From Hydrogenophaga crocea (GTDB lineage Bacteria; Pseudomonadota; Gammaproteobacteria; Burkholderiales; Burkholderiaceae_C), in the NCBI RefSeq assembly GCF_011388215.1, contig NZ_CP049989.1, positions 4,497,132 to 4,561,131 of the forward strand: DNA of 64,000 nt, written 5' to 3'. The notes below the pieces were generated by a model that saw nothing but the letters and a program-made list of their open reading frames with translations, had not been told where the DNA came from and made no database searches. The position numbers and the translations under genes are program-made. Positions 1-64,000 of the stretch are shown here, piece by piece (within the stretch, counting starts at the first letter, position 1; each line of letters starts with the position of its first letter).

Positions 1-1
1 G

Positions 2-106
2 GTGGTGCTCGCGCTGCGCGACATCGCCACCCAGGCCGGGCTCGATTGGGAAACCGTGGGCGCTGCACTGCAGCGCGAAGGCCGGCTGCACCTCGAGACC
101 TACTGA
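2..106 (+). CDS. 3' end of an unidentified gene (partial)
   Basis: The window opens inside a reading frame that ends with TGA at 104-106. Only the last 34 residues are visible. They are a soluble, helical-looking tail ending in LHLETY. I do not recognise the family. Codon use is as GC-rich as in the neighbours. It lies upstream of a formate dehydrogenase accessory operon on the same strand, but a hairpin at 151-177 separates them, so it may be a different transcript. Confidence 0.5.
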   Translation: MVLALRDIATQAGLDWETVGAALQREGRLHLETY

Positions 107-150
107 GCCTTAGCGGGTCGTCGGGGCATGCGGCCCCGGCCCGGGGCAGG

Positions 151-177
151 GGCGGGACGATGGCGTAAAGTCCCGCC
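151..177 (+). terminator. Hairpin before the DUF3305 gene, terminator-like
   Basis: GGCGGGAC at 151-158 pairs with GTCCCGCC at 170-177 (8-bp stem, 11-nt loop) and is followed by TTCTT. It could end transcription of the upstream partial gene. The next start codon (183) follows at once and has no Shine-Dalgarno sequence outside the stem, so the hairpin could also affect translation of that gene. Confidence 0.45.
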
Positions 178-182
178 TTCTT

Positions 183-812
183 ATGCACGCCAAGCACACG
201 TCCCTGCCCGCACGACACCGGCCCGCGATCGAGGTCGATGTCGTGATGCGGCGCGAGCCCGTGGCCGGCGCCATGGCGCGCTGGCAGCCCTGGCGCTGGG
301 TGCTGGCCGATGTGATGCTGCACGCCGGCCCCGATGAAACCGCGCTGCTCGCGCGCGACGAACACCACGAGCCGCAGGCCGTGGAGCCGATCGACGCCGC
401 GCAGGCCCCCGAGGGCAGCAGCCACTGGCTGTACCCGCGCTTTCGGGTCGAGCTGTTCCGCGACGACGCCGAAGGCTACTACCTCAACCTCGAAAGCCCG
501 CAGCCCTGCTTCTGGGTGCTGTGGCGGCCCGACGAATCCCGGCTGCTCGACGGCGAGCCCGTGGCCGTGCCGCAGGCCGCGTCGCTGAGCTACCACGACG
601 CCGGCCGCTGGCTCGACGCCCAGGAGCGCGTGGACCAGGTGCCCGCGCCCGAGGAGGTGGTCGACTGGATGCGCGGCTTCGTCGACGCCACCTACGTGCC
701 CGAGCCCAAGAAGCGCAAGCGCCCCGAGAGCTTTCGCCCGCTCACCGACCGCTTCGGCCAGCCGGTGCGCGTGTCCACCGACAAGCTGCGCCGTGGCGGC
801 GCAGGCCAATGA
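183..812 (+). CDS. DUF3305 family protein, formate dehydrogenase-associated
   Basis: This 209-aa soluble protein has no signal peptide. The stretch around residues 17-40 (EVDVVMRREP, then ARWQPWRW) matches the start of the DUF3305 family, which is regularly found beside DUF3306, poly-ferredoxin and TorD-like genes in proteobacterial formate dehydrogenase loci. Its biochemical role is unknown; involvement in maturation or regulation of the molybdoenzyme is inferred from neighbours only. The C-terminus is basic. The stop overlaps the next start (ATGA at 809-812), so it is translationally coupled. ATG 183 is the first start able to include the whole domain, though it lacks a good ribosome binding site. 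Confidence 0.75.
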   Translation: MHAKHTSLPARHRPAIEVDVVMRREPVAGAMARWQPWRWVLADVMLHAGPDETALLARDEHHEPQAVEPIDAAQAPEGSSHWLYPRFRVELFRDDAEGYYLNLESPQPCFWVLWRPDESRLLDGEPVAVPQAASLSYHDAGRWLDAQERVDQVPAPEEVVDWMRGFVDATYVPEPKKRKRPESFRPLTDRFGQPVRVSTDKLRRGGAGQ

Positions 813-1426
813 CCATGGCACAGGACGACGGCAACTTCTTCTCGCGCTGGTCGCGCCGCAAGGAAGCCGCGCGCAGCGGCCAGGCGCTGCCGCCCGAGCC
901 TGTGGTCGCCAAGGCCGCGCCGGTGGCTGCGCCTGCGCCCCTGGCCGCACCGGCCCCGCTGACCGCGCCCGAGCCGCCGGCCGCGCGCGAGCCGGCCCCG
1001 CCCGCGCCCACGCTCGACGACGTGGCCCGGCTCACGCCCGAATCCGACTTCAGCCGCTTCGTCGCCAAGGACGTGAGCAGCGACGTGCGCAACGCCGCGG
1101 TGAAAAAGCTGTTCGCCGATCCGCACTTCAATGTGATGGACGGGCTGGACATCTACATCGACGACTACAGCAAGCCCAGCCCGCTGTCCAAGGCCGAGCT
1201 GGCCATGATGGTGGGCGCGAAATTCCTCAAGCTCGTCGACGACCCCGACGAAAAAAAGGCCGAGGCGCCCGCCGCCCCGACGGCCCCCACGGACGGCGGG
1301 CCCACCGCCGCCACCCCCAGCCCCCCCGAGGGCGACCCGACCCCGTCCCACGATGACCACGCTGATCTGCAATTGCAACCAGACCATGCCCCTGGACCCC
1401 AAGGCCCTGGGCGCGGCACTGGATGA
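809..1426 (+). CDS. DUF3306 family protein
   Basis: This 205-aa protein begins MTMAQDDGNFFSRWSRRK. The N-terminal FxRWSRRK motif is typical of DUF3306 proteins. An Ala/Pro-rich linker (about residues 35-70) follows, then a conserved block with TPESDFSRFV and an aspartate-rich segment (LDIYIDDY), and a low-complexity Ala/Pro/Thr tail. Function is unknown; the family co-occurs with formate dehydrogenase genes. The start overlaps the DUF3305 stop by 4 nt. The 3' end runs 74 nt into the next gene in another frame, which is unusually long; the last ~25 residues may carry little constraint. Confidence 0.7.
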   Translation: MTMAQDDGNFFSRWSRRKEAARSGQALPPEPVVAKAAPVAAPAPLAAPAPLTAPEPPAAREPAPPAPTLDDVARLTPESDFSRFVAKDVSSDVRNAAVKKLFADPHFNVMDGLDIYIDDYSKPSPLSKAELAMMVGAKFLKLVDDPDEKKAEAPAAPTAPTDGGPTAATPSPPEGDPTPSHDDHADLQLQPDHAPGPQGPGRGTG

Positions 1427-3455
1427 AGACCTGAGCGCGCACACCACGCTGTGCCGGCGCGACGCGCCCGCCTTCCAGCGCGCCTGCCGCAGCAGCGACG
1501 ACCTGGTGGTGGCCTGCACCCAGGAAAGCCGCCTCTTCAACGAACTGTCCGAACAGACCGAGGGCGCGGTGGCGCTGGACGTGCGGCCGATCCGCTTCGT
1601 GAACCTGCGCGAAACCGGTGGCTGGGGCCGCGAGGCCCGGGCCGCCACGCCCAAGATGGCCGCGCTGCTGGCGGCGGCGCGCCTGCCCGATCCCGAGCCG
1701 GTGCCCACCGTCACCTACACCAGCGCGGGCCGCGCGCTGATCATCGGCGCGCTCGATGCCGCCGAGGCCCTGGCTGCGCGCGTGGCCGACGTGCTCGACG
1801 TGACCGTGCTGGCCCAGGGCGGTCGCGGCCAGCAGGCCCACACCTGGCCGGTGCAGAGCGGCGAACTGGTTTCGCTCGGCGGCTGGCTCGGTGCCTTCGA
1901 CGCGGTCTGGCGCAAGGCCAACCCGATCGACCTCGACCTGTGCACGCGCTGCAACGCCTGCGTCGCGGCCTGCCCCGAAGGCGCGATCGGGCTCGACTAC
2001 CAGATCGACCTGGACAAGTGCCAGAGCCACCGCGCCTGCGTGCAGGCCTGCGAGGCCGTGGGCGCGATCAACTTCCAGCGTGAGGCGAGCGAGCAGCGCG
2101 AGCGTTTCGACATCGTGGTCGACCTCCGCGCGCAACCGGCCTTCGCGCAGCACGCGCCGCCGCAGGGCTACTTCCACCTGCCGCAAGGCCTGCACAGCGA
2201 GGCCGGCCTTGCGGCCGTGCTGCGCCTGCGCGAGCTGGTGGGTGAATTCGAGAAACCCAAGTTCTTCCAGTACAAGCAGAAGCTGTGCGCACACGGACGC
2301 AACGAGACCGTGGGTTGCGACGCCTGCGTGCAGGTGTGCTCGGCGCTCGCCATCCGCAGCGAGGTCGAGCGCCAGCAGATCGCGGTCAACCCCAACCTGT
2401 GCGTGGGCTGCGGCGCCTGCACCACCGTGTGCCCCACGGGTGCACTGAGCTACGCCTACCCGCGCGCGGCGGAGCAGGGCGCCAAGCTGCGCACCGTGCT
2501 CGCCACCTACGCCAAGGCCGGCGGCCAGGACGCGGCGCTGCTGCTGCACAGCCAGGCCGCGGGCAGCGCACTCATCGACGCGCTGGGCCGCGAGGCGCAG
2601 CTGCGGCCCAAGGCCGTCAAGGGCGTGCCCGCGCGTGTGATCCCGCTGCCGCTGTGGCACACCGCTTCGGTGGGCCTCGATCTGTGGCTCAGCGCCTTTG
2701 CCTACGGCGCATCGCAGGTGTGGGTGCTGGTCACCGACGAAGAAGCGCCGCAGTACCTCGACGCGCTCAGCGCGCAGATGGCCGTGGCGCAGGCGCTGGT
2801 GAACGGCCTGGGTTACAGCGGCACCCATTTCCGCCTGGTGCGCGCGCGCGATGCGGCCACGCTCGACGTGCAGCTCGCCTCGCCGCCCGCGCAGGGCGTG
2901 AAGCGCCGCGCGGGCTTCGCGGTGCAGGCCGACAAACGCGCCACGCTCGAACTCGCGCTCGATCACCTGCTGCAGGACAGCGCGGCGCTCGCGCGCAGCG
3001 CCGAGGCCGTCGCGCTGCCCGCGGCCTCGCCGTTCGGCGCGGTGAACGTGGACAAGGACCGCTGCACGCTGTGCCTGAGCTGCGTGAGCGCCTGCCCCGC
3101 GAGCGCGCTGCTCGACAACGCCGAGCGCCCGCAGCTGCGCTTCGTCGAGAAGAACTGCGTGCAGTGCGGCCTGTGCGCCACCACCTGCCCCGAAGACGCG
3201 ATCACGCTCGCGCCGCGCCTGCTGCTCAGCGAGCAGCGCAAGCAGCCGCGCGTGCTCAACGAAGCCCAGCCCTATGGCTGCGTGCGCTGCGGCAAACCGT
3301 TCGGCACGCTCAAGGGCGTGGAGCTCATGCTGTCCAAGCTCTCGGGCCACGCCATGTTCCAGGGCGAAGCGCTCGAGCGCCTCAAGATGTGCGGCGACTG
3401 CCGCGTCGTGGACATCTATTCCAACCCGGGCGAAACCCGCATCAACGACCTCTGA
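1353..3455 (+). CDS. Poly-4Fe-4S ferredoxin of the formate dehydrogenase locus
   Basis: This 700-aa cytoplasmic iron-sulfur protein contains many cysteine motifs: an N-terminal CNCNQTM, CTRCNACVAACP near residue 197, a following CQSHRACVQAC, CDACVQVC, CVGCGACTTVCP near 350, CTLCLSCVSACP near 571, CVQCGLCATTCP near 602, and a C-terminal CVRCG/CGDC pair. At least five are ferredoxin-type 4Fe-4S sites, so it should wire several clusters for intracellular electron transfer. Homologues sit between DUF3306 and TorD-like genes in formate dehydrogenase loci. The electron partner cannot be told from sequence. The start at 1353 lies inside the DUF3306 gene and gives the usual short CNCNQ N-terminus. 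TorD follows after 11 nt. Confidence 0.88.
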   Translation: MTTLICNCNQTMPLDPKALGAALDEDLSAHTTLCRRDAPAFQRACRSSDDLVVACTQESRLFNELSEQTEGAVALDVRPIRFVNLRETGGWGREARAATPKMAALLAAARLPDPEPVPTVTYTSAGRALIIGALDAAEALAARVADVLDVTVLAQGGRGQQAHTWPVQSGELVSLGGWLGAFDAVWRKANPIDLDLCTRCNACVAACPEGAIGLDYQIDLDKCQSHRACVQACEAVGAINFQREASEQRERFDIVVDLRAQPAFAQHAPPQGYFHLPQGLHSEAGLAAVLRLRELVGEFEKPKFFQYKQKLCAHGRNETVGCDACVQVCSALAIRSEVERQQIAVNPNLCVGCGACTTVCPTGALSYAYPRAAEQGAKLRTVLATYAKAGGQDAALLLHSQAAGSALIDALGREAQLRPKAVKGVPARVIPLPLWHTASVGLDLWLSAFAYGASQVWVLVTDEEAPQYLDALSAQMAVAQALVNGLGYSGTHFRLVRARDAATLDVQLASPPAQGVKRRAGFAVQADKRATLELALDHLLQDSAALARSAEAVALPAASPFGAVNVDKDRCTLCLSCVSACPASALLDNAERPQLRFVEKNCVQCGLCATTCPEDAITLAPRLLLSEQRKQPRVLNEAQPYGCVRCGKPFGTLKGVELMLSKLSGHAMFQGEALERLKMCGDCRVVDIYSNPGETRINDL

Positions 3456-3466
3456 AAGCCCCCGCC

Positions 3467-4084
3467 ATGATGGAGCGCATCCCCGTTTCCTCCACGCTCG
3501 ACGAAGAGACCGCGCGGGCCGAGGTCTATGGCCTGCTGGCCGCGCTGTATTACGCGCCGCCCTCGGCCGAGCTGATGTCGCAGCTGCGCGTGGCCGTCAC
3601 CGAAGCGCCCGCGGCCGGCGCCTTCCTTGAAGAATCGTGGCGCGGCGTGGTGGCCGCGGCGCGCGAGCTCACCGACGCGCAGGTGGTCAGCGAGTTCGAC
3701 GAGCTCTTCGGCGGCGTGGGCAAGCCCGAGGTGATGCTGTTCGGCTCGCACTACCTGAGCGGCTTCCTCAACGAGAAACCGCTGGCGCAACTGCGCAGCG
3801 ACCTCGCCGAACTCGGCCTGGCGCGCGACGAGTCCATGCCCGAGACCGAGGACCACGTGGCCTACGTGTGCGAGGTCATGCGCTACCTGATCGCGGGCGA
3901 CGACGTGGCCGTGGCCAACCTCACGCGCCAGCGCGCCTTCTTCGCGGCCCACGTGCAGACCTGGGTGCCGCAGCTGTGCGACGCGCTGGCCGCCCACCCG
4001 AAGGCGCGCTTCTATGCGGCGCTCGCGGGCTTCACCAACGCATTCATCGGCGTCGAGGCCCAGGGCTTCGACATGCTGGTCTGA
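3467..4084 (+). CDS. TorD/DmsD-family molybdoenzyme chaperone
   Basis: This 205-aa all-helical protein belongs to the TorD family of redox-enzyme maturation proteins, which bind the TAT signal and apo-form of molybdenum enzymes before export. Visible features are the N-terminal ARAEVYGLLAALYY helix, a central EFDELFGGVG segment and the family E-x-EDH-x-AYVCEVM stretch (PETEDHVAYV). The likely client is the catalytic subunit encoded at 12467, which has a twin-arginine leader. Two consecutive ATGs (3467, 3470) are possible starts. It is co-oriented with and 11 nt from the ferredoxin gene. Confidence 0.85.
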   Translation: MMERIPVSSTLDEETARAEVYGLLAALYYAPPSAELMSQLRVAVTEAPAAGAFLEESWRGVVAAARELTDAQVVSEFDELFGGVGKPEVMLFGSHYLSGFLNEKPLAQLRSDLAELGLARDESMPETEDHVAYVCEVMRYLIAGDDVAVANLTRQRAFFAAHVQTWVPQLCDALAAHPKARFYAALAGFTNAFIGVEAQGFDMLV

Positions 4085-4100
4085 TCCCGGGAGGAACGAC

Positions 4101-4403
4101 ATGCCCAAGGCTTACTGGGTGGCGCGCGTGGACGTGGACGACGTCGAACGCTACAAGGCCTACATCGCGGCCAACGCCGAGCCGCTCCATGCCTACGGGG
4201 CGAAGTTTCTCGTGCGCGGCGGCCGCTTCGAGTGCCCCGAAGGCAGCAGCCGCAGCCGCAACGTGGTGATCGAGTTTCCCTCGTTCGAACAGGCCAAGGC
4301 CTGCTACGAATCGCCCGGCTACCAGGCCGCGGTGGCGCTGCGCGCGCCGGTGTCGGTGATCGACCTGGTGATCGTCGAAGGCTACGACGGCCCGCAGCCC
4401 TGA
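4101..4403 (+). CDS. DUF1330 family protein
   Basis: This 100-aa protein begins MPKAYWVARVDVDDVERYKAY, the characteristic opening of DUF1330, a dimeric alpha/beta-barrel ferredoxin-like fold. The core RGGRFECPEG and the VVIEFPSFEQAKACYES segment are also typical. No catalytic function is established for the family. It is preceded by a good ribosome binding site (GGGAGGAACGAC) and lies 16 nt after the TorD gene, probably as the last gene of that operon. Any connection to formate metabolism is positional only. Confidence 0.85.
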   Translation: MPKAYWVARVDVDDVERYKAYIAANAEPLHAYGAKFLVRGGRFECPEGSSRSRNVVIEFPSFEQAKACYESPGYQAAVALRAPVSVIDLVIVEGYDGPQP

Positions 4404-4415
4404 TCGGAGCGCCCG

Positions 4416-4433
4416 GGGCCGCCAGTGCGGCCC
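4416..4433. terminator. Hairpin between convergent genes
   Basis: GGGCCGC (4416-4422), loop CAGT, GCGGCCC (4427-4433) form a 7-bp GC stem followed by TT only. It lies in the 39-nt gap between the DUF1330 gene (+) and the first FG-GAP gene (-), so it can end transcription from both sides. Confidence 0.5.
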
Positions 4434-4442
4434 TTGCGGACT

Positions 4443-6278
4443 TCAGTACAGGTAGACCGCGCCGCTGTTGGGGGCGTCGCTCAGGCTCTGGTCGCCGCCC
4501 ACGCCGGTGGCGCTGCTGCTGTCCCCGATCGCGCCGACGGCCAGGGTGAGCAGGCCCTCGCTGTTCTGCGCCAGCGCCAGGCTGTTGCCGAAACGGCCGC
4601 CGTTTTCGATGGCGTTGCTCGGTTTCACCTGCGCCCGCTCGCGCCAGGCCACTCCGTCGCGCTCGAAGACGTAGACCGCGCCCGTGCCGGGGGCGTTGTC
4701 GTTGTCGACCGCCGGATCCGCCAGGCCCAGCGCATCGCTGTCTTCACCGCGCGCGCCCACCGCCAGCGTGCGGCCGTCGGCCGACAGCGCCACGGCGACG
4801 CCGAAGAAGTCCGAGTCACCGGCGTTGGACGCCTTCACGAGCGCCACCTGGCTCCACGCGTTGGCGGCGCGCACGAAGACATAGGCGGCGCCGCTGTTCG
4901 GCACGTTGCTGGATTCACCCGGCGCACCCACGGCCAGCGCGGTGCCATCGAGCGAGAGCGACACGCTGGTGCCGAAGGTGTTGGCGGTGTGGGCATTGGA
5001 CGCCTTGATGTAGGCGGTCTGCACCGTGCCCAGGGGGGAGCCCGATGGGTTGGTGCCGCCGTCGCCAAAGAGGTAGACGGCGCCGCTGTCCAGCGCCGAT
5101 TCATCGGCTTGCGTGCCGTTGATGCCGCTCGCGCCGCTGTCTTCGCCCGGTGCGCCGACGGCCAGGCCCAGGCCATCGGCGCTCAAGGCCACGCTGGTGC
5201 CGAAGCGGTCGTTGGCGCCCGTGTTCGAGGCCTTGATGTAGAGAGCCGGGTCCCAGTGACTGTCCAGGTACGCGAAGGTGTAGACCGCGCCACTCTGAGG
5301 CGCGCCGAGGTTCGGGTCGGGGCCCAGGTGCGCGTCGAAGATGCCGGCGTGGTTGCTGCTTTCGCCCGGGGCGCCCGCGGCCAGGGTGTTGCCGTCGGCC
5401 GAGAGCGCCACGCTGCTGCCGAAGGCGTTGCCGGTTTCGTTGTTGTAGGTCTTGATGAAGGCGTCCTGCGTCCAGGCGCCGGCGCTGCGCGAGAACACGT
5501 ACACCGCGCCGCTGTTGCGCGTGCCGGACTCGGTGTCGGTCTGGTTGATGCCCAGGCGCGAACTGGACTCGCCAACCGATCCCACCGCGAGCCGGCTGCC
5601 ATCGCCCGAGAGCGCCACGCTGGTGCCGAAGAGGTCGAAGGCCTCCGTGACCGCGGCCTTCACATAGGCCTGTTGCGTCCAGGCCGTGCCATCGCGCACG
5701 TACACATAGACGGCGCCGCTGAACGGGGCGTTGCTGTCGTGGTTCGGCTGGTTGATGCCCGAGCCGCTGTCGCTTTCGTAGGGTGCGCCCACGGCCAGGG
5801 TGCCGCCATCGGCCGACAAGGCCACGCTGAAGCCGAACACCTGGTTCGCGGCCGTGTTCGACGCCTTCACGTACCCGATGGCGGTGTTGAGCGAATCCGA
5901 GGCCGCCACCGGGACCGAATCGGTACAGCCGCCGCGGTTGCAGGCCCTGAGGATGTAGCGCGCGTTGATGTGGGTGGGCAGGAACACCAGCCGGTCGTGC
6001 TGCGTGGTGTCCGTGGCCAGGTTGCTCGCCAGCGCGGTGTACTGGCCGTCGCCCCGGGGCGACTCGAGCAGGGTGTAGCGGGGCTCGCCGCTCACCGCGG
6101 TCCAGCTGAAGTGCAGGCCCTTGATGCCTTGCAAGCCGAGCGCGAGCACCGGCTTGCCCGGCGGGGGACCGAGGTCGGGGCCCTCGAACCCGCCGCCGCC
6201 ACCGCCTCCGCAAGCGCTGAGGCCGACGGCAACGGCGGTTGTGAGCGCCGCGCACCAGAACATCCCGGACAGGTTCAT
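4443..6278 (-). CDS. FG-GAP repeat lipoprotein, predicted seven-bladed propeller (copy 1)
   Basis: This 611-aa protein has a lipoprotein signal peptide (lipobox LSAC before a Gly-rich linker), a fibronectin-III-like segment (about residues 40-125, HFSWTAVSG, ARYILRACNRGGC) and seven repeats of about 65-75 residues with an FG-x-SVALSADG-x-x-LAVGAPGE core. Seven FG-GAP units predict an integrin-alpha-like beta-propeller anchored to the outer membrane. Ligand and role are unknown; adhesion or protein scaffolding is possible. The start at 6278 is preceded by GAGGAA, and an upstream in-frame start would put the signal peptide internally. It lies 43 nt downstream of a full-length paralog, evidently a tandem duplication. 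Confidence 0.85.
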   Translation of the reverse strand: MNLSGMFWCAALTTAVAVGLSACGGGGGGGFEGPDLGPPPGKPVLALGLQGIKGLHFSWTAVSGEPRYTLLESPRGDGQYTALASNLATDTTQHDRLVFLPTHINARYILRACNRGGCTDSVPVAASDSLNTAIGYVKASNTAANQVFGFSVALSADGGTLAVGAPYESDSGSGINQPNHDSNAPFSGAVYVYVRDGTAWTQQAYVKAAVTEAFDLFGTSVALSGDGSRLAVGSVGESSSRLGINQTDTESGTRNSGAVYVFSRSAGAWTQDAFIKTYNNETGNAFGSSVALSADGNTLAAGAPGESSNHAGIFDAHLGPDPNLGAPQSGAVYTFAYLDSHWDPALYIKASNTGANDRFGTSVALSADGLGLAVGAPGEDSGASGINGTQADESALDSGAVYLFGDGGTNPSGSPLGTVQTAYIKASNAHTANTFGTSVSLSLDGTALAVGAPGESSNVPNSGAAYVFVRAANAWSQVALVKASNAGDSDFFGVAVALSADGRTLAVGARGEDSDALGLADPAVDNDNAPGTGAVYVFERDGVAWRERAQVKPSNAIENGGRFGNSLALAQNSEGLLTLAVGAIGDSSSATGVGGDQSLSDAPNSGAVYLY

Positions 6279-6321
6279 GACAAGTTCCTCGATTCGGGCC
6301 GGTGCGCTGGCCGCGATGCCT

Positions 6322-8172
6322 TCAGTACAGGTAGACCGCGCCGCTCGTGAGGGCGTCGGTTCGGCTTTGGTCCCCGCCCACGCCCGTCGCACCGCTGCTG
6401 TCACCGGTGGCGCCCACGGCCAGGGTGGGCATGCCGTCGCTGTTCTGCGCCAGCGCCAGGCTGCGGCCGAACCGGCTGCCGGCGCTGGCGTTGGAAGCCT
6501 TCACGTAGGCCTGCTGGGCCCAACCCGTGTTCCCGCGGGCGAAGACATAGGCGGCACCCGATCCGGAGGCGTTGTCGTTGTCCACGGGCGGGTCCGTGAG
6601 ACCGATCGCATCGCCGTCTTCCAGCAGCGCGCCCACGGCCAGCGTGTTGCCGTCGGGCGAGAGCGCGAGGCTGATGCCGAACAGGTCCTGCGGGCCGGGG
6701 TTGAACGCCTTGAGGTAGGCGCCCTGGCTCCAGCTGTTGCCTGCGCCGCGCGCGAAGACATAGGCCGCGCCGCTCGCGTCGCCGCCGGCGTCTTCCTGCG
6801 GGGCGCTGACGGCCAGTGTCGCGCCATCGTGCGAGAGCGCGACCACCGTGCCGAAGGCGTCGCCCGCGGTGGTGGCGGACGCCTTCACGTAGGCCGTCTG
6901 CTGCATGTCCGGGGTGACGGGCGACACGGCATCGACGTGCGTGAAGACATAGGCCGCACCGCTGTTCGGCGCCGCGTTGTCGCCCTGCGCGCCGTTGAGG
7001 CCTTGCGCGCTGCTGGCCTCGCCCGGGGCACCGACCGCCAGGGTCTGGCCGTCGCCGCTCAGGGCGAGGTGGGTACCGAAGCGGTCGTTGGCGCCGGTGT
7101 TGGAGGCCTTGATGTATAGGCCTGTGGACCAGACGGCATCGATGGAACGGTAGGTGTAGACCGCGCCGCTCGATGGCGCGCCGACGTTGCCGGCGGGCGC
7201 GACGCTGATGGTGAACACGCCCGTGAAGTTGCTGCTTTCACCCGGTGCGCCGGTGGCCACCGTGCTGCCATCGGCCGAGACCGCGACGCTGCTGCCGAAG
7301 AAGTGGTTGGCGTCGCCGTTGAATGCCTTGATGAAGGCTTGCTGCGTCCAGCTGCCGCTGCTGCGGGCGAACACGTACACCGCGCCGCTGTTGGGTTGGC
7401 CGGCCTCGGTATCGGGTTGGTTGATGCCCGGGCGCGAACTGGATTCGCCCGGCGCCCCCACCACCAGCACATGGCCATCCGCCGAGAGGGCCACGCTGTT
7501 GCCGAACTGATCGCCGGCCTCGGACTTGCCGGCCTTCACGTAGGCCTGCTGCACCCACGAAAGGCCGTCACGCGCGTACACGTACACCGCGCCGCTGCTG
7601 GGGGCGGCGCTGTCGTTGTTGGCCTGGTTGATGCCCGAGGCGCTGTCGTCCTCGAGCGGCGTGCCCACCGCCAGCGTGTTGCCGTCGGCCGACAGCGCCA
7701 CCGAGGTGCCGAACTCGTCGTTGGTGCGCGTGTTCGAGGCCTTCACGTAACCGATGGCGCCGTTGAGCGGCAGCAGGAGCGCCACCGGCTGCGAATCGGT
7801 GCAACCCCCGCTGTTGCAGGCCTGCAGGATGTAGCGCGCGTTCACGCGCGGGGGCAGGAAGGCCTGGAACGTGTACTCGGTGCTGTTGGCGGGCAGGTTG
7901 TCGGCCACCACGGTGTAGTTGCCGTCGCCCTTGATCGATTCGAGCAGCTTGTAGGTGACGAGGCTGTCCACAGGCGCCCAGCTGAAGTGCAGGCTTTTGA
8001 TGCTGTAGGCGCCCGCCGCCAGCATCAGCGCTGCTGGCGGGTCGACGGTCGTGCCGCCGCCAACGTTGCCCGCCCCCGGGCCGCCTGCACCGCCCGTGCC
8101 GCCGCACGCCGTGAGGGCGGCGGCCACAAGGAACGCAAGCGCGCCACTGCAGATCGAACGCAGGAATTTCAT
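6322..8172 (-). CDS. FG-GAP repeat lipoprotein, predicted seven-bladed propeller (copy 2)
   Basis: This 616-aa protein has the same layout as the downstream copy: lipoprotein signal (MKFLRSICSGALAFL, lipobox LTAC), Gly-rich spacer, fibronectin-III-like segment (HFSWAPVDS, ARYILQACNSGGC) and seven FG-x-SVALSADG-NTLAVG repeats. Both copies end in nearly the same module (ATGVGGDQS then SGAVYLY), so the C-terminus is under constraint. AAGGA lies before the ATG at 8172. Individual blades align best with the same-numbered blade in the paralog, which indicates duplication of the whole gene rather than blade by blade. Both copies are probably transcribed together. Confidence 0.85.
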   Translation of the reverse strand: MKFLRSICSGALAFLVAAALTACGGTGGAGGPGAGNVGGGTTVDPPAALMLAAGAYSIKSLHFSWAPVDSLVTYKLLESIKGDGNYTVVADNLPANSTEYTFQAFLPPRVNARYILQACNSGGCTDSQPVALLLPLNGAIGYVKASNTRTNDEFGTSVALSADGNTLAVGTPLEDDSASGINQANNDSAAPSSGAVYVYARDGLSWVQQAYVKAGKSEAGDQFGNSVALSADGHVLVVGAPGESSSRPGINQPDTEAGQPNSGAVYVFARSSGSWTQQAFIKAFNGDANHFFGSSVAVSADGSTVATGAPGESSNFTGVFTISVAPAGNVGAPSSGAVYTYRSIDAVWSTGLYIKASNTGANDRFGTHLALSGDGQTLAVGAPGEASSAQGLNGAQGDNAAPNSGAAYVFTHVDAVSPVTPDMQQTAYVKASATTAGDAFGTVVALSHDGATLAVSAPQEDAGGDASGAAYVFARGAGNSWSQGAYLKAFNPGPQDLFGISLALSPDGNTLAVGALLEDGDAIGLTDPPVDNDNASGSGAAYVFARGNTGWAQQAYVKASNASAGSRFGRSLALAQNSDGMPTLAVGATGDSSGATGVGGDQSRTDALTSGAVYLY

Positions 8173-8317
8173 GGTGGGGTCCTTGAAGAATTCGGGTGAT
8201 TCATTCAAGAACAAGCCACCGCCATCCACCATTCGCCTCATGCCTTAAGCCCTGGCATGCATCGGGCGGCCGGGGCCTAACACCGGCGTAGGCCGTGGCC
8301 CCTGGCCGTTCGTTCGT

Positions 8318-10408
8318 TCAGCGCGCGCCGGGTCGGCCGTCGTGGGTCGATGGTGCGGCCGGCGCCTGCGGTTCCGTGAACAGGGTCACGGTGAAGACCG
8401 CGCCCTGCGCGCCGTCGCTGCGGTTGGCCGCGGCGATGTGGCCGCCGTAGCGCTCGACCAGGCCCTGGCTGATCCAGAGGCCGAGACCGTTGCCGTCGTT
8501 CTTCGTGGTGAAGAAGGGCCTGAACAGACGTTCGAGCGTGACCGGCGTCAGGCCGCTGCCGCTGTCGATCACCTGCAACTCGGCGCCGTTGCCGGTGTCG
8601 CGTGTGCGCAGGCGCAACACGCCGCCCTCGGGCATGGCCTGGATGGCGTTGATCAGCAGGTTGATGATGACCTGCTGCAGCTCCTGCCGGTTGATGCCCA
8701 CGCGCTGCGTGGCCTGCGCATCGCGTTCGATGGCGATGCGGGTCTTGGCGAGCAGGTGGCCCACCAGCACCAGGCAATCGTCCACCGTGCGGTTGAGGTC
8801 GAGCGTGTCCACGTAGCCCGCGTACTCGGTGGGCCGCGCGTACTGCAGCAGCTGCGTGACGATGATGCGCATGCGCTCGATCTGCTGGTCGATCAGCGCG
8901 AGTTCGCCACGCACGGCCTCGCTCTGCGGGCCCAGCATGTCGCGCATCAGATCGAGGTTGCCCTGCATCACCGCGATCGGGTTGTTGATCTCGTGCGCGA
9001 TGCTGGCCGTGAGCTGGCCGATGGCGGCGAGCTTTTCGCTCTTGACCAGCTGCTGCTGCGCCTGGCGCAGCGAGGCGTTGCTGGCCTGCAGCTCCTGCGT
9101 GCGCTCGGCCACCTTGTGGTCGAGCTCGTTGGCCCAGCGCTGCAGCGCGGCGGTCTTGTCGTCGATGGCGTCGAGCAGCTGATCGAGGTGGCCCGCGAGC
9201 GCGCCGAGTTCGTCGCGCGCGCGCAGCGCGCCCACGCGCGCCTGCCCATCGCCGAGCTCCACGCGCTGCATGGTGAGGTTCATCTGCTGCACCGGCTCGA
9301 AGATGCTGCGCGCCCAGCGCAGCGAGAACCAGGCCGAGGCCGCCATCACCGCACCGAAGATCAGGCCGATGAGCGCGAGCATGGCGTAGCGCATGAAGCG
9401 AAAGGGCGCCTCCGTGAAGCCCACGTAGAGCATGCCGATGCGCTCGCCGCCCGCGTCCAGCAGCGGCTGGTAGGCCGAGACGTACCAGTCGTTGACCACG
9501 AAGGCCAGGTCGAGCCAGGTGCGGCCTTCGCCGAGCACGGTCTCGCGCACCGCCTGCGACACGCGCGTGCCGATCGCGCGCCGGTCCTGGAACAGGCGCA
9601 CGTTGGTGGTGATGCGCACGTCGTCGAGGAACAGCGTGGCCGTGCCCTGGCTGTCGAAGGGCAGCGAGCCTGCGGGGTAGACGATGCGGTTGATGTGGTC
9701 GATGAAGTCGAGGTTCTGGTTGAGCAGCAGGCCGCCGCTGAGCACGCCCAGCGTGCGGCCCTGGCCGTCGAGCACGGGCTGCGTGGCCAGCGCCACCATG
9801 GCGCGGTCTTCGGTGCGGCGCTCGCTGGGCGCGGCGTTGCGCGTGGCCACGAGCGGAATGTCCAGGCGCTGCGCCAGGTGCGGCGCGAGGCTGCGCAGCT
9901 CGGTGTTGGAGAGCACGCGCAGCGCGGCCTTGGCGCGATCGCGCGGCGCGGCGCGCTCGCCCGCGAGGCGACCGAGCAAGGGCGTGCCGGCCGCGGTCGC
10001 GGCGCCGGGCGCCTGGGGCTGGGCGCCGCGCGCGATCACGCGGCCTTCGCGGTCGTAGAGCACCAGGAAGTCGAGGTTGAGCCGCTCGCGCTCGGCGCGC
10101 AGATGCGCATCGAGCAGGGCCGCCGCGCCGCTGCCCTGGTCGCGCAGCGCGTCGGCGAGCGCGCGCGAGTCGGCCACGCCCAGCGTGCCCGATCCCACCT
10201 CGATCAGCACCTGGTCGAAATAGCCCTGGGCCACCGCGAGGTCGCTGCGCACCTTGGTGATGAGCAGGCGGTCGTAGGCCTGGTTGCTCCAGATGGCGAG
10301 CGCGGCCACGAGCAAGGGGAACGCCACCAGCAGCGGCAGCAAGGCCATGGCCAGCAGCTTGTTGCGCACCGAGGTGGCGAGCCACCGGGGCGTGCGCAGC
10401 AGCCTCAA
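8318..10408 (-). CDS. Cache/HAMP sensor histidine kinase partnered with the NtrC-type regulator
   Basis: This membrane histidine kinase is about 696 aa. It has an N-terminal membrane segment (LLAMALLPLLVAFPLLV), a periplasmic Cache-like sensor of about 290 residues, a second membrane segment (YAMLALIGLIFGAVMAA), HAMP, a coiled coil, and a HisKA domain with His about 472 in SIAHEINNP. The HATPase_c boxes are NLLINAIQAM, DSGSGL, FRPFFTTK and GNGLGLWI. The signal is unknown, perhaps a small organic acid given the Cache fold. Its start overlaps the regulator stop: TTG 10408 (TTGA overlap) is preferred, with GTG 10420 as an alternative. Kinase and regulator are coupled translationally. Confidence 0.9.
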   Translation of the reverse strand: MRLLRTPRWLATSVRNKLLAMALLPLLVAFPLLVAALAIWSNQAYDRLLITKVRSDLAVAQGYFDQVLIEVGSGTLGVADSRALADALRDQGSGAAALLDAHLRAERERLNLDFLVLYDREGRVIARGAQPQAPGAATAAGTPLLGRLAGERAAPRDRAKAALRVLSNTELRSLAPHLAQRLDIPLVATRNAAPSERRTEDRAMVALATQPVLDGQGRTLGVLSGGLLLNQNLDFIDHINRIVYPAGSLPFDSQGTATLFLDDVRITTNVRLFQDRRAIGTRVSQAVRETVLGEGRTWLDLAFVVNDWYVSAYQPLLDAGGERIGMLYVGFTEAPFRFMRYAMLALIGLIFGAVMAASAWFSLRWARSIFEPVQQMNLTMQRVELGDGQARVGALRARDELGALAGHLDQLLDAIDDKTAALQRWANELDHKVAERTQELQASNASLRQAQQQLVKSEKLAAIGQLTASIAHEINNPIAVMQGNLDLMRDMLGPQSEAVRGELALIDQQIERMRIIVTQLLQYARPTEYAGYVDTLDLNRTVDDCLVLVGHLLAKTRIAIERDAQATQRVGINRQELQQVIINLLINAIQAMPEGGVLRLRTRDTGNGAELQVIDSGSGLTPVTLERLFRPFFTTKNDGNGLGLWISQGLVERYGGHIAAANRSDGAQGAVFTVTLFTEPQAPAAPSTHDGRPGAR

Positions 10409-11793
10409 GCCTGGCCCCACTCGGCCACGCGGCGCTCGAGCGTGCGGCGCGACACGCCGAGCAGTTGCGCGGCGCGGGTCTTGTCGCCGTGCACCGATTC
10501 GAGCACCGAGAGGATGTGCATCTTCTCGAGCGAGTGCAGGTCGATCGGCCGGCCTTCGGGCAGCGCGGCGGGCGTGCCCGGGTAGAGCGCCGACACGTTG
10601 AGGTTGCCCAGGATCAGCGAGCGTTCGATGAGGTTGCGCAACTCGCGTACGTTGCCGGGCCAGTCGTACTGCGCGAGGAAGTCCATTTCCTGGTCGCTGA
10701 TGCGCAGCGGTTCGGCGCCCAGCGCGGGCGCGAGCTGCGCCATGAAGTGCGCGACCAGCGCGGGGATGTCCTGCTTGTGTTCGCGCAGCGGCGGCAGCGT
10801 GAGCTCGACCACCTGCAGGCGGAAGTAGAGGTCTTTGCGGAAACGGCCCGCGGCCACCTCGGCGCTGAGCGAGCGGTGCGTGGCCGCGACGATGCGCAGG
10901 TTCACCGGCACCAATTGCTCGCTGCCCACGGGGCGGATCTTCAGGTCTTCGATCGCGCGCAGCAGCGTGGCCTGGATCGGCAGGGGCAGCTCGGCGATTT
11001 CGTCGAGAAAGAGCGTGCCGCCGCGCGCGTAGTGGAACAGGCCGTCGCGCGCGCGGGTGGCGCCCGTGAACGCACCGCGCGCGTGGCCGAACAGCTCGCT
11101 CTCGATCAGCTCGGGCGACACGGCCGCGCAGTTCACCGGCACGAAGGGGCCGCTGGCGCGCGCGCTGCGCGCATGCAGCTCGCGCGCCACCAGTTCCTTG
11201 CCGGTGCCCGATTCGCCCTGCAGCAGCACCGTGCTGTCCACCGCGGCCACGCGCTCGAGCGAAGCGCGCAGCGCGCGGATCGCGGGCGACTCGCCCACCA
11301 GCGCGGCGCGGTGGATGGGCGCGCCCGCGATGGCGCGGCGCAGCACGAAGTTCTCGCGCCGCAGCAGGGCGCGCTCGTGGCACTGCTTGATGGCGTTGAG
11401 GATCTGCGGCACGCGAAACGGCTTGAGGATGAAGTCCGACGCGCCCGCGCGCAGCGCCTCGATCGCGGTGTCCAGGTCGGCGAAGGCGGTGATGAGGATG
11501 ACCTCGCCCGTGAAGCCCTGCTCGCGCAGCTCCTTGAGCCATTCCACGCCGCTCTTGCCGGGCAGCGAGATGTCGAGCACCACCAGGTCGACGCGGTGGC
11601 CGCGCAGCCACTCGGCGCCTTCTTCGGCGCTGGTCGCGCTCATCACGAAGTGGCAGCGCGGGGCCAGCGTCTTGACCAGGAAATTGAGCATGCCCTGCTC
11701 GTCGTCCACCACCAGGATGGACCAGTCGGGCCAGCCTTCGAGCTGTCGTTCGGGGGCGGCAGGGGTTGTTGTTGTCGTGTCCACCGGCGGCAT
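10405..11793 (-). CDS. NtrC-family sigma-54-dependent response regulator
   Basis: This 462-aa regulator has three domains. The receiver has acidic pocket VVDDE and phospho-acceptor Asp74 in VVLDISLPG. The AAA+ domain has Walker A GESGTGKE and the sigma-54 contact loop GAFTGA. A C-terminal Fis-type helix-turn-helix reads TRAAQLLGVSRRTLERR. The intact GAFTGA loop means it can activate RpoN promoters. It is divergent from the formate dehydrogenase operon, whose upstream region contains a -24/-12 promoter and TGCGACA sites, so that operon is the most likely target. Start ATG 11793 gives a short Thr-rich leader before the receiver; a longer in-frame extension upstream is unlikely. Confidence 0.92.
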   Translation of the reverse strand: MPPVDTTTTTPAAPERQLEGWPDWSILVVDDEQGMLNFLVKTLAPRCHFVMSATSAEEGAEWLRGHRVDLVVLDISLPGKSGVEWLKELREQGFTGEVILITAFADLDTAIEALRAGASDFILKPFRVPQILNAIKQCHERALLRRENFVLRRAIAGAPIHRAALVGESPAIRALRASLERVAAVDSTVLLQGESGTGKELVARELHARSARASGPFVPVNCAAVSPELIESELFGHARGAFTGATRARDGLFHYARGGTLFLDEIAELPLPIQATLLRAIEDLKIRPVGSEQLVPVNLRIVAATHRSLSAEVAAGRFRKDLYFRLQVVELTLPPLREHKQDIPALVAHFMAQLAPALGAEPLRISDQEMDFLAQYDWPGNVRELRNLIERSLILGNLNVSALYPGTPAALPEGRPIDLHSLEKMHILSVLESVHGDKTRAAQLLGVSRRTLERRVAEWGQA

Positions 11794-11873
11794 TCTAGGA
11801 ACGAGGCCGAGCGAATCACTCAGGCATTGGCGCAAACCCGACGGCCCCGGTGGGCCGCGCGCGCCGCGCACCG

Positions 11874-11913
11874 TGTCGCGCGGTGCGACAAGTTGTCGCA
11901 AGGCGGTGCGACA
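11874..11913. promoter_or_regulatory. Putative enhancer: four TGCGACA half-sites
   Basis: Half-sites alternate in orientation: TGTCGC 11874-11879, TGCGACA 11884-11890, TGTCGCA 11894-11900, TGCGACA 11907-11913. The middle pair forms TGCGACAAGTTGTCGCA, with 7-bp arms. They are spaced about one helical turn apart, roughly 130-170 bp upstream of the predicted RpoN start site, and 80-120 bp upstream of the regulator's own start codon. Assignment to the adjacent regulator is inference. Confidence 0.6.
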
Positions 11914-12016
11914 GACTGACCCACCGGCCCCGTATCGAAGTCCAAAGTTTTGCGGGTAAGCCCGGGCCCGCGGCCCGATTCGGCCCTTGCCTGAGAGCGG
12001 TTCTCAAGCACGCGGC

Positions 12017-12032
12017 TGGCACGCTTCTGGCT
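12017..12032 (+). promoter_or_regulatory. Sigma-54 (-24/-12) promoter of the formate dehydrogenase operon
   Basis: The sequence TGGCACG-CTTC-TGGCT matches the RpoN consensus TGGCACG-N4-TTGCW at 11 of 12 defined positions, with the invariant GG and GC exactly 10 bp apart. Transcription should start near 12043, leaving a leader of about 170 nt before the first gene at 12214. Confidence 0.75.
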
Positions 12033-12213
12033 ATGAAATGCAGAGCAGCGGTGCGGCGTGCGGGAGGCTTTTGTCAAGCGACGCCATGCTGCTCTGCAAC
12101 GAAGGCGCGCGGTGGTGACAAACGGTTGCACCACCCGGGGGCGCGCAGTAGATTCCGGGTATGCAAAGCGCCCACACGTGGTGTGCGGGCCTGCGCGTTT
12201 TCCGGAGACATGC

Positions 12214-12441
12214 ATGAAAAACACCCCCCGCGACGCTCAGCCCCAGAGCCGTCTGAGCCGCCGAACCGTGTTCGCCGGCGCCACCACGGTGGGTGCGCTG
12301 GCCGCTGCAGCCACGGTGCTGCCCCGCGGTGCCGCGCCCGAAGCCACCGCCGCCGCCGAGCCCAAGCCCGCGCCCGAGCGTGGCGGTGGTTACGCGCTGA
12401 GCGACCACATCAAGCATTACTACCAGACCGCCCGTCTCTGA
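12214..12441 (+). CDS. Formate dehydrogenase region TAT-target small protein
   Basis: This 75-aa protein has an N-terminal twin-arginine motif (QSRLSRRTVFAGATTVGAL), a hydrophobic stretch, and a conserved C-terminus ending YALSDHIKHYYQTARL. It matches the small 'formate dehydrogenase region TAT target' family found directly upstream of periplasmic formate dehydrogenase catalytic subunits. Its role is unknown; co-export or assembly of the enzyme is plausible. A good ribosome binding site (CCGGAGAC) precedes ATG 12214. It is the first gene of the operon, 25 nt before the catalytic subunit gene. Confidence 0.85.
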   Translation: MKNTPRDAQPQSRLSRRTVFAGATTVGALAAAATVLPRGAAPEATAAAEPKPAPERGGGYALSDHIKHYYQTARL

Positions 12442-12466
12442 TCGCGCCACGACCGCGGAGCTCCCC

Positions 12467-15427
12467 ATGCTGCTGACCAAAAAGACCCCGACCGCCGGTG
12501 GTGCCGTTTCGCGCGCGCACTCCACCTTCGTGCACAACCTGCAGCGCGGCCTGGCCGCCGCGCTGCCCACCATGGACCGGCGCGCCTTCCTGCGCCGCTC
12601 GGGCCTGGGCCTGGGCGTGGGCCTGGCCGCCACCCAGCTCACGCTGGTGAAGAAGGCCAGGGCCGCCACCGGTGGCTCCATCGACGGCACCGGCAAGATC
12701 GAAGTCAAGCGCACGGTGTGCACCCACTGCTCGGTGGGCTGCGCGTCCGACGCCATCGTCGAGAACGGTGTGTGGGTGCGCCAGGAGCCGGTGTTCGACT
12801 CGCCGATCAACCTGGGCGCGCACTGCGCCAAGGGCGCGGCCCTGCGCGAGCACGGCCACGGCGAGTACCGCCTGCGCTACCCGATGAAGCTCGTGAACGG
12901 CAAGTACCAGCGCATCAGCTGGGACGAGGCCTACGACGCCATCGTGAAGAAGATGAAGGCCCTGCGCGAAGCCAGCGGCCCGGACTCGGTCTACTTCGTG
13001 GGCTCGTCCAAGCACAACAACGAACAGGCCTACCTGCTGCGCAAGTTCGTGAGCTTCTGGGGCACCAACAACTGCGACCACCAGGCGCGCATCTGCCACT
13101 CCACCACGGTGGCCGGCGTGGCGAACACCTGGGGCTACGGTGCGATGACCAACTCGTACAACGACATGCAGAACAGCAAGGTCGCTCTGTACATCGGCTC
13201 GAACGCGGCCGAAGCGCACCCGGTGTCCATGCTGCACATGCTGCACGCCAAGGAAACCGGCTGCAAGATGATCGTGGTCGACCCGCGCTTCACGCGCACC
13301 GCGGCCAAGGCCGACGAATACGTGCGCATCCGCTCGGGCTCGGACATCCCGTTCCTGTTCGGCGTGCTGTACCACATCTTCAAGAACGGCTGGGAAGACA
13401 AGAAGTACATCGCCGACCGCGTGTACGGCATGGAGGCCGTGAAGGCCGACGTGATGGCCAAGTGGACGCCCGAGAAGGTTGAAGAGGCCTGCGGCGTGAA
13501 AGAGGCGCAGGTCTTCAAGGTCGCGAAGATGCTGCACGAGAACAGCCCCGGCACCATCGTGTGGTGCATGGGCCAGACGCAGCACACCATCGGCAACGCC
13601 ATGGTGCGCGCCTCGTGCATCCTGCAGCTCGCGCTCGGCAACGTGGGCAAGAGCGGCGGCGGCACCAACATCTTCCGCGGCCACGACAACGTGCAGGGCG
13701 CGACCGACGTCGGCCCCAACCCCGACTCGCTGCCCGGCTACTACGGCATTGCGGCCGGTTCGTGGAAGCACTTCGCCAACGTCTGGGGCGTGGACTACGA
13801 CTGGATCAAGTCGCAGTACGCCGAAGGCCAGATGGAGAAATCGGGCATCACCGTGTCGCGCTGGATCGACGGCGTGCTCGAGAAGAACGAGCTGATCGAC
13901 CAGGGCCCGAACATCCGCGGCGTGTTCTTCTGGGGCCATGCGCCGAACTCGCAGACGCGCGGCCTGGAAATGAAGAAGGCCATGGACGCGCTCGACCTGC
14001 TGGTCGTGATCGATCCCTATCCCTCGGCCACCGCCTCGATGGCGGCCATGCCCAGCGACAGTGTCAACCCCAACCGCGAGGTCTACCTGCTGCCCGCGGC
14101 CACGCAGTTCGAGACCAGCGGCTCGTGCACCGCGTCCAACCGCTCGCTCCAGTGGCGCGAGAAGGTGATCGATCCGCTGTGGGACAGCCGCAGCGACCAC
14201 ATGATCATGTACGAGTTCGCGCAGAAGCTCGGCTTCGCGGAACAGCTCGTCAAGAACTACAAGATGCAGAAGGTCAAGGGCCGCGACGAGCCCGTGCCCG
14301 AGGACATCCTGCGCGAGATCAACAAGTCGGTCTGGACCATCGGCTACACCGGCCAGAGCCCCGAGCGCCTCAAGGCCCACATGCGCAACATGGGCGCCTT
14401 CGACGTCAAGACGCTCAAGGCCAAGGGCAAGGTGGTCGACAAGGAAACCGGCTACGACATGAGCGGTGACTACTTCGGTCTGCCCTGGCCCTGCTACGGC
14501 ACGCCCGAGATCAAGCACCCGGGTTCGCCCAACCTGTACGACACCTCCAAGCACGTCATGGACGGCGGCGGCAACTTCCGCGCGAACTTCGGCGTCGAGC
14601 GCGAGGGCGTGAGCCTGCTGGCCGAAGACGGCTCGCACTCGCTGGGCGCCGAGATCACCACCGGCTACCCCGAGTTCGACCACGTGCTGCTCAAGAAGCT
14701 CGGCTGGTGGGGCGACCTGAGCGAGGCCGAGCAGAAGGCCGCCGAAGGCAAGAACTGGAAGACCGACCCCACGGGCGCGATCATCCGCGTGGCCATGAAG
14801 CACGGCTGCCACCCCTTCGGCAACGCCAAGGCGCGCGCCGTGGTGTGGAACTTCCCCGACGCGATCCCGCAGCACCGCGAGCCGGTCTACGGCACGCGCC
14901 CCGACCTCATCGCCAAGTACCCGAGCCACGACGACCAGAAGAACCGCTGGCGTCTGCCCATCCTCTACAAGTCGCTGCAGGCGAAGAACGTGGAGGAGAA
15001 GATGCACGAGAAGTACCCGCTCATCATGACCTCGGGCCGCCTGGTCGAGTACGAGGGCGGTGGCGAGGAAACGCGCTCGAACCCCTGGCTGGCCGAGCTG
15101 CAGCAGAACATGTTCGTCGAGATCAACCCCAAGACCGCCACCGAGCGCGGCGTGCGCCAGGGCGAGCAGGTGTGGGTGACCACGCCGACCGGCGCGCGCA
15201 TCAAGGTGATGGCGCTGGTGACCGAGCGCGTGGGTCCCGACACCGTGTGGCTGCCGTTCCACTTCTCGGGCCACTGGCAGGGCGCCGACATGAAGCCCTA
15301 CTACCCCGACGGCGCGTACCCGGTGGTGCGCGGTGAAGCCGTGAACACGGCCACGACCTACGGCTACGACATCGTGACGATGATGCAGGAAACCAAGACC
15401 ACGATCTGCAACGTCGAGAAGGCATAA
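12467..15427 (+). CDS. Formate dehydrogenase catalytic (alpha) subunit, Mo/W-bis-MGD, Cys type
   Basis: This 986-aa periplasmic molybdoenzyme subunit oxidises formate to CO2. A twin-arginine leader lies at residues 37-45 (DRRAFLRRS) after an unusually long N-extension. Cys85, Cys88, Cys92 and Cys120 form the 4Fe-4S site (CTHCSVGC...HC). The catalytic pair is Cys210-His211 in ARICHST, so this is the cysteine form, not selenocysteine. The C-terminal molybdopterin dinucleotide domain has LVEYEGGGEETRSN and WVTTPTGARI. It assembles with the Fe-S and cytochrome b subunits encoded downstream. ATG 12467 is kept because the long pre-TAT extension is seen in related enzymes; ATG at codon 36 is an alternative. 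Confidence 0.95.
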   Translation: MLLTKKTPTAGGAVSRAHSTFVHNLQRGLAAALPTMDRRAFLRRSGLGLGVGLAATQLTLVKKARAATGGSIDGTGKIEVKRTVCTHCSVGCASDAIVENGVWVRQEPVFDSPINLGAHCAKGAALREHGHGEYRLRYPMKLVNGKYQRISWDEAYDAIVKKMKALREASGPDSVYFVGSSKHNNEQAYLLRKFVSFWGTNNCDHQARICHSTTVAGVANTWGYGAMTNSYNDMQNSKVALYIGSNAAEAHPVSMLHMLHAKETGCKMIVVDPRFTRTAAKADEYVRIRSGSDIPFLFGVLYHIFKNGWEDKKYIADRVYGMEAVKADVMAKWTPEKVEEACGVKEAQVFKVAKMLHENSPGTIVWCMGQTQHTIGNAMVRASCILQLALGNVGKSGGGTNIFRGHDNVQGATDVGPNPDSLPGYYGIAAGSWKHFANVWGVDYDWIKSQYAEGQMEKSGITVSRWIDGVLEKNELIDQGPNIRGVFFWGHAPNSQTRGLEMKKAMDALDLLVVIDPYPSATASMAAMPSDSVNPNREVYLLPAATQFETSGSCTASNRSLQWREKVIDPLWDSRSDHMIMYEFAQKLGFAEQLVKNYKMQKVKGRDEPVPEDILREINKSVWTIGYTGQSPERLKAHMRNMGAFDVKTLKAKGKVVDKETGYDMSGDYFGLPWPCYGTPEIKHPGSPNLYDTSKHVMDGGGNFRANFGVEREGVSLLAEDGSHSLGAEITTGYPEFDHVLLKKLGWWGDLSEAEQKAAEGKNWKTDPTGAIIRVAMKHGCHPFGNAKARAVVWNFPDAIPQHREPVYGTRPDLIAKYPSHDDQKNRWRLPILYKSLQAKNVEEKMHEKYPLIMTSGRLVEYEGGGEETRSNPWLAELQQNMFVEINPKTATERGVRQGEQVWVTTPTGARIKVMALVTERVGPDTVWLPFHFSGHWQGADMKPYYPDGAYPVVRGEAVNTATTYGYDIVTMMQETKTTICNVEKA

Positions 15428-15441
15428 GGCAGGAGAACACC

Positions 15442-16044
15442 ATGGCCCGAATGAAATTCATCTGCGACGCCGAGCGTTGCATCGAGTGCAACGGCTGCGT
15501 GACCGCCTGCAAGAACGAACACGAAGTGCCCTGGGGCGTGAACCGCCGCCGCGTGATCACGCTCAACGACGGCGTGCCCGGCGAGAAGTCGATCTCGGTG
15601 GCCTGCATGCACTGCAGCGACGCGCCCTGCATGGCGGTGTGCCCCGTGAACTGCTTCTACCGCACCGAAGAAGGTGTGGTGCTGCACGACAAGGACGTGT
15701 GCATCGGCTGCGGCTACTGCTCCTACGCCTGCCCGTTCGGCGCGCCGCAGTTCCCCTCGCAGGGCACCTTCGGCGTGCGCGGCAAGATGGACAAGTGCAC
15801 CTTCTGCGCCGGCGGCCCCGAGGCCCACGGCAGCCAGAACGAGTTCGTGAAGTACGGCCGCAACCGCCTGGCCGAAGGCAAGCTGCCGGCCTGCGCCGAG
15901 ATGTGCTCGACCAAGGCCCTGCTCGCCGGCGACGGCGACGTGGTGGCCGACATCTTCCGCAACCGGGTCCTCACGCGCGGCAAAGGCGCCGAAGTGTGGG
16001 GTTGGGGCACCGCCTACGGCACCGCACAAGGACAGAAATCGTGA
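15442..16044 (+). CDS. Formate dehydrogenase iron-sulfur (beta) subunit
   Basis: This 200-aa protein carries four ferredoxin-type motifs: CIECNGCVTAC at residues 12-22, CMHCSDAPCMAVCP, CIGCGYCSYACP, and a fourth set split between CTFC and the C-terminal CAEMC. This is the layout of the four-cluster subunit (FDH3B type) that passes electrons from the catalytic subunit to the cytochrome b. It has no signal peptide, so export must be by hitch-hiking with the TAT-bearing alpha subunit. The gene lies 14 nt after alpha, with AGGAG before ATG 15442, and its stop overlaps the next start by 4 nt (GTGA). Confidence 0.95.
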   Translation: MARMKFICDAERCIECNGCVTACKNEHEVPWGVNRRRVITLNDGVPGEKSISVACMHCSDAPCMAVCPVNCFYRTEEGVVLHDKDVCIGCGYCSYACPFGAPQFPSQGTFGVRGKMDKCTFCAGGPEAHGSQNEFVKYGRNRLAEGKLPACAEMCSTKALLAGDGDVVADIFRNRVLTRGKGAEVWGWGTAYGTAQGQKS

Positions 16045-16298
16045 TCAAGCGCCTGACCCTCACCTCCCTCGCGATCGCGGCCGTGCTGGGCCTGGCGGCC
16101 TGCGGTGAAAAGCCGCAGGCGCTCAACGCCAACGGCGTCAAGCAAGACCCCGCGCCCTACACCGGCGTGACGATCAAGAGCCAGTACGTGCAGTCCGGCT
16201 GGACCGCGGGCGACAAGAACAGCTGGGAACAGCAGCTCAAGGCGCGCGCGCAGTACGGCCAGAACGACTACACGCGCGTCGGCGCGCAGCAGAAGTAA
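16041..16298 (+). CDS. Small lipoprotein within the formate dehydrogenase operon
   Basis: This 85-aa protein has a lipoprotein signal peptide (hydrophobic LTSLAIAAVLGL, lipobox LAAC) and a mature part of about 60 residues rich in Gln, Lys and Asn with one WTAGDKNSWEQQLKARAQYGQNDY block. The GTG start at 16041 overlaps the beta-subunit stop. Small proteins at this position recur in related formate dehydrogenase operons, but I know of no tested function. It might anchor or stabilise the periplasmic complex. The next gene starts 9 nt later. Confidence 0.75.
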   Translation: MIKRLTLTSLAIAAVLGLAACGEKPQALNANGVKQDPAPYTGVTIKSQYVQSGWTAGDKNSWEQQLKARAQYGQNDYTRVGAQQK

Positions 16299-16307
16299 AG
16301 GCCCGCC

Positions 16308-17513
16308 ATGCACACCCAAGCGACTTCGCGCGGGCGCTCCGGCCTTCGGGCCTGGGCGCTGGCTGCGGTGCTCGGCCTGGCAGCGGGCTGGGCTTCGGCC
16401 CAGACGCTCAAGGTCGATCCCGCCGACGACCCGGCCCCGCAACAGGCCGCGCCCGCCCAGGGCGGCGGCATCAAGGGCCAGAACATCTTCGAGGTCCGGC
16501 CCGACGCCGACAAGGACCCGAACTACGCCAACCAGACCAACGCCGAGCGCCGCCAGGTGCAACCCGGCAACAACGCGCCCGTGTGGCGCGAGGTGCAGGG
16601 CGGCGTCACGGGCTCGACCATGCTGCCGTACCCCGAGTTCGGCAACCTGATCCAGGGCTTCGTGAAGTACCCGGGTTCCAACCTCACCACCGCGGGCGAG
16701 GCCTGGCGCCAGGTGCGCAACAACTGGATCATTCCCTACGGCGGCTCGCTGCTGCTGATCGCCTTGGTGGCACTGGCCCTGTTCTATTTCACCAAGGGCA
16801 CCATCGAACTGCACGGCGCCGAAACCGGCCGCAAGATCGAGCGCTTCACCTACTTCGAGCGCGCGGCGCACTGGGTGAACGCCATTGCCTTCGTGGCACT
16901 GGGCATCTCGGGCGTCGTGATGGCCTTCGGCAAGTTCTTCCTGTTGCCCATCATCGGCAGCACGTTGTTCGGCTGGCTCACCTACGCGCTCAAGAACGTG
17001 CACAACTTCGTGGGCCCGCTGTTCGTGGTCTCGCTGATCGTGGTGTTCCTGGTGTTCGTGCGCGACAACCTGCCGAGCAAGGAAGACCTGCAGTGGCTGC
17101 TCAAGGCCGGTGGCCTGTTCGGTGGCGCCGAGGTGCCCTCGCACCGCTTCAACGCCGGCGAGAAGGTGCTGTTCTGGGGCGGCGTGTTCCTGCTCGGCCT
17201 CATCGTGGCCGGCTCGGGCCTGTTCCTCGACAAGCTCGTGCCCTCGGTGGAGTTCACCCGCGCCAACATGCAGGTGGCCCACATGATCCACGCGAGCGCG
17301 GCCGTGCTCATGATGGCCATGTTCCTCGGCCACATCTACATGGGCACGCTGGGCATGCGTGGCGCCTACAGCGCCATGAAGACCGGCTATGTCGACGAGA
17401 CCTGGGCCAAGGAGCACCACGAACTCTGGTACGACGACATCAAGGCCGGCAAGATCCCCGCGCAGCGCTCGGCCGCCAAGCCCGAAGCCGCGGGCCAGCC
17501 CGCCAAGGCCTGA
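16308..17513 (+). CDS. Formate dehydrogenase cytochrome b556 (gamma) subunit
   Basis: This 401-aa membrane subunit should carry two b hemes and reduce quinone. A signal peptide (LAAVLGLAAGWASAQ) and a periplasmic segment of about 110 residues precede the first membrane span (GGSLLLIALVALALFYF). The b-type core has four spans with candidate heme histidines in FERAAHWVNAI, KNVHNFVGP, QVAHMIHASA and FLGHIYMGTLG. The gamma-subunit signature YVDETWAKEHHELWYDD follows the last span. It lies 9 nt after the lipoprotein gene. Together with alpha and beta it forms a formate:quinone oxidoreductase. Confidence 0.93.
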   Translation: MHTQATSRGRSGLRAWALAAVLGLAAGWASAQTLKVDPADDPAPQQAAPAQGGGIKGQNIFEVRPDADKDPNYANQTNAERRQVQPGNNAPVWREVQGGVTGSTMLPYPEFGNLIQGFVKYPGSNLTTAGEAWRQVRNNWIIPYGGSLLLIALVALALFYFTKGTIELHGAETGRKIERFTYFERAAHWVNAIAFVALGISGVVMAFGKFFLLPIIGSTLFGWLTYALKNVHNFVGPLFVVSLIVVFLVFVRDNLPSKEDLQWLLKAGGLFGGAEVPSHRFNAGEKVLFWGGVFLLGLIVAGSGLFLDKLVPSVEFTRANMQVAHMIHASAAVLMMAMFLGHIYMGTLGMRGAYSAMKTGYVDETWAKEHHELWYDDIKAGKIPAQRSAAKPEAAGQPAKA

Positions 17514-17532
17514 TCCATTGGAGACGAACCGC

Positions 17533-17922
17533 ATGTTCCCGAAGAAACACCTCCTGATCGCCGCCGCCCTCACGGGCCTGGCCTTCGGCGCGCAGGCCAA
17601 GCTGCCCGCGCCGGCGCCGCTCACGCCCGAAGCCGCGGCCAAGGCCGACGAGGCCAAGGCCAAGGCCGCGCACACCGCCAAGGTCGACGCCTTCAAGCTG
17701 TGCAAGTCCATGGACAAGGCCGCGGCCAATTACTTCAAGACCACCGCGGGCGCGGGCAAGCAGCCCTCGGCCAACGCGCCGGCCTGCACCGACCCGGGCC
17801 CCTTCGCCTACGTGCCGCCCAAGCCCGCCGAGGCCGCGGGCGCGCATTCGCCCGCCGCGCCGGCCGTCTCCCCGCCGAGCCAGCAGGCCCCCGCGGGCGC
17901 GCCCACGCCCAAGAAGCCCTGA
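17533..17922 (+). CDS. Periplasmic Ala/Pro-rich protein ending the formate dehydrogenase operon
   Basis: This 129-aa protein has a clear signal peptide (MFPKKHLLIAAALTGLAFGAQA), a lysine/alanine-rich helical segment and two cysteines (FKLCKSMDKAA and APACTDPGPFAYVPP), then a low-complexity Pro/Ala tail. The two cysteines about 27 residues apart could form a disulfide. I do not recognise a named domain. It lies 19 nt after the cytochrome gene with GGAGACGAACC before the ATG, and a strong terminator follows, so it is the last gene of the operon. Confidence 0.75.
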   Translation: MFPKKHLLIAAALTGLAFGAQAKLPAPAPLTPEAAAKADEAKAKAAHTAKVDAFKLCKSMDKAAANYFKTTAGAGKQPSANAPACTDPGPFAYVPPKPAEAAGAHSPAAPAVSPPSQQAPAGAPTPKKP

Positions 17923-17952
17923 TCCGGCTGCGCCCGGCGCGCCGGGTGAGCC

Positions 17953-17989
17953 AGGGCCGCACCCTTCGGGGTGGCGGCCCTTTCTTTTT
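17953..17989 (+). terminator. Rho-independent terminator of the formate dehydrogenase operon
   Basis: AGGGCCGC-ACCC pairs with GGGT-GGCGGCCCT (one bulged G, TTCG tetraloop), followed by TTTCTTTTT. It is the clearest intrinsic terminator in the window and separates the operon from fdhD. Confidence 0.85.
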
Positions 17990-18005
17990 GCATTAGTCTC
18001 GATCC

Positions 18006-18857
18006 ATGCGATTGCCCCAACTGACCGCGGCGCAGGCCCCGCTGACCGAGTCGATCGACGCCGTGGACGAACACGGCCAGACCCGCCGCATCCACATTCC
18101 CGCCGAGCGCGACCTCACGGTCTACGTGGACAAGCGCGAACTCGTGACGCTCATGACCCTGGGCGCACACCCCGAATGGCTCACGCTGGGCTACCTGCTG
18201 AACCAGCGGCTGGTGGCGTCGGTGGACGAGATCGAATCGGTCACTGTCGACTGGGACGTGAACGCCGTGAGCGTGAAAACGCGCGAGGGCATAGACCGCA
18301 TCGAGGAGCGCACCGCGCGCCGCGTGGTCACCACCGGCTGTGGCCAGGGCAGCGTGTTCGGCGGGCTCATGGACGACCTCGACCGCGTCGAACTGCCGTC
18401 CGGCGTGCTGCGCCAGTCGCAGCTCTATGCCATCGTCGATGCGATCCGCCTCAAAGAGAGCACCTACAAGTCGGCCGGTTCGGTGCACGCCTGCGCGCTG
18501 TTCCGCGGCACCGAGCTGGCACTGTTCGTGGAAGACGTGGGCCGCCACAACGCGGTCGACACCATCGCCGGCTGGATGGCCCTGCAGACCGATGCGCCGC
18601 GCGATCACGGCGACATGCTCGACAAAGTCTTCTACACCACCGGCCGCCTCACGAGCGAGATGGTCATCAAGAGCGCGCAGATGGGCGTGGCCGCGGTGGT
18701 CTCGCGCAGCGGCATCACGCAGATGGGCCTGCAGGTGGCGCGCCGCGTGGGCTTGTGCGCCGTGGGCCGGGCCACCAACAAGCACTTCCTCTGCTACGCG
18801 AACCCGCAGCGCCTGCTGTGGGACACGGTGCCGCCGCCCGCGCCCGAACGGCGGTGA
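18006..18857 (+). CDS. fdhD: FdhD, sulfurtransferase for formate dehydrogenase
   Basis: This 283-aa cytoplasmic protein transfers sulfur to the molybdenum cofactor of formate dehydrogenase, which the enzyme needs for activity. The reactive cysteine is Cys112 in TTGCGQGSVF; only one cysteine is present where E. coli FdhD has CxxC, which occurs in part of the family. Other family stretches are LTLGYLLNQR, VEDVGRHNAVD, SEMVIKSAQMG and the C-terminal YANPQRLLW. It lies 83 nt after the operon, separated by the terminator, so it has its own promoter although functionally linked. Confidence 0.94.
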   Translation: MRLPQLTAAQAPLTESIDAVDEHGQTRRIHIPAERDLTVYVDKRELVTLMTLGAHPEWLTLGYLLNQRLVASVDEIESVTVDWDVNAVSVKTREGIDRIEERTARRVVTTGCGQGSVFGGLMDDLDRVELPSGVLRQSQLYAIVDAIRLKESTYKSAGSVHACALFRGTELALFVEDVGRHNAVDTIAGWMALQTDAPRDHGDMLDKVFYTTGRLTSEMVIKSAQMGVAAVVSRSGITQMGLQVARRVGLCAVGRATNKHFLCYANPQRLLWDTVPPPAPERR

Positions 18858-18863
18858 TGCCCC

Positions 18864-18880
18864 GGGGCCGGCGCGGCCCC
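18864..18880. terminator. Hairpin after fdhD, possible terminator
   Basis: GGGGCCG (18864-18870), loop GCG, CGGCCCC (18874-18880) form a perfect 7-bp stem just after the fdhD stop. There is no T-run, so it is only a weak candidate for an intrinsic terminator. Confidence 0.3.
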
Positions 18881-18947
18881 GCACAACACCCCCTAAACTC
18901 GGGCCAACCCGGTACTGGCCGGGGTGTTTCACTTTTCCGATTCCGCC

Positions 18948-19580
<633 letters not shown>

Positions 19581-19612
19581 ACCCGGCGCGCGCCGCGCGC
19601 TCCAAGCCCTCC

Positions 19613-22153
19613 ATGACCGCCACCCCCGCCCCGCTGCCCGTGCGTTCCTGGTCCCTGGGCTGGACCTCGCTGCGCCGCGACTGGCGCGCCGGCGAGCTGC
19701 GGCTGCTGGTGATCGCGGTGACGCTGGCGGTGGCCGCGCTCACGGCCGTGGGCTTTTTCGCCGACCGCCTGCAGGGCGGCCTGGCGCGCGACGCGCGCGC
19801 GCTCATCGGCGGCGACGCCGTGGTGGTGGCCGACAAGGCGCCCGACGCGCGCTTTGACGCCCGCGCGCGCGAGCTCGGCCTGGACACCACGCTCTCGCTC
19901 AACTTCCCCACCATGGGCCGCGCGCGCGCCGAAGAGGGCGGCAGCGCCCGGCTGGTGGCGCTCAAGGCCGTGGGCGCGGGCTATCCCCTGCGCGGCAGCC
20001 TGCGCGTGGCCGACGCCCCGGGCGCGCCCGATGCGCCCACGCGCGACATCCCCGCGCGCGGCACCGCCTGGGTCGACGCCGCGCTGCTCGCGCAACTGGG
20101 CCTGCAGATGGGCCAGCCGCTGCTGCTCGGCGATGCGAGCTTCACCATCGGCCGGTTGCTCACGGCCGAGCCCGACCGCGGCGCGGGCTTTCTCACCTTC
20201 GCGCCGCGCGTGATGATCCACGCCGACGACCTGCCCGCCACCGGCCTGGTGCAGCCCGCGAGCCGCATCGTTTACCGCCTCGCGGTGGCCGGGCCCGATG
20301 CGCGCGTGGCCGACTTCAGCCGCTGGGTGCAGCGCACGATCGAAGACCCCGCCGTGCGCGGCGTGCGGCTCGAATCGCTGCAGGGCGGGCAGCCGCAGAT
20401 GGAGCAGACGCTCGCGCGCGCCGAGAAATTCCTCAACCTCGTGGCCCTGCTGGCCGCGCTGCTGTGCGCGGTGGCGGTGGCGATCGCGGCGCGCGGCTTC
20501 GCGCAGCGCCACCTGGACGATTGCGCCATGCTGCGCGTGCTGGGCCTGTCGCAGGCCACCATGGCCCGCGCCTACAGCGTCGAGTTCGCGCTCACCGGCC
20601 TGTTCGCGAGCGCGCTCGGCGTGCTGCTGGGCTGGGCCGTGCACCACGTGTTCGTGCTGCTGCTCGCGGGGCTGGTCGAGTCCAGCCTGCCCGCGCCCAC
20701 GCTCGCGCCCGTGCTGCTGGGCCTGGGCATGGGCCTCACGCTCATGATGGCCTTCGGCCTGCCGCCGGTGCTGCAACTGGCCAAGGTGCCGCCGCTGCGC
20801 GTGATCCGCCGCGACGTGGGCCAGCCCAAGGCGGCCACGCTCGCGGTGCTGGGCCTGGGCGTGGCGGGTTTTGCGGCGCTGCTGCTCGCGGCCAGCCGCG
20901 ACCTGGTGCTCGGCGGCATCGCGGTGGGCGGCTTCGCGGCCGCGGTCGCGGTGTTCGCCGCCATCGGCTACGGCGCGGTGCGGCTGCTGCGCGCCAGCGT
21001 CAACGAAAGCACCGCGCCGCGCGCGCTCGTGATGGCCACGCGCCAGGTGTCGGCGCGCCCGGTGTTCGCGGTGGTGCAGATCAGTGCGCTTTCGGTCGGC
21101 CTGCTCGCACTGGTGCTGCTGGTGCTGCTGCGCACCGACCTGATCCAGAGCTGGCGCGCGGCCACGCCGCCCGATGCGCCCAACCGCTTCGTCATCAACG
21201 TGCAGCCCGAGCAGGCCGAACCCTTTCAGGCCGCGCTGCGCCAGGCCGGCGTGAACCGCTACGACTGGTACCCCATGATCCGCGGCCGCCTGGTGAGCGT
21301 GAACGGCCGCAGCGTGGTGCCCGAAGACTTCGCCACCGACCGTGCGCAGCGCCTGGTGGACCGCGAGTTCAATCTCTCGAACGCGGCCGAACCGCCCGAC
21401 CACAACCCCGTGATCGCGGGCCGCTGGACGCCCGAAGAGGCCGACGGACTGAGCGTGGAAGAGGGCCTGGCCAAGGAGCTGGGCCTGAAGCTCGGCGACC
21501 GGCTGGGCTTCGACATCGCGGGCCAGGCCGTGGAGCGGCGCATCACCAGCCTGCGCAAGGTCGACTGGGCTTCGATGCGCGTGAACTTCTTCGTCATCTT
21601 CCCGGTGGCGCAGCTGCCCGACGTGCCGCTGACCTACATCAGCGCCTACCGCGCGCCCGAGGCCGCGGGCTTCGACAACGCGCTGGTGCGCGCATTCCCC
21701 AACATCACCAATGTCGACCTCACGCAGACCATCGCGCAGGTGCAGCGCGTGCTGGGCCAGGTGATCGCGGCGGTCGAGTTCCTGTTCGCCTTCACGCTCG
21801 CGGCCGGTTTGGTGGTGCTGCTCGCGGCCGTCACGGCCACCCGCACCGAGCGCGAGCGCGAGTTCGCGATCCTGCGCGCGGTGGGTGCGAGCTCTCGGCT
21901 GCTGCGCCAGGTGCAGCGCATCGAACTGCTGGGCGTGGGCCTGCTCGCGGGCTTCCTCGCGTCGGTGGTCGCCGCGGTGGTGGGCTGGGCGCTCGCGCGC
22001 TACGCCTTCGAGTTCGACTGGACCGCTTCGCCGCTGGTGCCGCTGGCCGGCGCGGCCGCGGGCGCGGTGCTCGCGCTGGCCGCTGGCTGGTGGGGGTTGC
22101 GCAGCGTCTTGCGCACCCCCGTGATCGAAACCCTGCGCAAGGCAAGCGTTTGA
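19613..22153 (+). CDS. FtsX/YbbP-type ABC transporter permease
   Basis: This 846-aa inner-membrane protein has the layout of large two-module FtsX-domain permeases. An N-terminal span (LLVIAVTLAVAALTAVGFFA) and a MacB-like periplasmic domain are followed by a first FtsX block (LNLVALLAALLCAVAVAI), central spans, a second large periplasmic region and a C-terminal FtsX block (FLFAFTLAAGLVVLLAAV, EREREFAILRAVGAS). Members extrude lipoproteins, lipids or peptides. No ATPase gene is visible nearby; it would have to be encoded elsewhere. Its stop overlaps the TTG start of the hemoglobin gene (TTGA). Confidence 0.85.
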   Translation: MTATPAPLPVRSWSLGWTSLRRDWRAGELRLLVIAVTLAVAALTAVGFFADRLQGGLARDARALIGGDAVVVADKAPDARFDARARELGLDTTLSLNFPTMGRARAEEGGSARLVALKAVGAGYPLRGSLRVADAPGAPDAPTRDIPARGTAWVDAALLAQLGLQMGQPLLLGDASFTIGRLLTAEPDRGAGFLTFAPRVMIHADDLPATGLVQPASRIVYRLAVAGPDARVADFSRWVQRTIEDPAVRGVRLESLQGGQPQMEQTLARAEKFLNLVALLAALLCAVAVAIAARGFAQRHLDDCAMLRVLGLSQATMARAYSVEFALTGLFASALGVLLGWAVHHVFVLLLAGLVESSLPAPTLAPVLLGLGMGLTLMMAFGLPPVLQLAKVPPLRVIRRDVGQPKAATLAVLGLGVAGFAALLLAASRDLVLGGIAVGGFAAAVAVFAAIGYGAVRLLRASVNESTAPRALVMATRQVSARPVFAVVQISALSVGLLALVLLVLLRTDLIQSWRAATPPDAPNRFVINVQPEQAEPFQAALRQAGVNRYDWYPMIRGRLVSVNGRSVVPEDFATDRAQRLVDREFNLSNAAEPPDHNPVIAGRWTPEEADGLSVEEGLAKELGLKLGDRLGFDIAGQAVERRITSLRKVDWASMRVNFFVIFPVAQLPDVPLTYISAYRAPEAAGFDNALVRAFPNITNVDLTQTIAQVQRVLGQVIAAVEFLFAFTLAAGLVVLLAAVTATRTEREREFAILRAVGASSRLLRQVQRIELLGVGLLAGFLASVVAAVVGWALARYAFEFDWTASPLVPLAGAAAGAVLALAAGWWGLRSVLRTPVIETLRKASV

Positions 22154-22554
22154 ACATCGAAGAAAAACCCCCGTTCGACACCCCGTTCGAGTGGATCGGC
22201 GGCGAGGCACGCGTGCGCGCCCTGGTCGACCGCTTCTACGACCTCATGGACCTCGAGCCCGGCTACCGAGAGCTGCGCGCGGCCCACGGCAGCACACTCG
22301 ACGGCGCGCGCGACAAGCTGTTCTGGTTCCTGTGCGGCTGGCTCGGCGGGCCCGACCACTACCAGTCGCGCTTCGGCCACCCGCGCCTGCGCATGCGCCA
22401 CATGCCCTTCGCCATCGGCATCCAGGAGCGCGACCAGTGGCTGGCCTGCATGGACCAGGCCATGGGCGAAACCGGCGTCGATGCGGCGCTGCGCGCGCGG
22501 CTGAAGAACAGCTTCTTCCAGACCGCCGACTGGATGCGCAACAGCCCGGGCTGA
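22150..22554 (+). CDS. Group II truncated hemoglobin
   Basis: This 134-aa 2-on-2 globin would bind O2 or NO and probably serves oxygen/NO chemistry or redox protection. Family features are FEWIGGEARVRALVDRFYDLM, the LFWFLCGWLGGPDHY stretch, the proximal histidine region RFGHPRLRMRHMPF, and ERDQWLACMDQAM. Tyr in the B-helix (RFYDLM) and Trp in the G-helix (QWLACM) fit group II. The start is TTG 22150, overlapping the permease stop by 4 nt, so it is translationally coupled; there is no better in-frame start. Confidence 0.9.
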   Translation: MNIEEKPPFDTPFEWIGGEARVRALVDRFYDLMDLEPGYRELRAAHGSTLDGARDKLFWFLCGWLGGPDHYQSRFGHPRLRMRHMPFAIGIQERDQWLACMDQAMGETGVDAALRARLKNSFFQTADWMRNSPG

Positions 22555-22572
22555 ACGCCCGCGCCCTGCGTG

Positions 22573-23367
22573 TCAGCGCGCGGCCGCGGTGAGGCCGCCG
22601 CGCAGCGCGAGCGGGCCGTACCAGGCCTCGGTGTCCACGCGCGTGTTGTTGCTGTCGGTCATCAGGCCGAGGCCGGTGAGCGCGCCGGGCGCATGGCCGA
22701 AGGCGAGCCGGAAATCGTCGTGCACGTCGCGGTCGTGGTCCACCCAACGGCCCAGCCGCTCGGCGCCGCTTTGCACCACCAGCTTGCGGATGCGCCGCGT
22801 GTGCGGGTTGTCGATCACGCTGCCCACGGGGTAGCGGTCGTCCCACACGTAGATCAGCGTGGCGTAGGGCATGGGTTCGCCCGTGACGAGCTGCGCGAGC
22901 TCGGACAGCATGTGGTCGCGGCGCGACCAGCTCGCGCGGTCGCCGTCGAAGGTGAGGATGATGCGCGCCACCGCGTCGTCGGCCTCGGCGCTCCTGAGGT
23001 CGGCGTGCGGCAGCAGCGCCGGCACCCACCACGAGAACTGCAGCCGCGCGCCCGGCGCCAGCGCCGCGGGCTGCAGAGGCAGGCGCAGCGTGCTGTTGCC
23101 CGACACGCTGCGCGCATGCAGGGCGGGGCGGCCTTCGCGCTCGCTGGCTTCGTAGAGCGTGGGCTGGCGGTTGCCGTAGCGCCGGTGCACCCAGGGGCCG
23201 CTGGCCTGCACGCCGTCGAGCGTGGTGGCACGCGCCCAGGCGGACTGCGCGAGCCGCTCGGGCTCGTCGGCTGTCGGCGCGCTGGCGCAGCCGCCCAGGG
23301 CGAGCGCGCCCATGCCGAGCAGCCAGCGCCGGCGCGGCCAGTCGGTGGGGTGGGGGGTATCGAACAT
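22573..23367 (-). CDS. DUF3047 lipoprotein
   Basis: This 264-aa protein has a lipoprotein-type signal (RRRWLLGMGALALGGCAS), with a twin-arginine-like RRR before the hydrophobic core. The mature part matches DUF3047: LQFSWWVPA, AVARIILTFDGDR, YATLIYVWDD, RIRKLVVQSG and the C-terminal MTDSNNT segment. The fold is probably a beta-sandwich. Function is unknown. It is convergent with the hemoglobin gene and stands alone on its strand between unrelated genes. Confidence 0.8.
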   Translation of the reverse strand: MFDTPHPTDWPRRRWLLGMGALALGGCASAPTADEPERLAQSAWARATTLDGVQASGPWVHRRYGNRQPTLYEASEREGRPALHARSVSGNSTLRLPLQPAALAPGARLQFSWWVPALLPHADLRSAEADDAVARIILTFDGDRASWSRRDHMLSELAQLVTGEPMPYATLIYVWDDRYPVGSVIDNPHTRRIRKLVVQSGAERLGRWVDHDRDVHDDFRLAFGHAPGALTGLGLMTDSNNTRVDTEAWYGPLALRGGLTAAAR

Positions 23368-23442
23368 GGGCGCGAATCATGCCCGTTTCACGTGACGGCT
23401 GTCTGACCTGTTGGCGGCTGGCCGGGCCGCGCGTGGCCGCCG

Positions 23443-24078
23443 TCACACGGGGCGCAGCAGCACGACCAGCGCGCCCGCGCCGCCCTCGGCCGGACGCGCC
23501 TGCACGAAGGCCATCACTTCCTTCTTCTGCACCAGCCAGCGCAGCACCCGGCCCTTGAGCACCGGCGTGCGCCCGGGCGAGCCCAGGCCCTTGCCGTGCA
23601 CCACGCGCACGCAGCGCAGGCCCAGGCGGTGGCTGTCGTGCACGAAGCGGCCCAGCGCCTCGCGCGCCTCGTCGGTGCGCAGGCCGTGCAGGTCGACCGC
23701 GGCCTGGATCGCCCAGCGGCCCTCTCGCAGCTTGCGCACCACGTCGGCGCCCAGGCCGGGGCGGCGGTAGCTCAGTTGCTCGTCGGTGTGCAGCAGGGTT
23801 TCCACGTCGAACTCGTCCGACAGCGCCTCGCGCATCACCGCGGCTTCGTCGCGTTCGCGCTGCACCGGCCTGGGCTCGGGCAGCGGGCGGCGCTGCTCGC
23901 TGCGGCCGTGGGCACGCAGGCGCTGCACCGGGCCCACCGCGATCTCGAACAGCCGGCGCTCGCGTTCGCGCCGCGCCGCAGCCTGCCGCTCGGCCTCGCG
24001 TTCGGCGATCTCGCGCGCGCGGCGCTCGGCCAGGGCGTTGCGGATCGACTTCAGTTCGCTGAGCGCGTTGACCTTCAT
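23443..24078 (-). CDS. Smr-domain protein
   Basis: This 211-aa protein has a highly charged Arg/Glu-rich coiled-coil N-terminus (about residues 10-50), a middle linker, and a C-terminal Smr domain. The domain has DLHGLRTDEAREAL and the VVHGKGLGSPGRTPVLK loop. Smr domains are nucleases related to the C-terminus of MutS2, and standalone members act on nucleic acids. The conserved DLHG and HGKG motifs are intact. ATG 24078 gives the usual MKV opening; ATG 24087 would add three residues. It shares strand with radC upstream, 55 nt apart. Confidence 0.85.
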   Translation of the reverse strand: MKVNALSELKSIRNALAERRAREIAEREAERQAAARRERERRLFEIAVGPVQRLRAHGRSEQRRPLPEPRPVQRERDEAAVMREALSDEFDVETLLHTDEQLSYRRPGLGADVVRKLREGRWAIQAAVDLHGLRTDEAREALGRFVHDSHRLGLRCVRVVHGKGLGSPGRTPVLKGRVLRWLVQKKEVMAFVQARPAEGGAGALVVLLRPV

Positions 24079-24132
24079 GCCCGGCATTGTCGGGCCGGGC
24101 GGGCATCCCAGTGGGACGCTCGGAGCAGGGGC

Positions 24133-24825
24133 TCAGAGCAGGCCCAGCTCGGCGAAGGACGCGCCGCGCTCGCGCGTGACCACGATGTGGTCGAGCACGC
24201 GCACGCCCACCAGCGCCAGCGCGTCGCGCAGGTTGCGCGTGAGCGCGATGTCGGCCGGCGAGGGCTCGGCCAGGCCGCTCGGGTGGTTGTGCGCCAGCAG
24301 CACGGCCGCGGCCTGGTGGTGCAGGGCACGCAGCACCACCTCGCGCGGGTAGACGCTGGCCTGGTTCACCGTGCCGCGGAACAGTTCCTCGAAGGCGATC
24401 AGCCGGTGCTGGCTGTCGAGCAGCATGAGCGCGAACACCTCGTGCGGCCGGTCGCCGATCTGCAGGCGCAGGAAATCGGTGGCGGCCTTGGGGTCGTTGA
24501 GCACCGAGCGCGTCTTGAGCGGTTGCGCCAGCGCGCGGCGGGCCAGCTCCATCACCGCCATGATCAGGGCGCGCTTGGAAGGCCCCAGGCCCTTCACCGG
24601 CTTGAGCGCCGCCGCGTCGGCGTGCAGCAGGCCGGCCACCCCGCCGAGTGCATCGAGCAGTTCCTGGGCGAGCTGCAGCACGTGCTTGCCCGGCAGCCCG
24701 GTGCGCAGCAGCACCGCGATCAGCTCGGCATCGCTCAGCGCTGGCGCGCCCAGGCCGAGCAGCTTCTCGCGCGGGCGGCACGCGGCGGGCAGACATTTGA
24801 GACCGACCGGCGGGGGGCTTTGCAT
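24133..24825 (-). CDS. radC: RadC/YicR-family JAB-domain protein
   Basis: This 230-aa protein combines a helix-hairpin-helix N-terminal part ([19 protein letters not shown], then [17 protein letters not shown]) with a C-terminal JAB/MPN metalloprotease-like domain. The metal motif [14 protein letters not shown] is intact, with an upstream glutamate in [10 protein letters not shown]. Despite the name, a role in DNA repair is not established. AGGGAGAAAA lies before ATG 24825. It is divergent from the FKBP-ispH-serS genes. Confidence 0.92.
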
Positions 24826-24930
24826 GGGTTTTCTCCCTGAACCGGCCAGTTTCTACAATACGCGGTTCACGCATCCCCCGGGGTGCATTCCCCCGCGCCG
24901 CCCGCCGGCCCGGGGCGCCACCGCCTCACC

Positions 24931-25376
24931 ATGCCCCAAGTCCAGCCCGGCTCCTTCCTCACCCTGCACTACCGCATGAGCGATGCGCAGGGCCAGGTCA
25001 TCATCGACACCTTCAGCGGCCAGCCCGCCACGCTCAGCCTGGGCCAGGGCGAGCTCTCGCCCGCCATCGAGCAGCGCCTGCTCGGGCTCGAGGAAGGCAC
25101 GCGCACCGTGATCGAGCTTGCCGCGGGCGAGGCCTTCGGCGAGCGCCAGCCCGAGATGCAGCAATGGGTGGCGCGCAAGCTGCTCAACGAACTGGGCGAC
25201 CCGCACGAGCAGTACGCCGTGGGCGACGTGGTGCAGTTCCCCACGCCCGACGGCACCGGCCAGTACGCCGGCGCGGTGCGCGAGGTGCGCGCCGACGGCG
25301 CGGTGCTGTTCGACTTCAACCACCCGCTCGCCGGCCAGCCCGTGCGCTTCGAGGTGCAACTCATCGGGGTGCTGTG

Positions 25377-25377
<1 letters not shown>
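24931..25377 (+). CDS. FKBP-type peptidyl-prolyl isomerase, SlpA-like
   Basis: This 148-aa cytoplasmic protein isomerises proline peptide bonds and/or acts as a chaperone. It has the FKBP start [12 protein letters not shown], the [21 protein letters not shown] segment (cut here to its conserved G-Q-G-E-L-x-P-x-I-E-x-x-L core) and an insert-in-flap domain of the SlyD/SlpA kind ([24 protein letters not shown]). There is no metal-binding His/Cys tail as in SlyD. In many proteobacteria this gene precedes ispH, as here; its stop shares bases with the ispH start (TGATG). Confidence 0.92.
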
Positions 25378-27669
<2,292 letters not shown>

Positions 27670-27735
27670 GGGTTCGTCTTTTCGCCGACCGAGCCGGTTG
27701 TCGCCGACCGGTGTCCGGCTCCGCGAATGTCCTCC

Positions 27736-27765
27736 GGACGGCTGTGCCGTCCTCCCCCTTTATTT
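27736..27765 (+). terminator. Putative serS terminator inside a larger inverted repeat
   Basis: GGACGGC (27736-27742), loop TGT, GCCGTCC (27746-27752), followed by TCCCCCTTTATTTC. The tail is only partly T-rich. The hairpin sits inside the longer repeat GGTGTCCGGC/GCCGGACACC, giving a REP-like folded element. Confidence 0.5.
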
Positions 27766-27868
27766 CGCTGCGCCGGACACCGATCACCGCCAACCTCATG
27801 GGTCATCAATGCGTTGGCGCGCAACCGTCACTTCACGCGCGCGGGTGTGGGGTGCTCCCCGCAGCGGC

Positions 27869-27900
27869 ATAAAGGAGGAGCCCGGGGCGCAGCCCCGGGC
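27869..27900 (-). terminator. Putative terminator of the glycan operon
   Basis: Read on the - strand, GCCCGGGGC, loop TGC, GCCCCGGGC (a perfect 9-bp stem, 27880-27900) is followed by TCCTCCTTTAT. It lies about 90 nt beyond the aminotransferase stop. Confidence 0.55.
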
Positions 27901-27988
27901 GGGGGACAGCCGCGGAGGGGAGTACCCCGCGACCGCGCGCGTGCGCGAGGTGCCCCGAGTGAACCCCCCCGAGCCCCAAGACCCCGTA

Positions 27989-29218
27989 TCAGTGCTGCCG
28001 CAACACGTCCAGCAGTGCCTCGCACACCCGGTCGCACTGCGCGTCGCTCATCTCGACATACATCGGCAAACGCACCAGACAATTCGCAAAGCGATCGCAA
28101 TGCGGCAGCGCACGCCCATCGTGGCGGTCGTGGAAGTAGGCGCTGCTGTGCAGCGACTGGTAGTGGAACACCGCATGAATGCCCGCCTGGCGCAGCGCCG
28201 CGATCACCGTGTCGCGGTGCTCCAGTGAACGGCACACCACGTAGAACAGGTGGCCGTTGTTGGTCGCCCAGCGCGGCACGTACGGCACCTCCACCCCGTG
28301 GTGCGGCAACACCCCGGCCAGCTGGTCCCAGTAGCGCTGCCACAGCGCCTTGCGCCGCAGCTGGATCTGGTCGAGCACCTCGAGCTGCGCATAGAGGTAG
28401 GCCGACACGATGTCGGAAGGCAGGAAGGACGAGCCCACGTCGACCCAGCCGTACTTGTCGATCTCGCCGCGGAAGAAGGCGCTGCGGTTGGTGCCCTTCT
28501 CGCGCAGGATCTCGGCGCGCGCCACCAGCGCCGGGTCGTTGATGGCCAGCAGCCCGCCTTCGCCCGCGATCACGTTCTTGGTCTCGTGGAACGAGAACGC
28601 GCCCAGGCTGCCGATGCCGCCCAGCGCGCGGCCCTTGTAGAACGAATCGATGGCCTGCGCGGCGTCTTCCACCAGTGCGATGCCATGGCGCGCACAGAGC
28701 TCGAGCAGCGGGTCCATGTCGCAGGCCATGCCCGCGTAGTGCACCGGCACGATGGCGCGCGTGCGCGGCGTGATCAGCGCCTCGACGCGCGAGACGTCGA
28801 GGTTGGGGTTGTGGGCCTCGCTGTCGGCAAACACGATACGCGCGCCGCGCAGCGCGAAGGCGTTGGCGGTGGAGACGAAGGTGAACGAGGGCACGATCAC
28901 CTCATCGCCCTCGCGGATGTCGAGCAGCAGCGCCGCGAGCTCCAGGGCGTCGGTGCACGAGGTCGTCATCAGCGCCTTGTGAAAGCCGTAGCGCTGCTCG
29001 AAGAAGGCGTGGCAGCGCTGGGTGAACAGGCCGTCGCCCGAGATCTTGCCCGAGGCCACGGCCTCGGCGATGTAGACCAGCTCGCGGCCGTGCAGGTAGG
29101 GCTTGTTGAAGGGGATGGGCGCGGGGTTGGCCATGCCGGGCACCGCGAGCGGCGCGGGCATGGCCGGGGGCGCGGCGGCGCGGTGCGGGTGCGGGCCGAT
29201 GTTCTGCGGCGTGATCAT
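27989..29218 (-). CDS. DegT/DnrJ/EryC1 (WecE-like) nucleotide-sugar aminotransferase
   Basis: This 409-aa PLP enzyme should aminate a 4-keto sugar nucleotide. The N-terminus has a Pro/Ala-rich extension of about 35 residues before the family opening PIPFNKPYLHGRELVYIAEA. The PLP pocket shows TTSCTDALELAALL, VEDAAQAIDS and the Schiff-base lysine in FSFHETKNVIAGEGG. It most resembles WecE, which makes dTDP-4-amino-4,6-dideoxygalactose; substrate assignment is inference, strengthened by the WecF-like and formyltransferase neighbours. The start overlaps the upstream gene by 4 nt (ATGA). It is the last gene of the operon. Confidence 0.9.
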   Translation of the reverse strand: MITPQNIGPHPHRAAAPPAMPAPLAVPGMANPAPIPFNKPYLHGRELVYIAEAVASGKISGDGLFTQRCHAFFEQRYGFHKALMTTSCTDALELAALLLDIREGDEVIVPSFTFVSTANAFALRGARIVFADSEAHNPNLDVSRVEALITPRTRAIVPVHYAGMACDMDPLLELCARHGIALVEDAAQAIDSFYKGRALGGIGSLGAFSFHETKNVIAGEGGLLAINDPALVARAEILREKGTNRSAFFRGEIDKYGWVDVGSSFLPSDIVSAYLYAQLEVLDQIQLRRKALWQRYWDQLAGVLPHHGVEVPYVPRWATNNGHLFYVVCRSLEHRDTVIAALRQAGIHAVFHYQSLHSSAYFHDRHDGRALPHCDRFANCLVRLPMYVEMSDAQCDRVCEALLDVLRQH

Positions 29219-30279
29219 GCGGTGCTCCTCGGGGCGAACAGCGCGGCCAGGCCTTGCACCAGGCGCGCCTCGCTGTGGTGCTCGCGCAGCAGCGCGGCGT
29301 TGTGCGCGCGCGTGGCCTCGTCGAGCGGTTCGGCGTTGAATTCGGCCAGGGTGAACAGGCGCACGCCCAGGCTGGCGAGCTGGCGGCTGTGGCTTTGCTC
29401 GGGCCGCGCATACACCTTCTTGCCCAGGCTCAGCAATGTCACCGCGTTGCCCAGGCCCTGTTGCCGGTTGTGGTGCAGCACGGCGGCGTCGATGCGGCCG
29501 AGGAAGGCGTTGTAGTCGGCCAGCGGCATCAGCGTGGTGATGGCGTGGAAGTCGGCGCCGAACTGGCCGCGGCCGTTGGCGATCACGAGGTCGCGGTAGG
29601 CCGGGTCGCCGTAGGCGAGCGGGCAGTGCACCTCCATGCCCGGTTGCCAGTGGCGCGTGAGGCGCGCGAACACCTCGAGGTGGCAGTTGCTCTCGGTGGC
29701 CGAGTTGCCCACCAGGATGCGCAGCGGCCCGGGCTCGCGCGGCGCCAGCGGCGCGCTGCTCGCGAGGTTGGACGGGTAGGTGAAGCAGACCAGGCGCTCG
29801 CCGCGAAAGCCGTAGCGCTCGTGCGCCACGTCCATGTCGCCGGGCAGGCCCACCGCGCCGCCGAGCTGGGTGATGACGGCGCGGCGCAGCGCCTCGTTCT
29901 GTTCGTGGCCCGGCGTGCGGGCCTGCCACTGCGCGTCGTAGAGGTCGCCGCCCCAGATCACCCAGTGGCTCTTGCGCGCCAGCGAGGGCAGGGCGTAGAG
30001 CAGGCGCAGCACGCGCTCGGACCACAGGCCGTGGATCACGATGCGCTCGGCCGCGAACAGCGCCTGCAGCAGGCGCGGCTCGTCGTGTTCGCCGGCGATC
30101 CAGTCGAGCGGCTGGTCGGCGCGCAGGCCGAAGTCGCTGCGCGGCGCGCCGAGCAGGCAGAAGCGGTGTTCGTTCGCGTCGAAGTGGCGCAGCACGAAGT
30201 CGACGAAGGGCGCAATGAATTTGTCGGGCACCATCAGGTGCACCGTGCGCGCGGCGCGGGTCTCGACGGCGGCGCTCAT
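29215..30279 (-). CDS. WecF-like TDP-Fuc4NAc glycosyltransferase (GT56)
   Basis: This 354-aa protein resembles TDP-N-acetylfucosamine:lipid II transferase. Recognisable stretches are HLMVPDKFIAPFVDFV, HGLWSERVLRLLYALP, SHWVIWGGDLYDAQW, ILVGNSATESNCHLEV, CPLAYGDPAYRDLVI, and DAAVLHHNRQQGLGN followed by LLSLGKKVY. GT56 enzymes add Fuc4NAc in enterobacterial common antigen. Together with the WecE-like gene downstream (4-nt overlap) it suggests a glycan carrying a 4-amino-dideoxy sugar. The rest of the common-antigen pathway is not in the window. The start overlaps the GT2 gene by 4 nt. Confidence 0.82.
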   Translation of the reverse strand: MSAAVETRAARTVHLMVPDKFIAPFVDFVLRHFDANEHRFCLLGAPRSDFGLRADQPLDWIAGEHDEPRLLQALFAAERIVIHGLWSERVLRLLYALPSLARKSHWVIWGGDLYDAQWQARTPGHEQNEALRRAVITQLGGAVGLPGDMDVAHERYGFRGERLVCFTYPSNLASSAPLAPREPGPLRILVGNSATESNCHLEVFARLTRHWQPGMEVHCPLAYGDPAYRDLVIANGRGQFGADFHAITTLMPLADYNAFLGRIDAAVLHHNRQQGLGNAVTLLSLGKKVYARPEQSHSRQLASLGVRLFTLAEFNAEPLDEATRAHNAALLREHHSEARLVQGLAALFAPRSTA

Positions 30280-31652
30280 CCCGTCGCCTCCGCGGGGGCG
30301 GCGCAGGCCTCGACCACCAGCGCGTCGGCGCCCGCACCCGCGGCGCGCGCGGGCAGTTCGGGCACCAGGGCCGCGATCTGCGCGGCGACGGCGTCGAGCC
30401 GGGCCGGGTGCAGGCCCGCGAACACCAGGCGCGGTTGATCGAGCCGCAGCTGCGGCGCGAGCGCGGCCAGCGCCACCACGGGCGCACGCGGGCCGTCCCA
30501 GGCGTTGGGGGCCAGGTGCACGGCGTCGAAGAGCGCACCGCCCAGGCCGTCGAGCGCGGGCAGGCGCGTGTGGTGGGCGTCGAAGGCCACGTCGGTCCAG
30601 GGCGCGTGGCCGGGGCCGTCGCCGCCGCGCAGCGCCAGCGCCTCGCCGTCCGCGGCCTGCACCAGCAGCGCCAGCGCCTGCGTGTGGGCGTCGTCGCCCA
30701 GCGCGAGCACACGCGCGCCGCGGTGCGTGTCCAGCCACTGCCACCAGTCCCAGAGCAGTTCGGGGTCGAGCGCCTCCAGCGTGCTGGCCGGCAGTTCGCG
30801 CAGCAGCGCGGGCACGGCCAGCGCCAGGCGCGCGGCGGTCCAGGGCGAGGCGGCGGCCTCGGCCGGCGCGGGGACCGCGGGCGTGGCGTGCAGGCCGTCG
30901 GCCTCGGGCTCGTCGATGCGCGGCAGCGGCCGCTTGGCGAGCACGATGCGCGCGCATTCGCGCTGCCTGGGCGACGACAGGCTCTGCGCCTCGCCCGCGA
31001 GCCGGTGGTGCGAGCCCGGGTTGCTCTCGGTGTAGCAGTAGGCGCGCACCGGCAGGTAGCGCCAGCGCCGCGTCTGGTCGAGCATGGGGTAGGCGATGGC
31101 CAGGTCGCAGGCGGCGTCGAGCCAGCGGCCGTCGGGGTACTGGAAATGGCCGTGCGGCACGCGCGCGAGCAGCGCGGCGCGGAAGCTGAAGAGGTGGCTG
31201 CTGAGCCAGGGCTGCTGGCGCGGCGGCACGTAGCGGTTGAGCGGGCCGTTCTCGCCGAAGCGGCCCTGGTCGCTCAGGTAGTTGGTCCACACCACGTCCT
31301 CGCCCTGCTGGTAGGCGCGCACGAGCTGTTCGAGCACGGTGATGTCGATCAGCAGGTCGTCGGCGTCGACCACGGCCACGGCCTCGTAGCCGGGCGCGAG
31401 CGCGCGCAGGTGCACGCTGGCGTTGTGGGCCTTGCCCATGCGTTCGGGGTTGCGCACGAAGTGGTGGCGCCCGGGCAGCCAGCGCTGCAGCGCGGCCTGC
31501 GCGAGGCGGTCGGTGCCGTCGTCGGAGGCGTCGTCCACGAACAGCACGTGCGCGTTCGCGAGCGTCTGGCGCGCGATCGAGCGGATGTTGTCCTCCACGT
31601 AGGCCGCGCAGTTGCGGCCGGTGGTGAAGACGAGCAGGGGGGAGCGGTCCAT
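30276..31652 (-). CDS. GT2 glycosyltransferase fused to a Rossmann-like C-terminal domain
   Basis: This 458-aa protein has a GT-A family 2 domain (about residues 1-230): LLVFTTGRNCAAYVEDNI, VLFVDDASDDGT, AVVDADDLLI (the DxD metal site) and WTNYLSDQGRFG. After a Pro/Ala linker, residues about 300-450 form an alpha/beta region with RVLALGDDAHTQALALL. That segment looks like a class I methyltransferase motif I, but the usual glycine-rich GxGxG is missing. The sugar donor is unknown. ATG 31652 is preferred; a TTG 27 nt upstream is possible. It lies 93 nt after the formyltransferase gene, the largest gap in this operon. Confidence 0.8.
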   Translation of the reverse strand: MDRSPLLVFTTGRNCAAYVEDNIRSIARQTLANAHVLFVDDASDDGTDRLAQAALQRWLPGRHHFVRNPERMGKAHNASVHLRALAPGYEAVAVVDADDLLIDITVLEQLVRAYQQGEDVVWTNYLSDQGRFGENGPLNRYVPPRQQPWLSSHLFSFRAALLARVPHGHFQYPDGRWLDAACDLAIAYPMLDQTRRWRYLPVRAYCYTESNPGSHHRLAGEAQSLSSPRQRECARIVLAKRPLPRIDEPEADGLHATPAVPAPAEAAASPWTAARLALAVPALLRELPASTLEALDPELLWDWWQWLDTHRGARVLALGDDAHTQALALLVQAADGEALALRGGDGPGHAPWTDVAFDAHHTRLPALDGLGGALFDAVHLAPNAWDGPRAPVVALAALAPQLRLDQPRLVFAGLHPARLDAVAAQIAALVPELPARAAGAGADALVVEACAAPAEATG

Positions 31653-31745
31653 GGGTTGCCGGGTGCCACGGGTGGACAAAGCACTGGCAGGCAGTGTAGG
31701 CAGCGCCCCCGCGGCGCAGGCGCGGAGAAACGGGGCGGAAACCCG

Positions 31746-32549
31746 TCAGTTCGGCGGTTCGGCGGGCGGCGGTGCGGCCTCGTCCTCGAGCTCGAGGCGC
31801 AGGTACACGCGGCGGCCGGTGGCCGGGTCGGTGAGGTGCAGCAGGCGGCTGTCGGGCAGGAAGCTGCGGCCGCGCAGCAGGTTGATCAGGTCGCCCGCGC
31901 GCCAGGTGCTGTCGGGGTCGAGTGCGGCGCCGGCCGCGAAATCGGCCGCGCTGTGGTAGCTGGCCGGTGCGTCGGCCGTGGCCGTGGGCGCGGGCTGCGC
32001 CGGGTCGCGCAGCCAGGGCAGCAGCTCGTCGAAGGCGCTCGCGGCGAGGTCGTCGAGCCGGCGCTGCAGGCTGCGCGCGGTGTCGCCGGGCGCGATGTCG
32101 AGGGCGCGCTGCAGCAGCAGGGGGCCGTGGTCCACGCGTTCGTCCACCCAGTGCAGGCTCACGCCGGTGCGGCGGTCGCCCTGGATCAGGGCCCAGTTCA
32201 CCGGGTAGGCGCCGCGGTGCGCGGGCAGCAGGCTGTAGTGCAGGTTGAGGGTGCCGCGCCGCGGCCGCGCGAGCCAGGGCGCGGGCATCAGGTGCTTCCA
32301 GCTCAGCAGCAGGTGCAGCTCGGCCTCGGGCAGATCGTGCGGTTGCAGGCCGGGGCCGAAGCGGTGCAGCGGCAGGCCCGCGGCCTTGCACAGCCCGGCC
32401 ACGCCGGGCCACCAGCGCTGGCCGTTGTCCTGCGTGGTCACCACGGCCACCAGCGCAATGCCGCCCCGCGCGTGCTCGTCGATCAGCCGCTGCAGCAGGC
32501 GGTGGCCAATTTCGTGGTCGACGAAGGCAATGAGGGGGGTGGGCTTCAT
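31746..32549 (-). CDS. Formyltransferase-family protein, probable sugar N-formyltransferase
   Basis: This 267-aa protein has the N10-formyl-tetrahydrofolate formyltransferase fold. The core NLHYSLLPAHRGAYPVNWAL contains the catalytic Asn-x-His and the SxLPxxRG loop, and the distal aspartate is in DERVDHGPLLLQ. It lacks the RNA-binding C-terminal domain of Fmt and instead has a short all-beta tail (VYLRLELEDE). In a sugar cluster with a WecE-like aminotransferase it most likely N-formylates a 4-amino sugar nucleotide, as VioF or QdtF do; this is inference. ATG 32549 overlaps the methyltransferase stop (ATGA). Confidence 0.82.
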   Translation of the reverse strand: MKPTPLIAFVDHEIGHRLLQRLIDEHARGGIALVAVVTTQDNGQRWWPGVAGLCKAAGLPLHRFGPGLQPHDLPEAELHLLLSWKHLMPAPWLARPRRGTLNLHYSLLPAHRGAYPVNWALIQGDRRTGVSLHWVDERVDHGPLLLQRALDIAPGDTARSLQRRLDDLAASAFDELLPWLRDPAQPAPTATADAPASYHSAADFAAGAALDPDSTWRAGDLINLLRGRSFLPDSRLLHLTDPATGRRVYLRLELEDEAAPPPAEPPN

Positions 32550-33169
32550 TGGCGCACGATGAGGGTGAACTCCCACAGCCCGTAGTCGTGCAGCAGCGCG
32601 ACCTGGCGCGAATAGCGGCGCTTGCAGAGGTCGAACAGGCGGCAGGGGTCGGCGTAGTAAAGGTCGGGCCGCATCTTGTCGGCGTCGGAATAGCTGGTGA
32701 GGCAGTTGAAGGCGAAGCCCGCGCGGCTGGTTTCGTGCAGCACGTCGAGCGTGGCCACGATGTGCTCGAACCAGGCCTCGTCGGGCGTGTTCAGGCGCAC
32801 GCTGAAGATGCCGCTGGCCAGGCCCACGTCGGCCACGCGGTCGGGCCGCGCGGCCTCGATGAAGCGCGCGTTCGCGCGGCCCGCGTGGCGCTCGCGCGCC
32901 GCGGCCACCATGGGCGCGGCCACGTCCACGCCCAGGTAGTCGGCCTCACGGCCGCGCGCCACCAGGAAGTCGAGCAGCGCGCCGTAGCCGCAGCCCAGGT
33001 CGTTGATCGAAGGCGCAGCCAGGCCGTCGGCCACGCGCAGCAACTGCTCGAAGCGCAGCCACTGGCCCTGCTCGCCGTTCCAGTCCACGCCCTGCGGCGT
33101 CTGGCCGTGGCGCGCGATCTTGTCGGCGTAGTAGCCGGCCAGCGGGGCCAGCAGGTCAGGAGCGGTCAT
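32546..33169 (-). CDS. Class I SAM-dependent methyltransferase
   Basis: This 207-aa protein binds S-adenosylmethionine through [15 protein letters not shown] (motif I) and [15 protein letters not shown] (motif II). A conserved [20 protein letters not shown] stretch follows. In similar clusters such genes sit between WbqC and sugar genes. The acceptor is unknown: a sugar hydroxyl or a lipid carrier are possible. It overlaps WbqC by 14 nt upstream and the formyltransferase by 4 nt downstream, so the three are tightly coupled. Confidence 0.85.
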
Positions 33170-33860
33170 GGGGCACGTGCTTCATGTGACGGGCCGATTG
33201 TGGCCCGCAGTGGAACAGCAGGTCGAGCACGCTGAGCTCGTGCACGAAATCGCCCCAGAGCTGGGGGTAGGCGGGGTAGCCGCCGTAGTCGAACCAGTGC
33301 ACGCGCAGGCCGCGTTCGGTGAATACGGCCTCGTCGAGGTAGTCGCGCGCGGCCGGGCCCGACACGTAGTCGGTGCCGCCGGCCTGTTGCACCAGGTCGG
33401 CCAGGCGCTCGCTCTTGCCCTCGGCCAGCGTGTAGTCCCACGAGTTGCGCAGCACCGTGGTGATGCCCAGGTAGGCGCACACGGCCTCGATCAGTTGCCG
33501 GTTGAGCGCCGACAGGTGCGTGTGCGGCGCGCCGAGGTAGATCGGCTCGAGCCAGGCCGCGATGGCCTCGAAGTGCGGCGCGCGCCGGTAGTTGAGCGTG
33601 AGCGCGCGCCAGTGGTCGGCGGCCCAGTCGGTGCCGTCGATCTCGGTCTCGCGGATGGTCTGGTGGTAGCGCCCGCTCGCCCGCACCGGCACCGTGAGCC
33701 ACTGCGGGCCCTGCGGTGTCTTGATGCGGTTGCGGTTGCGCCAGTCGCGCCGTGTGTACTGCATGTCGTCGTACAGCACGAACTCGTCGACCGAGGCGAT
33801 GAGGTCGAAGTAGCCCTTCCAGGGGATGTAGTTGGACTGGACGATGGCGACCTTTTTCAC
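33156..33860 (-). CDS. WbqC-family protein
   Basis: This 234-aa protein has the hallmark start [20 protein letters not shown], then [17 protein letters not shown] and [10 protein letters not shown]. WbqC proteins occur in O-antigen and flagellar-glycan loci; the biochemical role is not settled, though a link to amino-sugar modification has been proposed. It is the first gene of the six-gene operon. It lies 28 nt from the end of dadA upstream on the same strand, so read-through from dadA is possible. Confidence 0.88.
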
Positions 33861-33888
33861 CGGCGCATTGTTGCAGGTCTGCGTGGCC

Positions 33889-35160
33889 TCAGCCCGCGCG
33901 CCGCGCCGGCTCGAGCGGGTGCGCCAGCGGCCGCCCGCCCGCGCGCGCGCTGCCGCTCACGAGCTCGCCCAGCAGGTCGGCCGTGGCCGCGCTGAGCGTC
34001 CAGCCCAGGTGGCCGTGGCCGGTGTTGTAGAACACGTTGGCGCGGCGGCCGCGGCCCACGCGCGGCATCATGTCCGGCATCATGGGCCGCAGGCCGGCCC
34101 AGGGCACCACCTGGCGCGTGCTCACGCCGGGGAAGCATTGCTGCACCCAGTCCACCAGCGGGCGGATGCGGTCGGCGCGGATGTCGCGGTTGAAGCCGTT
34201 GAACTCGGCCGTGCCCGCCACGCGGAAGCGGTCGGGGCCGAGGCGGCTGGTCACGAGTTTGGTCTCGTCGTCGAGCAGGCTCACCGTGGGCGCGGCGGCG
34301 CGGCTGGCCTCGTCGGTGAGGTTCACCGTGATCGAATAGCCCTTGACCGGGTACACGTTGATGCGATCGCCGAGCTGCGCCGCGAGCGCGCGGCTGTTCA
34401 CGCCCGCGCAGACCACGAGCGCGTCGAAGGCGTGTTCCTCGTGGCCGTGTTCGCCGGCCAGCGTCACCGTGGCGCGGCGGTCGTCGCTGCGCAGCGAACG
34501 CACCTCGCGGCCGTACACGGTGCGCACGCCCAGGCGCTCGCAGGCCGCGGCCAGGCCTTGCGTGAAGCGGTGGATGTCGCCGGTGGAATCGCTTTCGGTG
34601 TAGTAGCCGCCGTGGTAGGTGCCGGCCAGCGTGGGCTCGATGGCGCGCATCTCCTCGGGCGTCACGGCGCGGCGCTGCAGGCCGCCTGCGGCGAGCAGGC
34701 GCGACACGCGGCCTGCGTGTTCGAAGCCCTGGCGGTCGCGGTAGATGTGCAGGATGCCTTCGCGCCGGTGGTCGAAGTCGATGCCCTCGCGCTCGGCCCA
34801 GTCGAACAGGTGTGCGCGCGCGGCGATCGCCAGCCGCGTGGTCTCGATGGTGTTGGCCTCGTAGCGCGGGATGCTGGCGATGAATTCCGCGAACCACGAC
34901 AGCTTGTGCCAGCCCGGCCGCGGGTTCACGAGCAGCGGTGCGTCCTGGCGCAGCATCCACTTGAGGCCCTTGAGCAGTGTCGAGGGATGGGTCCAGGTCT
35001 CGGCGTTCGAGGCCGAGAGCTGGCCGCCGTTGGCGAACGAGGTCTCCATCGCGGCGTAGCGGTGCCGCTCGAAGAGCGTGACGGCGAAGCCGCGGCGGGC
35101 CAGGGCGTAGGCGGTGGTGATGCCGGTGATGCCACCACCGATGACGGCAAAGGATTTCAT
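33889..35160 (-). CDS. dadA: D-amino acid dehydrogenase / glycine-oxidase-like FAD enzyme
   Basis: This 423-aa FAD-dependent oxidoreductase of the DadA type has the dinucleotide site [19 protein letters not shown] at residues 6-24, the [16 protein letters not shown] segment, and the C-terminal [12 protein letters not shown] flavin contact. It would oxidise amino acids to keto acids and pass electrons to quinone. A tandem glycine riboswitch precedes it, so glycine itself, or an amino acid metabolised with it, is a likely substrate; that is inference. ATG 35160 has a modest GGAG ribosome site. Confidence 0.9.
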
Positions 35161-35192
35161 GGATGCGCTCCAGGCGTCGGACGAGGATGTGG

Positions 35193-35218
35193 GCAGACCG
35201 CGCAACCGCGCGGTCTGC
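35193..35218 (-). promoter_or_regulatory. Hairpin in the expression platform of the glycine riboswitch
   Basis: GCAGACCGCGC (35193-35203) and GCGCGGTCTGC (35208-35218) form a perfect 11-bp stem with a four-base loop, between the riboswitch and dadA. There is no T-run after it, so control by ordinary intrinsic termination is not obvious; Rho-dependent or translational control may apply. Confidence 0.55.
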
Positions 35219-35220
35219 GC

Positions 35221-35407
35221 CCCCTCTGTCCGGTACCTGAGAGATTCACCCTGCGCGCGGGCCGCGGCGGGGCTTGCTCCTTCGGTGTGCCGGCTGACGA
35301 AGCGCGGCAACTCTTCAGAGTGTTGAGCGCACGGGCCGGTCCTGGGGCCTGAGAGTTTCCGGGGCGGTTGCTCCTTCGGCGCCGCGCCGGGGGGCGCGGG
35401 CTCTCCC
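35221..35407 (-). promoter_or_regulatory. Tandem glycine riboswitch upstream of dadA
   Basis: Read on the - strand, two aptamers follow each other. The first starts GGGAGAG near 35407, has CGCCGAAGGAGCAA and closes with AACTCTCAGG near 35350. A linker follows, then the second with CACCGAAGGAGCAAG and ATCTCTCAGGTACC, ending with GGACAGAGGG near 35223. The duplicated CCGAAGGAGCAA and CTCTCAGG motifs are diagnostic of glycine riboswitches. In the family, glycine binding usually turns on genes for glycine use, which fits an amino-acid oxidase downstream. Confidence 0.93.
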
Positions 35408-35439
35408 GGTCCGTGCGGGGAAATGCGGTGCGCGTGAGA

Positions 35440-36645
35440 TCAGCCAGACGCCTTCAGGTAATCGGCCACCAACCGTGTCCACAGTTGCGCGCCGGGTTCG
35501 ATGATCGCGTCGTTGAAGTCGTAGCCCGGGTTGTGCACCGAGCAGGCGCCCGGCGTGCCGGGGCCGCCGTTGCCCACGAACACGTAGCAGCCGGGCACGG
35601 CTTCGAGCATGAAGGCGAAGTCTTCGCTCGCGGTGAGCGGCGCGGCCTCGGTGTTCACGCGCGCTGCGCCGAACAGCTCGCGCGCCAACCCGGCGGCGAG
35701 CCGGGTTTCGGCGGGCGTGTTCACGAGCACGGGATAGCCCTCGCGCCAGTCGATCAGGGCCTTCACCTTGAAGCTCGCGGCCTGCAGCTGCACCAGCTCG
35801 GTGATGCGCTCGCGCAGCAGCGCGCGCACCCCGCGGTCGAGCGCGCGCACGCTGAGCTCGAGCGTGGCCTCCTCGGGAATCACGTTGTTGGCCTGGCCCG
35901 CGTGCAGCGCGCCCACCGTGACCACCGCACTGTGCAGCGGGTCCACGTTGCGCGAGACCACGGTCTGCAGCGCGGTGACGACGGCCGCCGCGGCCACCAC
36001 GGTGTCGGCGGTGGTCTGCGGCATCGCGCCGTGACCGCCCACGCCCTGCAGCCGGATGGTGACGTTGTCGCTCGAGGCCATGCTGGCCCCAGTGCGGAAG
36101 TGGAAGTGGCCGGCCTCGATGCCGGGGATGTTGTGCAGCGCGTACACCGCGTCGCAGGGAAAGCGCTCGAACAGGCCGTCGCGCATCATGGCCTGCGCGC
36201 CCGCCGCACCTTCTTCGGCGGGCTGGAAGATCAGGTGCAGCGTGCCGTCGAAGTCCAGGTCTTCGGCGATGAAGCGCGCCGCCGCGAGCAGCGTCGCGGT
36301 GTGGCCGTCGTGGCCGCAGGCGTGCATCAGGCCCGCGCGCCGGCTGCCCCATTCGCGGCCCGGGGCTTCGGCGATGGGCAGCGCGTCCATGTCGGCGCGA
36401 ATGCCCAGGCGGCGTGTGCCCTGGCCGCGCCGCAGCACGCCCACCACACCGGTGCCGCCGATGCCGGTGTGCACGGTGTAGCCCCAGGCGCGCAGCTTGT
36501 CGGCCACCAGCGCCGAGGTGCGGTGCTCCTGGAACGCGAGCTCGGGGTGGGCGTGGATGTCGCGGCGCAGGCGGATGAACTCGCCGATGCGCGCCGACAT
36601 CGCCTGCGCGAGGTAGGGCGCGCCGGCCTCTGCGACGGCCGCCAT
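35440..36645 (-). CDS. M20-family amidohydrolase (hippurate hydrolase-like)
   Basis: This 401-aa metal-dependent amidohydrolase would cleave N-acyl amino acids or related amides. Motifs: RRDIHAHPELAFQE, MHACGHDGHTATLL (metal ligands), FQPAEEGAAGAQAM (catalytic Glu pair), and SEDFAFMLEAVPG near the C-terminus. If hippurate-like substrates are used, glycine would be a product, which would fit the riboswitch immediately downstream; this link is speculation. ATG 36645 shares one base with the stop of the Bug-protein gene (TGATG). Length is normal. Confidence 0.9.
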   Translation of the reverse strand: MAAVAEAGAPYLAQAMSARIGEFIRLRRDIHAHPELAFQEHRTSALVADKLRAWGYTVHTGIGGTGVVGVLRRGQGTRRLGIRADMDALPIAEAPGREWGSRRAGLMHACGHDGHTATLLAAARFIAEDLDFDGTLHLIFQPAEEGAAGAQAMMRDGLFERFPCDAVYALHNIPGIEAGHFHFRTGASMASSDNVTIRLQGVGGHGAMPQTTADTVVAAAAVVTALQTVVSRNVDPLHSAVVTVGALHAGQANNVIPEEATLELSVRALDRGVRALLRERITELVQLQAASFKVKALIDWREGYPVLVNTPAETRLAAGLARELFGAARVNTEAAPLTASEDFAFMLEAVPGCYVFVGNGGPGTPGACSVHNPGYDFNDAIIEPGAQLWTRLVADYLKASG

Positions 36646-37643
36646 CACTGCGCCTGCAGGTGGATGGACTTGGCGATGGCGCGGTACTTCTCCGTGTTGT
36701 CCGCGTACACCCGGGCCACGGCCGCGAGCGGCTGCGGGCGCGGCACCACCATGGCCTGGGCTTCGAGCGCGGCGCGGGTCTCGGGGTCGTTGGCGACCTC
36801 GCTGAGCGCCTTGTGCAGCGCCTGCACGACGGGCTCGGGCGTGTCCTTGCGCACGAAGTAGCCCGACCAGGTGTCGAACACGAAGCCCTTGAGCCCGGGC
36901 GAGGCGCTCAGCGGCGCGGCGTTCCTGAACGCGTCCTGGGGTTCGGCCGAGAGCACGCCCACCACTTTGACCTTGCCCTCGCTGACCATGCCGATCTGCC
37001 CCTTGCCGTAGGGCGTGATGAAGAAGTCGACCTGGCTGCCCATGATGTCCTGGAAGGCGGGCGCGCTGCCCTTGTAGGGCACGTGGGTCATGGCGATGCC
37101 GGTGAGCTTGGCCAAGTGCTCGCCGAGCAGGTGGTACATGGAGCCCGGGCCCACGCTGGCGAAGGTCAGGGGCCGGCCCTCGGCCGCGCTCTTGCGGGCG
37201 AAGGCCAGCAACTCGTCGCCGTTGTTCGCGGGCAGGTCCTTGCGCGCGAACACCGCCATCGGGTTCACCGTGATCATCTGCACCAGGCGGAAGTCTTCGC
37301 TCTTGTACTTGAGCGCCGAGGCCGAGAGCGGCGCGAGCACCAGTTCGTTGGGCGAGCCCTGGAAGATCACGTGGCCGTCGGCCGGGCTGTTGAGCAGCTT
37401 CTGCGCCGCGATGCCGCCGCTGGCGCCGCCCAGGTTCTCCACCACCACGGGCTGGCCCAGGTGCCTGGCCAGCGTACCGCTCAGGGTGCGCGCGATCACG
37501 TCGGACACACCACCGGCCGGGTAGGGCACGAGCAGCGTCACGGGGCGCGAGGGGAAGGTCTGGGCGAGGGCGGCGCCGGTCAGCGCGAGGCCGGCCAGAA
37601 CGGCCGCGGTGCGGCGGAGGAAGGTGCGTTTGCAGGCGGTCAT
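36645..37643 (-). CDS. Bug/TctC-family periplasmic solute-binding protein
   Basis: This 332-aa protein has an export signal (KRTFLRRTAAVLAGLALTG, ending ALAQ) and the typical Bug opening FPSRPVTLLVPYPAGGVSD. The carboxylate-binding loops are conserved (PYPAGG, and NLGGASGGIAAQ). These proteins bind carboxylates or amides for tripartite tricarboxylate transport; membrane components are not nearby, as is usual for the expanded Bug families of Burkholderiales. It is transcribed ahead of the amidohydrolase, suggesting uptake of that enzyme's substrate. An upstream alternative start would make the signal internal. Confidence 0.9.
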   Translation of the reverse strand: MTACKRTFLRRTAAVLAGLALTGAALAQTFPSRPVTLLVPYPAGGVSDVIARTLSGTLARHLGQPVVVENLGGASGGIAAQKLLNSPADGHVIFQGSPNELVLAPLSASALKYKSEDFRLVQMITVNPMAVFARKDLPANNGDELLAFARKSAAEGRPLTFASVGPGSMYHLLGEHLAKLTGIAMTHVPYKGSAPAFQDIMGSQVDFFITPYGKGQIGMVSEGKVKVVGVLSAEPQDAFRNAAPLSASPGLKGFVFDTWSGYFVRKDTPEPVVQALHKALSEVANDPETRAALEAQAMVVPRPQPLAAVARVYADNTEKYRAIAKSIHLQAQ

Positions 37644-37732
37644 GGCGGTGGGGTGTGTGGGCGGGTTGCCTGTCCGGTGAGCAGGTGAGCGGCATGCTAG
37701 GCAGCGCCCTACCATGTGTCCAATGCATTATT

Positions 37733-37753
37733 TTCTTGATAATGATTCAAGAA
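37733..37753. promoter_or_regulatory. LysR-type operator in the divergent promoter region
   Basis: TTCTTGA (37733-37739) and TCAAGAA (37747-37753) form a 21-bp interrupted palindrome with a T-N11-A core, inside a rare AT-rich patch. It lies 27 bp before the LysR start and 90 bp before the Bug gene start, as expected for an autoregulated LysR switch. Confidence 0.65.
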
Positions 37754-37779
37754 GCGCATTCGCTTGACCGGGGCCCCGC

Positions 37780-38679
37780 ATGAACATCCGCCACCTCGAA
37801 CATTTCCTGGCCGTGGCCGAAACCGGCTCGTTCAGCCGCGCGGCCGAGCGGCTGCACCTCACGCAATCGGCGTTGAGCCGCAGCATCCAGTCGCTCGAGG
37901 ACGAGGTGAGCGGGCGGCTGCTGGACCGTGTGGGCAAACGCAACGAGCTCACGCCGCTGGGCCGTCAGGTGGTGGAGCGCGCGCGGCGCATCGTGCTCGA
38001 GGCCTCGGAGCTGCGCCGCGGCGCCGAGCTGATGCGACAGGCCAATGCGGGCGCGGTTCGCGTGGGCCTGGGCTCGGGGCCGGGCGCCCTGCTGATGACG
38101 CCGCTGATGTGCCACATGGCGCAGCACCACCCGCAGGTGCGCGTGCGCGTCGTGCGCGCGCCCACCGAGCTGCAGCTCGTGAAGCTGCGCACGCGCGAGC
38201 TCGACGCGCTGATCGTGGACATGCGCGCGGTGCCGCCCGAGCCCGATCTCAACATCGAGCCCGTGGCCGAGATGCAGGGCGGCTGGATCGTGCGCGCGGG
38301 GCACCCGCTGCTCGCGCAGCGCACGGTCACGCTCGACGACGTGCTGCGTTACCCGATCGCGTCCACGCCGCTGTCGCACGAGGTGGCGCGCCAGCTCGCG
38401 GCGCAGTACGGCGGGCGCGCCCTGCCGGCCCGCATCGTCACGCTCGAATGCGACGACGTGGAAAGCATGATCGACGTGGTCGAGCGCACCGACACCGTGT
38501 TGCTGGGTGTGCTGGCCACGGCGCGCGAGCGCATGGCCGCGGGCGCGCTCGCGGTGCTGCCGGTGCGCCCGGCGCTGCGCGCCACGGCGCGCTTCGCCTA
38601 TGTGACGCTGGCCGGCCGCAGCGAAGCGCCGGTGATGGCCATCCTGCGCGAGTTCGTGGCGCAGCGCATGGTGGACTGA
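37780..38679 (+). CDS. LysR-family transcriptional regulator
   Basis: This 299-aa regulator has an N-terminal winged helix-turn-helix (MNIRHLEHFLAVAETGSFSR, then AERLHLTQSALSRSIQSLED) and a type 2 periplasmic-binding-like effector domain. It is divergent from the Bug-amidohydrolase genes, so these are the expected targets, and a palindrome with a LysR-box layout sits between them. The effector is unknown, probably the transported acid or its breakdown product. It converges on the CoA-transferase gene with a 7-nt gap. Confidence 0.92.
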   Translation: MNIRHLEHFLAVAETGSFSRAAERLHLTQSALSRSIQSLEDEVSGRLLDRVGKRNELTPLGRQVVERARRIVLEASELRRGAELMRQANAGAVRVGLGSGPGALLMTPLMCHMAQHHPQVRVRVVRAPTELQLVKLRTRELDALIVDMRAVPPEPDLNIEPVAEMQGGWIVRAGHPLLAQRTVTLDDVLRYPIASTPLSHEVARQLAAQYGGRALPARIVTLECDDVESMIDVVERTDTVLLGVLATARERMAAGALAVLPVRPALRATARFAYVTLAGRSEAPVMAILREFVAQRMVD

Positions 38680-38686
38680 GCCCGCC

Positions 38687-39916
38687 TTACTGAACGATGC
38701 CGCGGTCCTTCAAGGCCCGTATCTGCGCGTCGCTCAGGCCGATCTCGCGCAGCACCGCGTCGCTGTCCTGGCCCAGCGCGGGCGCGTTGCGGCGGTGCCC
38801 GCCGGGCGTGGCCGAGAGCTTGGGCACGATGCCCGGCACCGTGAGGGCGCTGCCGTCGTCCAGGCGGATCTGCTGCAGCATGCCGCGCGCCTGGTAGTGC
38901 GGATCGGCCGCGATGTCGGCGATGGTGTAGATGCGGCCCGCAGGCACCGCGGCGCCATCGAGCGCGGCCAGCACCTCGTCGACGCTGCGCTCGGCGGCCC
39001 AGTCGCCGATGGCCGCGTCGAGTTCGTCCACGCGCTTGACGCGGCCCGCGTTGTCGGCCAGCGCGGGATCGGCCGCGAGGTCGTCGCGGCCGATCACCTT
39101 CATGAGGCGGCGGAAGATGCTGTCGCCATTGCCCGCGATGATCGCGTAGCCGCCGTCGCGGCAGCGGTAGGCGTTGGTGGGCGCGATGCCCGGCAGCGCA
39201 CTGCCCGCGGGCCCGCGCACCGCACCGAAGGCGCTGTACTCGGGCAGCAGGCTCTCCATGCAGTTGAACACCGCTTCGTAGAGCGCCACGTCGATCACCT
39301 GGCCGCGCCCGCTCGCGTGGCGGTGCTGCAGCGCGAGCAGGATGCCGATCACGCCGTGCAGCGCGGCCAGCGTGTCGCCGATGCTCACGCCCACGCGCAC
39401 CGGCGTGCGCCCGGGCTCGCCCGTGAGGTGGCGCAGCCCGCCCATGGCCTCGGCCACCACGCCGAAGCCCGGGCGTTCGCGGTAGGGGCCGCTCTGGCCG
39501 TAGCCGCTGATGCGCAGCACGATCAGCCGCGGGTTGAGCGCCAGCAGCTCATCGGGCCCGAGGCCCCAGCCTTCCATGGCGCCGGGGCGGAAGTTCTCGA
39601 TCAGCACGTCGGCCTCCTGCGCGAGCCGGCGCACCACGTCCTGCGCCTCGGGCTGGCGCAGGTCGAGCGCGAGCGAGCGCTTGTTGCGCGACTGCACCTG
39701 CCACCAGACCGAGGTGCCGTCCTTGAGCAGGCGCCACTGGCGCAGCGGGTCGCCCGTGCCGGGCGCCTCCACCTTGATCACCTCGGCGCCGAAATCGGCC
39801 AGGGTCTTGGCGGCGAAGGGGCCGGCGATGAGCTGGCCGAGTTCGATCACCTTGAGGCCCGCGAGCGCGGCGGGCGGCAGGGGCGGCTGGGGGGCGGAAG
39901 CGGTCGTGTCGGACAT
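38687..39916 (-). CDS. CaiB/BaiF (family III) CoA-transferase
   Basis: This 409-aa enzyme transfers CoA between carboxylic acids. Conserved stretches are LKVIELGQLIAGPFAAKTLAD, EVIKVEAPGTGDPLRQW, RNKRSLALDLR, DVLIENFRPGAMEGWGLG, and the catalytic aspartate region VIDVALYEAVFN. Length is typical. The substrate cannot be read from sequence. It lies 29 nt after the acylase gene on the same strand and may share its transcript; no thiolase or dehydrogenase gene is adjacent to define a pathway. Confidence 0.9.
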   Translation of the reverse strand: MSDTTASAPQPPLPPAALAGLKVIELGQLIAGPFAAKTLADFGAEVIKVEAPGTGDPLRQWRLLKDGTSVWWQVQSRNKRSLALDLRQPEAQDVVRRLAQEADVLIENFRPGAMEGWGLGPDELLALNPRLIVLRISGYGQSGPYRERPGFGVVAEAMGGLRHLTGEPGRTPVRVGVSIGDTLAALHGVIGILLALQHRHASGRGQVIDVALYEAVFNCMESLLPEYSAFGAVRGPAGSALPGIAPTNAYRCRDGGYAIIAGNGDSIFRRLMKVIGRDDLAADPALADNAGRVKRVDELDAAIGDWAAERSVDEVLAALDGAAVPAGRIYTIADIAADPHYQARGMLQQIRLDDGSALTVPGIVPKLSATPGGHRRNAPALGQDSDAVLREIGLSDAQIRALKDRGIVQ

Positions 39917-39945
39917 GGCCGTAGTGTCCCCCAGCCGGCGCCCGA

Positions 39946-42357
39946 TCAGCGCTTGAGCACCAGCGGCTCGCCCACGCGCTCGCGCGCCACGTCTTCGGGG
40001 TGGAAGGGCAGCGTGGGCCACTGCTTGGCCGCGTACAGGCGCAGCTGGTCGGTCTGGTGCGGCGAGGCGGGGTTGGTGCTCTGGCCGTAGGTGAGCAGGG
40101 CCTGGGCCACCGGGCCGCGCTCGTCGAAGGTCACGGTCTGCACGTAGCTGGTGCCGTAGTCGATGCGCAGGCCGCGCGGCGAGATGCCCGGGCGCGCGCG
40201 GTCGCCGATGTTGTTGAGCGTGCCCTCGATCTCGTCGCCGCCGTGCACCGGGATCGCCGCGTCGCTGAACACCGCGCGCTGCACCGCGCCGAGCTCGGCA
40301 TCCGGTGCGAAGCCGGCGTCGCGCACCTTCTTCACCGCGCCGGCCAGCGCGTCCCACACCTTGGCCGCGGTCGCCGCGTCGGCCAGGCGCAGGCCGCTGG
40401 GCGTGTCCACCGGGCGCGCCTTGTCGTAGGGCACGCGGTACACGCCGGGCAGGGTGCTCGCCGTGCGCCAGAACTCGCGGAACAGGTGGGCGCCGCGCGC
40501 GCTGGCGTCGTTGCGGTAGCCGCCGCTGGCAAAGGCCTGCAGCGCGGCGCAGCCCTCGCGCAGGTCGGCCGCGGGGTTGGCGAGCGCCTTGCAGCCCTCG
40601 AGCAGGTCGGGCAGCACCAGGCGCGCCATGAGGTTGCGGTTCTCGAACAGCTGGGCCTGAATGCCCGTGAGCGTGACCTTGCCCTTGCCGATCATCTCGG
40701 GGATCTCGATCAGCCCCGAGCGCGTGCGCGGGCGGCGCAGCACGTCGTCGCCCACCAGCGGCGAGATCGCGGGCCAGCTCACCGCGGGGTGGGTGTAGAA
40801 GAAGCTGTCGTTGCTGTTGTGCACCCAGTCGGTCCGCTTCACCGCGGCCAGGCGCGCGGGCGGCGTGAGGCCGGGCACGGGCGAGGCCGGGTCCTTCTTC
40901 CAGTTGCAGTCGCTGCGCGAGCCGTCGAGCACCACCAGGCCCGCGGCCGGCAGCACGGCCGCGGCCGCGCGGCTCGGGGCGCAGCGCTGCAGCTGCGCGG
41001 CGTCCACGTCGGGCACCACGCTCATGTCGGCGTAGAAGGCCTGGCCGTGGCGGTCGGCCGCGATGGTGTTGACCCAGGGCGTGCCCAGGTTGCCCAGCGC
41101 CTGGCGCAGGTCGTCGACGCTGCGCGCGCGCGCAAAGCCCAGGTAGGTTTCGGTGCTGCGCAGGCCGCCGGCGTTGGCGTCCTGCAGCGCGTAGGCGCGC
41201 TCGGCGGTCCAGTTCAGGCCCGCGCGCGGGATGGCGAGCACCGGCCCGTAATGCGTGTTCCACACGGTGTGCGTCTTCTCGCTCACCTGGCCGTCCTCGC
41301 CCTTGACGCGGTAGCGCACCGCCTTGGCCACCATGTCGCGCGGCTGGCCGTCCAGCAGGTAGCGCGTGGGCTGGCCGGGCACCAGCGCGAGCTCGTGCAG
41401 CGTGAAGCGCTTGCCGGTGGACACGGTGTGCGACCAGGCCACGTCGCGGTTGAAGCCGATCTGCACCAGCGCGGCCAGGCCGATGCTCGCGCCCATCACG
41501 TCGAACTGGCCCGGCACGGTGAGGTGCATCTGGTAGAAGCGGCTCGGCCCCACCCAGGGGAAGTGCGGGTTGCCCAGCAGCATGCCGCGGCCGTTGGCGG
41601 TGGTGTCCTTGCCGAAGGCCCAGGCGTTGGAGCCCAGCGGCGATTCGAACAGGCCGGCCTCGCGCAGGTAGGCCTGGGCGCCGGCCACCTGTTCGGCGAG
41701 CCGGGCGGCGTCGGGCGCGGCCGGCGCGGCACCGGTGCGCGCCGGTGCGGCCTCGGCCTTGGGCGGGGCCGCGCCCAGGATGGCGTCGGCCAGCGCGCCC
41801 GCGCCGGCCTGCACCTGGATGGCCTCGGTGGCGCGGTAGTAGTCGGTGAGCGCCATGGGCCGCACCCAGGGCTGGCCGTTGCAGGCCGCGGGCAGCTTGC
41901 CGGCATGGTCCTGCAGGAAGCGGTTGTAGCCGGCCACGTAGCCGCGCGCCTGGGCCTGGCCGGCCGCGCTCGACGCGGCCCACAGGCGCGTGAGCGCGGC
42001 GTCGTCCATGTGGGCGGCGACGAAGGCGTCGATCACCGGGTTGGGCAGGGTGCGCACGCCCAGGATGCCGGTGCCCTTCTCGCCGAAGAACAGCGAGCGC
42101 TCACCGCGCACGGTGAGCAGGTGGTCGGCGGTCTGGCACACGTTGTCCTGCGCCTGCGCGTAGGCCACGCCGAAGGCCAGGGTTTCGAGGTCGGGCGCGG
42201 TGATGTGCGGCATGCCGTGGGCGGTGCGCACGATGGTGGCGCTGCCGCCGGCCGTGCCTGAAGGGCCGGACGGCAGCGACGAGCAGGCGGCCAGCGCACC
42301 CGCCAGCACCAGCGGCAACAGGGTGGCGGGCCGCGGCAGGGTCGGCGGGCGTTTCAT
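39946..42357 (-). CDS. Penicillin acylase-family lipoprotein (Ntn-hydrolase, acylase-like)
   Basis: This 803-aa secreted precursor has a lipoprotein signal (lipobox LAAC, Cys25), an alpha chain, a spacer rich in Ala/Pro (about residues 195-220), and a beta chain starting at the predicted nucleophile Ser243 in PLGSNAWAFGK. Maturation by self-cleavage before Ser243 is expected for the family. Other landmarks are LLGNPHFPW and IGFNRDVAWSHTVSTGKRF. The family includes penicillin G acylases and quorum-quenching homoserine lactone acylases; the substrate is not determined here. GAGGAG precedes ATG 42357. Confidence 0.9.
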   Translation of the reverse strand: MKRPPTLPRPATLLPLVLAGALAACSSLPSGPSGTAGGSATIVRTAHGMPHITAPDLETLAFGVAYAQAQDNVCQTADHLLTVRGERSLFFGEKGTGILGVRTLPNPVIDAFVAAHMDDAALTRLWAASSAAGQAQARGYVAGYNRFLQDHAGKLPAACNGQPWVRPMALTDYYRATEAIQVQAGAGALADAILGAAPPKAEAAPARTGAAPAAPDAARLAEQVAGAQAYLREAGLFESPLGSNAWAFGKDTTANGRGMLLGNPHFPWVGPSRFYQMHLTVPGQFDVMGASIGLAALVQIGFNRDVAWSHTVSTGKRFTLHELALVPGQPTRYLLDGQPRDMVAKAVRYRVKGEDGQVSEKTHTVWNTHYGPVLAIPRAGLNWTAERAYALQDANAGGLRSTETYLGFARARSVDDLRQALGNLGTPWVNTIAADRHGQAFYADMSVVPDVDAAQLQRCAPSRAAAAVLPAAGLVVLDGSRSDCNWKKDPASPVPGLTPPARLAAVKRTDWVHNSNDSFFYTHPAVSWPAISPLVGDDVLRRPRTRSGLIEIPEMIGKGKVTLTGIQAQLFENRNLMARLVLPDLLEGCKALANPAADLREGCAALQAFASGGYRNDASARGAHLFREFWRTASTLPGVYRVPYDKARPVDTPSGLRLADAATAAKVWDALAGAVKKVRDAGFAPDAELGAVQRAVFSDAAIPVHGGDEIEGTLNNIGDRARPGISPRGLRIDYGTSYVQTVTFDERGPVAQALLTYGQSTNPASPHQTDQLRLYAAKQWPTLPFHPEDVARERVGEPLVLKR

Positions 42358-42395
42358 GGGCGGGTCTCCTCGGGATTGAGAGACCCGCCACATTG

Positions 42396-42457
42396 GGCGC
42401 GTCGGGCGTCACTTCGTGACGCAAACGTGACGATTTGCGGGTTAGTCCCGACGCGCC
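42396..42457. repeat. Nested inverted repeats between the HiPIP and acylase genes
   Basis: Outer arms GGCGCGTCGGG (42396-42406) and CCCGACGCGCC (42447-42457) enclose a perfect hairpin GCGTCAC-TTC-GTGACGC (42406-42422). A further pair, CGCAAA (42420-42425) and TTTGCG (42434-42439), overlaps it. The whole can fold as a cruciform or end HiPIP transcription; on the - strand no long T-run follows. Confidence 0.6.
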
Positions 42458-42461
42458 GGCA

Positions 42462-42779
42462 TCAGGCCTTCTTGACCCAGGCGCTGCACCAGCCCTTGGC
42501 GGACACGCTCTTGCCCGGGAACAGCGCGCAGGGGCCGCCGGCGTCGCCGGCCTTGCCGGTGTAGAGCTGGCAGCCGCTGCACTGCTGGCTGTTCTCGTGC
42601 TTGGGGAACTTGGCCTTGCTGACCTTGGTGGTGTCGGCGGCGTAGCCCAGGGCCTGTGCCTGGGCGTCGGTTTCGGCCACCATGGGCGCGGCCTGGGCCT
42701 GGGCGACCCGCGCGAGGGCGAGGGCGGCCGAGCCGGTGGCGACCTGGATCATGAATGTGCGGCGTCGTGGGGTGGACAT
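42462..42779 (-). CDS. High-potential iron-sulfur protein (HiPIP)
   Basis: This 105-aa periplasmic electron carrier has a TAT-type signal (TPRRRTFMIQVATGSAALAL, cleaved after AQA) and four cluster cysteines at positions 67, 70, 84 and 98 (C-x2-C-x13-C-x13-C: QQCSGCQLY, GPCALF, GWCSAW). In purple bacteria HiPIP reduces the photo-oxidised reaction centre. Its position beside bacteriochlorophyll genes supports that role. AAGAGG precedes ATG 42779; an upstream in-frame extension has no export signal at its start and is rejected. Confidence 0.93.
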   Translation of the reverse strand: MSTPRRRTFMIQVATGSAALALARVAQAQAAPMVAETDAQAQALGYAADTTKVSKAKFPKHENSQQCSGCQLYTGKAGDAGGPCALFPGKSVSAKGWCSAWVKKA

Positions 42780-42944
42780 GTTGTGCCTCTTGAAGGGGGA
42801 CCAGCGAAAGGGCTTGTGAACACCATGGCGGCCGTGGCGGGAGAAAGCCCTTCGGACGAAGCCGCCCGCCACTTCGAGGACCGCACCGGAATCATCGCGC
42901 CGCCCTTGCGGCGCCGCGCCGGGCCCGCGGTTTCCCGAGCGCGT

Positions 42945-43229
42945 TCATCTTGTATCCACTTGTCGCAGGCCCGGCAGGCAGGCCGCGGCGTGCAGCACAC
43001 CACCCAGCGCCAGCCACAGCAGGATGGCCGGGGTGCGCGCGTCGCTGGTGGCTTCGAGCAGGGCCAGCAGCAGGGCCAGGCCCGCGCCGGCGTGCCAGAC
43101 CGCGGTGGCCTGACCGCTGCGGCGCGGGCCGAAGCCCCAGCGCCACAGCCGCAGCAGCAGCTCCAGCGCCACCACCGCCAGGGCCAGCCAGACGGCGTGC
43201 GAGGCGCTCAGGCCGCTCCAGGCGTTCAC
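42945..43229 (-). CDS. Small membrane protein at the end of the bchG-pucC-bchP operon
   Basis: This 94-aa protein has about three hydrophobic segments: HAVWLALAVVALELLLRLW, WHAGAGLALLLALLEA and PAILLWLALGGVLHAA. The GTG start at 43229 overlaps the bchP stop by 4 nt (GTGA), the same coupling used throughout this operon, which supports it being a real gene. I do not recognise a family. Its position suggests a role in late bacteriochlorophyll assembly or in the membrane around it; this is inference. Confidence 0.55.
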   Translation of the reverse strand: MNAWSGLSASHAVWLALAVVALELLLRLWRWGFGPRRSGQATAVWHAGAGLALLLALLEATSDARTPAILLWLALGGVLHAAACLPGLRQVDTR

Positions 43230-44446
43230 AGGCGCGCCAGGCCCAGCAGGTGGGCCGTGTCCTTGAGGAAGATGCGCAGCTGCGCGAGCGGGCGGCGGCG
43301 GCTCAGGGTCTTGTTCATGTACGACTCGAAGGTGAGCTGCTGCACGTCCTTGTCTTCGCAGATCTTCACGAAACGTTCGCGGCGCTGCTCGCTGCCGTAC
43401 CAGAACCACTGCATGAGGCCCAGCACCTGGAACACGCGGCCGTGCTCGGCCATGAAGCGCCGCCGCGCCTGGCGCAGCGCGCGCGGCCGGCCCGTGGCCA
43501 GCAGCTCCAGCACCGCCTCGGCCGCGAGCTGGCCGCCCAGCATGGCGTAGTAGATGCCCTCGCCCGAGGCCGGCGCCACCACGCCCGCGGCGTCGCCGGC
43601 CAGCACCACGTCGCGCCCGTTGTCCCAGCGCGGCAGCGGTTTCATGGGAATGGGCGCGCCTTCGCGGCGCAGCACCTCGGCCGCGCCCATGCCGGCGCGC
43701 GCGCGCAGCGCGGTCACGGCCTGGCGCAGCGAGAAGCCCTTGTCGGCACTGCCCGTGCCCACGCTCAGCGTGTCGCCGTGCGGGAACACCCAGCCGTAGA
43801 AGTCGGGCGAGATGTCGCCCTGGTAGTACACGTCGCAGCGCTGCGGGTCGTGGTCCGGCGTGGCTGGCGCCGGCGTGCGCAGGATCTCGTGGTACGCGAA
43901 CACGAAGCGGCCGCGCTCGGCGCCGGGCACGGCCTGCAGCGCCACGCCCGAGCGCGCGCCGTCGGCGCCGATCACGGCGCGCGTGCGCACCGCGTGCAGC
44001 GTGCCGGCGTCGGCCCGGTAGTGCACCACGCTCAGGCCGTCGGCGTCGCGCGTGAGCCGCACGAAGTTGCCGGCGCGCAGCTGCGCGCCGCTGTGCGCCG
44101 CGCGCTCGCGCAACCAGGGGTCGAAGCGGTGGCGGTCGACCATGCCGACGAAGCCGTTGTCGATCGGGATGTCCACGCGCTTCGTGCTCGGCGCGATCAT
44201 GCGCGCCTGCCGTGCGCGCGCCACCAGCTGCGTGTCGGGGATGTCGAAGTCGCGGATCAACCGCGGCGGAATCGCGCCGCCGCAGGGCTTGATGCGTCCG
44301 CCGCGCTCGAGCAGCAGCACGCGGTGGCCGCGCTGCGCGAGCAGCCGTGCGGCGGTGGCGCCCGCGGGGCCGCCCCCCACCACCACGGCGTCCCAGGTGC
44401 CGGACTCCGGCGCGGTCTGCTGGTCGATGGGGACGCGTGCGTTCAT
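43226..44446 (-). CDS. bchP: Geranylgeranyl-bacteriochlorophyll reductase
   Basis: This 406-aa FAD/NADPH enzyme reduces the geranylgeranyl tail of bacteriochlorophyll to phytyl. The flavin site is DAVVVGGGPAGATAARLLAQ (residues 19-38). GGRIKPCGGAIPPRLI and the second flavin motif VVLAGDAAGVVAPASGEGIY are typical of the BchP/ChlP family, as is the C-terminal FKDTAHLLGL-like end. It overlaps the pucC-like gene by 4 nt upstream and the small membrane gene by 4 nt downstream. Confidence 0.95.
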   Translation of the reverse strand: MNARVPIDQQTAPESGTWDAVVVGGGPAGATAARLLAQRGHRVLLLERGGRIKPCGGAIPPRLIRDFDIPDTQLVARARQARMIAPSTKRVDIPIDNGFVGMVDRHRFDPWLRERAAHSGAQLRAGNFVRLTRDADGLSVVHYRADAGTLHAVRTRAVIGADGARSGVALQAVPGAERGRFVFAYHEILRTPAPATPDHDPQRCDVYYQGDISPDFYGWVFPHGDTLSVGTGSADKGFSLRQAVTALRARAGMGAAEVLRREGAPIPMKPLPRWDNGRDVVLAGDAAGVVAPASGEGIYYAMLGGQLAAEAVLELLATGRPRALRQARRRFMAEHGRVFQVLGLMQWFWYGSEQRRERFVKICEDKDVQQLTFESYMNKTLSRRRPLAQLRIFLKDTAHLLGLARL

Positions 44447-45792
44447 GGCGAGCCAACCCTGGCCCACAGGGGCCCGTGAGGCGCCGGGCGGACCGCCGGC
44501 GGGGCGATGCGCCACGCCAGGACGGCCGACGCAAGGAACAGCGCCGCTTCCAGCGCGAACACGAAACCGTAGGCCGGGCCGGGGCTGCCGATGAGCCAGC
44601 GCGCGATGTCGCTCGCGGCCGTGCCGAGCACACCGCCGAGGCCGAAGGCGATGGCCTGGGCCGCGCCCCACAGCCCCATGCGCACGCCCTCGCGCGCGGC
44701 CCGGCCTTCGCTGGCCAGCCGCATCATCGAACCGATGGCGCCGATGGAAAACGCGCCGTTGGCCACGCCGAGCGCGAACACGCAGGGCGCGAGCGGCCAG
44801 GCCTGCGGCCAGGGCCCCGAGGCGGCCAGCGCGAGCAGGGCCAGCGCCGAGGCCAGGCAGCCGCCCACGGCCCAGCCGCGCAGCGAGGCCAGGGGCGCGA
44901 GCCAGCGCCGCGCCGGCCAGCGCGCCGCCAGCAGCGTGCTGCCGGCCACCAGCAGCATGCCCAGCAGCACGCCGCCGTGCTGCACGCCCGACAGTTGGGT
45001 GGAGCGGCCCGGCGAGTAGCCGTGCACGAGGCCCGCGAAGGGCTCGAGGATCAGGTCCTGCGCGCTGAACGCGAGCATGGACACGAACACGAAGACCGTG
45101 AAGCGGCGCGCCACCGGCTCGGCCCAGACCTCGCGCAGGGTCTCGCGAAACGGCGCCGCCGCGGTGGCGCCGCCGGCGTCTGGGCCCGGGCCGTCTTCGA
45201 TCCGGTGCAGCGCCAGCAGCGTGCCGAGCAGCGCGAGCACGCTCACGCCGGCGCTCACGGCCAGCAGCCGCTCGGGCGTGAAGGGCTCGAGCCAGCGGCC
45301 CGCCAGGCCCGCGGTGAGCGCAAAGCCCACGATCATCAGGAGCCACACCAGCGTGGCCGAGGCGGCGCGGCGCGGCGCGGGCACGCGCCGGGTGAGCAGC
45401 ACCAGCAGCGCGGTGCCGGCGGCGCTCACGCCCACACCCACCAGCGCAAAGGCCAGCACCGCGAGCAGCAGGCCCGCCACGGGTGCGTTCGCCATCCACA
45501 CCGTGGCCAGCGCGGCCAGAAAGCCTCCGCTGGTCAGCACCGCCATGCCGCCGCGGATCCAGGGCGTGTGGCGGCCACCCAGGTCGGTGCCGTGGCCCAT
45601 GCGCGGGCGCACGAACTGCACCGCGTAGTGCAGCGCCACCAGCAGGCCGGGCAGCACGGCGGGCAGGGCGAGCTCCACCACCATCACGCGGTTGAGCGTG
45701 GACGTGGTGAGCACCACCACCGCGCCGATGCAGGCCTGCACCAGCCCCAGCCGCGCCACGCGGCCCCAGCCGAAGGTGGCGCGCGTGTGCAT
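44443..45792 (-). CDS. PucC-family (BCD) membrane protein between bchG and bchP
   Basis: This 449-aa protein with about 12 membrane spans belongs to the BCD/PucC branch of the major facilitator superfamily. Marks are TTSTLNRVMVVELALPAVLPG, FVRPRMGHGTD, FAGLVHGYSPG and GANGAFSIGAI-type helices near 340-350 (ALGVANGAFSIGAI). Relatives (LhaA, PucC, Bch2) assist light-harvesting complex assembly or bacteriochlorophyll delivery. The bchG-this-bchP order is conserved in purple bacteria. Start and stop overlap both neighbours (TGATG, ATGA). A second family member lies at 62408. Confidence 0.9.
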   Translation of the reverse strand: MHTRATFGWGRVARLGLVQACIGAVVVLTTSTLNRVMVVELALPAVLPGLLVALHYAVQFVRPRMGHGTDLGGRHTPWIRGGMAVLTSGGFLAALATVWMANAPVAGLLLAVLAFALVGVGVSAAGTALLVLLTRRVPAPRRAASATLVWLLMIVGFALTAGLAGRWLEPFTPERLLAVSAGVSVLALLGTLLALHRIEDGPGPDAGGATAAAPFRETLREVWAEPVARRFTVFVFVSMLAFSAQDLILEPFAGLVHGYSPGRSTQLSGVQHGGVLLGMLLVAGSTLLAARWPARRWLAPLASLRGWAVGGCLASALALLALAASGPWPQAWPLAPCVFALGVANGAFSIGAIGSMMRLASEGRAAREGVRMGLWGAAQAIAFGLGGVLGTAASDIARWLIGSPGPAYGFVFALEAALFLASAVLAWRIAPPAVRPAPHGPLWARVGSP

Positions 45793-46667
45793 CAGACCGC
45801 CCCTCGCAGCGCGAAGGCGCTGACCATCATGCCCGCCACGAAGACCGGCACGCCCACGCCGCTGTACCAGCGCGCGCGTTCGAGCGGCGCCTGCAGGAAG
45901 CGGCGCATGAGCAGCGCCTGCAGGCCCATGAGCCCGAGCACCGCGGCGGCGTGCCCGGTCTGCTGCCAGGCCAGCAGCAGCGCCACCACGCCGGCCTGCG
46001 GCAGCAGCATGAAGCCGCAGGCGGTGCGCGCCGCGCCAGTCACGCCGAGCTGCACCGGCAGCGAACGGATGCCGGTGCGCCGGTCGCCTTCGATGGCCTT
46101 GAAGTCGTTGAGCGTCATGATGCCGTGCGCCCCCAGGCTGTAGAGCGCGGCCAGCGCCAGCGTGCGCAGGTCGGGCATTTCGCCGCCGGCCATCACGGCC
46201 GCGCCGGTCACCCAGGCGATGCCTTCGTAGCTGAAGCCGCAGGCCGCGTTGCCCCACCAGCCGTTGGCCTTGAGCCGCAGCGGCGGCGCGCTGTAGGCCC
46301 AGGCCAGCGCCAGGGCCAGCACCGTGGCCCCGAAGCCCCAGGGGCCGAGCGCGCTCGCCACCGCGAGCGAGAGCAGGGTCCACAGCAGCGCGAGGTACAG
46401 GCCCCAGCGGCCGGGCATGCGGCCCGAGGGGATGGGGCGCTGCGGCTCGTTGATCGCATCGACGTGGCGGTCGAACCAGTCGTTGACGGCCTGGCTCGTG
46501 GCGCACACCAGCGGACCGGCCAGCAGCACGCCGATCACCGCGGGCGTCCAGCGGCCATAGAGCGCTGCGCCCGAGGCCACCACACCGCAGGCAAAGGCCC
46601 ACATGGGCGGGAACCAGGTGATGGGCTTGAACAGCTCGGCAACGGTGGACAGCGAGGGGGCGGCCAT
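45792..46667 (-). CDS. bchG: Bacteriochlorophyll synthase
   Basis: This 291-aa UbiA-type prenyltransferase attaches geranylgeranyl (or phytyl) diphosphate to bacteriochlorophyllide a. The diphosphate motif is NDWFDRHVDAINEPQRPIPS, the second Asp-rich motif is LNDFKAIEGDRRTGI, and the opening LFKPITWFPPMWAFACG is typical. About eight membrane spans are predicted. Its promoter region has a TGT-N12-ACA palindrome, and TTGACA-N17-GAGAAT ends only 5 nt before ATG 46667, so the mRNA may be leaderless. It heads the operon bchG-pucC-bchP-small membrane protein. Confidence 0.95.
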   Translation of the reverse strand: MAAPSLSTVAELFKPITWFPPMWAFACGVVASGAALYGRWTPAVIGVLLAGPLVCATSQAVNDWFDRHVDAINEPQRPIPSGRMPGRWGLYLALLWTLLSLAVASALGPWGFGATVLALALAWAYSAPPLRLKANGWWGNAACGFSYEGIAWVTGAAVMAGGEMPDLRTLALAALYSLGAHGIMTLNDFKAIEGDRRTGIRSLPVQLGVTGAARTACGFMLLPQAGVVALLLAWQQTGHAAAVLGLMGLQALLMRRFLQAPLERARWYSGVGVPVFVAGMMVSAFALRGAV

Positions 46668-46672
46668 GGCTC

Positions 46673-46701
46673 ATTCTCAAGTGGACACACCTGAGTGTCA
46701 A
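46673..46701 (-). promoter_or_regulatory. Predicted sigma-70 promoter of bchG
   Basis: On the - strand, TTGACA (46701-46696), 17 bp, then GAGAAT (46678-46673), 5 nt before the bchG ATG. The -35 hexamer is part of the PpsR palindrome, so repressor binding would block polymerase. The start site would fall at or next to the start codon. Confidence 0.55.
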
Positions 46702-46713
46702 TTGATATTGACA
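46696..46713. promoter_or_regulatory. PpsR/CrtJ binding site between bchG and the ppsR paralog
   Basis: GTGTCAATTGATATTGACAC (46695-46714) contains a perfect TGT-N12-ACA site with extended symmetry. PpsR/CrtJ binds this consensus to repress pigment genes in air. It serves the divergent pair bchG (-) and ppsR paralog-bphP (+). Confidence 0.85.
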
Positions 46714-46801
46714 CCAAGGACATGTCGCGTTGAACTCCGGCATGCGACTAGACTCACAGGCTTGTTCCCTGACCCTGGTCGCCCACCCGCTTGCACCGCG
46801 C

Positions 46802-48208
46802 ATGAATCCCTCGAACCTGTCCGCGCCGGATCTCGGGCCCCTGTCCCCTTGGGCCCCTGAACTCGCGCAGGCGTTCGTCACCCTGGCCAGCGACATCGCG
46901 CTGGTGATGGACGAGCAGGGCGTGATCCGCACCGTGGCCCAGGGCCGCCACGGCAGCGACGAGGCCATGCTGCCCGGGGCCCGCAGCTGGGTCGGCCGCC
47001 GCTGGGTCGACACCGTCTCGCCCGACACGCGCGCCAAGGTCGACCAGCTGCTCACCGAGGTGGCCCGCACCGGCCTCGCGCGCCGCCGCGAGCTCAGCCA
47101 CCCGCTCGACGAAGGCGCGAGCGTGGCCGTGGCCTACACCGCGGTGCGCCTGGGCCAGGACGGCCCGGTGCTGGCCGTGGGCCGCGACCTGCGCGCCATC
47201 GGCGCCATCCAGCAGCGCTTTCTCGAAGCCCAGCGCGACATGGAGCGCGGCTACTGGCAGGCGCGCCAGGCCGAGGCGCGCCACCGCCTGCTGCACCAGG
47301 TGGCCAGCGATACCGTGCTGCTGATCGACGCCGCCGAGCGCCGCATCACCGAGGCCAATGCCGCGGCGATCGACCTGTTCGGCACGCCGGCCGAGCACCT
47401 CGTGGGGCACGCGCTGTCGGGCTTTCTGCTGCAAACGCACCGCCAGGCCTTCGACGACCTCGCCGTGACGGTGCTGCACACGGCCCAGGCCGCCGAGATC
47501 CGCATCCGCCTGATCAACCACAGCACGCCGGCCAGCCTCGCGCTCACGCCCCTGCCCGGCGAGGGCCGGGCGCTGCTGCTGGCGCGCGTGCGGCTGGCCG
47601 AGCAGCCCGGGACCGCGGCCCAGCTCCACCAGACCCTGGCCCGGTTGGGCGACGGCGTGGCCGAGGCGGTGCTGGTGACGGATTCGGCCGGCCACGCGCT
47701 CATGGCCAACGCGGCCCTGCTGCGCCTGCTGAACCTCGGCGACGAGCGCGACGTGAAGGGCCGGCACCTGGCCGATTGGTTCGAGGTCGCCGGGGGCGGG
47801 CTCGACGCACTGATCCGCCGCGTGCGCCGCAGCGGCATGGCCGTGCGCGAGCCCGCACGGCTGCTCGCGGCCGACGCACGCGCCCTCCCTGTCGAGCTGT
47901 CGGCCTCGCTGCTGTCCGAGGGCGACATGGAGTGCATCGGCTGGTCCGTCGGCCGCCTGGGGCCTGCGGGCGCCGCCAGCGGCGAGGCCCTGCAGAGCGC
48001 GCTCACCGCGCTCGCGGGCCAGGTGGGCGAGCTGCCGCTGCCCGAGCTCATGCGCGAGGCGGCCTCCCTGATCGAACGGCATTTCATCGGCCTGGCCCTG
48101 GAGCGCGCGCACGAAGACCCCGCCGCGGCCGCGCGCCTGCTGGGCGTTTCAGAACAGCGCATCGGCGGCTTGCCTGGCGGCGTTCCGCCCCTTCCGGAGA
48201 CACCCTGA
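46802..48208 (+). CDS. PpsR paralog with PAS domains but a degenerate DNA-binding end
   Basis: This 468-aa protein follows PpsR throughout: N-terminal PAS (TLASDIALVMDEQGVIR), the AIQQRFLEAQRDMERGYWQ helix matching Q-linker/PAS sequence in the canonical PpsR, PAS2 (SDTVLLIDAAERRITEANAA) and PAS3 (VTDSAGHALMANAALLRLL). The C-terminus reads DPAAAARLLGVSEQRI and then GGLPGGVPPLPETP, where PpsR has SRQSLYVKLRRFGL; the recognition helix is absent. The redox cysteine of PpsR is Phe428 here. ATG 46802 aligns with the family; TTG 46730 or ATG 46742 are alternatives. The phytochrome gene starts 1 nt after its stop, so they are co-expressed. Confidence 0.85.
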   Translation: MNPSNLSAPDLGPLSPWAPELAQAFVTLASDIALVMDEQGVIRTVAQGRHGSDEAMLPGARSWVGRRWVDTVSPDTRAKVDQLLTEVARTGLARRRELSHPLDEGASVAVAYTAVRLGQDGPVLAVGRDLRAIGAIQQRFLEAQRDMERGYWQARQAEARHRLLHQVASDTVLLIDAAERRITEANAAAIDLFGTPAEHLVGHALSGFLLQTHRQAFDDLAVTVLHTAQAAEIRIRLINHSTPASLALTPLPGEGRALLLARVRLAEQPGTAAQLHQTLARLGDGVAEAVLVTDSAGHALMANAALLRLLNLGDERDVKGRHLADWFEVAGGGLDALIRRVRRSGMAVREPARLLAADARALPVELSASLLSEGDMECIGWSVGRLGPAGAASGEALQSALTALAGQVGELPLPELMREAASLIERHFIGLALERAHEDPAAAARLLGVSEQRIGGLPGGVPPLPETP

Positions 48209-48209
48209 C

Positions 48210-50414
48210 TTGAACGAAGAGCCGGCGTTCGGGGATGCCGACCTCAGCAACTGCGAGCGCGAGCTGATCCACCTTGCGGGGTGCATACAGCCGCACGGGG
48301 TGCTGCTCACGCTGCACGGCCCGGCGCTGCGCATCGTGCAGGCCAGCGGCAACACCGCCGCCTTGCTGGGCCGCCCGTTCGACGCCCTGCTGGGCCAGCC
48401 GCTGGCGGCGCTCGACGCCGGCCTGGCCGACGCGGTGAACACCGCCTTCCCCGAGCCGCTGCCCGAACCCGCCACGCTGCCGCAGGCCTGCGCGCTTGCG
48501 GTGAACGGCCGCGAGTTGCCCTTCCTGGCCACGGTGCACGACCGCCAGGGCTGTCGCGTGCTCGAACTCGAGCCGCGCCCGGCCGCGGGCGACACGGCCG
48601 CGGCCATCGAATGCGCCGAGCTGCCGCCCGATCTGCTCATGCAGCACCTGGGCGAGTCGGTGGCGCGCCTGAGTGCGGCCACCAGCGTGGGCACGCTGTG
48701 CGACGCCGTGGTGCGGCGCCTGCGCGACCTCACCGGCTACGACCGCGTCATGGTCTACCGCTTCGACCCCGATGGTCACGGCAAGGTGGTGGCCGAGGCG
48801 CGCGACCCGCGGCTCGAATCGCTCATGGGCCACCACTACCCGGCCAGCGACATCCCGCAGCGCGCGCGCGACCTGTACCTGCTCAACCGCGTGCGCGTGC
48901 TGGTCGACGTGAACGCGACCGCGGCCGACCTCGTGCCGCGCGCCGTGCCCGAGCTCGGCGGCGAGCTCGACATGTCGCACTGCCGGCTGCGCAGCATGTC
49001 GCCGCTGCACCTGCAGTACCTGCGCAACATGGGCGTCACGGCCACGCTGGTGGTGTCGCTGGTGCGCGATGGCGGGCTCTGGGGCCTGGTGGCCTGCCAC
49101 CATTACCAGCCGCGCCGCCTGAGCGCGCCGCTGTGGGCCGCCATCGAACTGCTCGGCGAGCTCGTGGCCACGCGCATCACCGCGATCGAAAGTTATGCGC
49201 ACGCGCAGGTGGCGATCCAGGTGCGCCGTCTCGAGCAGCGCCTGATTGAGGCCACCTCGAGCGAAGGCGACTGGCGCATGGCGCTGTTTCGCAACCCCGC
49301 GGCGCTGCTGCAGCCGGTGGATGCCGACGGCGCCGCGCTGTACTGCGACGGCGAAATGCTCACGGCGGGTGAGGTGCCTTCCACCCCCGAGCTGCGCCGC
49401 CTGCTGCAGTGGGTGCAGGAGCGTGTGGCCCACGGCGGCTGCGACGACGGCCTGTTCAGCTGCACCTCGGTCGCGCGCGCCGCGCCCGAGCTCGCGAGCC
49501 TCACGCCGCACGCGGCCGGGGTGCTCGCGGTGCCGCTGTCGGCCTCGCCTGGCGACCTGCTGGTGTGGCTGCGCAAGGAGCAATTGCAAAGCATCACCTG
49601 GGCCGGCGACCCGCACAAGCCCGTGGTGGGCAACGACCCGCTAACGCTGTCGCCGCGGCGCTCGTTCGCGGCCTGGTCCGAGATCGTGCGCGACACCGCG
49701 CGCCCCTGGTCCGAGGGTGAGAAGGCGCTCGCGCGCGCCTTCGGCCGCTCGCTGGCCGACATCATCGTGCAGGTGAACTGCGTGCGGCTGCTGATCGCTG
49801 AGCAGCAGCTGCGCCAGACGCGCGGCCGCGTGGCCGAGGTGAGCAAGGCCCTGCTGCTGCTCGACGACCGCCTGCAGGTGCTGTTCGCCAGCCCCAGCCT
49901 GTTCGAGATGGCCGGCCATGCGCCGCTGCCCGCGCGCCACCTGCACGAGCTCGCGCCCGTGCTCGGCGACGTACCGCAGCTGCTGGCCCACCTGCAGCGC
50001 CTGGCCGTTGAGCGCCGCGCGCACAGCCAGGGCTGGCGGCTCGGTGCCGGGTCCGGCCCGGGTGTCGAGGTCTCGCTGCGCATCGAGGTGGTGCCGGGGC
50101 GCGATGGCGGCGTGCTCGGCCACTTCCTGGTGTTCGACGACCTCGGCGACGCGCGCCGCGCCAGCGACGCGCGCGAGCGCCTCAATGCCCTGCTCGAGCG
50201 CAGCCTGCAGCGCCCGGGCGATGCGGCGCCCACGCCCGACGGCGGCGGCGTGCCCGACCCGCTGCTGGGCGCCATGCTCGCGAGCGCGCACATGGCGGCC
50301 ATGGACGTGGCCGACGCGGGCTCGCTCGCCATCGTGGGCCGCCTGCTCGAAGAGGTCGACGCCTCGACGCGGCGCGCCACCCAGCTCTACGACCGCCTGC
50401 GCCGCCTGGGCTGA
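48210..50414 (+). CDS. bphP: Bacteriophytochrome, BphP1-like, without a histidine kinase domain
   Basis: This 734-aa red/far-red photoreceptor has PAS, GAF and PHY domains. The biliverdin cysteine is Cys15 (SNCERELIHLAG); PASDIPQ (DIP at 214-216) and MSPLHLQYLRNMG are the GAF chromophore contacts; the PHY tongue has the PRRSF motif and WAGDPHKPV. The C-terminal 220 residues hold a PAS-like segment (LLLLDDRLQVLFASPSLF) and helices, with no H-box or ATPase boxes. That resembles Rhodopseudomonas BphP1, which works by binding PpsR2. The start is TTG 48210 with GGAG upstream. It is co-transcribed with the PpsR paralog and converges on bphO with a 1-nt gap. Confidence 0.93.
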   Translation: MNEEPAFGDADLSNCERELIHLAGCIQPHGVLLTLHGPALRIVQASGNTAALLGRPFDALLGQPLAALDAGLADAVNTAFPEPLPEPATLPQACALAVNGRELPFLATVHDRQGCRVLELEPRPAAGDTAAAIECAELPPDLLMQHLGESVARLSAATSVGTLCDAVVRRLRDLTGYDRVMVYRFDPDGHGKVVAEARDPRLESLMGHHYPASDIPQRARDLYLLNRVRVLVDVNATAADLVPRAVPELGGELDMSHCRLRSMSPLHLQYLRNMGVTATLVVSLVRDGGLWGLVACHHYQPRRLSAPLWAAIELLGELVATRITAIESYAHAQVAIQVRRLEQRLIEATSSEGDWRMALFRNPAALLQPVDADGAALYCDGEMLTAGEVPSTPELRRLLQWVQERVAHGGCDDGLFSCTSVARAAPELASLTPHAAGVLAVPLSASPGDLLVWLRKEQLQSITWAGDPHKPVVGNDPLTLSPRRSFAAWSEIVRDTARPWSEGEKALARAFGRSLADIIVQVNCVRLLIAEQQLRQTRGRVAEVSKALLLLDDRLQVLFASPSLFEMAGHAPLPARHLHELAPVLGDVPQLLAHLQRLAVERRAHSQGWRLGAGSGPGVEVSLRIEVVPGRDGGVLGHFLVFDDLGDARRASDARERLNALLERSLQRPGDAAPTPDGGGVPDPLLGAMLASAHMAAMDVADAGSLAIVGRLLEEVDASTRRATQLYDRLRRLG

Positions 50415-50415
50415 T

Positions 50416-51078
50416 TCAGGCCGGCGCGCCGAGCGCGTCGAACAGCCGCAGGTGCTGCTCGAAGGCCCACAGCGCTTCGTCCACCGCGGCATCGGCCTCG
50501 GCGCCCTCGGCCGGCAGCGCGGCCAGTGCGGTGCGCAGGCGCTGCGCCAGCGCGTCGCGCTGCTCGGCGCTGCCGAAGTCGTAGAAGCTCAAGCCCGCGG
50601 CAGGCGTGGCCGACCCGTGGCCCGCGAAAGCGCGCGCCAGCACGCGCTGCAGGATCTGCCCGCCGCTCAGGTCGCCCAGGTGGCGCACGTAGACGTGGGC
50701 CAGCAGCCGCGCGTGCGGCTGTGGCGATGCGCCGTCGATGGCGGCGAGCCGCTCGACGTAGGCGGCCGTGGCCGGCAGCGGCGCCGCCGGGCCCAGGCCG
50801 AAGGCGGTGAGGTCGGCGCGCAGGGCCTGCCGCCGCGCCAGCGCCGGCGACCAGGCGCCAGCCAGCCAGGGGTGCTGGCCGCGCGCGGCCACGCGCGGCT
50901 CCAGGGCCTCGTACACGAGCAGCAGTTGCTGCAGCAGCCGGCCGTAGAGCGCCCGGCCCGCGCGCCCGGCGATCAGCGCCTGCATCAGGGGCGTGCGCTC
51001 GGCCTCGCGGTGGGCGCCGGCCGTTTGCGTGCGCAGCCGCTGGGCGAGCGAGCCGGCCGCCGGCTCACTCGCCGCCAT
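50416..51078 (-). CDS. bphO: Biliverdin-producing heme oxygenase
   Basis: This 220-aa enzyme opens heme to biliverdin, the phytochrome chromophore. The proximal heme ligand is His23 in TAGAHREAE, and the distal helix has the family glycine motif YVRHLGDLSGGQIL. Length is normal for HmuO/BphO enzymes. Its start lies 14 nt inside the end of ppsR, so it is coupled to the repressor gene, while its stop meets the bphP stop tail to tail. It should supply biliverdin to the phytochrome. Confidence 0.93.
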   Translation of the reverse strand: MAASEPAAGSLAQRLRTQTAGAHREAERTPLMQALIAGRAGRALYGRLLQQLLLVYEALEPRVAARGQHPWLAGAWSPALARRQALRADLTAFGLGPAAPLPATAAYVERLAAIDGASPQPHARLLAHVYVRHLGDLSGGQILQRVLARAFAGHGSATPAAGLSFYDFGSAEQRDALAQRLRTALAALPAEGAEADAAVDEALWAFEQHLRLFDALGAPA

Positions 51079-52507
51079 CGGCGAGCCCGAAGCGGCGCAG
51101 CTTGACGTACAGGCTCTGGCGCGAGAGCCCCAGCATTTCCGCCGCCGAGGCCCGGTTGTCGTTGGTGAGTGCCAGCGCGGCCTCGATGCACAGCTGCTCG
51201 ATCAGGTCGGTGGTTTCGCGCACGATCTCGCGCAACGGCACGCGGCCCACGAGCTCGGTCATCTGGTCGGCCGAGCGCGGCAGCTCGCGGCCCCCGGCCA
51301 CGGGTTCGGCGGCCAGGCGGCGGCCGATGTCGCGGATGGCGAAGCCCATGGCGGGCAGCTCGCCGCCCGCGGCCGCGGCCGAAATCTCGACGTCGATGCC
51401 CGCGCCGTACTCGGTGCGCAGCCGCGTGGCGTACAGGCGCACCTCGCCACGCTGGCGCAGGTTGGACATGAGCACGTTGAGGTCGAGCCCGCCGCGCTCG
51501 AACCAGCGTTCCAGCGACTGGCCCGTGACGCGTTCTTCGGTGGGCAGTTGCACCAGATCGAGGAAGGCGCGGTTGGCGGCCTGCACCAGGCCGTCGGGGC
51601 CCGTGACCACGAAGGCGTCGGGCGAGAGCTCGGCCAGTTGCGCCAGGCGTTCGCGGCGCGGGTCTTCGGTGGGCGCACCGGCGCCGTTGAACAGCACGCG
51701 CAGCACGAGCTGACCGCTGGCGCCCTGGCGGATCAGGTGGCCCTGCAGATCGACCGGCTTGCTGCGGCCCACCAGGCGCACGCGCCGCGCCTCCGACTTG
51801 CCCGTGGCCTGCAGCTGCGCGAGCAGCGCCTGCAGGGCCGTGCGGCTGGCGGCTTCCACGCCGTCGGCCAGGCGCCAGCTGCTGCGTTGCAGGGCCTCGC
51901 CGAACAGCTGGTGGGCCGCGGTGTTGGCGTCTTGCAGCTTGAGCGAATCGGCGTCGAGGATCAGCAGCGCGTCGCTCGCGGTCTGGAACAGCAGGCGGTG
52001 GCGGTTCTCCACCTGGCGCAGTTGCCAGTAGTCGCGTTCCATCGAGGCCTGCGCGCTCACCAGGCGCTGCTGCACCGCGGCCGGGCCGCGCAGGTCGCGG
52101 CAGAACACCACGGCGGGGCGGCCCTTGCGGTTGCCGCGCGCGGGCAGCGGCACGATCACGCAGTCGAGCGGCAGATCGGTTTCGCCGGTGTGGGGATGGT
52201 TGATCTGGCGCGGCTTGGCGTCGGTCTGGCCGTCGAGCGCGAGGCGCAGCAGGTCGTCGACCTTGGGCTGGCTTTCGACCGTGACGGTGTCGCGCCAGGC
52301 CTGACCGACCCAGGCCGTGACCAGGGGCTCGGGCAGACCGGACTGGCCGAGCGCGGCGTCGCGCACCACGCCTTTTTCATCGATCAGCAGCACCAGGTCG
52401 CTGGCCGCGCCGAGCAGATCGGCCACGGTGCGGGCGTCGAGATCCGACAGGAAGGCCTGAGGCTTGGAGAAGCGCTTGGCGCTTTTCGCCGGGAGCCCCT
52501 TGGACAT
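51065..52507 (-). CDS. ppsR: PpsR/CrtJ, redox-responsive repressor of photosynthesis genes
   Basis: This 480-aa repressor of bch, crt and puc genes under oxygen has an N-terminal PAS (ASDLVLLIDEKGVVR), a Q-linker (AVQQRLVSAQASMERDYWQ), PAS2 (SDALLILDADSLKLQDANT), PAS3 (SPDAFVVTGPDGLVQAANR) and a Fis-type helix-turn-helix (RASAAEMLGLSRQSLYVKLR). Cys440 in IEQLCIEAAL corresponds to the redox-active C-terminal cysteine of CrtJ/PpsR. ATG 52507 is chosen; a GTG at 52549 is possible. It is downstream of aerR by about 50 nt and overlaps bphO. Its sites are visible before bchG and bchF. Confidence 0.94.
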   Translation of the reverse strand: MSKGLPAKSAKRFSKPQAFLSDLDARTVADLLGAASDLVLLIDEKGVVRDAALGQSGLPEPLVTAWVGQAWRDTVTVESQPKVDDLLRLALDGQTDAKPRQINHPHTGETDLPLDCVIVPLPARGNRKGRPAVVFCRDLRGPAAVQQRLVSAQASMERDYWQLRQVENRHRLLFQTASDALLILDADSLKLQDANTAAHQLFGEALQRSSWRLADGVEAASRTALQALLAQLQATGKSEARRVRLVGRSKPVDLQGHLIRQGASGQLVLRVLFNGAGAPTEDPRRERLAQLAELSPDAFVVTGPDGLVQAANRAFLDLVQLPTEERVTGQSLERWFERGGLDLNVLMSNLRQRGEVRLYATRLRTEYGAGIDVEISAAAAGGELPAMGFAIRDIGRRLAAEPVAGGRELPRSADQMTELVGRVPLREIVRETTDLIEQLCIEAALALTNDNRASAAEMLGLSRQSLYVKLRRFGLADGGE

Positions 52508-52559
52508 TCGGGTCTTTCGAGACAGGTAGTCGGATTCCGGTGCGTTCACCCGCGGCAGT

Positions 52560-53375
52560 TTAACGTGGCAATTGCTGGAGAAAGCGCAGCGCGAGCGCTG
52601 GCGCCTGCGCGGCGTCCGCGAGCGCGAGGTCGGCGCCCAGCGCGCCGTGCAGCGCGGGCCGGGCGTGGAAGGCCGCGCCGCCCACGAGGACGCCGATGCG
52701 CGGGTTGCGCGAGGCACTGCGCACCTGCGCGATGGTGCGCTGCAGGGCCTCGGCGTGCACCTCGGCCGCGAGCGAGAAGCCCACCAGGTCGTACCAGTGC
52801 CGGCCCACCGATCGCACCGGGTCGCTTCCGGCTTCGGTGGGGCCGCCGTGCACGTCCCAGCCCGCGTGGCGGAAGAACTCGGCCACCATGAGCAGGCCCA
52901 GCGAATGCTGCTCGCGCGGTGCCGGCGCGAGCAGCACGCGGCGGCCATCGCCCACGGGCTGCAGCGCGAGGTCGCGCGAGAGGCTGTGGTCGCGCAGCAG
53001 CTGCTGCAGCCGGCCCGCGCCCAGCGTCACGTCGGTGAAGCTGCACTCGTCCACCTCCCACCACTCGCCGAGCAGGCGCGCGGCGGGCGTGACCAGGTCG
53101 AGGTAGAGCGATTCGATCGACAGGCCGCGGCGGCGCTGGAGCTCGACGTGCTCGAAGGCGGGGGCGGGGTCGGGCGCGAGCAGCAGGCGGGCGAAGGCCG
53201 TGACCGCGGGCTCGGAGAGGGCTTCGGCGGGCGGGGCGGACGGGTGCGGGCGGTGTGCCTCGATCAGCCGCGGAATGATGCTGCGGTTGAGCGTCTGGCT
53301 CAGCACGCTCGCATGGCCTTGGCCGATCGCCACAGGCGCGGCGTGTGCAGGTTCGGGGGTGCTCAACATGATCAT
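52560..53375 (-). CDS. aerR: AerR/PpaA, cobalamin-binding regulator of PpsR
   Basis: This 271-aa protein pairs with PpsR in purple bacteria. The N-terminal half is helical (MH1-like, SIESLYLDLVTPAARLLGEW, EVDECSFTDVTLG). The C-terminal half is a B12-binding fold with LLAPAPREQHSLGLLMVAEF, GWDVHGGPT (a reduced DxH cobalamin motif) and IGVLVGGAAF. In Rhodobacter, AerR binds cobalamin and acts as a light-dependent antirepressor of CrtJ. The aerR-ppsR order is conserved. ATG 53375 (GAGGACAC upstream) is chosen; ATG 53369 is possible. It is divergent from bchF. Confidence 0.9.
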   Translation of the reverse strand: MIMLSTPEPAHAAPVAIGQGHASVLSQTLNRSIIPRLIEAHRPHPSAPPAEALSEPAVTAFARLLLAPDPAPAFEHVELQRRRGLSIESLYLDLVTPAARLLGEWWEVDECSFTDVTLGAGRLQQLLRDHSLSRDLALQPVGDGRRVLLAPAPREQHSLGLLMVAEFFRHAGWDVHGGPTEAGSDPVRSVGRHWYDLVGFSLAAEVHAEALQRTIAQVRSASRNPRIGVLVGGAAFHARPALHGALGADLALADAAQAPALALRFLQQLPR

Positions 53376-53419
53376 TGGTTGTGTCCTCTCGCCGCGAAAG
53401 CGCATCGCTGAGGCACGAA

Positions 53420-53439
53420 CCTTTGACCAGGGCCAAAGG
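53420..53439. promoter_or_regulatory. Inverted repeat upstream of aerR
   Basis: CCTTTG (53420-53425) and CAAAGG (53434-53439) with an 8-bp spacer, 45 bp before the aerR start. It resembles a regulator site, but I cannot assign the protein. Confidence 0.3.
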
Positions 53440-53588
53440 AGGGCGCGTTCAGTGCGGGCCAGTCGTCCCACCGGTGCCCACCGGCCACCGGTTTGTCTCC
53501 CCGGGCACCAACCGCGCTTCTACGCTCCTTGGCGACTGCCGTCAAAGGCGGGCGATGAGCGCGACGGTCCCGTGGATGACATGTTAAG

Positions 53589-53622
53589 TGTCAATTTGAG
53601 ATGACGTCAATATCGGTTGACA
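53589..53622. promoter_or_regulatory. Two overlapping PpsR/CrtJ sites before bchF
   Basis: TGTCAATTTGAGATGACG (53589-53606) and CGTCAATATCGGTTGACA (53605-53622) each match TGT-N12-ACA with one mismatch and overlap by 2 bp, 16 bp apart. The second contains the TTGACA -35 element of bchF. Confidence 0.75.
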
Positions 53623-53645
53623 CTTTGGGGCGTCACGGCTAGATT
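53617..53645 (+). promoter_or_regulatory. Predicted sigma-70 promoter of bchF
   Basis: TTGACA (53617-53622), 17 bp, TAGATT (53640-53645). The expected start site falls at about 53652-53653, which is the bchF ATG, so the transcript may be leaderless. The -35 element lies in the PpsR palindrome. Confidence 0.65.
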
Positions 53646-53652
53646 GGGTCGC

Positions 53653-55454
<1,802 letters not shown>

Positions 55455-55456
55455 CC

Positions 55457-56999
55457 ATGCAGCTCACGCTCTGGACCTACGAAGGACCGCCACACGTCGG
55501 CGCGATGCGCGTGGCCACGGCGCTGCGCGACGTGCACTACGTGCTGCACGCGCCGCAGGGCGACACCTACGCCGACCTGCTGTTCACCATGATCGAGCGG
55601 CGCGAGCAGCGCCCGCCCGTGACCTACACCACCTTCCAGGCGCGCGACCTCGGCGGCGACACCGCCGCGCTGTTCCAGACCGCTGCGCGCGAGGCGGTGC
55701 GCCGCTTCGCGCCCAAGGCCCTGCTGGTGGGGGCCTCGTGCACCGCCGAGCTGATCCAGGACGACCCGGGCGGCCTCGCGCAGGCCATGGGCCTGCCCGT
55801 GCCCGTGATCCCGCTGGAGCTGCCCTCGTACCAGCGCAAGGAGAACTGGGGCGCGGCCGAAACCTTCTACCGCGTGGTGCGCGCGCTCGCGCGCCCGCTC
55901 ACGCCGGCCGAGCGCAGCCCCGGACCGCGCTGCAACATCCTCGGCCCGTGCGCGCTGGGCTTTCGCCACCGCGACGATCTGGTCGAGGTGCGCCGACTCA
56001 TCGAGGCGCTGGGCATCACCGTCAACCTCGTGGCGCCCGAGCGGGCCGGCGTGGACGATCTCGCGCGCATCGCCGACGCCGACTTCAACGTGGTGCTCTA
56101 CCCCGAGATCGCGGGCACCGCGGCGGCCTGGCTGCAGCGCAGCTTCGGCCAGCCCGCCACGCGCACCGTGCCCATCGGCCATGGCGCGACGCTCGACTTC
56201 ATCGATGAACTGGCCACGCTGGCCGGTGTGGACGCCAGCGCGGTGCGCGCCGAGACCACCTCGCGCGCGCGCTGGTACGCGCGCTCGGTCGACGCCAACT
56301 ACCTGCACCGCAAGCGCGTGTTCATCTTCGGCGACGCCACGCACGCGGTGGCCGCGGCGCGCGTGGCCGCGCACGAGATGGGCTTCGAGGTCGCCGGCAT
56401 CGGCACCTACAGCCGCGAGTTCGCGCGCGAGGTGCGCGCGGCGGCCGAGGCCCACGGCTGCGAAGCCCTGATCACCGACGACTACCTCGAGGTCGAGGCG
56501 CGCATCGCCGCGCTGCAGCCCGATCTGGTGCTGGGCACGCAAATGGAGCGGCACATCGCCAAGCGCCTGCGCGTGCCCTGCGCCGTGATCTCGGCGCCCG
56601 TGCACGTGCAGGACTTTCCGGCCCGTTACGCGCCGCAGATGGGCATGGAAGGCGCGAACGTGCTGTTCGACACCTGGGTGCACCCGCTGATGATGGGCCT
56701 GGAGGAGCACCTGATCGGCATGTTCCGGGAAGACCACGAGTTCCACCCCGACGCCGCGCCCTCGCACCTGGGCGGCGGCGCGAGCCCGGCGCCCGCCGCG
56801 CCCGCCGCGCCCGAGGCCGTGTCGCCCGTGGCGCCGGTGGCCACGGCCGCCGAAGCCGCCAACACGCCGCACTGGGGCGCCGAGGCCGAGCGCGAGCTGC
56901 GCAAGGTGCCGTTCTTCGTGCGGCCCAAGGCGCGGCGCAACACCGAGCTGTACGCGCGCGAGCGCGGCATCGCGACGATCACGCTGGAGACGCTCTACG

Positions 57000-57025
<26 letters not shown>
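55457..57025 (+). CDS. bchB: Light-independent protochlorophyllide reductase subunit B
   Basis: This 522-aa NifK-like partner of BchN supplies the unusual cluster ligand Asp36 ([12 protein letters not shown]) and the cysteine in [13 protein letters not shown]. The substrate cavity segment [14 protein letters not shown] is present. A linker rich in Ala/Pro (about residues 435-470) precedes the C-terminal domain [17 protein letters not shown], which closes over the pigment. The last 26 nt overlap bchH in another frame. Confidence 0.97.
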
Positions 57026-61687
<4,662 letters not shown>

Positions 61688-61697
61688 AGGAGCGCCC

Positions 61698-62411
61698 ATG
61701 GACAGCCCCACCTACCAGCAAAGCCGCGGGCGCATCGGCCACTACTTCGACCGCACCGCGGTGCAGGCCTGGGCCCAGCTCACCTCGGACGCGCCCGTGA
61801 GCCGGGTGCGCGCCACCGTGCGCGCGGGCCGCGATCGCATGCGCGAGACCCTGTTGTCGTGGCTGCCCGCGCGGCTCGATGGCCTGCGCCTGCTCGACGC
61901 CGGCTGCGGCACCGGGGCCCTGGCCCTGGCCGCGGCGCGGCGCGGCGCCGACGTGGTGGGCGTGGACCTGTCGCCCAACCTGGTGCGGCTCGCACAGGAG
62001 CGCGTGGCCGACGACGCGCAGGTGGCCGCGGCCGGCGGCCGGCTGCAGTGGCTCAGCGGCGACATGCTCGACGACGCGCTCGGCGCCTTCGACTACGTGG
62101 TGGCCATGGACTCGCTGATCCACTACGAGGCGCGCGACGCGGTGCAGGCGCTCGCGCGGCTGGCGCCGCGCACGCGCCGCGCCATCCTCTGCACCCACGC
62201 GCCGTCCACGCCCGCGCTGCGCGCCATGCACGCCATCGGCCAGTGGTTTCCGCGCGGCGACCGTTCGCCCGCCATCGTGCCGGTGCGCCACGAAGCGCTG
62301 CAGGCGCTCGCGCAGGCCGAGCCGGTGCTGGCCGGCTGGCGCAGCGCGCGCAGCCAGCGCATCGACAGCGGCTTCTACCGCTCGCAGGCCACGGAGTGGC
62401 GCGCGCCATGA
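61698..62411 (+). CDS. bchM: Mg-protoporphyrin IX O-methyltransferase
   Basis: This 237-aa enzyme methylates the C13 propionate of Mg-protoporphyrin IX using S-adenosylmethionine. SAM motif I is LLDAGCGTGALALAAARRG, with VVGVDLSPNLVRLAQER following, and the family stretches YFDRTAVQAWAQLTSDAPVS and DYVVAMDSLIHYEA are present. AAGGAG lies before ATG 61698. The end overlaps lhaA by 4 nt (ATGA). Confidence 0.96.
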   Translation: MDSPTYQQSRGRIGHYFDRTAVQAWAQLTSDAPVSRVRATVRAGRDRMRETLLSWLPARLDGLRLLDAGCGTGALALAAARRGADVVGVDLSPNLVRLAQERVADDAQVAAAGGRLQWLSGDMLDDALGAFDYVVAMDSLIHYEARDAVQALARLAPRTRRAILCTHAPSTPALRAMHAIGQWFPRGDRSPAIVPVRHEALQALAQAEPVLAGWRSARSQRIDSGFYRSQATEWRAP

Positions 62412-63862
62412 ACACGCCCGCCGCCCGGCCCCCGAAGCGCCCGCCCTGGTGGCTGCGCCTGGGCACGCGCTGGCTGCCCTTTGCCGACGCCGCCAGCGCC
62501 GACCTGCCCATGGGCCGGCTGCTGCGGCTGTCGCTGTTCCAGATCACGGTCGGCATGGCCATGGCCCTGCTCAACGGCACGCTCAACCGCGTGATGATCG
62601 TGGAGCTGGGCGTGCCCGCCTGGCTGGTGGCGGTGATGGTGGGCCTGCCGCTGGTGTTCGCTCCGCTGCGCGCGCTCATGGGCTTTCGCTCCGACCACCA
62701 CCGCTCGGCCCTGGGCTGGCGGCGCGTGCCCTACATCTGGATGGGCAGCCTGCTGCAGTTCGGCGGCCTGGCCATCATGCCCTTCGCGCTGCTGGTGCTC
62801 TCGGGCCAGGGCCAGCTCGCGGGCTCGCAGCTCTACGGCCAGATCGGCGCCGCGCTGGCCTTCCTGCTGGTGGGCGCGGGCCTGCACCTGACGCAGACCG
62901 CGGGCCTGGCGCTCGCCACCGACCTCGCGCCCCCGGCCTCGCGCCCGCGCGTGGTGGCGCTGCTCTACGTGATGCTGCTGCTCGGCATGGGCCTGAGCTC
63001 GCTGGCCTTCGGCGCGCTGCTGGCCGACTACGGCCACATCAAGCTCATCCAGGTGATCCAGGCCGCGGCGCTGCTCACGCTGGTGCTCAACGTGGTGGCG
63101 CTGTGGAAGCAGGAGGCGCGCCAGCCGCAGGCCACACGCGCCGCGCCCGGCGAACGCCGGCCGCGCCTGCGCGAGGCCTGGCAGCGCCTGCTCTCGGGCG
63201 GGCGCGCGAGCCGCCTGCTGGTGGCCACCGCGCTCGGCACCGCGGGCTTCAGCATGCAGGACGTGCTGCTCGAGCCCTATGGCGGCCAGGTGCTGGGCCT
63301 GTCGGTGGGCGCCACCTCGCTGCTCACCGCGGTCATGGCCGCGGGCGCGCTCTGCGCCTTCGGCTGGGCCTCGCGCTGGCTGCGCCGCGGCGGCAACGAA
63401 CACCGCATCGCCTCCTTCGGCTGCCTGTTCGGCGTGGCCGGCCTGAGCGCGGTGATCTTCGCCGAGCCGCTGCACGCCACCGTGTTGTTCGCCGCCGGCA
63501 CCTTCGCCATCGGGCTGGGCGGCGGCCTGTTCTCGGTGGCCACGCTGGTGGCCGCCATGGGCCTGCAATCGCGCGAGCACAACGGCCTCGCGCTCGGCGT
63601 GTGGGGCGCGGTGCAGGCCACCGCGGCTGGCCTGGCCGTGGCCGGCGGCGGCGCGCTGCGCGACACCGTGTCCGCGCTCGCGCAGCAGGGCCTGCTCGGC
63701 AGCGCGCTCGGCACGCCCGCCGTGGGCTACAGCTTCGTCTACCACCTCGAGATCGCCTTGCTGTTCGCCACGCTGGTGGCGGTGGGGCCGCTGGTTCGCC
63801 GCGGCCCCGCACCCGCCCCCGACGCGCGCGAACCGCTTGGCCTTGCCGAACTGCCCGGCTGA
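62408..63862 (+). CDS. lhaA: LhaA, light-harvesting 1 assembly factor (PucC/BCD family)
   Basis: This 484-aa membrane protein with about 12 spans belongs to the BCD/PucC branch of the MFS. Marks are [60 protein letters not shown] and [16 protein letters not shown]. LhaA is needed for light-harvesting 1 assembly and conventionally lies between bchM and puhA, as here. It is a distant paralog of the pucC-like gene at 44443. Confidence 0.94.
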
Positions 63863-63881
63863 CTTCACCCAGGAGACCCTC

Positions 63882-64000
63882 ATGGAAACAGGCGCCATCA
63901 CCGGCTACATCGACGTGGCCCAGCTCGTGCTCTACGCGTTCTGGGCTTTCTTCGCGGGCCTCATCTACTACCTGCACCGCGAGAACAAGCGCGAGGGTTA
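63882..64000 (+). CDS. puhA: Photosynthetic reaction centre subunit H (partial, cut by window end)
   Basis: Only the first 39 residues are visible, but [20 protein letters not shown], then [19 protein letters not shown], is the standard N-terminus of reaction centre H: a short periplasmic start, the single membrane span and the [11 protein letters not shown] turn. AGGAGACC precedes ATG 63882. It follows lhaA by 19 nt, completing the conserved bchM-lhaA-puhA order. Confidence 0.95.

Follow-up and report, generated by a model that had tools for sequence, protein, structure and literature searches.

What does a PpsR-like protein do once it has lost the helix by which PpsR recognizes DNA, and why is its gene placed immediately upstream of a bacteriophytochrome? 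The question is raised by a locus of Hydrogenophaga crocea, contained in a stretch of 64,000 nucleotides (contig NZ_CP049989.1, positions 4,497,132 to 4,561,131), referred to in the following as the window. The protein and its relatives are called PpsRL. The features of the window needed here are listed below.

46696..46713, no strand: TGTCA-N8-TGACA, a PpsR-type palindrome without mismatch, in the gap from bchG to PpsRL
46802..48208, + strand: PpsRL, with N-PAS, Q-linker, PAS1, PAS2 and Fis-type helices 1-2, without recognition helix
47189..47308, + strand: Q-linker helix (residues 130-169; AlphaFold), where conservation within the family is highest (alignment)
48038..48142, + strand: first two Fis-like helices, still present: residues 413-435 and 440-447 (AlphaFold)
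48146..48205, + strand: residues 449-468, a mostly disordered Gly/Pro tail in place of the recognition helix (alignment, frames, AlphaFold)
48210..50414, + strand: bphP, a PAS-GAF-PHY-PAS phytochrome, no kinase domain found
about 50178-50411, + strand: HOS-like C-terminal helices of bphP
50416..51078, - strand: bphO, heme oxygenase for the chromophore
51065..52507, - strand: canonical ppsR, recognition helix intact, the presumed target
52560..53471, - strand: B12-binding regulator (Pfam B12-binding), which we take to be of the AerR/PpaA kind
53589..53622, no strand: two overlapping palindrome copies with one mismatch each (starts 53589 and 53605), between aerR and the next gene

A PpsR-like protein without recognition helix

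The reading frame at 46802-48208 (+) is open and encodes 468 aa, with the C-terminus ...SEQRIGGLPGGVPPLPETP. The alignment with canonical PpsR covers the first two Fis-like helices, after which SEQRIGGLPGGVPP replaces SRQSLYVKLRRFGL. The PAS-family matches of the window PpsRL resemble those of PpsR, and the N-PAS, Q-linker, PAS1, PAS2 architecture of the NCBIfam family PpsR-CrtJ (TIGR02040) is present. The score against this family is 265.1 bits, just below the cut-off of 275.4, compared with 454.1 for the window PpsR; one other PpsRL, in genome G467, scores 314. The HTH_8 domain (PF02954) is found in the window PpsR (51065-52507, -) with 38.6 bits, and is absent from the window PpsRL at E<=0.1. 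The position of the redox Cys, Cys440 in the window PpsR, is occupied by Phe428, as the initial annotation had read it.

Structures were predicted by using AlphaFold. The model of the window PpsRL (52 sequences, mean pLDDT 79.5, pTM 0.50) contains, besides the PAS array, a long Q-helix at 130-169 and helices at 413-435 and 440-447, followed by a four-residue stub (451-454) and by residues 456-468 with a pLDDT <50; in the model of the window PpsR (17 sequences, mean pLDDT 72.9) a third helix is formed at 462-471. The best PDB matches of the PpsRL model, obtained by Foldseek, are R. sphaeroides PpsR chains. The reported loss of the helix, with the PAS regions and the early Fis-like domain kept, is thus seen in the alignment, in the HTH_8 search and in the modelled C-terminus.

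A recognition helix was not found in the other two forward frames between 48120 and 48300, and the relatives P0003-P0014 carry the same kind of tail; among them P0003 and P0004, which share 84-85% of their residues with the window PpsRL, are intact. For these reasons a frameshift or sequencing error is ruled out; a simple frameshift had already been rejected in the initial annotation.

By these features of sequence and model, the window PpsRL is predicted to have no promoter DNA binding of its own. Strictly defined, the PpsR repressor family does not include it: its score is below the cut-off, a complete Fis-type HTH with recognition helix is missing (by HTH_8, signature residues and AlphaFold), and so is the redox Cys. 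The last is a weak criterion, because this Cys is also missing from alphaproteobacterial PpsR2 and from some alphaproteobacterial PpsR.

PpsRL proteins form one clade

A protein search identified 819 relatives, the best 120 of which, ranked by likeness to the window protein, were used. A scan of genome contigs with the single window protein as query gave no match; an alignment-based scan identified 50 named loci in 49 host genomes. Trees were built on the columns before the HTH domain only. The branch separating PpsRL from PpsR received an SH-aLRT of 99 in a tree of 117 rows, and 97/98 in a tree of 78 rows to which alphaproteobacterial PpsR1 and PpsR2 had been added. PpsRL is one clade of PpsR paralogs in phototrophic Burkholderiales; it is real, old, widespread and under selection.

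The recognition residues S, R, Q, Y and K occur together in 122/122 other PpsR rows (57/57 Burkholderiales PpsR, 21/21 alphaproteobacterial PpsR2, 44/44 other alphaproteobacterial PpsR) vs 0/175 PpsRL rows. The absence of the canonical helix is therefore not confined to the window, but extends to the whole clade, and being common to it, the loss goes beyond chance. The 175 rows are divided into 146 "eroded" and 29 "helix-like" ones, none of either with the signature. The eroded set consists of 117 of the 120 best-matching homologues (minus P0002, P0119 and P0121) and 29 locus rows, among which L064 is counted although it stands with the helix-like group on the tree; broken, cut or duplicate rows (such as L024, L037, L039, L051, L077 and L080) and L073 were excluded as well. 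The proteins of L003 and L069 are identical, as are those of L004 and L071. Helix-like ends resemble TPESLxLRLxRHGL (Rubrivivax, Ideonella, Aquabacterium and others) and keep the hydrophobic core of helix 3 in 23 of the 29 rows, a share which is partly circular, since the group was assigned by eye from the C-termini; the five-residue signature is independent of this assignment.

In the 78-row tree, the clade of the window comprises 27 of the 44 PpsRL rows, with support 100/100. None of its rows has the helix core, which is found in 14 of the remaining 17. On this tree one change accounts for the signature, and the helix core requires at least four within PpsRL; this fits a single early event by which the contact residues were lost and after which the helix eroded. 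Erosion proceeds by degrees: HTH_8 is still weakly matched by 20/52 relatives at E<=0.01, and some eroded rows have Arg-rich ends.

A few loci deserve separate mention. The PpsRL proteins of L003 and L004, from the window's genus, have helix-like ends and fall on a distant branch; two lineages of the PpsRL module are thus found in this genus, and horizontal transfer is possible. Genome G093 carries two separate PpsRL-BphP pairs (L064 and L070). The PpsRL fragment L077 lies on a contig titled Rhodospirillales, in a genome with reaction-centre genes, and may reflect a binning error or a transfer. PpsR-type proteins were found in 9 plasmid records, with a best identity of 32%.

Constraint and decay

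Mean pairwise identities were calculated after thinning to 75%, for 65 eroded PpsRL, 23 locus and 34 Burkholderiales PpsR rows; values for locus rows alone are given in brackets, because the homologue rows had been chosen by likeness to the window protein. The recognition helix shows an identity of 0.20 in eroded PpsRL (0.22) vs 0.90 in PpsR. PpsRL exceeds PpsR in N-PAS, 0.63 (0.59) vs 0.48, in the Q-linker, 0.74 (0.70) vs 0.67, and in PAS1, 0.58 (0.50) vs 0.42, and is lower in PAS2, 0.53 (0.43) vs 0.59. The dimer-contact Arg of PAS2 is retained in 50 of the 146 eroded rows; the window PpsRL has Gly instead. Cross identity between PpsRL and PpsR is highest in the Q-linker (0.51) and ranges from 0.20 to 0.40 in the other parts. 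As judged from these identities, constraint in PpsRL has moved, not vanished.

The dN/dS was estimated by the Nei-Gojobori method among relatives, in pairs which overlap, are not independent and have the window lineage outside them. It ranges from 0.03 to 0.50 across related PpsRL pairs, the upper value being reached in the helix-like group, and from 0.03 to 0.47 in one set of 11 pairs, most of them between 0.03 and 0.23. Four overlapping Polaromonas-type pairs gave 0.03-0.08, about as PpsR there (0.04-0.10); in a Piscinibacter pair, PpsRL gave 0.47 vs 0.14 for PpsR. Decaying copies are found as well: L080 (Piscinibacter aquaticus) is broken, and L037, L039 and L215 are shortened. According to the initial annotation, relatives with a full helix and a dN/dS near 1 would mark the window copy as a recent, isolated decay. 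The relatives are without the canonical helix and the related pairs stay below 1; such a decay is ruled out by the clade-wide pattern, together with the dN/dS of the relatives.

Genes accompanying PpsRL

In the window, the stop codon of PpsRL (48206-48208) and the TTG start of bphP (48210) are separated by the single base originally reported. The best PDB match of the window BphP is 4gw9 (495 bits), which is RpBphP1 according to PMC6899989; 5oy5 "BphP1" follows with 458, and the next phytochrome with 317.5. A kinase domain was not found by domain search, and the C-terminus retains a HOS motif of the NASLAAMDI type; among BphP rows, conservation of HOS is 0.40, below GAF and PHY. The window BphP has a Cys for Ser before IQPHG, in addition to the conserved chromophore Cys; among the BphP rows listed it is alone in this. 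The canonical PpsR of the window (51065-52507, -) has an end branch of 0.72-0.78, vs 0.22 in its sister at L041.

Of the two PpsR sites proposed for the window, the one at 46696 is a perfect palindrome, whereas that at 53589 resolves into an overlapping pair of copies, both with a single mismatch. In 10/10 loci where PpsRL and bchG diverge (window, L031, L034, L037, L041-L046), a TGT-N12-ACA palindrome is found in the intergenic stretch; elsewhere it is patchy (27/85 rows overall, duplicates included; background 0.075 per 410 bp). It may serve bchG, PpsRL or both.

In 43 of the 50 loci the gene directly downstream of PpsRL encodes BphP. The median gap is 10 bp, and the extreme values of 214 and 616 come from L037, which is shortened, and L080, which is broken. 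The seven loci with no adjacent BphP are L034 and L042-L046, in genomes without a BphP match, and L077, at a contig end. Among the 49 host genomes, many of them drafts, BphP was found in 43 at E<=1e-60, reaction-centre genes in 46 and canonical PpsR in 48 (at least one partial); canonical PpsR was not found in G107.

Within the window's family, in a sample partly overlapping the genomes of the named loci, 64/399 genomes have a PpsR-type match, and 31 of these 64 have PpsRL, as judged from score, identity and coverage; extra PpsR-type copies were possibly missed, since only the four best candidates per genome were scored. An RpBphP1-type phytochrome (>600 bits) is found in 28/31 PpsRL genomes vs 0/33 PpsR-only genomes (Fisher 4e-15, kinship not corrected for); the three exceptions are G1125, G1259 and G1292, and PpsRL is shortened in G1292. 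Of 297 genomes in the order of G135, one was positive for the phytochrome, at a locus truncated by the end of its contig.

Six PpsRL genomes, one of Serpentinimonas (L034) and five of Polaromonas type (L042-L046), gave no BphP match at E<=1e-60; PpsRL is retained there beside a convergent PpsR. Five of the six form one clade, whose pairs are under strong constraint, and this suggests a putative partner other than the phytochrome. In genus g466 (L217, L201 and L204), a BphP-like protein is encoded 3' of PpsRL; that of L217 is without the chromophore Cys segment, and the matches of L201 and L204 start after it. Three genomes of this genus have a normal phytochrome and bphO elsewhere, unlinked to PpsRL.

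Relation to alphaproteobacterial PpsR2

Eight alphaproteobacterial f66 loci have the order ppsR1-bchG-pucC-bchP-ppsR2-bphP1, then bphO on the opposite strand; a similar order is described for Bradyrhizobium (PMC10569730). PpsRL occupies the ppsR2 slot of this order in seven Burkholderiales loci (L047, L054, L060, L063, L066, L075 and L078; bphO was not seen at L066), unlike the window, where the PpsRL-bphP pair faces bchG. In the eight alphaproteobacterial PpsR2, SRQSLYAKL is intact, and His-Tyr stands at a position where PpsR1 lacks His, a trait taken from these bphP-adjacent proteins because 17 of the 21 PpsR2 rows had been labelled by His-Tyr. In PpsRL the redox Cys is absent from 175/175 rows, and the preceding His is present in 132/175.

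The best tree places alphaproteobacterial PpsR2 on the PpsR side, and a union of PpsRL with it is not rejected by the AU test (p-AU 0.358). The identity of alphaproteobacterial PpsR2 to PpsRL does not exceed that to PpsR (Q-linker 0.45 vs 0.62). In position and partner PpsRL is shown to be the counterpart of PpsR2; common descent is neither shown nor rejected.

Proposed role of PpsRL

According to PMC6899989, RpBphP1 binds PpsR2 in far-red light and antagonises its DNA binding, and does not bind it without HOS; in a model, its HOS helices pair with those of the PpsR2 HTH. A review gives Q-PAS1 as the minimal partner (PMC7555876). R. sphaeroides PpsR dimerises through the N-domain, Q-linker, PAS1 and PAS2, and AppA docks on its Q-linker (PMC3949515).

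A preserved PpsRL without DNA helix, usually beside BphP, suggests a light signal relayed via protein contacts. With a probability of roughly 0.55, PpsRL is a counterpart of PpsR2 without specific DNA binding, acting as a light-dependent modulator of canonical PpsR. Having given up specific DNA binding, it would act at the protein level: if it cannot read DNA, its output would be a protein. PpsRL retains the N-PAS, Q-linker, PAS1 and PAS2 surfaces used by PpsR for dimerisation and docking of regulators, together with the two bundle-forming Fis-like helices. By means of these it would join canonical PpsR in heteromers with poor DNA binding, the HOS helices of BphP would bind or release it according to the Pr/Pfr state, and repression by PpsR would thereby become light-dependent. 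The sequences show that the helix is lost, that this state persists across the clade under constraint on the remaining protein, that PpsRL is linked to BphP, and that it coexists with canonical PpsR and reaction-centre genes. We infer that PpsRL touches PpsR, that BphP touches PpsRL, and in which direction the effect goes, antirepression being preferred. A PpsR-PpsRL heteromer tuned by BphP is preferred because canonical PpsR is the homologous protein nearly always present, and because genomes without a BphP match keep PpsRL beside a convergent PpsR, with strong constraint in the Polaromonas-type pairs.

Id proteins of animal bHLH factors are dimerising paralogs unable to bind DNA. An Id-like, DNA-binding-dead PpsRL, made by Burkholderiales phototrophs out of a PpsR under phytochrome control, might likewise poison or adapt PpsR in a light-dependent way and, after loss of BphP, persist as a light-independent modulator of PpsR; the chances of this extended form seem a little short of even.

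Several features speak against the preferred reading: PAS2 is not conserved above PpsR and has mostly lost its contact Arg, HTH_8 is weakly matched in 20/52 relatives, alphaproteobacterial PpsR2 is neither closer to PpsRL by sequence nor in one clade with it on the tree, HOS conservation is 0.40, no canonical PpsR was found in G107, and the gene decays in Piscinibacter and a few others. The initial interpretation is partly supported, namely in the loss of the helix, the link to the phytochrome and the analogy with BphP1-PpsR2. It did not anticipate that the whole clade shares the loss, that several loci have the gene in the ppsR2 slot of alphaproteobacteria, that one side branch retains a helix-like, non-canonical end, or that the gene persists in some lineages without the phytochrome.

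The same contacts could also work with the opposite sign. PpsR oligomerises and binds paired palindromes (PMC3949515, PMC4452267), and since the dimer surfaces of PpsRL are kept, mixed oligomers could stay on DNA through their PpsR halves while PpsRL tunes affinity or docks BphP, as an adaptor or co-repressor. The frequent loss of the PAS2 contact Arg weighs against this arrangement, which we consider unlikely, though worth keeping in mind. PpsRL might instead serve BphP only, as an output or holdase subunit directed at AerR or another protein, leaving PpsR untouched. The gap of few bp to bphP in most loci and the co-occurrence with the phytochrome in the family genomes agree with such a role; the six genomes with no BphP match at E<=1e-60, the strong constraint in the four Polaromonas-type pairs and the three g466 genomes with an unlinked BphP make it rather improbable. 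Binding to DNA with altered specificity, at least by helix-like members, could account for the helix 3 core in 23/29 rows of that group (drawn by eye), for the HTH_8 matches in 20/52 rows at E<=0.01 and for the Arg-rich ends of some eroded rows. It is very unlikely, given that canonical contacts occur in 0/175 PpsRL rows and that the window protein has neither HTH_8 nor a modelled helix, only a Gly/Pro tail. That the gene is merely decaying and soon lost, as the broken L080, the shortened L037, L039 and L215 and the Piscinibacter value of 0.47 might indicate, is hardly credible beside a dN/dS of 0.03-0.23 in most pairs, N-PAS and PAS1 conserved above PpsR, and relatives of the window protein (84-85% identity) that are intact and end in a similar tail.

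If modulation of canonical PpsR by PpsRL is true, a repressor paralog has become a regulator devoted to its own sister and acting at the protein level. The phytochrome-PpsR pairs in the portions of the literature consulted act via a DNA-binding PpsR2, and PpsRL would be a second wiring to the photosynthesis genes. A natural DNA-binding-free partner would explain the role of BphP in many Burkholderiales phototrophs, and lineages with PpsRL but without BphP make a putative action on PpsR directly testable. Beside engineered Q-PAS1, PpsRL proteins would be near-infrared interaction partners which evolution itself has freed from DNA binding.

Comparison with known systems

A PpsR without HTH was not found described in the titles and abstracts listed by the literature searches, nor in the consulted parts of PMC4452267, PMC3949515, PMC10569730, PMC10813442, PMC7844134, PMC7555876 and PMC6899989. 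PpsRL shares the three PAS domains, the Q-linker and helices 1-2 with PpsR/CrtJ (TIGR02040), and differs in the absent recognition helix and redox Cys and in the score below the cut-off.

The closest systems are RpBphP1-PpsR2 of Rhodopseudomonas and BrBphP-PpsR of Bradyrhizobium, which likewise have a kinase-less RpBphP1-type phytochrome with a PpsR paralog directly upstream. The window has both marks of a BphP1-PpsR2 pair, a kinase-less RpBphP1-type phytochrome with HOS and a partner gene directly upstream, and this operon-like link upholds the analogy drawn initially. Alphaproteobacterial PpsR2 is similar to PpsRL in the absent redox Cys, in a His mostly preceding its position and, at several loci, in its place behind bchP, but keeps SRQSLYxKL, which PpsRL is without. 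The locus is best named a variant of the BphP1-PpsR2 pair whose partner protein is predicted to be dead for DNA binding.

The engineered Q-PAS1 of PpsR2 (PMC7555876) is a phytochrome partner without DNA binding, as proposed for PpsRL; PpsRL is natural and nearly full-length, with N-PAS, PAS2 and helices 1-2 retained. Id proteins have an unrelated fold, and their likeness to PpsRL would lie in a putative dimerisation with PpsR. In the AppA-PpsR and AerR-CrtJ antirepressor pairs, PpsR is relieved by a photoreceptor through protein contact, as proposed here; unlike in those pairs, the go-between in the PpsRL system would be a paralog of PpsR itself.
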